From Gemmatimonadota bacterium (GTDB lineage: Bacteria; Gemmatimonadota; Gemmatimonadetes; Longimicrobiales; Gaopeijiaceae), in NCBI GenBank assembly GCA_028873845.1, contig JAPPNO010000041.1, positions 1 through 42,984 on the forward strand: 42,984 nucleotides of DNA. The letters run 5' to 3'. The notes below the pieces were generated by a model. It worked only from the letters and a program-made list of their open reading frames with translations. It searched no databases and was not told the origin of the DNA. Numbering within the stretch: the stretch's first letter is position 1; the number at the start of each line of letters is the position of its first letter. The position numbers and the translations under genes are program-made. This document shows positions 1 to 42,984 of the stretch, piece after piece.

Positions 1-1
1 C

Positions 2-265
2 GATGCGGTCGGCCCAAGGGTCACCAAGAAGGACTGCGGGCTCGTCGTCGACGCGTTCCTCGACGCCGTGAAGGACGCGCTTGAGCGGGGCGAGGGCATC
101 GAGATCCGGGGATTCGGGACCTTCAAGGTCAGACGCCGCAAGCGCCGCACCGCCCGCAACCCCAGGACGGGCGAACCGGTCGAGGTTCCAACGCGCGCCG
201 CGCCGGTCTTCCAGCCCTCGTCACTCCTCCGCGAGCGCGTGACTCGGGGAAACGCCTCCGAATGA
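2..265 (+). CDS. HU/IHF-family DNA-binding protein, 5' end outside window
   Basis: The open frame runs in from the window edge and stops at 263-265, so only the C-terminal ~87 residues are present. The central G-F-G-T-F turn followed by R-N-P-R-T-G-E and then P-x-F-x-P is the diagnostic beta-arm region of HU/IHF proteins, which bend DNA as dimers. The preceding helix (V-V-D-A-F-L-D-A-V-K-D-A-L) also fits. The family is about 90-100 residues, so only a few N-terminal residues are missing. Whether it is HU or an IHF-like subunit cannot be decided from this part. Confidence 0.9.
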   Translation, partial: DAVGPRVTKKDCGLVVDAFLDAVKDALERGEGIEIRGFGTFKVRRRKRRTARNPRTGEPVEVPTRAAPVFQPSSLLRERVTRGNASE

Positions 266-329
266 AGGGCCGACGAAGCCTGCTGGGTGCGCACGGGTGC
301 GATGCCCCACAGACCAGAGAGCCGGGCCA

Positions 330-1106
330 TCAGGCCGCTAGCACCTCCTCTAGGGAGCGGCGAATGCGGTCACGGTTGGCACCCAAGCTAGAGTATTGCC
401 GGTCACAGACGTCCGTCAGGCGGGCGAGCACGTTGCGGCCGATGGCCTGCTGGTTCTCGAACACCGCTAGCGACCGGAATAGGAGTCCCCATTTTTCGTA
501 CTGAAGCAGGGAGATCGTGGCGTCCCGGGTCTTCCCGTCACCCACGAGCCCGAAGACGATCAGCGGTCGTGTCGGATGTTCGATTCGACAGTCTGCCCTG
601 TAGATGCCCTTGGGATCATGCTCCTCGTGTCGCCAGTCGAAAACCATTCGGTCGTCCGGAATCGCATCGACCAGAAACGCCCGGAAGTCTTCCTGAAACG
701 TCGACCTGACTCGCTCGCGTGAGAGGTATGAGACATCGTTGATCTTCAGGACCGCTTGAATGAAGGAGAACAGAGCATCTCCAAAGCGCTCACCGGGCAC
801 CGGAAGTACCAGTTCACCGTCCCGGTCCTCCACACCGAAGGCCGTCAGGGCATTCGCAATGATCTTCTGGCGGGTTCCACGATGGAGATCCCGCTCGTCA
901 AGGTCGTAGGTTAGGCGCATGAACGTGGTGCCTTGGTCCGTCAGGTGCCAGCACCCTTCGCGTTGCTCCAGAGCGATTTCCAAACAGTCGCCATCGTCGT
1001 ACTCGAACGGATTGGCGATTAGGTAGCGGCCCAACCCTTCGGGCACCAAGTCGATCTCGCGACACACCCGGTCCCGGAACGACGCCACGATCCGATCAGC
1101 CGTCAC
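330..1106 (-). CDS. DUF1828/DUF1829 domain protein
   Basis: 258 residues. The N-terminal half (about 15-110) has the D-G-D-x-L-E-I-x-L and W-H-L-T-D-x-G-x-T pattern of DUF1828. The C-terminal half (about 150-250, with V-F-D-W and a Y-E-K-W-G segment) fits DUF1829; the two domains are commonly fused. Biochemical function is unknown; members are scattered in accessory regions, often next to a second small gene. The ATG overlaps the stop of the upstream gene by four bases (ATGA at 1103-1106), so the two are translationally coupled. Domain names are recalled from family knowledge, not searched. Confidence 0.7.
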   Translation of the reverse strand: MTADRIVASFRDRVCREIDLVPEGLGRYLIANPFEYDDGDCLEIALEQREGCWHLTDQGTTFMRLTYDLDERDLHRGTRQKIIANALTAFGVEDRDGELVLPVPGERFGDALFSFIQAVLKINDVSYLSRERVRSTFQEDFRAFLVDAIPDDRMVFDWRHEEHDPKGIYRADCRIEHPTRPLIVFGLVGDGKTRDATISLLQYEKWGLLFRSLAVFENQQAIGRNVLARLTDVCDRQYSSLGANRDRIRRSLEEVLAA

Positions 1107-1591
1107 GGGGTTTCCTCCAGTTCCAGCCCCAATTGGCCCGAATCCTCGTCCGGCCCAAAAGTCAATCCCGCGTCCTGCTGCAAGCAGCCTACCGCTCCCT
1201 CGTAATTCGAGAACCGATCCGTCGGCTCGGCATACGCGTCCTCGCGACGCCCCGTGAGCTGGTAGCGTTCGGTAGCAGTATGGATGTGGAAGTCCCTAAA
1301 CCGGTCTCCCTCGATGCGGTTACGATGCCAATGGCGACCGTTGTACCGACGAAGCCGGAACCATCGATTCGACTCTGGCACCCTGACCATGAGGATCGCG
1401 GAAAAGGCCATTGGATTGGCCGAACTCCTGCGCAATACCACCCTGAATTCGGTCCCGTCCGCCCCCTGGTAGTCCGCACGCGCTTCGACATGCCCTCGCT
1501 TCTGGCGTAGGCTTGGAAAGCCGTGGTGGGTTCCGGTACGGGCCTTGGGCATCTCGATCAAGGCTCCGATCTCGCTGTCGTCAAAGGTCAC
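1103..1591 (-). CDS. Hypothetical protein, partner of the DUF1828/DUF1829 gene
   Basis: About 162 residues, no recognised family. It has no signal peptide or membrane segment and is rich in Arg, His and aromatic residues in its middle, with acidic ends (starts F-D-D-S-E, ends with several Glu). The GTG at 1591 is preferred over TTG at 1594 because an AAGGA Shine-Dalgarno lies 5 bases upstream of it. It is the first gene of a two-gene unit with the DUF1828/DUF1829 gene (4-base overlap). Such tight pairing in an accessory setting would fit a toxin-antitoxin or defence pair, but nothing in the sequence proves that. Confidence 0.6.
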   Translation of the reverse strand: MTFDDSEIGALIEMPKARTGTHHGFPSLRQKRGHVEARADYQGADGTEFRVVLRRSSANPMAFSAILMVRVPESNRWFRLRRYNGRHWHRNRIEGDRFRDFHIHTATERYQLTGRREDAYAEPTDRFSNYEGAVGCLQQDAGLTFGPDEDSGQLGLELEETP

Positions 1592-1599
1592 CAAGATCC

Positions 1600-1762
1600 T
1601 TAGTCCGTGTTGTCCGTACGCATGAGCGGCGCTCCAAGTCGCTCTTTGATCACGCTTTCCACCTCCGAAACGCTCGGTCGATTCTCAGAAACTCTCGACG
1701 AGAAGATCTCGCCGCTGAATGCCCCAAGTCAAACCTGCCGCCGTCATTTCGGACGCGGAAGC
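1600..1762 (-). pseudogene. Possible decayed small ORF upstream of the DUF1828 unit
   Basis: On the minus strand an open frame of about 45 codons ends at TAA 1602-1600, nine bases before the GTG of the next gene. Its C-terminal part reads like real protein (S-E-V-E-S-V-I-K-E-R-L-G-A-P-L-M-R-T-D). There is no usable start in that frame; an ATG about 20 codons further up lies in another frame, so a one-base shift near 1740 is needed. It could be the remnant of a third, antitoxin-sized gene, or chance. Confidence 0.25.
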
Positions 1763-2520
1763 CGCGTGTCGCGCCCTCTAGCGGGTTCCCCGATACGACC
1801 GGTGTGCCCCGCTGATCCAGCCACACGCCAGCGTAGCGTCCGCTTGCTCTTCCGGGCTACCGTTACCGGCTGCCGCTGCACACCCTGCCTCCGGGTTTGT
1901 CCGTGGACGGATCGGGACCGGGTTGCGGAACGCCATCGAAGCCTTGGGGGGCATCTGCTAGGAGCGGCGGGCTCAGGTGTTGGCGCGCGGGACGAGGTCG
2001 CTGCAGGAGGAATTGACACGCAGGATCCCTGCTGTCGTGAACGAACACAGGCTACATCCATGAAGTCCGCCGGAGCCACTCGACCGTATCAAGCAAGGGA
2101 ACTGAGCTTCGTAGTCTGGATGGGCGTCATGGAGGCGGAGACGTGATGCGCTCTGGATTCCCGCTCGACTTGCGTGAACGGCGGGATCCCTTCCACCGAA
2201 TCAGCCTTCCCGCAAGACGCACTTGTCGGACGCTGACTCGCAAGACGATCCCCCCGAAGGTGTTCGCCCTGGTTGCGAGTCCCGCCGATTGGCTCCGGTT
2301 TTCCCGCTTCCGGGGCACGGTCCAGCAAGGTCCAGTCAGACGGCAGGAATGGCAGATCGTGCAGTCCCAGTTAGACTTACGTGATTTCCTGCCGTGATGT
2401 TGGTCGTTAGCCGTCCGCCTACGCGATGGGGGAGGTGCGCGGGTCTTCTCCGATCCGAAGTCGGGTCGGAGGGAAGCGGGCGAACTTGACGTCCGTCGCT
2501 GAGGTTCCACCTATTCCGGC
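1763..2520. other. Intergenic region without a convincing gene
   Basis: About 760 bases between the minus-strand unit and the synthase gene. Both strands contain only short open frames with no recognisable motif, start site or codon character. The last ~40 bases before 2521 provide a weak GAGG ribosome site and presumably the synthase promoter. Confidence 0.5.
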
Positions 2521-3486
2521 ATGGCCACCCTGCAACAACTCCTTCTCGGATCCAGCCGCACCTTCAGCGTGGGAATCGACCTGCTGCCGGAGCCGTTGCG
2601 GCAAGAGATCACGGTGGCCTACCTGCTTCTCCGCGTCTCCGACTACCTCGAGGACAGCGAGGTGCTTGCCGACGACGACAAGATTGCCATGCTGGAGGAC
2701 TGGCGCCGCGCTCTTGCCGACCATGGTGAACGCACGGCGCTGATCGCACGTCTCGGCGAGGCTCGTGAAGAGACGCCCGACGCCCTGGTGGCCCGCGACG
2801 CGACCACCGTGCTCGAGGGATTGGACCGGATGGAGCCCCGCGCACGTGAAATCGTGGTGCGGCGGGTGCGCGAGTCGACCGCGGGGATGGCGCGCTGGAC
2901 GCGGCGCGGGTCGGTCTTCAACAACGAAGCCGACCTCGACGACTACATGCACGAGGTGGCCGGGCGGGTGGGGCTTCTCCTCACGGAACTCTTCGCGCTC
3001 CGCCTCTCCGGAGTCGCGAGGAGCGCCGAACGGATGATGGAGCTGGGAAGGGAGTTCGGACTGGCCCTTCAGACCGTGAATGTGATCCGTGGACTACATG
3101 AGGATCCTCGCAGGGACTGGGTATACGTTCCCCGGAGCTTCGTTCCCGAGGAACTTCAATCGCCCGCGGCGATCTTCGATCCATCGAACGTCGAAGCGGG
3201 CATGAGTGTCGTCGCCAGACTCGCAGCCAAGGCGGACTCGCACCTCGCGGCGGCCCTCCGGTACGTCGCCCTCATCCCTCGCCGCCACCATCGCGTCCGC
3301 CTCTTCTGCCTGCTGCCGCTCTTCTTCGCGATTCGCACGCTCGCCGTGAGCCGGGGCAACCCGGATGTGCTACGCGCGGAAGTCAAGATGACCCGTGACG
3401 AGGTTCGCGCCATCACGCGTCACGCGCGAGTGATGGGGGTGTCCAATCGGTGGATCGGGTGGTATTGCGGGCGGCTGGCGGGGTAG
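2521..3486 (+). CDS. Squalene/phytoene synthase family protein
   Basis: 321 residues, close to family length. Trans-isoprenyl diphosphate synthases of this family condense two prenyl diphosphates head to head to make squalene or phytoene, using Mg2+ held by two Asp-rich motifs. The first is S-D-Y-L-E-D-S-E (D41, D45). The second region is Q-T-V-N-V-I-R-G-L-H-E-D-x-x-R-D-W-x-Y-V-P (187-195 onward). In the second motif the usual first Asp is Gly (G191), while E194 and D195 remain; that variant may mark a subfamily. No hopanoid or carotenoid partner genes are adjacent, so the product (squalene or phytoene) cannot be assigned. Confidence 0.85.
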   Translation: MATLQQLLLGSSRTFSVGIDLLPEPLRQEITVAYLLLRVSDYLEDSEVLADDDKIAMLEDWRRALADHGERTALIARLGEAREETPDALVARDATTVLEGLDRMEPRAREIVVRRVRESTAGMARWTRRGSVFNNEADLDDYMHEVAGRVGLLLTELFALRLSGVARSAERMMELGREFGLALQTVNVIRGLHEDPRRDWVYVPRSFVPEELQSPAAIFDPSNVEAGMSVVARLAAKADSHLAAALRYVALIPRRHHRVRLFCLLPLFFAIRTLAVSRGNPDVLRAEVKMTRDEVRAITRHARVMGVSNRWIGWYCGRLAG

Positions 3487-3532
3487 CTTGGGGAAGGCCC
3501 CCGCGAGCACCGGGGCCGGATTCGAGGACGGA

Positions 3533-4699
3533 ATGATGACGAAGAGGCTGACCCGGAAGTCCGCCGCGCGCCTACTGACCGGTGGCGCAACCCTCTGCCT
3601 TGCCTGCACGGGCGCGGAGGACGCGCCTCCCCAATCGGGCGTTGGAGAGTGGGAGCTCGTCGAGGATCTGCGGCTCGACGCGAACGCCGAGGACTTCTCC
3701 GTGGTCGGGTGGGTCTTCGTGGGACCGGAGGGTCACATCGTCGTGCCGGAGCCGCAGGACTCGCGGGTTCGCATCTACGACTCGACCGGAACACTGGTGA
3801 CGATGGTCGGGAGGAGTGGGGAGGGGCCCGGAGAATTCCGACAAGTGGGGCCCGTCTTTTGGGCTGCGGACACGTTGGTCGTGTGGGATGTGCAACTCAA
3901 CCGCGGAATGTACCTCCTGACGGACGGGACTCTGGTGCGCACGGAGACTGGGCGGTTCCTTGGCCGGGACCCCCGTGCTTCGGGAGTGGATAGCACCATC
4001 GTCTTCTTCGTCCCCCTGGCCGTGGATGCCGAGGGTGCGAAAATCGGGGAGGCCCGCCTGAGGATTTCAGGCGGCGGCAGGGGCTGGGGGGAGAACGCGT
4101 TTGTCAGGGTGTCGGGCGATGGGGAACCCTCCGTGGTCGCCACGCCGCCGAACCTGGAGGATGACCTGGTCGTCGTATCCGGCCTGGGCAACCCGGTTCC
4201 CTTCGCCTTCCGGGCGCGAGCCGGCATCGCAGCGGATGGAAGCCGATTCCTGTTCATGACGGCTGATCAATCGACCCTCGAACCGACGTTCAACCTGACG
4301 CTGGTCCGCCCGACCCACGACACGGTGTTCTCACGGTCCTACGCGTACCCCGGGGAGCCGATCCCCGATTCGGCAATGGAACGCGGCCTCGCCGACATGG
4401 TGCCGGAGAACGAGCTTGCCCGCCGCTTCCGGGCCCTGGCCCGCGATCGCGCGCCCTTGGTCTACCCGCCAACCGACGTCACGCTCGGTCTCGACGGGAC
4501 GATCTGGGTGGAACTGCGCCGGACGGAAGGTGGCACGCCCGTGCACGCGCTGAGCGAGTCGGGAGACCCGATCGGTTCCCTGCTTCTGCCGGCGCGATCG
4601 CGCATCCAGCAGGCCAGCATGACGCACGTGTGGGTGACGGAATACGACCCGCTGGATCTCGCCAGTGTGGTTCGATACCGGGTGATTCGCGGGAACTGA
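3533..4699 (+). CDS. Secreted 6-bladed beta-propeller protein (lipoprotein-like)
   Basis: 388 residues from the ATG at 3533, chosen because it follows GAGG and gives a basic N-terminus (M-M-T-K-R-L-T-R-K-S), a hydrophobic stretch and a Cys at a lipobox-like site (L-C-L-A-C). The body has repeated W/V-D-x-x-G blades and the family signature G-R-S-G-E-G-P-G-E-F. These BF2992/NHL-like propellers are exported; ligands are generally unknown. It follows the synthase by 46 bases. A short copy of the synthase 3' end lies just downstream (4727-4771). Confidence 0.8.
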   Translation: MMTKRLTRKSAARLLTGGATLCLACTGAEDAPPQSGVGEWELVEDLRLDANAEDFSVVGWVFVGPEGHIVVPEPQDSRVRIYDSTGTLVTMVGRSGEGPGEFRQVGPVFWAADTLVVWDVQLNRGMYLLTDGTLVRTETGRFLGRDPRASGVDSTIVFFVPLAVDAEGAKIGEARLRISGGGRGWGENAFVRVSGDGEPSVVATPPNLEDDLVVVSGLGNPVPFAFRARAGIAADGSRFLFMTADQSTLEPTFNLTLVRPTHDTVFSRSYAYPGEPIPDSAMERGLADMVPENELARRFRALARDRAPLVYPPTDVTLGLDGTIWVELRRTEGGTPVHALSESGDPIGSLLLPARSRIQQASMTHVWVTEYDPLDLASVVRYRVIRGN

Positions 4700-4726
4700 G
4701 AATACGGCCGGGACGGCGCGGGGTGC

Positions 4727-4771
4727 GTGTCCAACCGCCGGGTCGGCTGGTATTGCCGGTGGTCGGCGGGA
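4727..4771 (+). repeat. Imperfect copy of the synthase gene 3' end
   Basis: The translation V-S-N-R-R-V-G-W-Y-C-R-W-S-A-G matches the synthase C-terminus (V-S-N-R-W-I-G-W-Y-C-G-R-L-A-G, encoded at 3439-3483) at 11 of 15 positions. Several codons differ only at third bases. The homology does not extend upstream. The two copies flank the propeller gene in direct orientation. Confidence 0.55.
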
Positions 4772-4825
4772 TCGTCAGTGTTGTGGCCAAGGCATTTGAC
4801 GCGTTCGACTTTCCGGAGCAGGAAC

Positions 4826-6082
4826 ATGACCCGATTGAGTCGCAGAGGTTTCCTGAAGACGACGGCGGCGGCCGGGGTCGCCGCGATTCCCGCCGCCGGC
4901 GGCCTCGCCTGTGGCCAGGGGACGGCGAACGAGGGTGCGGGGGACCCGGGTGGAGGCGGTGCGGACGACCCGCTCGGCGTTCGAGGCGACTTCCCGGTCA
5001 CCGAAGATCTCGCCTATCTCAACACGGCTTCCGTGGGACCGCTGCCGGTCCCCGTCCGCGATGCCCTGCGCACGTACGCGGACCGGAAGACGCTCATGCG
5101 CAATCCGCGCGCGGCCCGCGAGGCGATCGCGAGTGCCCGTTCGCGCTTCGCCGGCCTCTTCGGCGCCGACGAGGACGAACTCGCCTTTCTCTACGCGACG
5201 AGCGGTGCCGAGAACATCATCGTGAGCGCGATCCAATGGCGGGAAGGGGACAACGTGGTGGTCGACGAACTGCACTTCACCACCACATTCGTGCTGTACC
5301 GGGAGCTGGAGCGCCGGGCCGGGGTCGAACTGCGGATCATCCCCGCGCGGGGCGGGGCCGTCACCGTGGACGACTTCGCCGCGCGCACCGATGGGCGGAC
5401 CCGGCTCATCAGCGTGGCCTGGGTGTCGAACCGAAACGGCTTCCGCTACGACCTGCCTCCGCTGGCCGAACTCGCCCACGCCCACGGCGCGTATCTGTAC
5501 GCCGACGCGATCCAGGCCTGGGGGACTTTCCCGACCGACCTCCACGCCGAGAATGTCGACTTTGCGTGCGGCAACGGCTACAAGTGGCTGCACGCCGACT
5601 TCGGCTGCGCCCCGTTCTATGTCCGCCGCGAGCACCTGGAGTGGATGACCCCGGATCGCTGGGGTCACCGGCAGGTCGCCGAGTCGCTGGCCGGGCACCG
5701 CTTCCGTCTGAAGGAGGATGCGGAGAAGCTGGAATACGCGAACCCGGCATACGGGCCGGTGACGGCGATGGACGCGGCGCTGGAGTACATGGGGCGGGTG
5801 GGACTGGACCGGATCGCGGGGCACACGCATGCGCTGGCCGCGAAGCTGCGCGAGGGCGCGGAGGCGCTGGGGATGCGAATGTTCACGCCGCCGGGCAATC
5901 CCTCGGCGATCGTCAGCTTCTACCATGGGCTGGATCATGAGGTGCTGGCGGGGGCGCTGGCCGACGAGCGGGTGGCGGTGACGTTTCAGGAGGACGGAGC
6001 GCTGCTCAGGGCGGCGGTGGGGATGTTCAACAACCAGGGGGACGTGGACCGGTTGCTGGGGGTGGTGGGGGGGCTGGTGTAG
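4826..6082 (+). CDS. Tat-exported class V aminotransferase-fold PLP enzyme
   Basis: 418 residues. The ATG at 4826 follows GGAGCAGG and opens with a twin-arginine signal (S-R-R-G-F-L-K) and an Ala-rich segment ending at a Cys, so the enzyme is probably exported folded and perhaps lipid-anchored. The body is a fold-type I PLP enzyme like IscS/isopenicillin-N-epimerase-type proteins: Y-L-N-T-A-S near the start, T-S-G-A-E-N cofactor loop, Y-A-D-A-I-Q-A-W-G with the pyridine-N Asp, and G-N-G-Y-K253-W as the Schiff-base lysine. The substrate is unknown. Ends seven bases from the convergent DUF4143 gene. Confidence 0.85.
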   Translation: MTRLSRRGFLKTTAAAGVAAIPAAGGLACGQGTANEGAGDPGGGGADDPLGVRGDFPVTEDLAYLNTASVGPLPVPVRDALRTYADRKTLMRNPRAAREAIASARSRFAGLFGADEDELAFLYATSGAENIIVSAIQWREGDNVVVDELHFTTTFVLYRELERRAGVELRIIPARGGAVTVDDFAARTDGRTRLISVAWVSNRNGFRYDLPPLAELAHAHGAYLYADAIQAWGTFPTDLHAENVDFACGNGYKWLHADFGCAPFYVRREHLEWMTPDRWGHRQVAESLAGHRFRLKEDAEKLEYANPAYGPVTAMDAALEYMGRVGLDRIAGHTHALAAKLREGAEALGMRMFTPPGNPSAIVSFYHGLDHEVLAGALADERVAVTFQEDGALLRAAVGMFNNQGDVDRLLGVVGGLV

Positions 6083-6092
6083 GGGACCCTAC
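6079..6092. terminator. Palindrome spanning both stop codons of convergent genes
   Basis: GTAGGGGACCCTAC is a perfect palindrome that contains the TAG stops of the aminotransferase (+) and the DUF4143 gene (-). It could form a small hairpin in either transcript. There is no T-run, so a terminator role is uncertain. Confidence 0.3.
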
Positions 6093-7309
6093 GGCCCAAG
6101 CGCCCCGAGCGGGATCACGCTCACGCCATCCGGACGGACATACCCGTACCCGCAATCGACGATTACGCCCAACGCGGCGGGTTCTCCACATCGGCTCGTG
6201 TCGACCCTGTCCGCAAACTTCAGGAGTGAGCGCCCCGCGCCGTCGATCCGGCTCAGTCCGAGCTTGATCTCGAAGGCCGCCCACCGCCCGGGGCCGGCAT
6301 CGACGACGGCGTCCACTTCGAGGCCGGTGTGATCGCGGTAGTGATAGACCCTTGCGCCCATTGCCTGAGCGTGGACGCGCAGATCCCGGATCACCATCGA
6401 TTCGAACAGAAGCCCGAACCAGGAGAAGTCGTGAAGGAGGTGGTCCGGACCCGTGCCGAGTGCCGCCGCCGCGATGGAAGGATCCACGAAGTGACGCTTT
6501 GGAGAGACCTGAAGACGGGAGCGTGACCTCAGGTGGGGTGCCCACGGCGGCTGGTCCTCCACAACCATGAGGCGTTCGAGGCCGGTGAGGTAGGAGCGGG
6601 CGGTGTGGTCCGTCATCGAGGCCTGCTCCGGACCGGCAACGTCGCGCGCGATCGCTGCCAGAGACGCGGAGGTCGCGACGTTTCGAGCCAGCGAACGCAT
6701 GAACCGGTGGACTCGGTCCGGGTCCCGCCGGACGCCGTCAACCCGCTGAAGGTCGGCACGGCAGATGTCGTCGACGTAGCCCCGGTTCACGCGCAAGGCC
6801 TCTTCGGCCGACGATGCGAGGTGGCCCGGCCAGCCACCGACGCAAACGAGACGAGCGAGGTCGTGCACGGACAAGTCGGCCGTCGGATGGTGCACGGGCA
6901 CTCCACTGAGCACATTCCGCAACGACACCTTGCCGGTGCTGGAGCCCAGCTCGAAGAGGGACATGGGGCGAAGGCGCAACCGGACGATTCGGCCGGCACC
7001 GGTGTGACGTGTGATGTCATCGGGTGGAACGGCCGATCCTGTGAGAATGAAATGACCCTTTCCGGGACGCGCATCGACCGCGCGCCGAACGTGGTTCCAG
7101 ATCACCGGGGCCGTTTGCCACTCGTCGATCAGCCGGGGAGTTGCCCCTTCGAGCACCAGGCCGGGACTGACCGCGATCATGTCCTGTGCTCTCCGGTCCA
7201 CATCCAGAAGGACCTCGCTTGCGGCTATCTGCCGGGCAGTCACCGTCTTGCCGCAGGCTCTCGGGCCTTCGATCAGGACTGCTCCGGCCGCCGCCAGGCA
7301 CTGTTTCAA
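6089..7309 (-). CDS. AAA ATPase with DUF4143 C-terminal domain
   Basis: 406 residues from a TTG at 7309. Walker A G-P-R-A-C-G-K-T lies near residue 15, the Walker-B-like R-L-I-D-E-W-Q around 60, and a sensor-like L-T-G-S at ~90. The C-terminal half is DUF4143 with a nuclease-like D-x(n)-E-I-K-L. These proteins are common in accessory regions and of unknown function. In-frame homology-like sequence (Y-T-Q-R-V-A-D-E-E) continues about 12 codons above the TTG, but no ATG or GTG is present before the stop near 7400. The start may be non-standard or damaged. A tandem repeat array lies just upstream. Confidence 0.75.
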   Translation of the reverse strand: MKQCLAAAGAVLIEGPRACGKTVTARQIAASEVLLDVDRRAQDMIAVSPGLVLEGATPRLIDEWQTAPVIWNHVRRAVDARPGKGHFILTGSAVPPDDITRHTGAGRIVRLRLRPMSLFELGSSTGKVSLRNVLSGVPVHHPTADLSVHDLARLVCVGGWPGHLASSAEEALRVNRGYVDDICRADLQRVDGVRRDPDRVHRFMRSLARNVATSASLAAIARDVAGPEQASMTDHTARSYLTGLERLMVVEDQPPWAPHLRSRSRLQVSPKRHFVDPSIAAAALGTGPDHLLHDFSWFGLLFESMVIRDLRVHAQAMGARVYHYRDHTGLEVDAVVDAGPGRWAAFEIKLGLSRIDGAGRSLLKFADRVDTSRCGEPAALGVIVDCGYGYVRPDGVSVIPLGALGP

Positions 7310-7403
7310 CTCCTCGTCGGCGACACGTTGGGTGTAGTGCTCGATGCTGCGAGCTCCCGGATCACGGTGGTGAGGTTGCTGTGATGAAGGAGACTAACAG
7401 CGT

Positions 7404-7495
7404 GGAGACAGATGTTCAACGCCTGTGGAGATAAATTTTCAGCGCAAATTCAGACAAACTTTCAACGTCTTCGGAGACAGATTTTCGGCGAAGGG
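7404..7495. repeat. Four-unit degenerate 23-bp tandem repeat
   Basis: Units start at 7404, 7427, 7450 and 7473. Each has the form GGAGACAAATTTTCAACG plus five variable bases (first unit GGAGACAGATGTTCAACGCC). The array lies between the 5' end of the minus-strand ATPase gene and the left end of the TnpB element, where an operator or a recombination substrate could sit. Confidence 0.65.
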
Positions 7496-7629
7496 CTAGA
7501 GGATCATACCCCTGACTTGATGGGCGATACAGTGGCGAATGGATGGATGATTCCGATAGATTGAATGGAGAACGCCGGAACCGGGACGGACACCCGATTC
7601 CGGCGCATACCACGAACGATGGAGCGTTC

Positions 7630-8802
7630 ATGGCCTCCGACACCAAGCTGGTCACCCGGACCGTCAGCCGCAAGGCGTACCTCTCCAGAGCGGGACACCG
7701 GAACCTGTCGGACCTGTTCGGCCAACTGACCTGGCTGTGGAACATCGCGCTGTACCGCAGGAAGCAGGCGTGGATCGAGCGTGAGGAATCGGTCTCCTAC
7801 TACGACCAGTGCAAGGTGCTCACGAAGGCCCGTCGGGACCCAGCGTGGAGCCGGTTCCCGGTCATGGCCCAGCGGAGCGTCCTCCAGCGGCTTGACCGCG
7901 CCTACAGGCGGTTCTTCGAGCGGGTGAAGGCCGGTGGTGAGAAACCCGGACACCCGCGCTTCAAGCCGGGCGACCGGGGCATCCGCAGTTTCGAGGTCAC
8001 CACGCCCGTCAGGACCAATGGCAGGTGGTCATGGGTGGTGGTGAAGGGCGTGGGTCGGATACGATTCCGGGGTGGGGTTCCGGAGGGCAGGGTGAAGCAG
8101 GTCCGGGTCGTCCGCACCGCGCGCCGGGCAAAGGTCCAGCTGGTTGTCGAGCGACAGATCGAAGTCATCCCCGATCGGCGCCCCATGGTGGGCCTCGACA
8201 TGGGCATCAAGGCACGGGTCGCCCTGTCGACGGGCCAGACCGTACCCGGTGTCAGAATCGACCGGCGCGAGCTCAAACGCAGGCAGAGGCGGCTGTCCAA
8301 AGCCAGGCGGGGCAGTCGCAACCGGAGGAAGCGGAAGGCCGAGCTTGCCCGCGAGTGGCAGCGGGTCCGGGACCGGGAGCACGGCGCGCTCCATGAACTC
8401 ACCGCGGCCATCGTCCGCGACCATGGTGCCAATCTGGCCGTCGAAGATCTGCGGATACCGAACATGGTGCGAAACCGCCACCTGGCCCCCGCAATCCACG
8501 AACAGCAATGGGGCGCCGCCGTCCGAATGCTGAGCTACAAGGCTGAAAGCGCCGGTGGCTCGGTGACGACCGTCGCCCCCCACCATACGTCGCGTGAATG
8601 CAGCAGGTGCGGTGGGAGGCAGGACTTGTCGCTTGCCGTCCGGGTCTACCGCTGCTCCGACTGCGGACTGCACATCGACCGGGATGTGAACGCGGCAAGG
8701 AACGTGCTCCAGAAGGCCATGAGCCCGAATCCGGGCGGGAATTCCCCGGAACGCGCGGAGCGCCACCCGAGAGCGGGTGCAATACTGCCCGCAAGTGCGT
8801 AG
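7630..8802 (+). CDS. tnpB: TnpB-family RNA-guided nuclease (OrfB, IS200/IS605-like)
   Basis: 390 residues from the ATG at 7630 (GGAG upstream). An in-frame ATG at 7543 exists, but the family N-terminus starts at K-L-V-T-R-T-V. All three RuvC acidic sites are present: G-L-D190-M-G-I, A-V-E272-D-L and D350-R-D352-V-N-A-A-R-N. A four-Cys zinc ribbon sits between the last two (C324, C327, C342, C345). The order and spacing resemble characterised TnpB nucleases, which cut DNA using an omega RNA made from the element's right end. The nuclease looks intact. A structured 3' end and no tnpA neighbour support a TnpB-only element. Confidence 0.9.
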   Translation: MASDTKLVTRTVSRKAYLSRAGHRNLSDLFGQLTWLWNIALYRRKQAWIEREESVSYYDQCKVLTKARRDPAWSRFPVMAQRSVLQRLDRAYRRFFERVKAGGEKPGHPRFKPGDRGIRSFEVTTPVRTNGRWSWVVVKGVGRIRFRGGVPEGRVKQVRVVRTARRAKVQLVVERQIEVIPDRRPMVGLDMGIKARVALSTGQTVPGVRIDRRELKRRQRRLSKARRGSRNRRKRKAELAREWQRVRDREHGALHELTAAIVRDHGANLAVEDLRIPNMVRNRHLAPAIHEQQWGAAVRMLSYKAESAGGSVTTVAPHHTSRECSRCGGRQDLSLAVRVYRCSDCGLHIDRDVNAARNVLQKAMSPNPGGNSPERAERHPRAGAILPASA

Positions 8803-8837
8803 AACCATACCCCTGTCTACTGTCAGGGGTATAATCC
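8723..8837 (+). ncRNA. Candidate omega (guide) RNA scaffold at tnpB 3' end
   Basis: Three hairpins occur in order: 8723-8736 (GCCCG/CGGGC, loop AATC), 8764-8779 (CACCCG/CGGGTG, loop AGAG) and 8807-8832 (ATACCCCTG/CAGGGGTAT, loop of 8). The first two are inside the tnpB frame, the third follows its stop. TnpB omega RNAs are known to overlap the tnpB 3' end and finish at the right end, with the guide immediately downstream; here that would be about 8838-8857, covering the start of the next gene. Boundaries are inferred. Confidence 0.45.
8830..8835 (+). promoter_or_regulatory. Outward TATAAT at the element's right end
   Basis: A perfect -10-like TATAAT lies 16 bases before the ATG of the following GcvT-family gene. 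No good -35 is seen 17 bases upstream (the hairpin occupies it), and there is no Shine-Dalgarno before that ATG. If used, transcription would start a few bases before the ATG, giving a nearly leaderless mRNA. Confidence 0.35.
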
Positions 8838-8851
8838 CCATAACTTCCCGC

Positions 8852-10045
8852 ATGCTCCTCGACACCCCCTTCCACCCCCGCACCGCCCCCCTCTGCCACA
8901 GCCGCCGCTGGCGCAACTGGTCGGGGTACGCCAGCGCGCTCACCTACGAGCCCGGCCACGAGTACGAGTACTACGCGGTGCGCAGCGGCGCGGCGCTTTT
9001 CGACGTATCGCCTCTGCGCAAGTATGAGGTCACGGGTGTGGATGCGGCCACGCTGGTTGACCGGGTCGTAACCCGCGACGCGCTCGACTGCCCGGATGGC
9101 AGGGTGCTGTACACGCCGTGGTGCGATGAAGCGGGGAAGATGATCGACGACGGGACGGTTCAGCGGCTGAGCACGGACAGGTTCCGCATCACGGCGGCGG
9201 ACCCGTGCCTGCGCTGGTTCCAGGACTGTGCGCTGGGGATGGACGTGGTGGTGCGCGACATCACGCTGGATCTCGCGGCGCTTGCGTTGCAGGGTCCGAC
9301 ATCGCGGGAGATTCTGGCGCGGGTGGTGACGGGGGCGGACGTCGGCGCGCTGCCGTTTTTCGCGCTCGCGGAGGGGAGAATCGGCGCGGCCCCGGTCACC
9401 ATCACCCGAACCGGGTACACGGGGGACCTGGGGTACGAGATCTGGGTGGGTCCCGAGCACGCGCTAGCGGTGTGGGATGCGCTGGCCGAGGTGGGGCGCG
9501 GCCATGGCCTCGCTCCGGCCGGGCTCGACGCGCTCGACGTGGCGCGGATTGAGGCGGGGTTGCTGCTCAAGGACGTGGACTACGTGTCGTCGTGGGCGGC
9601 GTTGATCGAGTCGCGGAAGTCGTCGCCGTATGAGGCGGGGCTGGGGTGGGCTGTACAGCCGAGGCCGGGGCGTGAATTCGTGGGGAGCAGGGCGCTGGCG
9701 TGGGAAGCGGCCACGCCTTCCGAGTGGGCGTTCGCAGGCCTCGAGGTCGACTGGCCGCACATCGAGAAACGTTTCGCGGCGGTGGGGCTGCCGCCTCTGG
9801 TGGCCGGGCGCGCCTCGCGGGCGGCGGTCCCGATCCATGCCGGCGGCAAGCAGGTCGGGTATGTGACGAGTTCCACCTTTTCGCCGATCCTCAAGAAGTA
9901 CATCGCGCTGGCGACGATCCGGCGTGACTTCGCGCGGCCCGGTCGCCGCGTGGAGTTCGAGCTCACCGTGGAGTTCGTGCGCCACACGGTGCCGGCACGC
10001 GTGGTGAAGACGCCGTTCTTCGATCCGGCGCGGAAGCGGGGTTGA
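8852..10045 (+). CDS. GcvT-family aminomethyltransferase-like protein
   Basis: 397 residues. The start at 8852 matches the family N-terminus (T-P-F-H-P-R-T-A-P-L) better than the longer open frame, which would run into the TnpB element. GcvT-type folds are visible: H-E-Y-E-Y-Y-A-V-R, A-L-F-D-V-S-P-L, A-L-Q-G-P-T-S, then R-T-G-Y-T-G-D-L-G-Y-E and E-A-G-L, and a C-terminal barrel with a P-x-x-P-A-R end. These enzymes move one-carbon groups from amine substrates to tetrahydrofolate. It is followed by two FAD oxidoreductases, so oxidation/demethylation of a methylated amine is a reasonable guess. It is not the housekeeping gcvT by context (no gcvH or gcvP). Confidence 0.8.
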   Translation: MLLDTPFHPRTAPLCHSRRWRNWSGYASALTYEPGHEYEYYAVRSGAALFDVSPLRKYEVTGVDAATLVDRVVTRDALDCPDGRVLYTPWCDEAGKMIDDGTVQRLSTDRFRITAADPCLRWFQDCALGMDVVVRDITLDLAALALQGPTSREILARVVTGADVGALPFFALAEGRIGAAPVTITRTGYTGDLGYEIWVGPEHALAVWDALAEVGRGHGLAPAGLDALDVARIEAGLLLKDVDYVSSWAALIESRKSSPYEAGLGWAVQPRPGREFVGSRALAWEAATPSEWAFAGLEVDWPHIEKRFAAVGLPPLVAGRASRAAVPIHAGGKQVGYVTSSTFSPILKKYIALATIRRDFARPGRRVEFELTVEFVRHTVPARVVKTPFFDPARKRG

Positions 10046-10104
10046 GAGGGTGAACATCGTCGCCATGCGCTGCGTCGCGTCCGAGTGGCCCGCGAAGGCC
10101 CGGC

Positions 10105-10122
10105 TTGTGAAACGTTTCACAA
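10105..10122. promoter_or_regulatory. Perfect 18-bp palindrome, LacI-family-type operator
   Basis: TTGTGAAACGTTTCACAA is perfectly symmetric with the central CG and TGAAA/TTTCA arms typical of LacI/GalR-family operators. It lies 107 bases before the first FAD oxidoreductase, in a 183-base gap. No LacI-type regulator is encoded in the window, so the regulator would act from elsewhere. Confidence 0.6.
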
Positions 10123-10228
10123 ACAATCGCCGATTCCGGAAACCCGGCAATCCGCGGTTGAACCCGCGCGAGCAGCGTACGGGGCAAGGCGCCGGGCCGG
10201 TCGGGCGTGACGGGAGGCGCTGACCTCG

Positions 10229-11851
10229 ATGGCAAAGCAATACGACGTCATCGTCATCGGCGGCGGGCACAACGGCCTCGTCCACGCGGCCTACCTGGCT
10301 CGCGCCGGCCTTGACGTGTGCGTCCTGGAAGCGCGACCGCTCGTCGGCGGCGCCACGGTCACCGAAGAGATCTTCCCCGGCTTCAAGTACAGCGTCTTCT
10401 CCTACGTCGTCAGCCTGATGCGGCCGGACATCATCCGCGAGCTTGACCTGCCCCGCCACGGCCTCGCCATCCTGCCGCTCGAGAGCACACTCACCCCGCT
10501 GCCCGACGGCGATCGCATCTATCGCGACGCCGACCACCACCGCACCTGGCGCGACATCGCCCGCTTCTCGATCCGCGACGCCGAGGCGTATGACGACTAC
10601 GGCCGCTCGCTCTTCTTCATGGCGCGGGCGGTGAAATACCTGCTCGACATCGTCCCCCCCGATCCCGCCCGCCTTTCTCCCGGCGACATCTCCGGCATGT
10701 TGCGCCTGGGGCGGCACTTCCTCGGACTCGAACCGGACCAGCTCCACCTGCTCGTCAAGCTGATGACCATGAGCGCGGCCGACTTCCTCGAGGAGTGGTT
10801 CGAGACAGACGTGCTCAAGGCGACGCTTTCAGCAAGCGGGATCATCGGCACGTTTCTGGGGCCGCGCTCTCCGGGCACGGCGTACGTCCTCCTGCACCAC
10901 TACATGGGCGAGATCGACGGGCACTTCCGGGCGTGGGGCTTTGCCAAGGGAGGGACCGGGGCGGTGGCGCAGGCGATCGCTTCGGCGGCGCGCGAGGCGG
11001 GGGCGGAGATTCGCACCGATGCGCCGGTGGCACGGGTGATGGTCAAGAACGGGCGAGTCAATGGCGTGGCGCTCGCCAACGGGGACGAACTGCGCGCCAG
11101 GGCGGTGTCGTCGAGCCTCGATCCGCGCCGCACCTTCCTCGATCTGGTCGACGAAAACGAGCTCCCCGACGAAGTGTTGAAAGGGGTGCGCAGCTACCGC
11201 TTCCGCGGCTCCTCCGGCAAGGTCAACCTGGCCCTCGACGCGGCCCCCGACCTCACCTGCATGCCCGGTCACGGTCCCCATCTGCGCGGCGCCGTCTCGA
11301 TCAGCCCGTCCATCGACTACCTGGAACGCGCCTACGACGACGCGAAGTACGGTGATTTCTCGCGGGAACCGTACATCGACATCGTCATCCCCTCGGCCAT
11401 CGATCCAGCCATGGCGCCGCCCGGCAAGCACGTCATGTCGTGCTTCGTGCAGTATGCGCCCTACGAGCTGCGCGAAGGGACATGGGACGAGAAGCGCGAG
11501 GCGTTCGGGGACACGGTGATCGACACGCTGGCGAAGTACATCCCGAACCTGAGGGACATCATCCTGCACCGTCAGGTGGTCACGCCGCTGGACATCGAGC
11601 GCACCACGGGGCTGTCGCAGGGGAACATCTTCCAGGGTGAGCTGACACCGTCACAGCTGTTCTTCCTGCGGCCGGTCGCGGGGTACGCGAAATACAGGAC
11701 GCCGGTGCGGGGGTACTATCAGTGCGGGTCGGGGACGCATCCGGGCGGAGGGATCATGGGGGCGCCGGGGAAGCTGGCGGCGGGGGTGGTGATGGGGGAT
11801 CTGCGGCGGGGGCGGGGGAGGAGCGGGCCGGGGGGGAGGGGCGGCAGGTGA
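10229..11851 (+). CDS. FAD-dependent oxidoreductase, PYROXD2/phytoene-dehydrogenase-like
   Basis: 540 residues. The N-terminus is a dinucleotide-binding fold (V-I-V-I-G-G-G-H-N-G-L-V), with the second glycine-rich/acidic part V-L-E-A-R and V-G-G-A. The C-terminus C-G-S-G-T-H-P-G-G-G-I-M-G-A-P-G is the FAD-closing motif of this branch of the amine oxidase/CrtI-like superfamily. It ends in a short Gly/Arg-rich tail after G-D-L. The stop overlaps the GTG start of the next gene (11848-11851). The nearby GcvT-family gene suggests amine or sarcosine-like oxidation rather than carotenoid synthesis; the substrate is unproven. Confidence 0.85.
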   Translation: MAKQYDVIVIGGGHNGLVHAAYLARAGLDVCVLEARPLVGGATVTEEIFPGFKYSVFSYVVSLMRPDIIRELDLPRHGLAILPLESTLTPLPDGDRIYRDADHHRTWRDIARFSIRDAEAYDDYGRSLFFMARAVKYLLDIVPPDPARLSPGDISGMLRLGRHFLGLEPDQLHLLVKLMTMSAADFLEEWFETDVLKATLSASGIIGTFLGPRSPGTAYVLLHHYMGEIDGHFRAWGFAKGGTGAVAQAIASAAREAGAEIRTDAPVARVMVKNGRVNGVALANGDELRARAVSSSLDPRRTFLDLVDENELPDEVLKGVRSYRFRGSSGKVNLALDAAPDLTCMPGHGPHLRGAVSISPSIDYLERAYDDAKYGDFSREPYIDIVIPSAIDPAMAPPGKHVMSCFVQYAPYELREGTWDEKREAFGDTVIDTLAKYIPNLRDIILHRQVVTPLDIERTTGLSQGNIFQGELTPSQLFFLRPVAGYAKYRTPVRGYYQCGSGTHPGGGIMGAPGKLAAGVVMGDLRRGRGRSGPGGRGGR

Positions 11852-13419
11852 AGACCTACGATGCGGTCGTCGTCGGGGCGGGCCACAACGGGCTGGTAGC
11901 CGCCGCCCTGCTTGCGCGAAAAGGACGGAGGGTGCTGGTGGTGGAGCGGCGGGGGGTGGTGGGGGGCGCTGCCGCCAGCGAGGAGATCTTCCCGGGATGC
12001 CGGGTGAGCCTGGCCGCGCAGGACGCGGGGCTTTTCCGGCGTGACGTGGTGGCCGAAGCAGGGATTGACTCGCACGGCCTCGAGTGGGTTGAGCCGGCGG
12101 CGCTCGCGACCTCGCTTATCGGTGGTGGCGAAGCCATGACTATCTGGCGCCATCCGGCCATCACGCGCCACGAGATCGCCTACTACAGCAACGAGGATGC
12201 GTCCCGATACGCCGAGTGGGTCGACTATCTGGACTCGATGGCACGCGCCCTCCGAATCGTCCTCGACCGCCCCGCCCCACCCCTTCACGACCTCACTAAG
12301 CGGGAACGCATTCGCCTCCTGCGCCCCATGGCCCAGGCCGCCCGCCTCGGGAAACGCAGCGTGGTGGAGCTTCTCCACGTCCTCTCCCTCCCCGCCCGCG
12401 ACCTCCTCGACGACTGGTTCACCAGCGACGAACTCAAGGGAATGCTCGGCACCACCGCCCTGCTGGGCGCGAGCCAGGGCCCGAGCGCGATGGGGGGCGC
12501 CTTCCGCATGCTCTACCACGCCACGGGCGGCCCGGCCCACGGCTTTCGCTCATCGGCTTTCCCGAAAGGCGGTCTCGGCAAGCTCTCAGATGCTCTCGCC
12601 GCCGCGGCGCAAGTTCACGGCGCCGAAATCCGCACCGGCACCGAAGTCGAACGCATCCTGGTGGAGGACGGGGCGGCCACCGGTGTATTGCTGGCCCGCG
12701 GCGAAGAGGTCCAGGCCCGATGCGTCGTGTCGAACCTCGACCCTCGCCGCACCTTCTTCGACCTGGTGGGCGCACCCCGGCTGGGACCCGAATTCAACCG
12801 CAAGGTGGCCAACATCCGGATGCGCGGCACCACCGCCACGCTGCACCTGCTCCTCGACGGGCTCCCGCCTCTCCCGGACGCCGCCGAGCGCCTCGCCGGC
12901 CACACGCTGGTAGCCCCCACCCTCGACTACCTCGAGCGCGCCGGCGATGACGCCAAGTACGGCCGCTGCTCGGCGCGCCCCCACCTGGACATGGTGATCC
13001 CCACCCTGCACGACCCCAACCTCGCCCCTCCCGGCCGTCACCTCGCGTCGATCCAGATCCGCTACGCCCCCTACCACCTTCGCGCGGCCAGCTGGAAAGA
13101 CCCCGCCCCAAGCGACGCGCTCTTCTCCACCGTCCTGGAAGTCCTCGACGAGTTCCTCCCCGGCACACGCAAGCGCATCCTCGACCACCGCCTCCTCACC
13201 CCACTCGACCTCGAAACTGAACTCGGGCTCACCCACGGCGACGAATACCACGGCCAGATGGGTCTCGACCAGCTCCTCTTCATGCGGCCGGTCGCGGGCT
13301 GGGCCGGATATCGGACCCCAGTGGGCAGGCTATTCCTGTGCGGGTCAGGCACTCACCCGGGAGGCGGGGTCAGCGGCGCTCCGGGCCGACTCGCCGCCCG
13401 TGAGATCCTGCGGGGGTGA
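11848..13419 (+). CDS. Second PYROXD2-like FAD-dependent oxidoreductase
   Basis: 523 residues from the GTG at 11848, which overlaps the preceding TGA (GTGA) and places A-V-V-V-G-A-G-H-N-G-L-V at the N-terminus. It shares the architecture of the preceding gene: V-V-E-R-R-G-V-V-G-G-A-A near residue 30, a D-Y-L-E-R-A-x-D-D-A-K-Y-G segment, and C-G-S-G-T-H-P-G-G-G-V-S-G-A-P-G at the end. The two are diverged tandem paralogs, probably co-translated, and may form a heteromer. Substrate unknown. Confidence 0.85.
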   Translation: MKTYDAVVVGAGHNGLVAAALLARKGRRVLVVERRGVVGGAAASEEIFPGCRVSLAAQDAGLFRRDVVAEAGIDSHGLEWVEPAALATSLIGGGEAMTIWRHPAITRHEIAYYSNEDASRYAEWVDYLDSMARALRIVLDRPAPPLHDLTKRERIRLLRPMAQAARLGKRSVVELLHVLSLPARDLLDDWFTSDELKGMLGTTALLGASQGPSAMGGAFRMLYHATGGPAHGFRSSAFPKGGLGKLSDALAAAAQVHGAEIRTGTEVERILVEDGAATGVLLARGEEVQARCVVSNLDPRRTFFDLVGAPRLGPEFNRKVANIRMRGTTATLHLLLDGLPPLPDAAERLAGHTLVAPTLDYLERAGDDAKYGRCSARPHLDMVIPTLHDPNLAPPGRHLASIQIRYAPYHLRAASWKDPAPSDALFSTVLEVLDEFLPGTRKRILDHRLLTPLDLETELGLTHGDEYHGQMGLDQLLFMRPVAGWAGYRTPVGRLFLCGSGTHPGGGVSGAPGRLAAREILRG

Positions 13420-13450
13420 ACACTGGCTGTGACTCGGCAATACTCACGAA

Positions 13451-13491
13451 ATGTAAATCGCAATATACATTTGGTAATGTGGACTTTACAT
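13451..13491. repeat. AT-rich palindromic element, copy 1
   Basis: ATGTAAA (13451-13457) and TTTACAT (13485-13491) flank a core containing TATACATTTGGTAATG. The same layout occurs at 18933-18975, and its left half at 41922-41943. It precedes the hypothetical gene at 13529 and is much more AT-rich than its surroundings, so it could be an operator/promoter or a miniature element end. Confidence 0.5.
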
Positions 13492-13528
13492 CTGCAACCA
13501 TCAAGATAAGTCACCCGAGAGGAAAGGA

Positions 13529-14662
13529 GTGACCATCAACGCACAACGGAAGACGCTCTTCGACAGGGGGGAACGAACGGACGCCGGCCCGATGAGACAC
13601 GATGAGTCAGCCTTCGGGTTCCTGAATCGCACCGCCGACCCCAGGTTCGCCCAAGGGCGGCTCTTCTTTGAAGGCGTATTCGCGAGATACCCGGAAGAGC
13701 ACCGGGCGCAACTCCGCGGCCGATTCCGGTCGAAGAGGGACGAGCAACATCAGGGCGCCATATTGGAGCTAATGCTTTTCGCGGCTCTCGAAGGTCAGGG
13801 GGTCGAAGTGAGCGATCGGACGCCGGACTTCCGGGTGGGCAGCGGCGATGAGCGCTGGTGTCTGGAGGCGACCAGCCTCACTCCCGACAAGTTCGACATG
13901 CCACGGGGTTTACGAACGGTGGTCGCCACGATCCAACGGGAACTGCGGTCGAGTGACTACTTCTTGCATCTGAGGCTGCACGGGTCTCTCAAATCGACGC
14001 CGCGCAAGGAACGATACCTGAAGCCGCTCCGAGAGCTCTTGGAAACACCCTTGGACAAGGCCCACCTTGGCTCCGTTTGTATTCGGTTTGACGGCATGCA
14101 ACTAACCGCCACCCTGATGCCAAAGGGTTCGCCCAGAGGTGACTCACACTCGGTGATCGGAATTCAGTCCTATGGCGACGCTGAGATAGTGGTCACCCCC
14201 AAGGCCACATCAGCACTCCTCAAGACCCTTGTGGGAAAGGCCCGGAAGATAGGAGAACGGCACCGCTGTGCCCGAGCTTGGCTTGCGGTTGCGATCCCAG
14301 ACGACGAATTGGCCATAGGGTTCGACGACTTGATGCTCCATGCCCTGTTTGGCGCTGATCACTACGGGTCGGTGGCGAGCTCAGGCGAGAGTTTCTGGTT
14401 CCGCAGGGACCGAAGCCCAGTCCGTACCCATATCGAGGGTGTAGTCGTGCTCGGGCCACTGCTTTGGTGGGCACTGGAGAGTAGTGAGATGTTCTGCCGT
14501 GTGTATCGCTCGCCGTGGACGGAGCGTCGTCCTCCGACGCCTCTGTCCCTGTTGCCAACCGTCGGGATCACCAAGACCGGTGCTATCATGCGCTCCGAAG
14601 GCAAGCAATTCGCCGGGCTTCTCGGCGATCAGGTTCGGCGACGAACCGAGTCGCCGGGATGA
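13529..14662 (+). CDS. Hypothetical protein, possible PD-(D/E)XK-like nuclease
   Basis: 377 residues, no family recognised. The GTG at 13529 is preceded by GAGAGGAAAGGA. Around residues 75-115 the order E-L-M-L-F-A-A-L-E ... D-R-T-P-D-F-R-V ... W-C-L-E-A-T-S resembles a PD-(D/E)XK nuclease core (helix Glu, P-D, then E-x-T in place of E-x-K). That is a pattern match only. There is no signal peptide. Lower GC than neighbours, an AT-rich palindrome in front and a restriction-modification pair next door suggest an accessory or defence gene. An alternative start is ATG 13592. Confidence 0.55.
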   Translation: MTINAQRKTLFDRGERTDAGPMRHDESAFGFLNRTADPRFAQGRLFFEGVFARYPEEHRAQLRGRFRSKRDEQHQGAILELMLFAALEGQGVEVSDRTPDFRVGSGDERWCLEATSLTPDKFDMPRGLRTVVATIQRELRSSDYFLHLRLHGSLKSTPRKERYLKPLRELLETPLDKAHLGSVCIRFDGMQLTATLMPKGSPRGDSHSVIGIQSYGDAEIVVTPKATSALLKTLVGKARKIGERHRCARAWLAVAIPDDELAIGFDDLMLHALFGADHYGSVASSGESFWFRRDRSPVRTHIEGVVVLGPLLWWALESSEMFCRVYRSPWTERRPPTPLSLLPTVGITKTGAIMRSEGKQFAGLLGDQVRRRTESPG

Positions 14663-14710
14663 CGGGCCGTCAGATCGGATCTGCTCACCGACTGGGGCAA
14701 GCCCACCCAC

Positions 14711-15706
14711 CTATCCCCATCCCCCCACCTCCAACCTCTCCCGTCCGAACAACCCCCCCGTCTCAGCCCGGAATCGGCACCGCGCCTGCTCCACATACTC
14801 TCCGTCCACCTCCACGCCGACGCTGTTCCTCCCCGATCGCGCCGCCGCGACCGAAGTCGTGCCCGTGCCGAGGAACGGATCGAGCACGGTGTCGCCCACG
14901 AACGAGAACATTCGGATCAGCCGCACGGCCAACTTGAGCGGATAGGGTGCCGGATGATGCCGCGTGGATGCGCCGGGGATCGTCCAGATCTGCCTGAACC
15001 ACTCCCGGTGCTGGTCCGCCGAGATCACGCTGAGAGCCCGCGCCGCGGGGGACGGGCTGCGGTATCCCCCGGGCTTGCGCTGCATGAGGATGAACTCGAT
15101 GTCGTTCTTGATCACCGCATTGGGCTCGTAGGGCTTCCCCAGGAATCCGCCTGCGCCGCCGATCTCGAAGTTGGCGTTCGCGATCTTGTGCCAGATGATC
15201 GGGGCGAGGTTGTCGAATCCACGCTGCCGGCATGACTCCTGGATGCTGGCGTGCAGCGGGACCACGACATGGCGGCCGTGTCGGCGCCTGGACAGGCAGA
15301 CGTCCCCGACCACGATGACCAGCCGGCCCCCGGGAACCAGGACGCGGTGGCACTCGCTCCACACCTTGGCGAGCTCGGCAACGAACCGCTCATAGTCCGC
15401 GACCGCCCCCAGCTGGTCGTCCCCCTCGTTGTATTCCTTCAGAGTCCAGTAGGGAGGGGATGTGACGACCAGGTGGACGGACCGGTCGGAGAGTCCGGAA
15501 AGGTCGCGGGCGTCTCCCTGGACGATGCGGTGGTCCGACGGCACCTCCTGCACGGCAGCCGCGACCCGCGCCGAGTCCGCGGAACTCCGCGCGATGCCGG
15601 GCAAGGCGGTCTTCAGGGCTTCGTCCGACAACCGGAGGTCGGGAAGGTGACGCTCAACCACCGCGGCAAGCCGCCGATCGCGAACCGGTACGGTGGGCGG
15701 GGTCAT
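14711..15706 (-). CDS. Site-specific DNA methyltransferase, beta class
   Basis: 331 residues from the ATG at 15706, which overlaps the stop of the upstream gene (ATGA, 15703-15706). Catalytic motif IV T-S-P-P-Y-W is at 82-87 and the AdoMet-binding motif D-P-F-L-G-T-G-T-T at 276-284, so motif IV precedes motif I as in beta-class enzymes. S-P-P-Y-type motifs are typical of N4-cytosine and some N6-adenine methyltransferases. It is paired with a probable endonuclease, so it most likely protects host sites in a type II restriction-modification system. The recognition sequence cannot be read from the sequence. Confidence 0.88.
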   Translation of the reverse strand: MTPPTVPVRDRRLAAVVERHLPDLRLSDEALKTALPGIARSSADSARVAAAVQEVPSDHRIVQGDARDLSGLSDRSVHLVVTSPPYWTLKEYNEGDDQLGAVADYERFVAELAKVWSECHRVLVPGGRLVIVVGDVCLSRRRHGRHVVVPLHASIQESCRQRGFDNLAPIIWHKIANANFEIGGAGGFLGKPYEPNAVIKNDIEFILMQRKPGGYRSPSPAARALSVISADQHREWFRQIWTIPGASTRHHPAPYPLKLAVRLIRMFSFVGDTVLDPFLGTGTTSVAAARSGRNSVGVEVDGEYVEQARCRFRAETGGLFGRERLEVGGWG

Positions 15707-16263
15707 GGAGCACGCTCCAGGACCGGATTTCGGTTCCGCACAGCAGCAACGAGGCGATCGAAGAATGGGGCGGCTTCCGCAGCGCCGGACACCAGACGGG
15801 GACCTTCGGAGAAATCGACCTCCAGAAACAGCGACGCCTCGATCATCCCGATGCTCCATGAAGGAGGCCGCCGACCCGAAAGGCGGGTGATCCTACTCTT
15901 GAGAAGCTCGGACCAGGTGCTGTCGTGGAGACGGCTGTAGGTATCCTCGGCAACGTTGAACAGCATGATGTAGCCCGTCACGATCTCCGGCGAGTACATT
16001 TGCACGTTGGTGACCTCGCCCATCAGGTCATCGACGCGGTTTGGGACCGTGCCTCCGAGGTTCTTCAGAAGGGACTTCAGGGAGATCGCCAGACGAGGCT
16101 TGTCGTCCATTCTCCAGGCCACGTCCCAGGACTTCTCCCGCCCCCCGCCGGGGAGCGTGGCCTCGGTGACGGCTGCGGGAAGACCACGGCCAGCCAGCTC
16201 GGCGACACAGAACCGGGCCAGTCCGTCCAACCGCTTGGTGGAAGTCGCCTTTCCCTCCGTCAC
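15703..16263 (-). CDS. Probable type II restriction endonuclease
   Basis: 186 residues from a GTG at 16263 (a stop nine codons upstream limits the choice). It has no named match from memory. A core K-S-W-D47-V-A-W followed by L-A-I-S-L-K63-S resembles the D...(E/S)-x-K active site of PD-(D/E)XK endonucleases, and the following N-R-x-D-D-L-M-G-E-V segment looks conserved-type. Position is the main evidence: it directly precedes and overlaps a methyltransferase gene. Restriction activity is inferred. Confidence 0.65.
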   Translation of the reverse strand: MTEGKATSTKRLDGLARFCVAELAGRGLPAAVTEATLPGGGREKSWDVAWRMDDKPRLAISLKSLLKNLGGTVPNRVDDLMGEVTNVQMYSPEIVTGYIMLFNVAEDTYSRLHDSTWSELLKSRITRLSGRRPPSWSIGMIEASLFLEVDFSEGPRLVSGAAEAAPFFDRLVAAVRNRNPVLERAP

Positions 16264-16411
16264 CGCGATCCGTACAGCGAGTCAACTGCATCCTGGAGGG
16301 TCATGTGGGAGCGCTTCGGCGTGAGGGACGGTATTGGAAGATAGGCTGGTCAAACGGGCGCGGAAATGCTCGGACGGGCGCTTCGACGGACCGCTGTCGT
16401 CCGTTGTCCGG

Positions 16412-17499
16412 CTACCCCTCCGGCGCCACCAGCCGCCGCCCGATGACGTGGGGCCTCCCGACCTCGTCCCACCGGGCACCCCAGACGTGAGTCTCCGTCG
16501 CGTCGGTGAGCCACATCGACTCGGGCAGCAGCACGCGCCGAAGCAACCCGGTCCGATCACCTCTCGGCACGGCGTAGTACACCCTCAGCGTGTCCACAAC
16601 TTCGGGTGTCCTGAACCAGACTTCCCCCGAGGCCGTCAGCACCGGCGGTGCCTCGGCGGGAGGCACGTACTCCGGCCGGTAGAGGCCGTCGTAGTACGAC
16701 TCGCGAAGCCGTGCCGGCGGTATGTCGCGCGACGCGCGCTGGGCCAGCCATGTCTCGGCCACCTCGTCCACCATCGCTGAGGTGAGGCGCCTGGGGGCCA
16801 GTGCCACTCGCCGGTGCCAGATCGTGTCGCCGCTCGCGTCCACCTCGATCAGTTCCACCGTTCCGGGATCTCCCTTCGGACGCATCACCACTGCCGCACC
16901 CGGCTCGAACCGCACATGATCCGGATCGCCAAAGGGCTGGGCTGTGACGATTTGCCGGTCGAGGACCCCTTCCGGAATCGAAATGACGTGCGTCAGGTTG
17001 CCGATGTCCAGCCACAGGAGGGGCTGCGGGTCGCTCCGCTGTCCGTTGCCCAGATCGCGGACGCCCAGGACGGGCCTGCGAGGGTCGGGCAACAACGTCT
17101 CGCCGGTCGGTGTTGAACTGGTGGTTATGGGGAGACTGCCCAGGTACGAGCCCGCATCGGCCCAATGGAGATCGACGGACCGGCCCTGGTAGTTCAGGGT
17201 GGCCGGCGGTCCCGGTGTGGTCCCCACCAGTTCCCCGTGGGCCGTGTAGCTTGTGTACCCGCCCCGTCCGGCTTCCTGCACTCTGAAGGCGCCATCGGTC
17301 TCGATGTGCGGGGATCCCATGTCGATGAACTCCCCGGGTCCCTCACCCTCTGGCCCACGCGGAAGAGGAGGGTGCCGTCGGGGGTCCACACCGTGGGGCG
17401 CCGGAAGGACCGAAGGAGCGATGGAGCGACGGCGAATCTCATGAGTTCTCCCTGTGGCGACTTGAGGCGGCTGTTGCTGGGGCCCACGGTAGTCGACAT
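16412..17499 (-). pseudogene. Frameshifted, N-terminally truncated 6-bladed propeller
   Basis: The main frame (16412-17389) carries E-G-E-G-P-G-E-F-I-D-M and ends like other propellers here. The residues expected just before the signature (T-V-W-T-P-D-G-T-L-L-F-R-V-G) lie upstream in another frame (about 17350-17499). One inserted base near 17355 would restore V-G-R-E-G-E-G-P-G-E-F. No signal peptide can be found on the upstream side. It is therefore a decayed paralog, unless the shift is a sequencing error. Confidence 0.7.
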
Positions 17500-17679
17500 C
17501 TGCAAGCCTGCCCCCTCCCCATGTGAAACTAATTGTCTAGGATTTTTACCGAAAGATCGCTGGTCATCGCGGCGCAAGGGACGGACTGTCATGAGGTCGT
17601 CGTCTACCGGGCTTGTGTACGAGCACCACGGCATCAATCCTGGGGAAGGCCGGCCACCCTTCAGAACCCCCGGAATCAA

Positions 17680-18904
17680 ATGAAGCCGCCATTCCGCCAC
17701 ACCCTCCTTCTCTTCGCCGCGACCGCGTGCGGCGACCGGCCGGCCGGAGAAGACTCCCCCTTGCTTCACGCCACGGTGCGCGACAGCGCCGATGTGCGGA
17801 TCATCGAGAACCCGCGTCCGCCGACCGGCACCAGGCTGGATTGGCGGATCGGTTCGGAGCCCGAGGTCACAATCGGCGAAGTGGAAGGCGCGGAGCCCTA
17901 TCTCCTCGCCCGGGTATCGGACGCGCTCGTGCTGGCCGATGGCCGTATCGTCGTGGCGAACGGCGGTTCCCACGAGCTCCGGGTCTTCGACGCGTCGGGA
18001 TACCATGTCGCCACATGGGGACGTCGTGGAGAAGGACCCGGCGAGTTCACGAACCTCAGCCAGGTACATCGATGGCCCGGGGATTCCCTGCTTGCGCTGT
18101 ATTCGCAGGCCCGTCACCTCTCCGTCCTCGACTCCTCGGGCAACTTCGGCCGCTCCTTCACCCTGCAGCGAGGGTGGGCGTTCTTCACGGTGGAGTCGGT
18201 CTCGGCAACCGGCGCCATCCTCAGCTCCGATTTCGTCCGTCCGGGGAACCGGCCGGTGGGTTTCAGCCGTCTGCCGAGCCACTACCGGGTAAGAGGCCCG
18301 GAAGGGGAGACGCGATCCTCGCTGGGGTCTTTTCCCGGACCTGAAATGTTCGCCGTTCGCACCGCGCGCGGCTTGAGCGGCGGCGGGATCCCATTTCGTC
18401 ACCGGGTGTCGGCCTTCGCCTGGGGCGACTTTGCGGCCGTGGCGCAGAACGACACCTATGAAATCAGGGCCTTCGATCTCGACGGGACGCTGAGAAGAAT
18501 CGTCCGTCGCGATCACGAACTGGTCGCCCCTACCCGCCCACCTGGACGCATACATCGAGGATCGGGTCGCTGTACATCCGGAGGAAGAGCGCCCGGAGCG
18601 ACGGGCGGAGCTGCGCGAATCTATGCGGGACCGGCACGTTCCCGAGACCCATCCCGCCTACGCCGCGGCACAGAGCGACCTGGTGGACCATCTCTGGGTT
18701 CGAGAATACGCCCTCCCGGGCGGGGGGGACCCCACTCCGGTATGGACGGTCTTCGACCCCGAAGGGCAGGTCCTGGGATTCATGGAAACGCCCGCCGGGC
18801 TGGGAATCTTCGAAATCGGCGAGGACTACATCCTGGGCCTCGCCAGAGACGACCTGGGAGTGGAATACGTGCAGGTGTGGTCGCTGGAGCGGTCGGGGCG
18901 GTGA
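17680..18904 (+). pseudogene. 6-bladed propeller lipoprotein gene split by a frameshift
   Basis: The ATG at 17680 gives a short lipoprotein-type N-terminus (K-P-P-F-R-H-T-L-L-L-F-A-A-T-A-C). The frame carries V-R-D-S-A-D-V-R-I-I-E-N-P-R-P-P and W-G-R-R-G-E-G-P-G-E-F. Near 18535 it leaves frame; the C-terminal third continues in the +1 frame (A-H-L-D-A-Y-I-E-D-R ... W-T-V-F-D-P-E-G) to 18904. Comparison with the intact paralog at 29261-30532 (L-V-A-S-T-E-A-H-I-D-A-E) shows that two bases are missing there. Both halves are otherwise well preserved, so the lesion is recent or an assembly error. Confidence 0.8.
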
Positions 18905-18932
18905 ACTGGGGAGTTCATCCATACCTCACGAG

Positions 18933-18975
18933 AATGTCAATCACAGTTTCCAATTGGTAATCTGTGATTGACATT
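18933..18975. repeat. Palindromic element, copy 2, perfect 14-bp inverted repeat
   Basis: AATGTCAATCACAG (18933-18946) is exactly complementary to 18962-18975, separated by a 15-base core containing CCAATTGGTAAT. It shares flanking TCACGA, ATGT-A-AATC and TTGGTAAT with copy 1 at 13451. It follows the broken propeller gene and lies 165 bases before the BlaI gene. Confidence 0.65.
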
Positions 18976-19048
18976 TTTCTGCTGGATGAGGTGCCCGTGG
19001 CCAGCCCGGGACGGTAGAAAGAGCCGGTCGCCACATCGGCTCCCAAAA

Positions 19049-19090
19049 AACTAGTTGACATCCACCCGATCACCACTTACCTTCAACTAG
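19049..19090 (+). promoter_or_regulatory. Promoter with flanking inverted repeats, probable BlaI operator
   Basis: A -35 TTGACA (19055-19060) is 17 bases from a -10-like TACCTT (19078-19083). AACTAGTTGA (19049-19058) overlaps the -35 and its complement TCAACTAG (19083-19090) overlaps the -10. BlaI-family dimers bind dyads at their own promoters, so this is probably the autoregulatory site of the downstream pair. Confidence 0.6.
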
Positions 19091-19140
19091 AGTTTTGGGA
19101 GCACCCCGCAACGCGGGCACACGGCCCGCAGGGAGACGCG

Positions 19141-19518
19141 ATGATGCGCACACCGACCGCACGCGAGATGGACATCATGTCGGTCCTGTGGGACCTCGAG
19201 TCGGCGACGGTCCCCGAGGTCAGAGAACGCCTCGCCGACGACCTGGCCTACAACACGGTCCTCTCGATGCTCAGGGTCCTGGAGGCGAAGGGGATGGTGG
19301 GCCATCGCAAGGAGGGCCGCGCCCACCGCTACCACCCGCTGGTCGACCGCGAGGAGGCCGGTCGGGTGGTCCTCGGCCGCCTCAGGGACAAGATCTTCAA
19401 GGGTTCAGGCGAGCTGCTCATGACCCATCTGGTCGCGGAGGAAACGCTGTCGCCGGGCGCTGTCAGGAGGCTCCGCAAACAGCTGGACGAACGTCTGAAA
19501 AAGGAGGAGGAACGATGA
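19141..19518 (+). CDS. BlaI/MecI/CopY-family transcriptional repressor
   Basis: 125 residues, family length. A winged helix occupies the first ~75 residues (T-A-R-E-M-D-I-M-S-V-L-W, then T-V-L-S-M-L-R-V-L-E-A-K-G recognition helix and wing) and a helical dimerisation tail the rest. In characterised systems a membrane M56 peptidase inactivates the repressor on stress. The stop overlaps the start of the M56 gene by ATGA (19515-19518). The upstream dyad supports autoregulation. Confidence 0.88.
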   Translation: MMRTPTAREMDIMSVLWDLESATVPEVRERLADDLAYNTVLSMLRVLEAKGMVGHRKEGRAHRYHPLVDREEAGRVVLGRLRDKIFKGSGELLMTHLVAEETLSPGAVRRLRKQLDERLKKEEER

Positions 19519-21146
19519 TCGCCGCATGGATGCTCTGGTCGATCGGGGCGGGGATGTTGCTGCTGGTCGCGGGATTGGCGGCTGAGAGGCTCTTCGAGGG
19601 AAGGTGCAGGTGGGTGTGGGCGGCGGCTGGCGTGGGGACCGTGCTGCTCACGGCTTTGCGGCTGGTCACGAGCGGGGGAACGGAGGCGGAGAGCCCGGCC
19701 GGCGGATTGGTGACCACGGAGGTTGCCGCACCCGTGGTCAATGACGCGGGTTCATGGGAAGCGATGGAAGCCGTGCCCGGCACCTTCACGAATACACCGT
19801 CCCGCGCGTTCCCACGGGTCACGATCCCACAGGATTCAGTCCTGCACTCGCTCGACGGGCCCCTGCTGCTGGCCTGGCTGGCGCTGTCCGCCGGCCTTGC
19901 GCTGTGGGCTCTTGTCGGGATTGGCAAACTGCATCGGCGCCGCCGCGCCTGGAATCCGGGTGAGCTGCTGAGCCATCCGGTCCTGTGGTCACGAGACACC
20001 GGACCCGCGATCGTCGGCCTTTTCCGGCCCCGCGTGGTCCTGCCGGGATGGGTCGCCGACGTCGACCCTCCGAAGCAGGGGCTGATCCTGGCGCACGAGG
20101 AGGAACACCGGCGAACCGGCGACGGCATTCTGAGGTTCGCCATGGCGGCACTGCTCATCGCCGTCCCCTGGAACCCGTTCCTGTGGCTCCACTACCGGCG
20201 CCTGTGCCTGGCCATCGAACTCGACTGCGACCATCGGGTGGTCAAGCGACTCCCCGACCGCCGCTGGCTGTACGGCGATCTTCTCGTCCGGGTGGGCGCC
20301 CGCGACGGCCTGCGTCCCGGGTTCGCGCCCACGGCGTTCGCGGAACGCAGGTCGTTCCTGGAGCGGCGGATCGGCAGGCTGCTTTCCGAGGGGCCGGAGG
20401 TCTCGATGGCGCGGATGGCGTTCTTCGCCTTTGCGGCGTTGCTGGTGGCCGGTGTGGCGATGTGGGCGCCGGGGCTGACCGAGGAAGCGGGCCACGAGGC
20501 CGAGCTTCTGCCGCCCGCAGCCGATGCTCCAGTCACGGCGTACGATTCCCCCGCCGCCGGATGGGTGTGGCGATTCTCAAGCCGGTTTGACCCAGCGAGC
20601 GGAACACTTCGCCACAAGATCAGGCCGTCGTTTTCGATGACGTTCGAACACTCATTCTTCGTGCCCCCGGAATCCGAGAAATGGCAGGGCGAATCCTTAC
20701 GCTTCGAAACCCCGGCGTTCGAGGTGTGGGAAAGCGAAACCGACGCCCCCCTGCCCGTCGTTTCCCTGCCCACCACACCTTCGCCCTACACAGCCGCCTA
20801 TGAAGTGCCCCCCGTGCCCTCGGACGCGAGCGTCATGGAGGCGCCGCAGTACGTCGATCACACCACCCGGCCCGAGTTGGCCAACCGCTGGCAGGTAAAG
20901 AAGACCCTTGAAGACAAGTATCCGGCGGCCCTGCGAGACGCCGGAATCGGCGGCACCACGGTCCTCTACCTGTTCGTGAACACGGACGGAACCGTCTCCG
21001 AGACGATCGTGAAGACCAGCTCGGGCCATCCATCGCTGGACTGGGCGGCTGTACAGGCGGCGAAATCCGCGCGCTTCCTCCCCGCCTCCAACGAGGGCCT
21101 ACCCGTCGGAATCTGGATCGAGATGGAGATGCCGTTCACGCCGTAA
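19515..21146 (+). CDS. M56-family (BlaR1-like) membrane metallopeptidase with TonB-like C-terminus
   Basis: 543 residues. Membrane segments are visible at ~5-25, ~33-50, ~115-135, ~205-225 and ~310-330. The zinc motif H194-E-x-x-H198 is followed by D/E residues of the third-ligand region (A-I-E-L-D-C-D-H). The last ~90 residues (Y-P-A-A-L-R-D-A-G-I-G-G-T-T-V-L-Y-L-F-V-N-T-D-G) form a TonB-C-type fold seen in many M56 proteins of this kind. It probably senses a periplasmic or envelope signal and cleaves or releases the BlaI-type repressor in the same operon. Not a beta-lactam sensor by evidence: no penicillin-binding domain. Confidence 0.88.
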   Translation: MIAAWMLWSIGAGMLLLVAGLAAERLFEGRCRWVWAAAGVGTVLLTALRLVTSGGTEAESPAGGLVTTEVAAPVVNDAGSWEAMEAVPGTFTNTPSRAFPRVTIPQDSVLHSLDGPLLLAWLALSAGLALWALVGIGKLHRRRRAWNPGELLSHPVLWSRDTGPAIVGLFRPRVVLPGWVADVDPPKQGLILAHEEEHRRTGDGILRFAMAALLIAVPWNPFLWLHYRRLCLAIELDCDHRVVKRLPDRRWLYGDLLVRVGARDGLRPGFAPTAFAERRSFLERRIGRLLSEGPEVSMARMAFFAFAALLVAGVAMWAPGLTEEAGHEAELLPPAADAPVTAYDSPAAGWVWRFSSRFDPASGTLRHKIRPSFSMTFEHSFFVPPESEKWQGESLRFETPAFEVWESETDAPLPVVSLPTTPSPYTAAYEVPPVPSDASVMEAPQYVDHTTRPELANRWQVKKTLEDKYPAALRDAGIGGTTVLYLFVNTDGTVSETIVKTSSGHPSLDWAAVQAAKSARFLPASNEGLPVGIWIEMEMPFTP

Positions 21147-21178
21147 CCCACGCCGACCCGCACATGTGGAACGAAGTC

Positions 21179-22339
21179 ATGTCGAACGTCCTTTCCCGGA
21201 AGTCTCCCCGGCCCAACGTCCGAGTCGCAGGCATCCTCACGGTCCTCGGAACCGTTCAAGCGCTGTTCCTTACCATCGCGAATCCCATCACCGCCCAGGC
21301 CTCCCCCGACGACAATCCGACCTGCCCGGATTGCGTGATCAGGTTCGACCTCCTCATGACGGCAGGTTCTCTGGACGGGCCGGGCGCCATCCCGGAGGAA
21401 CCCGGATCCGTGGCACGAGACAGTCGGGGACGACTCTACCTGGCCTTCCCCCAGGCGGGCGAGGTGGGTCTCTTCGACTCCACCGGCCGGCCGCTGCCGC
21501 CCGTCGGCCGCAGAGGGGAAGGTCCCGGCGAGTACCAGTGGCCGTACCTGATCCGGGTCGGCCAGTCGGATACCGTCATGGTACTCGACTTCAACCGGCA
21601 GCTGTCGGTCGTCGCCCCTTCCGGCAGTTTTGTTCGGCGGAGTCAGGTGCCGGTATCGGCGGCCGATTTCGTCGTCATCGGTAACGGGAACCTGGTATTC
21701 AGCGAATCCCCGCCGGCGACGCCCGGGGACTCCGAGGCGACGATCTTTCACGTCTTCAATCCCGGCCAGGACGTCGCCGACAAGTCCTTCCACAAGGTCG
21801 AAATCAAGGCCGGCGGCTTCGCACCGCGGTTTTACCTGGCGCCCGCACAGGACCCGGATCGCGTCTGGACGGCCACCGAGTCCGGTGATGGATACGAGGT
21901 CATGCTTTACGCCTCCGATGGAATCCTCGCGCGTCGGTTTGCAAGAAGTCCGTCGTGGCTCCGCCCCCTTCCGGCCGAGGATGATCTGGCCCCACCCGGA
22001 GCCTACATCTCCGGTCTCGCCGTGGTGGAGGACCGGGCGTGGATCGTCGGGCGCCACCCCGTTGATGAGTGGAGGCGCTACTGGAACCGCGAAATCTTCG
22101 GTGAGGGCCGGGGGGAGGTCAGCGCGCGCGAAATCGAGTTCGCCAAGCTCTATCGGAGCGTGGTCGACGTGGTGGACATCGGGACCGGGGAATTGGTGAC
22201 ATCGGCACAGGTTCCGGGTCTCGTCCTGGGTCTCCTCCCCAACCTGTACGTCGCCACATACCGCGAGGATGATGCCGGGGTGCCATACGTCGACGTATTC
22301 CGCATGTCGATTTCACGCCGGTCCGGTGGGGGAAACTGA
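21179..22339 (+). CDS. Secreted 6-bladed beta-propeller protein
   Basis: 386 residues from the ATG at 21179 (an in-frame ATG at 21164 has no ribosome site). The N-terminus is basic then hydrophobic and ends I-T-A-Q-A, a signal peptide. V-G-R-R-G-E-G-P-G-E-Y is the family signature; the protein ends like a last blade (Y-R-E-D-D-A-G-V-P-Y-V-D-V-F-R). Another frame continues immediately with a second last-blade sequence (22336-22491). It follows the M56 gene by 32 bases and may be co-transcribed. Confidence 0.8.
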   Translation: MSNVLSRKSPRPNVRVAGILTVLGTVQALFLTIANPITAQASPDDNPTCPDCVIRFDLLMTAGSLDGPGAIPEEPGSVARDSRGRLYLAFPQAGEVGLFDSTGRPLPPVGRRGEGPGEYQWPYLIRVGQSDTVMVLDFNRQLSVVAPSGSFVRRSQVPVSAADFVVIGNGNLVFSESPPATPGDSEATIFHVFNPGQDVADKSFHKVEIKAGGFAPRFYLAPAQDPDRVWTATESGDGYEVMLYASDGILARRFARSPSWLRPLPAEDDLAPPGAYISGLAVVEDRAWIVGRHPVDEWRRYWNREIFGEGRGEVSAREIEFAKLYRSVVDVVDIGTGELVTSAQVPGLVLGLLPNLYVATYREDDAGVPYVDVFRMSISRRSGGGN

Positions 22340-22491
22340 GGCGGGTCTTCGCGAAGGACGGCCGGCACCTTGGAATCGTCGAAGTGCCCGCGCAACTCTC
22401 GGTGCTGCAGGTCGGGGCCGATTTCATCCTCGCGCAGTCCAATGACGATCTCGATGTCCATTACGTTCGCCTGTACCGGATCGGGAAGTGA
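22336..22491 (+). pseudogene. C-terminal remnant of another propeller gene
   Basis: Fifty-one codons ending at TGA 22489-22491 read V-F-A-K-D-G-R-H-L-G-I-V-E-V-P ... D-L-D-V-H-Y-V-R-L-Y-R-I. This matches the final blade of intact paralogs (V-F-D-P-E-G-R-V-L-G-F-V-E-T-P ... E-L-G-V-E-F-I-Q). There is no start codon; it abuts the preceding gene's stop, which suggests a deletion joined two propeller genes, or a duplicated last blade out of frame. Confidence 0.6.
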
Positions 22492-22676
22492 GGGTCTCGG
22501 CGTAGGCCCAGTAGTCCGCCAGGTCGTTCGGCAAGCAGGTCTGTTTGGGCAGGTGTAGACGGACATCCTGCCGGACATCATCTCGGGGATGCCGTCTTCG
22601 AACGGTTCCGAGACATCGAGCGTCACCAGCGTGGTTTTTCGTGTCGGGAGGTGTCCGGCAGATCGCTCATCACATC

Positions 22677-24083
22677 CTACTTGACCGATGGCAGCATTCC
22701 GGGACAGGGTTCACCGCTGATCCGGCGTAACGGGTGGATCGACACCTTGTTGGTGCTGCCCATGTAGACTTGGAATCCCCCGCTCCCCTGCTCCATATCC
22801 TGCTGAAAGACCAGGATGCTGTCGCCGTGAACGCGTACGGGGATGCGGGCCATGTCGGTAGCGGGGTTCTTCTGGATCATCGCGTAGCAGCCGCTGTCCG
22901 GGTCGATGACTGTGCCCGCCGTGCGCCAGTCGGCGCCCAGCAATGCGAGATTCCCACGGTCGTCGATGGAGGGTTGCACGTTCTTCGACCATGGCGGGCA
23001 TGGGCGTCCAGCGATCTGGCAACCCCAATCCTCGGTGAAATCCGTTGGAACGGCGATTCGCTCCGCTTCGCCGTTTAGCCGGTACGCGAATACGGAGTCC
23101 GGGCCTTCCTCGTAGGACAGTACGACAAAGGCCCGGTCCTCCGTACAGGCGATTCGTGACAACGCCATCGTGATTCCCAGTGCACGGCCACGCTCAATTG
23201 ACGTAGTGGCAATCGTGTGGCCAAGCGCGGCTTCCGGCCCTATGACCTCCGTTTCGTGCCGGAGTATCCCGTTGGGGATCGGCACGGTAGGCTTCCCGTC
23301 AAGGTCGCAGACCGCACGACGCATGGGCGCCTGCGGAGTCCACGAACTGATGGGACTGTCATTCGGATCAAGTGTGATGACCCGGTTCATGCCGGAAACA
23401 AACAGGTGGTCGTCCGGGGCAAGCGCGAAAGCCTGCCTGCCCTGAGAAAACTCGAACGGCCCGTCACCACGAGGTGTCCGAATCGTTCGGAGCCACTCGC
23501 CCGTCTCCAGGGAGAACACCATGATCCCATTCGGCTCTTCGGCATCGTCTACGTAGAGAATCCCACGGGACCAATCGGCCATCTGCTCATCTGCATTACC
23601 CAAACGCTGCCTGACTACTCCCCCCTGGGTTGGAATCGCTGGCACTCCGCCGAGATCGCACACGTCAGTGGTCGGTGGGGCTAGCGGGCGCCAGGAATTG
23701 ACGGGCTCACCATCCAGATCGAACTCTACGACGCTCAGGAAGCCGTTGACATAGAGGCCGCCATTTCGAGCGAGCCCCGTGCCGTGCACACCGTATGGAA
23801 GCTCGTAAGGCCCTTCGCCTTTCGGCGTCGAAACCGTTCGGAGCCACTCTCCAGTCTCGAGCGAGAAGACCATGATTCCATTTGGTTCCTCCGTATCGGT
23901 GACGAAGAAAAGGCCGCGGTTCCAGTCGAACGCCAGGTCATCGACCCTCATATCCCGATTCCACGGATCGTCGATTATCGTCCGTCCACCAGTGAAGTCG
24001 ATTTCCACCACCTGCTGGGAAGAGGCCGGAGATACGACCAGCAAGAGAAGCCCGACAGCCCAGGGGGGAGATAGTCTTGACAT
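22677..24083 (-). CDS. Secreted propeller-like protein with a duplicated 117-residue unit
   Basis: 468 residues from the ATG at 24083 (signal peptide S-P-P-W-A-V-G-L-L-L-L-V-V-S-P-A-S-S-Q). Residues 53-159 and 170-276 are near copies offset by 117: both contain E-E-P-N-G-I-M-V-F-S-L-E-T-G-E-W-L-R-T, then T-P-x-G-x-G-P, S-W-x-P-x-A-P and V-C-D-L. W54/W171 and C142/C259 correspond. The repeat is also visible in the DNA (about 23577-23927 and 23226-23576). The signature differs from the canonical G-E-G-P-G-E-F (K-G-E-G-P-Y-E, R-G-D-G-P-F-E). It follows the next propeller on the same strand with 83 bases between them. Confidence 0.75.
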   Translation of the reverse strand: MSRLSPPWAVGLLLLVVSPASSQQVVEIDFTGGRTIIDDPWNRDMRVDDLAFDWNRGLFFVTDTEEPNGIMVFSLETGEWLRTVSTPKGEGPYELPYGVHGTGLARNGGLYVNGFLSVVEFDLDGEPVNSWRPLAPPTTDVCDLGGVPAIPTQGGVVRQRLGNADEQMADWSRGILYVDDAEEPNGIMVFSLETGEWLRTIRTPRGDGPFEFSQGRQAFALAPDDHLFVSGMNRVITLDPNDSPISSWTPQAPMRRAVCDLDGKPTVPIPNGILRHETEVIGPEAALGHTIATTSIERGRALGITMALSRIACTEDRAFVVLSYEEGPDSVFAYRLNGEAERIAVPTDFTEDWGCQIAGRPCPPWSKNVQPSIDDRGNLALLGADWRTAGTVIDPDSGCYAMIQKNPATDMARIPVRVHGDSILVFQQDMEQGSGGFQVYMGSTNKVSIHPLRRISGEPCPGMLPSVK

Positions 24084-24166
24084 TGCTCCTACCTCGTCCT
24101 GATCGTCCCGCAAATGGTCCCGTAGTCACACATCAACGCGTAGGGTTCGGGGAGACGAGTCCTCCC

Positions 24167-25516
24167 TTAGTTGGTCGCCGTCGGTTCACACGCTGACACC
24201 GAGATGGTGCCGACCAGAACGACCGGGACGTCGAATTCATCGACTTCGACAAAAGCCACCAACCCATCCGGCCCCATGGCGGCAGGCCAGCGGGCTTGGG
24301 TGGCTGGAATCGTTCCGAGGTACTGGCCGCCGGGATTCAGCAAGTCGATCGCAGCTGCCGGTTTGTTCATCTGGTTCGTCTGCAGTACACGGTGGAGGTT
24401 GTGACCGCCGGGGTTCGCCGATCCGTCAGCGGGAAAGCCTGATTCGGGCATCCTCCGAATCCAGATCGTGCCGTCCCATGCCGTGAGCAGGTCGTCGACC
24501 AACGGCACTTCATCGGCGAATTCCATGGTCGCGATGGCCGCCTCCTGCATCGCTTCCTGGCTCGAAAGAACATCTTCGACCAGTGCAAGTTGGTTGCCAG
24601 CGCGCTGGCGCATTTCGGTCATCTCGGCTTCAAGAGCGTCAAGCTCCCGAGCGCGATAGGCTCGCTGGAAGCCCGCTGTGATGGGTTGCCGGGGCAACGC
24701 CCGACGCAGGATCCGCACCACTTGGCCGGATCCATCCAGAATCTTGATCGCGTAGCCGGATGAGTCGGACATGGCGATCCCGCCTCCGGGTAGCACGTCC
24801 CACAGGAGTCGTGGCAAGAATGCTACCCTCGACGCGGCACCTTCCGTCGTGAGACTGCCAGTGCCCAACCCGCCCATCGTGTAGTCGTGGGTGAACGCCA
24901 ACCTGGGCGGCGTCCATCCGGAAGCGAAAGGCGACACCCGCGCTAGCACTCCTTCCACATTGACGCGTACTACGTCACGAGGACCCTCGACCGTCCTTCT
25001 GGTGGTCGTCCGGGCGGACGTATCCTGCTCGGACCGGACGCGCATCGCCCTGTATTGGCCGAGGATCCCGCCGGACCGGTCCGCCCGGTAGATCATGTCC
25101 AAGGCATCGTCGGACAAGTCGTCCATCCGTGCCTGGTGGCGGAACCGGCCGTTGGGCTCGAACTCGTGGAAGACGCCCCGCTCATAGTCCGGTACGACGG
25201 AGTGGCCGTTTGCCAGGGCCACAAACCTCGTGGCCCCGGCAAACTCTCCCGGTCCTTGGCCCAACCGTCCGAACTCGAATCGGTCACCAGCAGCAGTCAC
25301 ACCGACCACCCTGAAAGCGCCAGCCCCCATCGCATCCCCGATTCTGACGGTGCCGAACCGGTCGAATCCGATGCTGGATACTGTCGTCAAGGTGCCCGAG
25401 ACACGGAACAGCTCGTCGAACCCGGTGCATAGAGGATCATCAGCCACCGGAAGGTTCACAACCTCCTGGGGCACTCCGAACTCCAACACCGATAGGACAA
25501 GGAGGAACGCGGCCAT
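24167..25516 (-). CDS. Secreted 6-bladed beta-propeller protein
   Basis: 449 residues. The ATG at 25516 lies 12 bases after the stop of the small cysteine gene, whose TAG is part of an AGGGG ribosome site, so the two are coupled. The N-terminus is hydrophobic (A-A-F-L-L-V-L-S-V-L) but lacks the usual positive charges. G-R-L-G-Q-G-P-G-E-F is the family signature. A long charged helix-like stretch (about 285-345, rich in E, M, Q and R) is unusual for the family. It pairs with the small secreted protein as in NVEALA/BF2992-type pairs; that analogy is inference. Confidence 0.75.
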   Translation of the reverse strand: MAAFLLVLSVLEFGVPQEVVNLPVADDPLCTGFDELFRVSGTLTTVSSIGFDRFGTVRIGDAMGAGAFRVVGVTAAGDRFEFGRLGQGPGEFAGATRFVALANGHSVVPDYERGVFHEFEPNGRFRHQARMDDLSDDALDMIYRADRSGGILGQYRAMRVRSEQDTSARTTTRRTVEGPRDVVRVNVEGVLARVSPFASGWTPPRLAFTHDYTMGGLGTGSLTTEGAASRVAFLPRLLWDVLPGGGIAMSDSSGYAIKILDGSGQVVRILRRALPRQPITAGFQRAYRARELDALEAEMTEMRQRAGNQLALVEDVLSSQEAMQEAAIATMEFADEVPLVDDLLTAWDGTIWIRRMPESGFPADGSANPGGHNLHRVLQTNQMNKPAAAIDLLNPGGQYLGTIPATQARWPAAMGPDGLVAFVEVDEFDVPVVLVGTISVSACEPTATN

Positions 25517-25528
25517 GATGAAATGCCC

Positions 25529-25870
25529 CTAGTCCTGGTCGGGATCTTGCATGCAGACCTTTACAGCCGCACTCTTCGCGTCCCTGCACTCTTGGCTCTC
25601 GTCGCCGAGCACCCGGCAGATTGCCCGGGCACCGGTCCATGCATCCAAGCAGTCCTGGTCGTCGGCCGTCGCCTGTGCGGCCGTCACCTCGAGCGGCACC
25701 GCGGTGGCCTGCAAGGCGCAACCGGTAGTCTCAACCGCCGGTACCTCGGTGATGGGCATGTCGAGAATGGTGCCCGCCCGGACTGGTCCCGGCGTGACCG
25801 TGGCCATGCCGGCCAGCACGAGTGCCAGCATCACAGGGATGCCGAACGGCAAAGCGAACTTCTTCATCAT
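25529..25870 (-). CDS. Small secreted five-cysteine protein
   Basis: 113 residues. The ATG at 25870 is set by a perfect AGGAGG (25881-25876) five bases upstream. Residues 1-33 are a signal peptide (M-M-K-K-F-A-L ... V-M-L-A-L-V-L-A-G). The mature part holds C51, C74, C85, C95 and C106 within acidic, Ala-rich sequence ending D-P-D-Q-D. No family recognised. It is translationally coupled to a propeller gene and preceded by a GC-rich hairpin that also occurs 212 bases further upstream. An odd Cys number leaves one free thiol or allows a partner disulfide. Confidence 0.7.
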   Translation of the reverse strand: MMKKFALPFGIPVMLALVLAGMATVTPGPVRAGTILDMPITEVPAVETTGCALQATAVPLEVTAAQATADDQDCLDAWTGARAICRVLGDESQECRDAKSAAVKVCMQDPDQD

Positions 25871-25895
25871 ACTGCCTCCTGAAGTGGAGTGAACG

Positions 25896-25925
25896 GACCC
25901 GGGAGGCGATTCCCCCCGGGATCCC
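25896..25925 (-). promoter_or_regulatory. Leader hairpin, copy A
   Basis: In the minus-strand RNA, CCCGGGGGG pairs with CCUCCCGGG (one G-U) around a five-base AAUCG loop, extended by GGA/UCC. It ends about 15 bases before the AGGAGG of the small cysteine gene. Copy B at 26108-26137 has the same layout with different bases. Confidence 0.5.
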
Positions 25926-26295
25926 ACGATTCCGCCAAGGTGGCGGAACATTCATTGAGACCGCAGTCCGGGTGGTCCCCAAGTCCAACGCCTAGCAGGT
26001 CCGAGACCCACCACGAGCGGAAAGACCTGCGCCGGGTCCCGGCAGGGTCCCAAGGCTGAACGGGGCGTGCAATTGTGAAACAAGACACCTCCTGTGAAGT
26101 CGGTGGAGGACCGGAGGAGCTAATCCCCTCGGGGTCCCGGTTGGCCCGCCCTTTCGACGGACGACGACGAGCCAGCGAGACTGGCTTCCACTAACAGACC
26201 AGTTCCGAGCCCGGAAGTGTGCAATTTGGTCCGGCGGCCACCTGATGATTCCCGGCTCCAGGCCATCGCCCGCCCCGGGACAATCCTGGAGCGTC
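25926..26295. other. Intergenic region holding the duplicated leader
   Basis: Apart from the two leader copies, the stretch contains a small hairpin AGCCAG/CTGGCT (26170-26186) between the thioredoxin-fold gene and copy B. A 73-codon minus-strand frame (26088-25867) ends inside the start codon of the small cysteine gene, but its GTG directly abuts the Shine-Dalgarno, so it is not called. Confidence 0.4.
26108..26137 (-). promoter_or_regulatory. Leader hairpin, copy B, followed by an orphan Shine-Dalgarno
   Basis: GAGGGG pairs with CUCCUC around AUUAG, extended by GGACC/GGUCC. About 15 bases later a perfect AGGAGG (26093-26088) occurs, but no convincing gene follows: a TTG frame of 42 codons starting at 26083 has no signal peptide or domain. 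Copy B may be the relic of a duplicated leader-plus-gene unit. Confidence 0.45.
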
Positions 26296-26844
26296 CTATT
26301 CCCGACCTCCGCCTCCGATGGACCGTGCCACCTCAGCGAGCCGGGAACCATGACCTTCGGCCACCACGCGTCCGTCCGTACCGACTGCAAACACCCAGGG
26401 TGTCCGTCTCGTCAGAGGATGTTCACGGCCGGCTTGGCCCACCGAAGCAACTCGAACGTTCCAGTCCATCTCCCGTGCGTAGCGTACCGCCGCCGGAAGC
26501 GGGCCCGATGACACCGCGTACGTCCGGGGGCGCTCGGAGCCCTGGCTCGCGAGCCAGTATGCCCAGCTCTCCGCGACCCGAACGGAATAGGGGCAGTCCG
26601 GGTCAAACACCAACAGGAGCGTTTCGTCCGGCGCACCCAGTTCGATCTTCGCGCCGTCGGAGTCTCTCATCACCAGGTCGGACACGTCGTGCCCGACGGT
26701 AATGCGCGGGGCGAGCGTATGACGCTCCACCGTGCGGCGTTCCAACGCGACCACCTGGCCGACCGCCAACACGGACAGCAGCGCCAGGACGGCACCCTTC
26801 AAACGGATTGTCTCAAGAAACCCAATGTTGCTCGGTCGAACCAA
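26296..26844 (-). CDS. Membrane-anchored thioredoxin-fold protein with C-P-Y-S site
   Basis: 182 residues from a TTG at 26844 preceded by GGGAAGGAAG. One membrane anchor at ~15-35, then V-F-D-P-D-C84-P-Y-S87-V-R-V-A-E-S-W, the thioredoxin-like active-site region, with a later T-P-W-V-F-A-V cis-Pro loop and G-H-G. The resolving Cys is Ser, so it would act monothiol-like or as an isomerase/reductase variant. Position upstream of a secreted cysteine protein and divergent from an eight-Cys peptide suggests a role with their thiols; that is inference. Confidence 0.7.
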   Translation of the reverse strand: MVRPSNIGFLETIRLKGAVLALLSVLAVGQVVALERRTVERHTLAPRITVGHDVSDLVMRDSDGAKIELGAPDETLLLVFDPDCPYSVRVAESWAYWLASQGSERPRTYAVSSGPLPAAVRYAREMDWNVRVASVGQAGREHPLTRRTPWVFAVGTDGRVVAEGHGSRLAEVARSIGGGGRE

Positions 26845-27189
26845 GATCTTCCTTCCCTTTCGTTCTGTTGTGTAACCCTGAAGAGCTGGTAGGAGCACTC
26901 CGGACGGCCGCGACCGGCAGCTACGTCGGCGCACCACTCCCATCAATCAGACCAATCTTCGGACCATGATCGTGCAAGCCCGGTGATCTCTGGATCCCTG
27001 CGCGGATTGCCGGTCTGCCACGCCAGGGCGCCGTGGCCTCGGATCCGGACGAGCATCCCGCAACGGGGCGGACGAGCAGCCGACGGCCACCGCATTGCAC
27101 GTTTTCTTCGCGCCAGCTGGTCTGTTATGTGGAGATCAGTTCCCCACCGATCGGGCGCGCCCGTTCAGCCCGAGAAAGAGAAGGCCACC
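26845..27189. promoter_or_regulatory. Divergent promoter region between the two arms of the cysteine-peptide locus
   Basis: About 345 bases separate the minus-strand thioredoxin-fold gene from the plus-strand cysteine-rich peptide. No clear -35/-10 pair could be fixed. No coding sequence recognised on either strand. Confidence 0.35.
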
Positions 27190-27391
27190 TTGCGAACATC
27201 CATTGTCGTACTCATCCTGCTGAACATTCCTGCTCGGGACCGCGCTGCTGGCCCCGTCCCCGAGTCGGGCCATCGTCGATGTGCCGACTCGCTGCTGTCG
27301 CGGCGAGGGTCCGGACGCTTATTGTTGCCACCTGTGCTGCGTGCGGGGTCCGTACTGCGAGCATGACAGTGACTGTCGGGACGCCGACTAG
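27190..27391 (+). pseudogene. Secreted eight-cysteine peptide gene interrupted by a one-base shift
   Basis: From TTG 27190 (AGAAGG upstream) the frame reads R-T-S-I-V-V-L-I-L-L-N. Moving one base forward at ~27226 continues F-L-L-G-T-A-L-L-A-P-S-P-S-R-A, completing a normal signal peptide. It then reads through to TAG 27389-27391 with a mature part bearing CC-x8-CC-x2-CC-x5-C-x5-C and an acidic end (D-C-R-D-A-D). Without the shift neither frame makes sense. It could be a sequencing error, a recent mutation or a programmed shift. It lies 41 bases before the membrane-protein gene, so it would be the first gene of that operon. Confidence 0.6.
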
Positions 27392-27432
27392 ATCCGAAAC
27401 CGAGCGAGTGCGAGGGGCGTCAAGCCAAGTAG

Positions 27433-28224
27433 ATGAAGAGGAATCGGGGGTTCCCAACCAGCATATGGCGATCGGTCGCGGGAGCGATGCTCCCCTGGCT
27501 TCTGTTGCTCGTCGTCGGGAATCTCTTCCTCATATGGCCACCACTGGACGGGGACGCGACGCTCCTGCGTTGGATGTGGATGTTCACCAACCACATCGCC
27601 TTCGTTGCCCCTTTCGTGCTCTTCGCCGCCGGGGTGACCCTGTGGCGGAAGCTGGGGTATTCGTGGCAAGTCCTTCGAGTCGGGGCGTTGGTAGGGATAT
27701 CGGTCGTTGGCGCCTCCTACCTCTTGGGGTCGTGGCTGGCCCCTCAACTGGACGATCGGTCTCTCGCCAGCCGGATCGTGGAGACGGAGGACACGCGCCG
27801 GTTCGGTCCAAGGACCCCTGTCGGAGTCGCGCGCAACCTCCGCTTCGTCGAAGCCAACCCTCCCGAGGAGTACAGCTTGCGGGCCGACACTCCACACCGG
27901 TTCCCGCCGAACGCGCTTCGCTGGGAGTTGCATTCTCCGGTGGCCTTGGCGGTGTTCGGACTGTTCAACGTGATCATCGGGGTGCTATCGGCCGAACTGA
28001 CTGTCGGTCTGGCCCGCGGGAGTCGGCGAAACGCCCGTATCGTGATCGGCGTGCTGGGAGGGTTGGCCTTTTACGCGTGCCACGTTCTGGCGGGACCCGT
28101 CGAACCGTTCCTGCGGGACGGAACGATGCGTTCGGGCGTGGCCGCCGCCTGGGTGCCGCTGGTGCTCCCTGCTGCCGAATGCGTCGTCCTCGGTTACCTG
28201 GTCCGCAGGCGGAGGTATGGGTGA
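27433..28224 (+). CDS. Hypothetical multi-pass membrane protein
   Basis: 263 residues with about six membrane segments (two or three in residues 15-105, the rest in 180-260) around a periplasm-sized central stretch (about 110-180) rich in Arg, Glu and Pro. The topology recalls LptF/LptG-type permease subunits, but no diagnostic motif is seen. The TGA overlaps the GTG of the sigma gene (GTGA, 28221-28224), so the two are co-translated and probably linked in function. Confidence 0.65.
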   Translation: MKRNRGFPTSIWRSVAGAMLPWLLLLVVGNLFLIWPPLDGDATLLRWMWMFTNHIAFVAPFVLFAAGVTLWRKLGYSWQVLRVGALVGISVVGASYLLGSWLAPQLDDRSLASRIVETEDTRRFGPRTPVGVARNLRFVEANPPEEYSLRADTPHRFPPNALRWELHSPVALAVFGLFNVIIGVLSAELTVGLARGSRRNARIVIGVLGGLAFYACHVLAGPVEPFLRDGTMRSGVAAAWVPLVLPAAECVVLGYLVRRRRYG

Positions 28225-28874
28225 GCGATCCTACGGTACCCGGATCGCTCGGCTTTGGGGAAGTGCTCGCTGGCGGTTCCGGATCGAAGCCGACCGAGGA
28301 GGCGGCCGAGGACGCTCCCATCGAGACCCGGGACCGTCGACGGGGATATCGGGCGCGCTTCGCGATCCTGCTCAAGCGATTCGGACCCACGATCAGAGAC
28401 GTCGTCAATTCGTACAGCGAGGACAGGGACGATCGGGAGGACATGTACCAGGAAGTGTGCGTCCGCCTGCTGACCCGGGAGAAGCATTACCGGGATATCG
28501 GGTCCTTGAGTGGCTGGGTCATCACACTGGCGCGTGGCGTCTGCAGGAACTGGCGCAAGTCACAGGCGGCAAGCAGCTCGGCCATCGACCGGTATTCCGC
28601 CGAGTTCCCGCCGGTCGAGGAATCCGATGCCCTGTTTGACGATCCTTCTCGACTCCTTCAGTATAAGAGGTTCCTTGAACGACTTGAGCGCGCCTTGGCC
28701 ACACTTCCTCGTCGTCAGGCCACAGCTTGGCGTCTCGTCCACATTGAGGGGAACAGCCCAAAACGGGCGGCACGCATCATGAAAGCGACTCCATCGACGG
28801 TCCGTTCACACATTCGGCACGCTCGGGTTCGACTCCGAGAACTCATGCAGGATGCTCGAGATGAGTTGTCCTGA
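28221..28874 (+). CDS. ECF-type sigma-70 family RNA polymerase sigma factor
   Basis: 217 residues from the GTG at 28221. Region 2 is visible as D-D-R-E-D-M-Y-Q-E-V-C-V-R-L-L with G-W-V-I-T-L-A-R after it; region 4 as L-P-R-R-Q-A-T-A-W-R-L-V ... S-P-K-R-A-A-R-I-M-K-A-T-P-S-T-V-R-S-H-I. There is an extra ~40-residue N-terminus. It is immediately followed by a zinc-finger anti-sigma, the standard arrangement for envelope-responsive ECF switches. It probably controls its own operon and perhaps the divergent arm. Confidence 0.88.
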   Translation: MSDPTVPGSLGFGEVLAGGSGSKPTEEAAEDAPIETRDRRRGYRARFAILLKRFGPTIRDVVNSYSEDRDDREDMYQEVCVRLLTREKHYRDIGSLSGWVITLARGVCRNWRKSQAASSSAIDRYSAEFPPVEESDALFDDPSRLLQYKRFLERLERALATLPRRQATAWRLVHIEGNSPKRAARIMKATPSTVRSHIRHARVRLRELMQDARDELS

Positions 28875-29289
28875 CCTGTCGGCGTTGGCCCGCGCGGGCG
28901 GGCCGCACGCGGACCCGGCAGTGGTGGAGCACCTGCGGACCTGCGCTTCATGTCGGCTCGATTGGCAGATTCAGCAGGGGACCCGTTACCTGCTTGATCC
29001 GGAGATCATGACCCGCGCGTTCGGCGATCTGGACGACAGGATCATTGCTCGGGCGACCGCGATCATGCGTCAGTCCGAGAGACTCCCCGGGTGGGGGCAT
29101 CTCGCCAGGTCGGGACTGCTGGTCGCTCTGGCGGCAGTCGCCGTCACATGGGCACCCGTGAACGCGGGCGTCACGTTGTCCGTCACACAAGTGGGGCTGT
29201 ACGCATTGGTGGGAGCTGTGGCGACGGTCTTGTATCTGAGGCGGATCGACGAGGCGGAGTGTGGCGGCGGACATCACCCGCACGAGTGA
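28852..29289 (+). CDS. Zinc-finger anti-sigma factor, membrane-bound
   Basis: 145 residues. The start overlaps the sigma gene by 23 bases (ATG 28852, or 28861). The N-terminus has C-P-D-L-S and the H-L-R-T-C-A-S-C zf-HC2 motif that holds ECF sigma factors. Two membrane segments follow (about 83-100 and 112-128). The very short periplasmic end is His/Gly rich. It most likely anchors and inhibits the preceding sigma factor. Confidence 0.8.
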   Translation: MLEMSCPDLSALARAGGPHADPAVVEHLRTCASCRLDWQIQQGTRYLLDPEIMTRAFGDLDDRIIARATAIMRQSERLPGWGHLARSGLLVALAAVAVTWAPVNAGVTLSVTQVGLYALVGAVATVLYLRRIDEAECGGGHHPHE

Positions 29290-30532
29290 GGGTCCCGGCA
29301 CCCGATTCAGGCACCCGCTCCGCCTGGCCGGCGCCATCCTCGCGGCCGGCGCCAATGCCTGCGGCGACCCCCCGTCCTCCGATTCCGACTCCCCCGCGCT
29401 GGATGCCATCGTGCGCGACAGCGCCGACGTGCGAATCGTCGAGAACCCCCGGCCGCCATCCGGGTCCAGGCTCGGCTGGCGGGCCGGCACGGAACCGGAG
29501 GTCTCGATCGGCGCCCGCGAGGGAGAGGGCCCATACATGCTCCACCGGGCCAGCGACGCGTTCACCCTGTCCGACGGCCGCATCGTCGTGGCGAACACGG
29601 GATCGCACGAACTGCGCGTCTTCGATGCGTCGGGAATCCATGTGGCCACCTGGGGGCGCCGTGGAGAGGGACCCGGCGAGTTTTCCCCGCTCGTCCAGGC
29701 GCATCGATGGCGCGGGGATTCGCTGCTTGCGCTCTATTCGCCCGCCAATCACCTCTCGATCCTCGACTCCGGGGGCAACTTCGCGCGTGCTTTCACGCTG
29801 GCGCGGGACGATTCGTTCTTTCAGGTGGAGGCCGTCCTGCCGGGCGGCGCGATCCTCAGCTCCGACTGGGTGTCCCGCGGCGGCCTCGCTGACGGTCTGA
29901 GCCGTACCGAAGAGACCTACCGGGTCCGGGACGCCGAGGGGGACATGCTGTCCTTGCTGGGGTCCTTTCCCGGAACGGAGTGGTTCAGTGCCTGGAGCGG
30001 GTCCTCAGGCTGGAGCGTCGAGATTGCGCATGCGCACCGCGTTTCCACCTTCGCCTGGGGCGACCTGGTGGCCATCGCCCCCAACGACACGTACGAAATC
30101 AGGGTGTTCGCCCTCGACGGGACGCTGAGGCGCATCGTCCGCCGCGACCACGACCTGGTCGCCTCCACCGAAGCCCACATCGACGCCGAAATCGAGGAGC
30201 GGGTCGCGCAAAGGCCCGAGGAAGAACGGGCGGAGCGGCGGCGGGAGCTTCGAGAGAACTTCCGGGAAGTGCCCTTCCCCGAGACCTTCCCCGCCTTCGC
30301 CGAGGCGACGGCCGACCTGGTCGGCCACCTGTGGGTCAGGGAATACGAAATCCCCGGAGAGGGAGGCGCCGATCCTGTCTGGACGGTCTTCGACCCCGAG
30401 GGACGCGTCCTGGGGTTCGTGGAGACGCCCGCCGGGATCGACGTCTACGAGATCGGCGAGGACTACATACTCGGTCTCGCCACCGACGAACTCGGGGTGG
30501 AGTTCATACAGATGTGGTCGCTGGAGCGGTAG
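29261..30532 (+). CDS. 6-bladed beta-propeller lipoprotein, intact paralog
   Basis: 423 residues from a GTG at 29261 that overlaps the anti-sigma gene by 29 bases. The N-terminus has R-H-P-L-R-L-A-G-A-I-L-A-A-G-A-N-A-C, a lipobox-like end. V-R-D-S-A-D-V-R-I-V-E-N-P-R-P-P and W-G-R-R-G-E-G-P-G-E-F match the frameshifted copy at 17680-18904 closely throughout. Being last in the ECF operon, it may be a target or sensor component of that system. Confidence 0.82.
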   Translation: MAADITRTSEGPGTRFRHPLRLAGAILAAGANACGDPPSSDSDSPALDAIVRDSADVRIVENPRPPSGSRLGWRAGTEPEVSIGAREGEGPYMLHRASDAFTLSDGRIVVANTGSHELRVFDASGIHVATWGRRGEGPGEFSPLVQAHRWRGDSLLALYSPANHLSILDSGGNFARAFTLARDDSFFQVEAVLPGGAILSSDWVSRGGLADGLSRTEETYRVRDAEGDMLSLLGSFPGTEWFSAWSGSSGWSVEIAHAHRVSTFAWGDLVAIAPNDTYEIRVFALDGTLRRIVRRDHDLVASTEAHIDAEIEERVAQRPEEERAERRRELRENFREVPFPETFPAFAEATADLVGHLWVREYEIPGEGGADPVWTVFDPEGRVLGFVETPAGIDVYEIGEDYILGLATDELGVEFIQMWSLER

Positions 30533-30761
30533 GGGCGGAATCGGCGCGCAGGGAGATCGAACGCGAGATTGAGCCTCACGGGGCGGCAGCCGGCTGATAC
30601 GCGGATAACGGCTGCCGGCCGGCCCACCGATTCGAGGCCGGAGTCCACTACTCACGCGGGCTTGTCCACTGACTGCTGGCCTGTCTCGCATCCGAACCGG
30701 TATGATTGCGGGTCATAGCTTCCGAACTCCAAACCGTCCCCCCCCAAACCCCGGAGCCCCC

Positions 30762-31910
30762 ATGCCCCCCACCTTCGACATGTCCCTCATCCAGCGCGGC
30801 GCCCGCCTCCGCCGCTCCCCCTACTTCGAGGCCACCCTCCGCGCCGGCTGCAAGAGCTATACCGTCTACAACCACATGTTCCTACCCACCCGCTACGACG
30901 ATCTCCACGCCGAGTACGAGAAGCTGCTGGCCGGCGTCACGGTGTGGGACGTGAGCGTCGAGCGGCAGGTGGAGATCACCGGACCGGACGCCTTCGAGTT
31001 CACCAACCTGCTCACGCCGCGCGACCTGTCCAAGTGCGCCGTGGGCCAGGGCAAGTACGTGCTCATCGGTGCGGACGACGGCGGCATCGTGAACGACCCT
31101 GTCCTGCTCCGCCTGGGCGAGAACCACTTCTGGCTGGCGCTTGCGGACAGCGACGTGCTCCTCTACGCAAAGGGCGTCGCCCTCAACTCCGGCCTTGATG
31201 TCGAGATCTGCGAACCGGACGTGTCTCCCATGCAGGTGCAGGGCCCGAAGTCGAAGGAGGTCGTGCGCAGGCTCTTCGGGGACGATGTCCTGAAGTTGCG
31301 CTACTACTGGTTCCTGGAGACGGACCTGGACGGCATCCCGGTGGTGGTCACGCGCACCGGGTGGAGCGGCGAGGTCGGCTACGAGATCTACCTGCGCGAC
31401 GGCAGCCGCGGCGTCGAACTCTGGGACCGCGTGATGGAGGCCGGGCGCGACCTGGGGATTTCACCGACGGGCCCCTCCGACATCCGCCGCATCGAGGCCG
31501 GCATCCTCAACTACGGCATCGACATGACGCTCGAGAACAACCCCTATGAGGTCGGGCTGGGGTGGCAGGTGGACCACGACCAGGAGGGGGACTTCATCGG
31601 GCGGGAAGCGCTGGCGCGGATTGCGGCGGAGGGACCACGGCGGAAGCTGGCCGGAGTTGAAATCGACGGCGCGCCGCTGGACTTGAACATGACGCGCTGG
31701 CCGGTGCGTCGGGACGGAGATGAGATCGGTTTCGTCACATCCGCCGTCCATTCGCCGCGGCTCGGTCGCAATGTCGGCTATGCGATGATGCCGGTGGCTG
31801 CGGCGGAGCTGGGGACGCGTCTGCGGGTCACCACTCCGGATGGCGACCGCGTTGCCAGGGTCGTGCCGCGGCCCTTCGTGGATCCCGCCAAGGAGATTCC
31901 GAAGTCGTAG
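30762..31910 (+). CDS. GcvT-family demethylase, DmdA-like
   Basis: 382 residues from the ATG at 30762 (GGAG 7 bases upstream). The order Y-T-V-Y-N-H-M-x-L-P, W-D-V-S-V-E-R-Q-V-E-I-x-G-P-D-A, T-P-R-D-L-S, G-G-I-V-N-D-P-V, W-L-A-L-A-D-S-D-V-L, E-P-D-V-S-P-M-Q-V-Q-G-P-K-S, R-T-G-W-S-G-E-V-G-Y-E-I-Y and M-T-L-E-N-N-P-Y-E-V-G-L-G follows the dimethylsulfoniopropionate demethylase DmdA pattern. DmdA moves a methyl group from DMSP to tetrahydrofolate. The wider family also includes demethylases for other substrates, so DMSP is likely but unproven. Separate from the GcvT/PYROXD2 cluster by 17 kb. Confidence 0.72.
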   Translation: MPPTFDMSLIQRGARLRRSPYFEATLRAGCKSYTVYNHMFLPTRYDDLHAEYEKLLAGVTVWDVSVERQVEITGPDAFEFTNLLTPRDLSKCAVGQGKYVLIGADDGGIVNDPVLLRLGENHFWLALADSDVLLYAKGVALNSGLDVEICEPDVSPMQVQGPKSKEVVRRLFGDDVLKLRYYWFLETDLDGIPVVVTRTGWSGEVGYEIYLRDGSRGVELWDRVMEAGRDLGISPTGPSDIRRIEAGILNYGIDMTLENNPYEVGLGWQVDHDQEGDFIGREALARIAAEGPRRKLAGVEIDGAPLDLNMTRWPVRRDGDEIGFVTSAVHSPRLGRNVGYAMMPVAAAELGTRLRVTTPDGDRVARVVPRPFVDPAKEIPKS

Positions 31911-31929
31911 GGGCGGCTGCTCCTACGGC
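31907..31929. terminator. Hairpin between convergent dmdA-like and Uma2 genes
   Basis: CGTAGG and CCTACG form a six-base stem across both stop codons, as at 6079-6092. No T-run. Confidence 0.3.
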
Positions 31930-32501
31930 TCGCCGCGCTCCCAGACGTCCAGGTGCCGGGAGAAGACCTGGTCGAGGTCGATCCGCCCCACCCGTTCGGC
32001 CCCAAGCCGCACGGGGAGCTCACCCGAGAAGCGCTCGTGCCCCGGCCCGTCCCCGAAGCGCCACACATCGATCACATCCTCGACCGGATCCACGATCCAG
32101 TATTCCCGGACCCCGCATCGTGCGTACAGGTCGAGCTTGATACCGCGGTCCCGGTGCGCGGTGGAAGGCGACAGGATCTCGACGACCAGGTCGGGAGCGC
32201 CCAGCACCTGCTTCTCGGCGATGATCTCCCGCCTTTCTTCGGCCACGAAGAAGAGGTCCGGTTGAACCCGGTCGACGGTTCCCGGGAATTCTACCAGGCA
32301 AGGGGCGTAGAACACCTCGCCGCGGCCCGCATCTTGCAGAATCCGCATCAGGGCCGCCTGCAGCCGCCTCGAAATCCGCTGGTGCCTGATCACAGGTGCG
32401 GCCGTCACGTACAGGCGCCCCCCGATGAACTCGTAGCGGTTGCCGTCGTCCGGCATCCGCAGGACGTCCTCCCATGTCTTCGGTTGCTGCCGGGTCTGCA
32501 T
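31923..32501 (-). CDS. Uma2-family (DUF820) putative endonuclease, copy 1
   Basis: 192 residues from the ATG at 32501. P-D-L-F-F-V, then P-D-L-V-V-E-I-L-S-P-S-T-A-x-R-D-R-G-x-K-L-D-L-Y-A and E-Y-W-I-V-D-P give the restriction-endonuclease-like fold of Uma2 (catalytic D...E...K). Physiological role is unknown; these genes are common in multicopy. It is a tandem duplicate of 32690-33274. Confidence 0.82.
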   Translation of the reverse strand: MQTRQQPKTWEDVLRMPDDGNRYEFIGGRLYVTAAPVIRHQRISRRLQAALMRILQDAGRGEVFYAPCLVEFPGTVDRVQPDLFFVAEERREIIAEKQVLGAPDLVVEILSPSTAHRDRGIKLDLYARCGVREYWIVDPVEDVIDVWRFGDGPGHERFSGELPVRLGAERVGRIDLDQVFSRHLDVWERGEP

Positions 32502-32689
32502 GATGGACACATCATACCTCCGCGCACTCGGGTTCGCGAACCTGCCTTCCGGGGCGCAATGGTACGGCGGTGTCGTCAACGTTCGGTCAATGCCGCTCTG
32601 CCATACGCCTCGGGCGTCCGGTCAGCTGCCGGAGACCTGCCGGACGCCTCCGCGATTCGTCTTCCTCCGGGCAGGGTCTTCGCCCGACC

Positions 32690-33274
32690 CTACGACTCCC
32701 GCGCTCCCCACACGTCCAGGTGGCGGGAGAAGACCTGATCGAGGTCGATCCGCCCCACCCGCTCGGCTCCAAGCCGCACGGCAAGCTCTCCAGAGACTCG
32801 CTCGTGTCCCGGCCCCGGCTCGTCCCCGAAACGCCAGACGTCGACCACATCCTCGTCCGTATCCACGATCCAGTATTGCCGGACGCCGGATCGCGCGTAC
32901 AGGTCGAGCTTGATACCGCGGTCCCGATGCGCGGTGGAAGGCGACAGGATCTCGACGACCAGGTCGGGTGCGCCCGTCACCTGCTTCTCGCCGACGATCT
33001 CCCGCCTCTCGTTGGATATGAACAGAAGGTCGGGCTGGACGCGATCGTCGGTGCCCGGAAACTGGACCAGGAGCGGGGCGGAGAGCACCTCTCCGCGTCC
33101 GGAGTCCACGAGGATGCGAAACAGGGCCGACCAAAGACGCGCCAGGACGCGCTGGTGCCGGGTGACGGGCGCGGCCGTCACGTACAGGCGCCCCCCGATG
33201 AACTCGTAGCGGTTGCCGTCGTCCGGCATCCGCAGGACATCCTCCCACGTCTTCGGTGTCTGCCGGGTCTGCAT
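32690..33274 (-). CDS. Uma2-family (DUF820) putative endonuclease, copy 2
   Basis: 194 residues from ATG 33274 (alternative 33283). It shares K-T-W-E-D-V-L-R-M-P-D-D-G-N-R-Y-E-F-I-G-G and all active-site segments with copy 1. The DNA duplication includes about 90 bases upstream of the start (GTCAAC at 32575 and 33347), offset about 772 bases. A hairpin AGGGTC/GACCCT (32673-32691) sits at its 3' end. Confidence 0.82.
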   Translation of the reverse strand: MQTRQTPKTWEDVLRMPDDGNRYEFIGGRLYVTAAPVTRHQRVLARLWSALFRILVDSGRGEVLSAPLLVQFPGTDDRVQPDLLFISNERREIVGEKQVTGAPDLVVEILSPSTAHRDRGIKLDLYARSGVRQYWIVDTDEDVVDVWRFGDEPGPGHERVSGELAVRLGAERVGRIDLDQVFSRHLDVWGARES

Positions 33275-33427
33275 GGTGGACACATCATACCTCCCCGCTG
33301 TCGGGTGCGCGAACCTCCCACCGGGACTGAACGGTACCGCGCCGCCGTCAACGTTCCGTCAACGCCGCTTCGCCATGCACCTCCCGCCGCCCCCCACTTC
33401 CCACAACGCGATGGCGCGCGGACAGCG

Positions 33428-33892
33428 CTACAGCGGGGCGATCTCCGTGAGTATGTCGCGTCCGCCGACCGCACGAATCCCATCCGCCATGGGGAAGGTC
33501 TGGTCTCCCACCTTGGGATGTCTGGCCAGGTTGCGGGCGCTGCCAATGTCGAGCAGCACATGCAGCAGACCGCTGTCGGCGATGTAGGTCCTGGGGGACT
33601 TGACGATTCGCTTGGCGATGTTTTCGCGCCAGGGGCGAAGCAGCCGCATCGGGTATGCGCCCGTCATCCTGTCCAGGTAGCGGCGCACCGTGGTGTGCGC
33701 CAGCCCGAAGGCACGAGCCAGCTCCGACCCGTTCCAGGACTGGCCGTGGTTGTGGGCCAGCATGGTCCAGAAGTCCTGCAGCAGCACCGGCGGCAGCGAG
33801 ATGCCGAGCCCGGGCAGGTCGCATCCGGCCAGGGATCGCACGAAGTCCCTCCGCCACTGTTCGCTGCGGGCATCGTCCTCCTCATATTTCAA
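33428..33892 (-). pseudogene. Fragment of an AAA/DUF4143 ATPase gene
   Basis: The frame begins inside the domain (E-Q-W-R-R-D-F-V-R ... L-P-G-L-G-I) and contains the winged-helix part (F-W-T-M-L-A-H-N-H-G-Q-S-W-N-G-S-E-L-A-R-A-F-G) and K-S-P-R-T-Y-I-A-D-S-G-L-L. The Walker motifs are missing. After H-P-K-V-G it jumps to the protein's very end (F-P-M-A-D-G-I-R-A-V), so most of the nuclease-like part is also deleted. A relic. Confidence 0.75.
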
Positions 33893-34953
33893 GATTTCAC
33901 CATCCCGTCATCCAGCAACTGCTGAAAGTGTTCCACGATCGACTCCGCCCCGGGGCGGAATCTCATCCCCAGCGCCTCCCGCGCCCGCCGGTTATCGAAC
34001 CTCAACGGATAGCCCAGGTTCCGCTTCGCCACCGCCTGCGGAATGCCCCGTCGCGGCGCCAGCATCAGCGCCACCGCCCTGGAGACGGTCTGACGCGGAA
34101 ACGGGAACCCATCCCCGAAATGGTGCCGCAACACTTCCGCGATCTCGATCACGCTCAGCGATTCGCTGACCAGGATGTGGCGGCCGCACGCACCCGGTAT
34201 CATCCCCGCGCGAAGATGGCCCTCCGCCACGTCGCGCACATCGACGATCGCGAACTCCAGATCCGGAGCGCCGAAGGTGTAGTAGCCGTTGCCGAAGTCC
34301 AGCATCATCAGCACGCCCTCCGCCTTCGTGTGGGGGCTCAGGCCGGGGCCGAGCACCAGACCCGGGTTGACGACCACCAGGTCCCAGCGGTCCTGCGCGC
34401 CCGCCATCTCCCACGCCATCACCTCGGCGAGCCGCTTGGAGTAGGAATAGGGCTGATGCCGCTCGTTGCTGGTCGAGTTCCAGTGACTCTCGTCGAAGCG
34501 GTCCGCGCCAAGGTCCTCGAGGTCGGCGGCGTCCCCGTAGACGGCCACGATGCTGGAGGTGAGGACGACGCGCCGCACCGACGGGGTGCGGTTGGCCGCT
34601 TGAAGCACATTGCGCGTGCCCCGCGTGGCCGGGTCGACGAGATCGCGCACCGGGTCCCTGACATCGCGCACAATGAGGGGCGAGGCGGTGTGGAAGACGA
34701 GGGCGCAACCCGCCATGGCGCGGTCGAAGCCATCGGGATCCAGAAGGTCGGCCCGGAAGAAGGACAGCGTCCCGGGGCTGCGGGCCGCGATCTCGCGCAG
34801 GTGCGCGGTCTTTTTCGGGTCGCCGGGATCGCGCACGGTCGCATGAACATCGAAGCCGCGCTCCAGCAGCCTCTTGACGAGCCACGACGCGACATACCCG
34901 TTTCCACCTGTCACGAGTACCGGCCCCGGGGGTGGCAAGTTCTGGTCGGGCAT
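33889..34953 (-). CDS. NAD(P)-dependent epimerase/reductase, dihydroflavonol-reductase-like SDR
   Basis: 354 residues from the ATG at 34953. V-L-V-T-G-G-N-G-Y-V-A-S is the nucleotide-binding loop, followed by an A-T-V-R-D-P segment and the Y-S-Y-S-K catalytic pair. V-V-N-P-G-L-V-L-G-P matches extended SDRs of the dihydroflavonol-4-reductase/cinnamoyl-CoA-reductase type. The substrate is unknown. It is divergent from the permease gene with 85 bases between, and its stop overlaps the DUF4143 fragment by four bases. Confidence 0.82.
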   Translation of the reverse strand: MPDQNLPPPGPVLVTGGNGYVASWLVKRLLERGFDVHATVRDPGDPKKTAHLREIAARSPGTLSFFRADLLDPDGFDRAMAGCALVFHTASPLIVRDVRDPVRDLVDPATRGTRNVLQAANRTPSVRRVVLTSSIVAVYGDAADLEDLGADRFDESHWNSTSNERHQPYSYSKRLAEVMAWEMAGAQDRWDLVVVNPGLVLGPGLSPHTKAEGVLMMLDFGNGYYTFGAPDLEFAIVDVRDVAEGHLRAGMIPGACGRHILVSESLSVIEIAEVLRHHFGDGFPFPRQTVSRAVALMLAPRRGIPQAVAKRNLGYPLRFDNRRAREALGMRFRPGAESIVEHFQQLLDDGMVKS

Positions 34954-35038
34954 GATCCTCCGGTCGATTGGTGACTGTACGGACGGGACACACAAGCTAC
35001 CCTGTTCACCATTGGGGGCGAGAGGAGACGCAACACAG

Positions 35039-36784
35039 ATGACATCCGCACCGACGAAGGGCAGCGGCGGTCTCCGCTTCGCCGCGAACGAACCCCCGCC
35101 CCACCCCTTCTCCCTGGTGGTCGGGCTGCAGGTCGCGATCCTGGTGACCGTCCCGATCATCATCGTCACCACGATCGTGGCGCGGGTGGCGGACCAGAGC
35201 GACGCATACCTCTCCTGGGCGATCTTCGCCGGCATGGTGATCGGCGGGCTCATGACGATCGTGCAGTCGAAGCGGGTCGGACCGTTCGGGGCCGGCAACC
35301 TGATCGTGATGGGGACTTCCGGGGCCGCCATCGGCGTCGCGGTCCTCGCCCTGGTCACCGGCGGCCCCGCGCTGCTCGGCACGCTGGTCGTCGCGTCGGC
35401 GCTCTGCCAGTTCGGCTTCGCGGCCCGGCTGGCGCTGCTCAGGCGCATCATCACGCCGCTCGTATCGGGGGTCCTCCTGGCCCTCATCTCGGTAACGGTC
35501 ATGCCGATGGGCTTCGCCATGTTCACACGGGTCCCGGAGAGCGCCCACCCCGCCGCCGCGCCCGCGATCACCGCCGTGACGATCGTGACCGTCGTCGCCC
35601 TCATGCTCCGTGCCCCGCAGCGATTGCGAGCCTGGACCCCGATTCTCGGCATCGGCGCGGGTTGCACCGTCGCCGCCTTCTTCGGGGTGCTCGACTTCGC
35701 GCGGGTGGGCGAGGCCGCGTGGCTGGGCGTTCCCGCCATTGCCACGCCCGGCCTGGACCTCACCTTCGACTCCCGTTTCTGGGTGCTCCTGCCGGGCTTC
35801 CTCTTCGTCACCTTCGTCATCACCGTGCGCCAGGTCGGAGACGCGGTTCGCATGCAGCGCATTTCACGGCGCGAACCGAAGGCGGTCGATTTCCGCCGGG
35901 TGCAGGGGGCCGTGGCCGCGTGCGGATCGGGGACGCTGCTTTCGGGACTGGCCGGCATTCCGGCGCCGTGGCCGTACGCGGCGGGCATCGGTCTCGCCGG
36001 CGGGATCGGCATCGCCGCCCGCAGGGTCGGCGTCTACATCGGCGCCGTGTTCATCGCGCTCGCCTTCGTGCCCAAGATCGCCGCCCTGGTACTCTCGATC
36101 CCGGCGCCGGTGCTGGGCGCCTACATCGTGGTCATCTTCGGGATCGCCTTCGCGCAGGGCATGCGGGTCGTCTTCCGGGACGGACCCGAACGGCGCAACG
36201 CGCTCGTCGCGGGGCTCGCCTTCTGGATCGGCGCGGGCATCCAGTTCCAGGCCATCTTCCCCGGCCACCTGGCCACACCCACCGGGCGCATGCTGGCCAA
36301 CGGCCTGACCGCCGGCGGCCTCACCATCCTGCTCCTGAACCTGTTCATTCAGTACACCGGACCCCGCCGGCACAGGACCGAAGTGCGCTTGAGCGCCGAC
36401 CGCCAACCCGATCTCGACCGCTTCATGGTCGATTTCGCTGCCCGCTACAAGTGGCCCGCCCGAACGACGGAGCGCCTCCGGGCCGCCGCCGAGGAGGCGC
36501 TGCTGAGCCTGCTGCGGCAGGAGCAGGACGAACACGCGCCCGCAGCCGAGGGCCGCCGGCTGCGGGTGGTGGCCCGCAATCTCCGCGAGGGCGCGCTGCT
36601 GGAATTCACCGCGGCGACCCGCGCCGGCAATCTGGAGAACGAGATGTCGGTGCTGGCCCAGTCACCCGATCCAGCCGGCGAGCGCGACCTATCGCTGGCG
36701 CTGCTCCGCCATCACGCTTCGTCGGTGAAGCACCACCAGTACCACAATGTGGATATTCTGACGGTGCGGGTGAACCACTCGTGA
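35039..36784 (+). CDS. NCS2-like xanthine/uracil permease with RsbW-like C-terminal domain
   Basis: 581 residues from the ATG at 35039 (GAGGAG upstream). Residues ~20-440 contain about 12-14 membrane segments with G-x-G-N-L and the P-A-P-V-L-G-A-Y-I-V-V-I-F-G-I-A region of nucleobase/cation symporter-2 proteins. The last ~125 residues are soluble: E-R-L-R-A-A-A-E-E-A-L-L-S-L-L looks like the N-box helix of HATPase anti-sigma/RsbW domains, and the end (D-L-S-L-A-L-L-R-H ... V-D-I-L-T-V-R-V) like its last strand. A clear D-x-G-x-G ATP box is not seen. The fusion suggests transport coupled to a signalling-type domain. Confidence 0.7.
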   Translation: MTSAPTKGSGGLRFAANEPPPHPFSLVVGLQVAILVTVPIIIVTTIVARVADQSDAYLSWAIFAGMVIGGLMTIVQSKRVGPFGAGNLIVMGTSGAAIGVAVLALVTGGPALLGTLVVASALCQFGFAARLALLRRIITPLVSGVLLALISVTVMPMGFAMFTRVPESAHPAAAPAITAVTIVTVVALMLRAPQRLRAWTPILGIGAGCTVAAFFGVLDFARVGEAAWLGVPAIATPGLDLTFDSRFWVLLPGFLFVTFVITVRQVGDAVRMQRISRREPKAVDFRRVQGAVAACGSGTLLSGLAGIPAPWPYAAGIGLAGGIGIAARRVGVYIGAVFIALAFVPKIAALVLSIPAPVLGAYIVVIFGIAFAQGMRVVFRDGPERRNALVAGLAFWIGAGIQFQAIFPGHLATPTGRMLANGLTAGGLTILLLNLFIQYTGPRRHRTEVRLSADRQPDLDRFMVDFAARYKWPARTTERLRAAAEEALLSLLRQEQDEHAPAAEGRRLRVVARNLREGALLEFTAATRAGNLENEMSVLAQSPDPAGERDLSLALLRHHASSVKHHQYHNVDILTVRVNHS

Positions 36785-36904
36785 CAGATTCGCGGACATA
36801 TTCAGGGTAGAATCTGTCACCGAATCGCACGGAATCCTCACTGAAACCGGGATGGAAGGCTTCGAAAAAGCGTCTGGGGACAGATTCCATGGTGAATCTG
36901 TCAC
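36781..36904. repeat. Two hairpins built from GACAGATTC repeats
   Basis: GTGACAGATTC (36781-36791) and GAATCTGTCAC (36810-36820) are perfectly complementary. A second pair, GACAGATTC (36879-36887) and GAATCTGTC (36894-36902), has the same stem with a six-base loop. The first starts on the permease stop codon. Such repeated palindromes resemble REP/BIME units. The same GACAGAT string appears in the tandem array at 7404. Confidence 0.6.
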
Positions 36905-36939
36905 GGAGATCACGGACAGTCAGGTGCGATAGGCAACCA

Positions 36940-37814
36940 TCAGGCCCCTTGGGCCCACTCGACCAGCTCCTCGACCGCACCGCATTCGAAGACCTTGGCG
37001 GCGACCGCCGCAAGGCGCTCCGGGTCCGAGATGCGCGCGAGGACCGGGGCGAGTTCTTCGGCGGCCTCGGGACCGAACCTCCGGGTGACCATTCGCAGGA
37101 CCATGGCGCGTTCTCCCTTCTCGATCCCCTTCTCCATCCCCTGCTCGATCAGCTCGTCCCCCCATTGCCGCACCCGCTCGACCAGCGTCGTCATCTGTCC
37201 CTCCTCGTCCCTGGTGATCCTGAATTCCCTTTCCGCGCCCTCCGGGCCGACCCGCGGAGCCAGCACCAGCTCGACCCACGCTTCGAGGTGGGCCGCGAGC
37301 CTCCGGTCGCGACGCTCCTCGATCCAGTCCGCGGCCGACTCCACCAGCTCGTCCAGCTGCTCCAGCGAGTCCGCCCTTTCGAGATCCGCGATCAGCTCGA
37401 GCACGTTCTCCGGCGGTTTCCCGTCGGGATCGCGCTGCCGAAGATCGACGACAAGATATCGGTGGAGGGGCAGATGGCCAAGCAGCTCGCGCGGCACCGC
37501 GGCGAAGAGTTCGCGGAGGTCGGTCGGCGCGGTCCATCGCCGCTCGCCGTTGTAAACGACGACGGGCAGCAGCGGCGGGAGCTCGCCGCCTGGGCCGAGA
37601 TCCGGACCTGCCAGAGCATGTCGGCGTGGCGCCGGCCCAGCACCTTGGTCACGAAGCTCGCCGGGAGGCGCTCCAGGGTCGGGAGGTCGAGGCGCCGGAC
37701 GAGGTCGCGGGCAGCGGCGCGCAGCGTGTCGGCGACGGTCTCCTGGCGTGAGAACAGCGCCTTGTAGGCCGCGTCGTGTTTGGGTGGTTCCGGCGGCTTG
37801 GGGGGGTTCGGCAT
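36940..37814 (-). pseudogene. Rpn-type PD-(D/E)XK recombination nuclease/transposase, broken
   Basis: The N-terminal part (K-H-D-A-A-Y-K-A-L-F-S) and the R-R-H-A-D-M-L-W-Q-V-R segment are in one frame from ATG 37814. The V-V-V-Y-N-G-E part follows in a second frame and the C-terminus (36940-37497) in the same. Between W-Q-V-R and P-P-L-L-P-V-V-V-Y-N-G about 45 residues of the usual domain, including part of the nuclease core, are missing and the frame changes near 37590. The protein cannot be functional. Confidence 0.75.
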
Positions 37815-37951
37815 CGTGCGCGGGGTGTCCGGGGTTTGAGTCACAACCGCAGTTGGCGTTCCCCGCGCCCGCCGGAGCAGGCCCCGTCTCCTCCCCGCGC
37901 CGGGCACGCCCGCGACGCGCTCCACAAACGGCTCGTGAGGGGCCGCCCCCA

Positions 37952-40900
37952 TCAGAACCGGATCCGCGCCCCCAGCTGCGCCCGCCTCGTATCCCCCAGC
38001 CCGCTGCGGATCGTTCCGTCGAAGTTGAACAGCAGCGACCCCTGGGCGGTGTCGAGCGAGTTGTCCGCGTTGGTCAGGTTGAACACCTCGAAGACGGGTT
38101 CGACCGTGCGCCCGCCCCCCACCGCAAACGGACGCGACACCTTCACGTCCCAGGTGAAGAACGCGTTGTCCCGCCTGAGCGTGTTGCGCTCCAGGATCGA
38201 GCCGTCCGCGCAGATCCGGTCCGTCGGCTGGCTGGCCCGCTCCCCCCGGCGCGCGCAGCTCTCCGAGACGGGCGACGCCGACAGGTACCGCACGATGTTG
38301 CTGAAGGCGACTTCGCCCGGCAGCGAAAAGGCCAGGTAGCCGGTGGCCTTGTGGCGGCGGTCCCGGTCCGACCAGCCGTACTCGGGAGCGAGATTGGAGG
38401 CGTCGGCGTAGCGGAAGGTGAAGGGGTCGCGTTCGTTGTCGTCGTCGGACCTGTCGAGGGAGAGGGTGTAGCTCAGGTCGAAGGTGAGCAGGTCGTCGAA
38501 CGCGCGCTGGCCGCGCAGCCCGGCGGTGACCGCATGATAGCGCGACCGGGCGGTGCTCTCGGCCGAGGTCAGCGTGCCGATCCCGCCGCCTCCCGGGTGG
38601 GTGCCGATCCCGTAGGGCGACCCGAAAGCGGGGTCGTTCCGGTTGACGAAGCGGAAGAGGTGGTCGGTACGCGCGTGCTGGTACGAAAGGCTCGCGGCCA
38701 CCCCGGGCCCCACCTCCCGCTCCACTTCGCCCGCGAACGACCAGGTGCGCGGCAGCTCAAGGTCCTTGGCCGTGACATGGATGTCGGGCAGGAAAGGCGG
38801 AGTCGTGCTGCCGTCGATGAGGTCGCCGATCGCGGGCGGCCCCTGCCCGGGCAGGCCGAAGCTGCTCCGGAAGAAGATCTGCTGGAAGGCGCCGTTCGTG
38901 GTCACGCTCTGGGCGAAGACCAGGATGGGGATGCGCGAATGGTACGCGCCGGCGTTCAGCCGCAGGACGGTGCGCTCGTCGCCGGTGACGTCCCATGCGA
39001 GCCCGAAGCGGGGCTGGAAGTTGTCCAGGTCGTCGGGGATGGTGCCTCCGGAGGGGAACCGCGGGTCGTCCAGATACGGGGCGTAGAAGGTGGCCTCCGG
39101 CTCGACCACGATATCGGGGTGCCAGGTACCCTCCCAGCGCAGACCCAGGTTCAATGTCAGCCGGTCGCTCGGCTTCCAGGTGTCCTGCACGAAGAACGCC
39201 AGCTCGTTCACGCCGAAGTCGCCGAAACCCAGCCGGTCCGGCGCCACCCCCGGCACCGTCCCCGACTGCAGGTACACGAGCACCGGTCCGGTGATGTCAG
39301 TCCCCTCCGGACACTGGCCGTTCGCGCTGTCGGAGCCGTCCGAACAGGTGACGTAGCCCGGCCCCTGCGTCACGAAGTTGATGAAGCCGTCGACCGAATC
39401 GAAGATGTAGCGCCCGTTGGCGAAGCCGATGAACTGCTGCGTGATCCCCGTCCGGTTGTACTCGACGCCTGTCTTGAAGAGGTGGCGGCCGCGAAGCCAC
39501 GACCAGTTGTCCACGACCTGGAGGCGCGTGTCGTACGCGGGATCGATGGGAAGGAAGAAGGGCAGCCCGATGCGGAAGCCGTCGGCGAAATCCATGCCGA
39601 TGTCGGGGAAGGGGCGGCCGCCCAGTGTCTCGAACTGCGGCGTCGCGGGCACGGTCGCATCCGGCATGAGGGGGCCGTCGTACCAGCGGACCCGGTCCTC
39701 GCGGGCCCACTGCAGGCGCAGCTCGTGCGACAGGGTGCTGCTGAGCAGCGACCGCCAGCTCGCGTTGAAGGCGTGCGCCTCGTCGGTCTCGATCCCGTTG
39801 GCCGAGAGTCCCCACGAGTCCACGTCGAAGGTGCCGTTGAGCTGCTCGGACCAGTTGTAGTTGTACTTGAAGGAGAGCTGGTTGCTGCCGTCGAGGTGGA
39901 CGTCGGTCTTGACGAGGAGGGCGCGCGCGTCGTCGGTACGGTCGATGGGCCCGAATTCGTCCTCGAAGAGACCGGGCCACTGCGTGGTCAGGAAGCTGCG
40001 CAGCCTGGCCAGGTTCTCGGGGCTGCTGCCCAGCCGGTGCTGCTGCTTGGTCTCGGTCGCCCTCTGCTGGTCGTACGCCACGAAGAAGAAGGCGCGGTCG
40101 CGCGCGATGGGACCGCCGAGGGTGAAGCCGAACTGGCTGCGCAGGAAGTCCGGCTCGCCCGCCTGCACCGCAACCGGGTACGCCGCCGACACGCCGTCCC
40201 ACTGGCCGAAGTAGTGCGCGGATCCGGCCAGCTCGTTGGTCCCCGACTTCGTGATCACATTCACGAACCCGCCGGCCGAACGTCCGAACTCGGCCGCCGC
40301 CCCCTGGTTCACCACCACCACTTCCTCGATGGCGTCCTGGCTGAAGGTGAAGGCCGGCCGCTGGCCCCCCCGCTGCTCGCCGAAGAAGGGGTTGTTGAAG
40401 TCGGCCCCGTCGACGATGAAGTTGTTGAAGATGCCGCGCTGGCCGCTGATGTTGAGCTCGTCGCCGTCGGGGCCTTGCGAGATCGCGACGCCGGGGGTGA
40501 GGAGCGCGAAGTCCAGGTAGTTGCGGCCGTTGTTGGGCAGTCCGTCCACGACCTCTTCGCTGAGGCGGGTGGAGCTGGTGACGTCTTCGGGGTGGACGAG
40601 GTGCTCGCGGGCTCCCTCGACGGTGATTCCCTCGAGCTCGACTGCGCCGAATTGGAGGGTTAGCGCAAGTTCCTCGCCGACGCGGAGGACGAGGCCGCGG
40701 GCGGTGGCCGTGCCGAGCTGGTCGTCGGCGCGCGCGGTCACGTCGTAGGTGCCGATGGGGAGGAGCGGTCGCACGAAGGTGCCGGCCGGGGTCGTGCGCA
40801 CGGTGGTGAGGAGCGCGGTCTCGCGGTGGGAGAACTCGACGGCCGCTCCGGCGATGGGGGCGCCGGCCGGGTCGCGAACCACGCCGCGGATTACGCCGGT

Positions 40901-41002
40901 GGTGGCCTGCGCCTGGGCGGCGGCGGGGGGCGGGGGGGCGAGAAGGGAGGCGGCGGCGGCCAGGAGGGCGATGCGCATTGAAGAGCGGGCAGTGGCGTGC
41001 AT
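37952..41002 (-). CDS. TonB-dependent outer-membrane receptor with CarboxypepD-reg-like N-terminus
   Basis: 1016 residues from the ATG at 41002 (an alternative is 40978). A signal peptide rich in Ala/Pro ends A-A-A-Q. Residues ~35-115 form the carboxypeptidase-regulatory-like fold (G-V-I-R-G-V-V-R-D-P-A-G-A-P-I-A-G-A). The plug follows (L-S-E-E-V-V-D-G-L-P-N-N-G-R-N-Y, then V-N-V-I-T-K-S-G-T-N), and the barrel ends in a C-terminal aromatic (A-R-I-R-F). Large size and plug style match OAR-type receptors of Gemmatimonadota/Acidobacteria relatives. Substrate unknown; no SusD partner is adjacent. Confidence 0.9.
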   Translation of the reverse strand: MHATARSSMRIALLAAAASLLAPPPPAAAQAQATTGVIRGVVRDPAGAPIAGAAVEFSHRETALLTTVRTTPAGTFVRPLLPIGTYDVTARADDQLGTATARGLVLRVGEELALTLQFGAVELEGITVEGAREHLVHPEDVTSSTRLSEEVVDGLPNNGRNYLDFALLTPGVAISQGPDGDELNISGQRGIFNNFIVDGADFNNPFFGEQRGGQRPAFTFSQDAIEEVVVVNQGAAAEFGRSAGGFVNVITKSGTNELAGSAHYFGQWDGVSAAYPVAVQAGEPDFLRSQFGFTLGGPIARDRAFFFVAYDQQRATETKQQHRLGSSPENLARLRSFLTTQWPGLFEDEFGPIDRTDDARALLVKTDVHLDGSNQLSFKYNYNWSEQLNGTFDVDSWGLSANGIETDEAHAFNASWRSLLSSTLSHELRLQWAREDRVRWYDGPLMPDATVPATPQFETLGGRPFPDIGMDFADGFRIGLPFFLPIDPAYDTRLQVVDNWSWLRGRHLFKTGVEYNRTGITQQFIGFANGRYIFDSVDGFINFVTQGPGYVTCSDGSDSANGQCPEGTDITGPVLVYLQSGTVPGVAPDRLGFGDFGVNELAFFVQDTWKPSDRLTLNLGLRWEGTWHPDIVVEPEATFYAPYLDDPRFPSGGTIPDDLDNFQPRFGLAWDVTGDERTVLRLNAGAYHSRIPILVFAQSVTTNGAFQQIFFRSSFGLPGQGPPAIGDLIDGSTTPPFLPDIHVTAKDLELPRTWSFAGEVEREVGPGVAASLSYQHARTDHLFRFVNRNDPAFGSPYGIGTHPGGGGIGTLTSAESTARSRYHAVTAGLRGQRAFDDLLTFDLSYTLSLDRSDDDNERDPFTFRYADASNLAPEYGWSDRDRRHKATGYLAFSLPGEVAFSNIVRYLSASPVSESCARRGERASQPTDRICADGSILERNTLRRDNAFFTWDVKVSRPFAVGGGRTVEPVFEVFNLTNADNSLDTAQGSLLFNFDGTIRSGLGDTRRAQLGARIRF

Positions 41003-41164
41003 AGTCAAGGAAAAAGGGACCTTCTGATTGGGCGACGAACTTTCCGGAAACGCCAAGTTACCTCCCTCCGGCGGCTTGGCGGAAGCCCAGGCAGCCCGCG
41101 GGCAGGAGTCCACCGGCCGTCGAGCGGATTTGACATGGCCCGGTCCGACGAAAAAAGATGCAAC

Positions 41165-41782
41165 ATGTCCCTCCCCTTCGATCCCCTGGTCCCGCGCACT
41201 CTTCGCCTGCCCGAAGTCGTTGCCCGGCGTCGTGCCATGCTGAGTGCGCCCCACGTCAGACCCCTCAACGAATTCGCCCGGCGGCTTCAGTTGGAGCAGC
41301 CGGAATCGACGGTCCCCCACTTCGATCCATTCGACGGAGGCACGGCGGCACGCATTCTGTTCCTCTTCGAGAAGGCCGGGCCCAAGACGGATGCGAGCAG
41401 TCTGCGCGGTTCCGGGTTCGTGTCGCGGGACAACGACGGGCGGAGCGCCGAATGGACCTTCCGGCTCATGCGCCTCGCCGGCATACCGCGATCGCTGACG
41501 GTGATCTGGAACGTGGTGCCGTGGTGGGACAGGAAACGAGCCGCGTCACCGGAACAGCTGCGCGAAGGCGTGGCCCATGTCAGAGAAGTCGTCGCGCTTC
41601 TGCCGTTCCTCGACACCATCATGTTCGTGGGCGACAGGACCGCAACGGCCAAGCGGATGCTGAGCGACCTGCCCTACCGGAACTACCGGTCCTACCATCC
41701 GTCGCCGAAGGTGAAGGCCGAGTGGGCCGCGAAGTGGCTCGGCATTCCCGATGAATGGTCGCAGGTGATGGAAGGGCGGTAG
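41165..41782 (+). CDS. Uracil-DNA-glycosylase-superfamily protein
   Basis: 205 residues from ATG 41165 (ATG 41135 also possible; neither has a strong ribosome site). I-L-F-L-F-E-K-A-G-P-K, G-S-G-F-V-S-R-D-N and V-I-W-N-V-V-P-W-W, with M-F-V-G-D-R and S-Y-H-P-S-P near the end, are the motifs of UDG-like proteins that remove uracil or act on related bases. The exact UDG family cannot be fixed. Divergent from the TonB receptor with about 160 bases between. Confidence 0.78.
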   Translation: MSLPFDPLVPRTLRLPEVVARRRAMLSAPHVRPLNEFARRLQLEQPESTVPHFDPFDGGTAARILFLFEKAGPKTDASSLRGSGFVSRDNDGRSAEWTFRLMRLAGIPRSLTVIWNVVPWWDRKRAASPEQLREGVAHVREVVALLPFLDTIMFVGDRTATAKRMLSDLPYRNYRSYHPSPKVKAEWAAKWLGIPDEWSQVMEGR

Positions 41783-42092
41783 GCGGGGTTTCGGTGGCGA
41801 AGCACATCGGCCGGAGGGGCCTGGCAGCCCGTGGACAAAATCCCCCCGGCATTCGAACGGCGATGCATCCGCGCTGGCCGCTTCGCTTCACCTGTCCACG
41901 CTGTAAAGTGTACATAACACTATGTAACTTCTGCTATACATTTGGCCGCTCCAAGGCTGCGCTCTGCGTTGCTCCTCAGGCGAATAGCTCTGCTATTCCC
42001 CCTTCGTCGCGCCTTGCCAGCCCGGCGCCTCACCGCTCTCGGTGCTCGCGGGACGTTATCCACGGACTGCTGGAGGAGGATGCAGGACCGGA
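41783..42092. other. Intergenic region with AT-rich element, copy 3 (left half)
   Basis: ATGTAA at 41922-41927, a seven-base spacer, then TATACATTTGG (41935-41945) match copy 1 in sequence and spacing; the right half is absent. Just before it TACATA/TATGTA forms a palindrome (41911-41926). A small hairpin GAATAG/CTATTC follows near 41985. No gene recognised. Confidence 0.45.
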
Positions 42093-42974
42093 ATGAGCGT
42101 TCCGCCCGCAACCGTGATCCCGATCGGCGGGGGCACGACGATCGTGGACCTGGGTTTCCGGGACCGCGCGGGAATCATCGGGGTGAACGTGCTGGAATGC
42201 GCCGACGGGATCGCGCTGGTCGATCCCGGTCCCGAGGTGCGGTTGCCGGCCCTTCGTGCGGGCCTGGCGGGGATGGGGCGCACGATGGAAGAGGTGCGCG
42301 CCGTCCTGTTGACGCACATTCACCTCGATCACGCGACGGCCGCCGGGGCGATCGTGAGGGAGGCCCCCGGCGCGAGTGTGTACGTGCACGCGGTGGGCGC
42401 GCCGCACATGGCCGACCCGGCCCGGCTGCTGGCCTCGGCGGCGCGGATATACGGGGACGCGATGGCAGCGCTCTGGGGCGATTTTCTTCCCGTGCCGGGG
42501 GGGGCGCTGAAGGTGGTGGACGAGGGGGATGTGGTGGCCCTCGGCGGCCGCCGCCTCGAGGTCGCGTACGTTCCCGGGCACGCGAAGCACCACGTGGCCT
42601 ACTACGAAGCCGCGACGGGGACCGCGTGGGTCGGGGACGTGGGGGGGATACGGATCGGGAACGGTCCGGCGCTCCCGGTCACGCCGCCGCCGGACATCGA
42701 CATCGAGGTGTGGAAGACGAGCATGGAGCGTGTGACGGAGTGGGCGCCGGAGCGCATCGTGGCGACGCACTTCGGGGCGTACGGTGACGTGCGCGGGCAT
42801 TTTGCAGAACTGCGCGAGGGGCTGGATGCGTGGGCGGGGGGTGTGTGGTGGTGGTGTGGTGGTCGGTCCCCGTTTTCTTCGCGGGGGGGGGGGGGGTGGG
42901 GGCCGCGCCCGGGGGGGGGGCGCCCGGGGGGGGCCGCGGCGCCGCCCAGGCCGGAGTGGCCGTTGGTGTACTGA
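42093..42974 (+). CDS. MBL-fold metallo-hydrolase, C-terminus uncertain
   Basis: About 293 residues from the ATG at 42093. The metal site T-H75-I-H77-L-D79-H80 is followed by P-G-H-A-K-H-H, G-D-V-G-G and A-T-H-F-G, the order of metallo-beta-lactamase-fold hydrolases. Substrate unknown. The last ~45 residues come from a stretch with G-runs of up to 13 and a Trp/Gly/Pro composition unlike the rest, so the true end is unreliable. Confidence 0.8.
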   Translation: MSVPPATVIPIGGGTTIVDLGFRDRAGIIGVNVLECADGIALVDPGPEVRLPALRAGLAGMGRTMEEVRAVLLTHIHLDHATAAGAIVREAPGASVYVHAVGAPHMADPARLLASAARIYGDAMAALWGDFLPVPGGALKVVDEGDVVALGGRRLEVAYVPGHAKHHVAYYEAATGTAWVGDVGGIRIGNGPALPVTPPPDIDIEVWKTSMERVTEWAPERIVATHFGAYGDVRGHFAELREGLDAWAGGVWWWCGGRSPFSSRGGGGWGPRPGGGRPGGAAAPPRPEWPLVY

Positions 42975-42984
42975 TCATCGTGTG

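What the first reader, a model, noticed from the sequence alone, without database searches (positions are those of the whole stretch)
27190..27391. Hidden secreted eight-cysteine peptide, interrupted by a one-base shift
No single frame encodes it, so standard gene callers miss it. Joining two frames at ~27226 gives a textbook signal peptide plus a mature segment with CC-x8-CC-x2-CC-x5-C-x5-C. A chance join would be unlikely to give both. It heads an ECF sigma operon. It may be a toxin-like or redox peptide, and the shift could be error, decay or programmed.
Basis: partly seen in the sequence, partly recalled or inferred. Interest (0 to 1): 0.75.

Follow-up and report, generated by a model that had tools for sequence, protein, structure and literature searches.

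The report
New eight-cysteine envelope peptide family
The interrupted small gene is a damaged or mis-assembled copy of a real, previously uncatalogued family of eight-cysteine membrane-envelope peptides that almost always sit beside the same two partner genes under their own alternative-sigma-factor switch, which points to a new three-part envelope module in a group of Gemmatimonadota bacteria.

Summary
Two frames at 27190-27225 and 27230-27391 together give a hydrophobic N-terminus plus CC-x8-CC-x2-CC-x5-C-x5-C. The joined peptide has uninterrupted homologs, aligned across the junction, in most genomes of the genus (69-71% identity in the closest). I collected 58-59 distinct intact copies. 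All eight cysteines and one Asn inside the hydrophobic helix are invariant. No Pfam, NCBIfam, PHROGs or PDB family matches. The peptide belongs to a conserved module: 52 of 58 copies lie within 3 kb of an LptF/LptG-fold membrane protein and 51 of 58 within 3 kb of a thioredoxin-like protein, against none in 903 kb of control DNA. A bipartite promoter-like element stands upstream of the peptide operon, the divergent thioredoxin-like gene and a third propeller operon. It fits an autoregulated ECF regulon. The interruption is local to this copy: neighbours are intact, dN/dS is about 0.3, and relatives read through. So it is recent decay or an assembly error, not programmed frameshifting. 'Toxin' has no support. 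My preferred mechanism, inferred only, is a membrane-anchored, disulfide-stabilised small partner of the LptF/G-like protein, with the thioredoxin-like protein tending its thiols.

The parts
27190..27225 (+). First-frame part of the peptide gene: start codon TTG and most of the hydrophobic helix (LRTSIVVLILLN, ending in the invariant Asn)
27226..27229 (+). Site of the frame change: four bases where the intact homologs have one codon
   Evidence: DNA of six copies side by side
27230..27391 (+). Second-frame part: end of the hydrophobic helix, linker and eight-cysteine domain, with stop
27178..27184 (+). Ribosome-binding site GAGAAGG, 5 nt before the TTG
   Evidence: sequence
27095..27124 (+). 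Promoter-like element TTGCACGWTY-N13-TGGTCTG before the peptide-LptF/G-like-ECF-anti-sigma operon
26948..26977 (-). The same element, exact match, before the divergent thioredoxin-like gene
26195..26224 (-). The same element (2 mismatches) before the Cys-containing secreted protein and two propellers
   Evidence: relatives carry it at the same place
27433..28224 (+). LptF/LptG-fold inner-membrane protein without the periplasmic beta-jellyroll
28221..28874 (+). ECF sigma factor (GTG start)
   Evidence: PF04542, PF08281 above cut-off
28852..29289 (+). Putative membrane anti-sigma factor with Hx3Cx2C motif
   Evidence: (zf-HC2 below cut-off); motif seen in the sequence; motif definition from PMC7406223
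29261..30532 (+). Secreted 6-bladed beta-propeller protein; overlaps the anti-sigma gene, so probably the same transcript here (inferred; not constant in relatives)
26296..26844 (-). Membrane-anchored thioredoxin-fold protein with one invariant active-site Cys (CPYS here)
25529..25951 (-). Secreted Cys-containing protein heading the third ECF-element operon
24167..25516 (-). Putative secreted propeller-like protein, third ECF-element operon
22677..24113 (-). Secreted 6-bladed beta-propeller protein, third ECF-element operon
   Evidence: DUF5128

Best explanation
Shown by sequence: the stretch is one interrupted copy of a new family of roughly 59-82 residue peptides made of a single hydrophobic helix with an invariant Asn and an eight-cysteine C-terminal domain. 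They are encoded in a conserved module with an LptF/G-fold membrane protein and a thioredoxin-like protein, under an ECF-type promoter element. Inferred mechanism: an envelope signal releases the ECF sigma factor from its anti-sigma factor, and the sigma factor switches on its own operon, the divergent thioredoxin-like gene and the propeller operon. The peptide stays in the inner membrane by its helix and docks on the LptF/G-like protein as a small accessory subunit. Its cysteine domain folds in the periplasm with disulfides that the adjacent CxxS/T thioredoxin-like protein makes or corrects. In this genome the copy is off because of a recent lesion, or appears off because of an assembly error; the remaining operon is intact.
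For: Intact homologs align across the junction. 58 aligned copies share 8 Cys and Asn12 with no exception. LptF/G-like gene within 3 kb in 52 of 58 and trx-like in 51 of 58, typically 17-150 bp and 40-1300 bp away, none in 903 kb of control. The second arm of the family pairs with a different membrane protein that is itself LptF/G-like (hhalign E 5e-6; PF03739 E 4e-4 in one member). The three same-genus genomes without the peptide also lack the A4-type membrane protein. The membrane partner's AlphaFold model (pLDDT 89) matches LptF/LptG with Z 14-18, next fold 8.8. Promoter element: two exact sites and one with 2 mismatches in the window, 0.28 expected at up to 3 mismatches; 5 in the 4.05 Mb genome at up to 2 mismatches, 0 in the reversed control; conserved in relatives. 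[AV]xA sites not clearly enriched, in line with a retained helix.
Against: No direct evidence of contact between peptide and membrane protein, of disulfides or of location. The cysteine domain is poorly predicted (overall pLDDT 68). Several copies have good cleavage-like sites, so a cleaved signal peptide is not excluded. No ATPase partner was seen in the cassette, and the genome has its own genuine LptF/LptG pair, so LPS transport itself is unlikely to be the task. Some members (L022, L024-L026, L028, L030) lack the element just before the peptide and have another gene order.
Confidence: 0.5

Rival explanations
1. The N-terminal helix is a cleaved signal peptide and the eight-cysteine part is released as a free peptide acting outside the cell (competitor-directed or host-directed).
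For: Cys-scaffold with variable loops, many paralogs per genome (up to 7), frequent loss of copies (5 of about 64 broken); relatives include MAGs that are probably sponge-derived (titles; habitat from own knowledge).
Against: No dedicated exporter, maturase or immunity gene was seen to recur; the constant partners are an LptF/G-like and a thioredoxin-like protein; invariant Asn in the helix and weak cleavage-site signal; no toxin or bacteriocin family match.
Confidence: 0.2
2. The peptide is the input side of the switch: a redox- or metal-responsive sensor whose cysteine state controls the anti-sigma factor through the LptF/G-like protein.
For: It is the first gene of the ECF operon, next to a thioredoxin-like gene and an anti-sigma with Hx3Cx2C; soluble zinc-binding anti-sigma factors are often redox sensors (PMC7406223).
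Against: In membrane-bound anti-sigma factors that motif may be structural only (PMC7406223); tandem paralog units in G000:C121 hold several peptides with few ECF genes.
Confidence: 0.2
3. On the interruption (a separate question): it is a sequencing or assembly error and the real gene is intact.
For: Promoter element, RBS and both halves are conserved; dN/dS against the nearest homolog about 0.3 (0.20 for the last 38 codons), like the intact neighbours; the same assembly shows other frame breaks at about 3 per 106 kb of alignable coding DNA, one of them in this window (17656-18892).
Against: Peptide copies are broken far more often per kb than their cassette neighbours (5 in 12.8 kb against 1 in 95.7 kb, p about 1e-4), and three of the five are certainly real (multiple lesions or deletions). 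The site is not a homopolymer.
Confidence: 0.4
4. On the interruption (a separate question): programmed +1 frameshifting makes the peptide.
For: Both halves are still conserved in sequence.
Against: All 58-59 intact relatives read straight through; no known slippery or stop-dependent site at the junction; the shift is absent in the closest copies.
Confidence: 0.03
5. Cofactor-bearing or electron-carrying small subunit, like the Cys-rich small subunit of methylamine dehydrogenase, with the thioredoxin-like protein as a MauD-like helper.
For: One thioredoxin-like member matches MauD (E 3e-4); two peptides match the quinohemoprotein amine dehydrogenase gamma model weakly (E 0.029).
Against: No large subunit and no cofactor-forming enzyme recognised; matches far below credibility.
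Confidence: 0.04

Closest known systems
LptF/LptG-LptC inner-membrane assembly (LPS export)
   Same: Membrane partner has the LptF/LptG transmembrane fold (Z up to 17.8); the peptide, like LptC, starts with one hydrophobic helix followed by a part that should lie in the periplasm; LptC's helix packs at the TM1G/TM5F gate (PMC6744409).
   Different: Membrane partner lacks the beta-jellyroll and falls below the Pfam cut-off; the peptide has a small cysteine domain instead of LptC's jellyroll; no LptB-like ATPase seen in the cassette; the genome has separate genuine LptF and LptG.
ECF sigma / zinc-type class I anti-sigma regulons
   Same: ECF with regions 2 and 4, overlapping anti-sigma gene with Hx3Cx2C, bipartite element in front of its own operon and of a thioredoxin-like gene.
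   Different: Target genes are an undescribed peptide, an LptF/G-like protein and propellers; redox control is not shown.
MauD/DsbE-type periplasmic thioredoxin-like proteins
   Same: Membrane-anchored thioredoxin fold with active-site Cys and TPW loop, beside a Cys-rich small protein.
   Different: Second active-site Cys is mostly replaced by Ser or Thr in this arm.
NVEALA / 6-bladed-propeller peptide pairs of Bacteroidales (recalled from memory, a lead only)
   Same: Small exported peptides encoded near secreted 6-bladed propellers.
   Different: None of 23 members matched such a Pfam family at E up to 1; different cysteine pattern and partners.

Membership tests
LptF/LptG permease family (PF03739), for the membrane partner | Shared transmembrane fold | tested here: met
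   Z 14-18 to LptF/LptG chains, next unrelated fold 8.8
LptF/LptG permease family (PF03739), for the membrane partner | Score above the family's curated cut-off | tested here: not met
   17.8 bits against 27.9
LptF/LptG permease family (PF03739), for the membrane partner | Periplasmic beta-jellyroll domain | tested here: not met
   no strand in the model, only helices
LptC, for the peptide | Single N-terminal membrane helix | tested here: inconclusive
   helix 2-20 predicted; cleavage not excluded
LptC, for the peptide | Periplasmic beta-jellyroll | tested here: not met
   67-residue peptide with only two short strands in a low-confidence model; too small for a jellyroll
LptC, for the peptide | Helix docks on LptF/G | not testable with these tools
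   no complex prediction available
Any catalogued peptide, toxin or bacteriocin family | Profile match | tested here: not met
   no credible match in Pfam, NCBIfam, PHROGs or PDB sequences; no plasmid match
ECF sigma factors | Sigma70 regions 2 and 4 above cut-off | tested here: met
Zinc-type class I anti-sigma factors | Hx3Cx2C motif and anti-sigma profile | tested here: inconclusive
   motif present (HLRTCASC), zf-HC2 only 14.0 of 22.2 bits
Thioredoxin-like superfamily, for the divergent gene | Thioredoxin-fold profile match | tested here: met
   AhpC-TSA in 8 of 25 members, best E 5e-6; MauD E 3e-4 in one; the window's own member has no match alone
Thioredoxin-like superfamily, for the divergent gene | CxxC active site | tested here: not met
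   CPYS in the window; CxxS/T in most of this arm, CxxC in several members of the other arm

The most novel reading that the evidence does not exclude
An undescribed three-part envelope machine: a bitopic eight-cysteine micro-subunit, an LptF/G-like half-permease without jellyroll, and a dedicated monothiol thioredoxin-like protein, switched on as a unit by its own ECF sigma factor and serving the export or surface delivery of the co-regulated propeller proteins.
Probability: 0.25. Interest if true: 0.8.

Novelty: new variant of a known kind. Interest (0 to 1): 0.58.

Why it matters
A gene family with perfect conservation of nine residues in 58 copies and near-constant partners has no profile in any library searched: it is tiny and often starts with TTG. 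It gives an LptF/G-type membrane protein a candidate small partner outside LPS export, and makes a concrete ECF regulon (element, sigma factor, targets) testable in a phylum with few cultured members. The case also shows how an interrupted gene found by eye can lead to a real module.

Tried and rejected
The first profile was too diverse for the collection scan; a narrower one worked. Fold search with the peptide model gave nothing significant, as expected for a low-confidence model. A standard GGAAC-type ECF motif was looked for and not found as a shared feature; the conserved element is TTGCAC-type. Relatives were sought on plasmids and in viral contigs: none. No defence-system family match. 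Paper searches found nothing on the family. An apparent third frame break at 22340 turned out to be a remnant behind a complete propeller gene. Chance ORF rejected by homology; programmed frameshift rejected by the intact relatives.

Full report
What is in the sequence. The window is the whole of contig C34 (42,984 bases) of a 4.05 Mb metagenome-assembled genome in 137 contigs. Named relatives in the public collection are Gemmatimonadetes/Longimicrobiales MAGs. At 27190 a TTG start with a GAGAAGG ribosome-binding site opens a short hydrophobic frame.

It is not chance. Searching the 23 held genomes of the genus with the joined 67-residue sequence gave intact, single-frame homologs covering query residues 1-66 (E 4e-27 and 69% identity in G003, 64% in G004, 71% in G006). 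Both halves and the junction are therefore homologous. A profile built without the window copy found the family in 20 of the 23 genus genomes and in 26 of 121 family genomes, with up to seven copies per genome. It occurs in one further genome at order level and one at class level, so it is expanded in one genus and sporadic elsewhere. I extracted 59 distinct intact copies. In the 58-row alignment only nine columns are invariant: the eight cysteines and an Asn in the middle of the hydrophobic helix. No credible match exists in Pfam, NCBIfam, PHROGs or PDB sequences.

The module. The window order is thioredoxin-like gene (minus strand), peptide, membrane protein, ECF sigma, anti-sigma, propeller. 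tblastn of these genes shows the same cassette in relatives. Profiles of each partner scanned over all loci put an LptF/G-like gene within 3 kb of 52 of 58 peptide hits (mostly 17-150 bp away) and a thioredoxin-like gene within 3 kb of 51. Several exceptions lie at contig ends. There were no hits in 903 kb of other DNA from two genomes of the genus. The three same-genus genomes that lack the peptide also lack the membrane protein. A second arm of the peptide family goes with another membrane protein; profile comparison links the two membrane families (E 5e-6), and one member of the second matches LptF_LptG in Pfam (E 4e-4).

The partners. The membrane protein scores below the Pfam cut-off for LptF_LptG (17.8 of 27.9 bits). 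Its AlphaFold model is confident (pLDDT 89) and matches LptF/LptG chains at Z 14-18, with the next fold at 8.8. It has no beta-jellyroll. The genome carries its own genuine LptF and LptG elsewhere. The divergent protein is a thioredoxin-fold protein (AhpC-TSA in 8 of 25 members, best E 5e-6; MauD E 3e-4). Its first active-site Cys is invariant and the second is mostly Ser or Thr in this arm. The ECF factor is above cut-off for both sigma regions. The anti-sigma gene has an Hx3Cx2C motif; about half of membrane-bound class I anti-sigma factors carry it, and it may be structural rather than sensory (PMC7406223).

Regulation. Upstream regions of the cassettes share TTGCAC(G/A)TTT and, 20 or so bases on, TGTC or TGGTCT. 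In the window the form TTGCACGWTY-N13-TGGTCTG occurs exactly at 27095-27124 (plus, before the peptide) and 26948-26977 (minus, before the thioredoxin-like gene), and with two mismatches at 26195-26224 (minus, before a Cys-containing secreted protein and two propellers). At up to three mismatches 0.28 matches are expected by chance; the pattern was drawn from the two exact sites, so the third site, the whole-genome count and the relatives are the independent part of this evidence. The whole genome holds five matches at up to two mismatches, none in the reversed control. One of them lies before a secreted Cys-containing protein and two propellers on contig C59. This is what an autoregulated ECF regulon looks like. 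That this ECF factor reads this element is inferred, not shown.

The interruption. Of about 64 copies seen, five are broken. The window copy has a single length difference. The G009 copy breaks in a run of eight C. The G004 copy has lost its 5' end. Of two others in this genome, one carries several lesions, including loss of the invariant Asn and a cysteine, and one is a deletion remnant. Per kilobase this is far more than in the cassette neighbours (5 in 12.8 kb against 1 in 95.7 kb), so real decay of these genes happens. The counting is rough, because broken peptides were found by profile and broken neighbours by tblastn. The window copy itself looks fresh: dN/dS against G003 is about 0.32 after the junction (0.20 over the last 38 codons), similar to the membrane protein (0.33) and ECF gene (0.40) of the same pair. 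The assembly has other frame breaks (3 in 106 kb alignable). Error and recent decay cannot be separated without reads. Programmed frameshifting is very unlikely, because no relative needs it.

How it most likely works. Shown: family, module, promoter element, predicted fold of the membrane partner. Inferred: the peptide's helix stays in the membrane (invariant Asn; [AV]xA sites 38 of 58 against 31.3 expected; AlphaFold helix 2-20), docks on the LptF/G-like protein much as the LptC helix packs at the LptG/LptF gate (PMC6744409), and its cysteine domain forms disulfides tended by the thioredoxin-like protein. The peptide works like LptC at most in its architecture. It is not an LptC, since the jellyroll is absent. 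I put the combined mechanism at 0.5, with a released peptide (0.2) and a redox or metal sensor for the ECF (0.2) as the main rivals.

Novelty. The peptide family is new to the libraries searched and the three-gene combination matches no system I know. The individual folds of the partners are known, so I file the whole as a new variant of a known kind (ECF-controlled envelope module with an LptF/G-type protein) and state the categorical reading separately with 0.25.

Noticed in passing
window 17656-18892 (+): A propeller paralog (63-70% identical to the 29261-30532 gene) changes frame near 18520-18535 and is another broken gene or error in this contig.
   Followed up: partly
window 22342-22488 (+): C-terminal remnant of another propeller gene behind the complete one at 21164-22339.
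   Followed up: partly
L106 (G000:C59:5000-17000), element at 7964-7993 (-): The same ECF-type element stands before a 217-residue secreted Cys-containing protein, a 65-residue Cys-rich ORF and two propellers, a probable in-trans regulon member.
   Followed up: partly
L061 (G000:C121:40000-59900): Three tandem units of CxxC thioredoxin-like protein, propeller and peptide, with a ~370-residue LptF/G-like membrane protein near the first two; the third unit has decayed (peptide and propeller both frame-shifted, invariant Asn lost).
   Followed up: partly
L062 (G000:C9) 947-1018 (-): Tail of a peptide gene fused by a deletion to the start of a propeller gene.
   Followed up: no
L017 3713-4138 (-), element at 4237; L076 and L077 elements near 7300-7346: Relatives also carry a small secreted Cys-containing protein or propeller genes behind the thioredoxin-like gene, with their own copy of the element.
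   Followed up: partly
L019 2270-3085, L080 8949-9764: Second LptF/G-like paralogs near the cassette that have no peptide gene recognised beside them.
   Followed up: no
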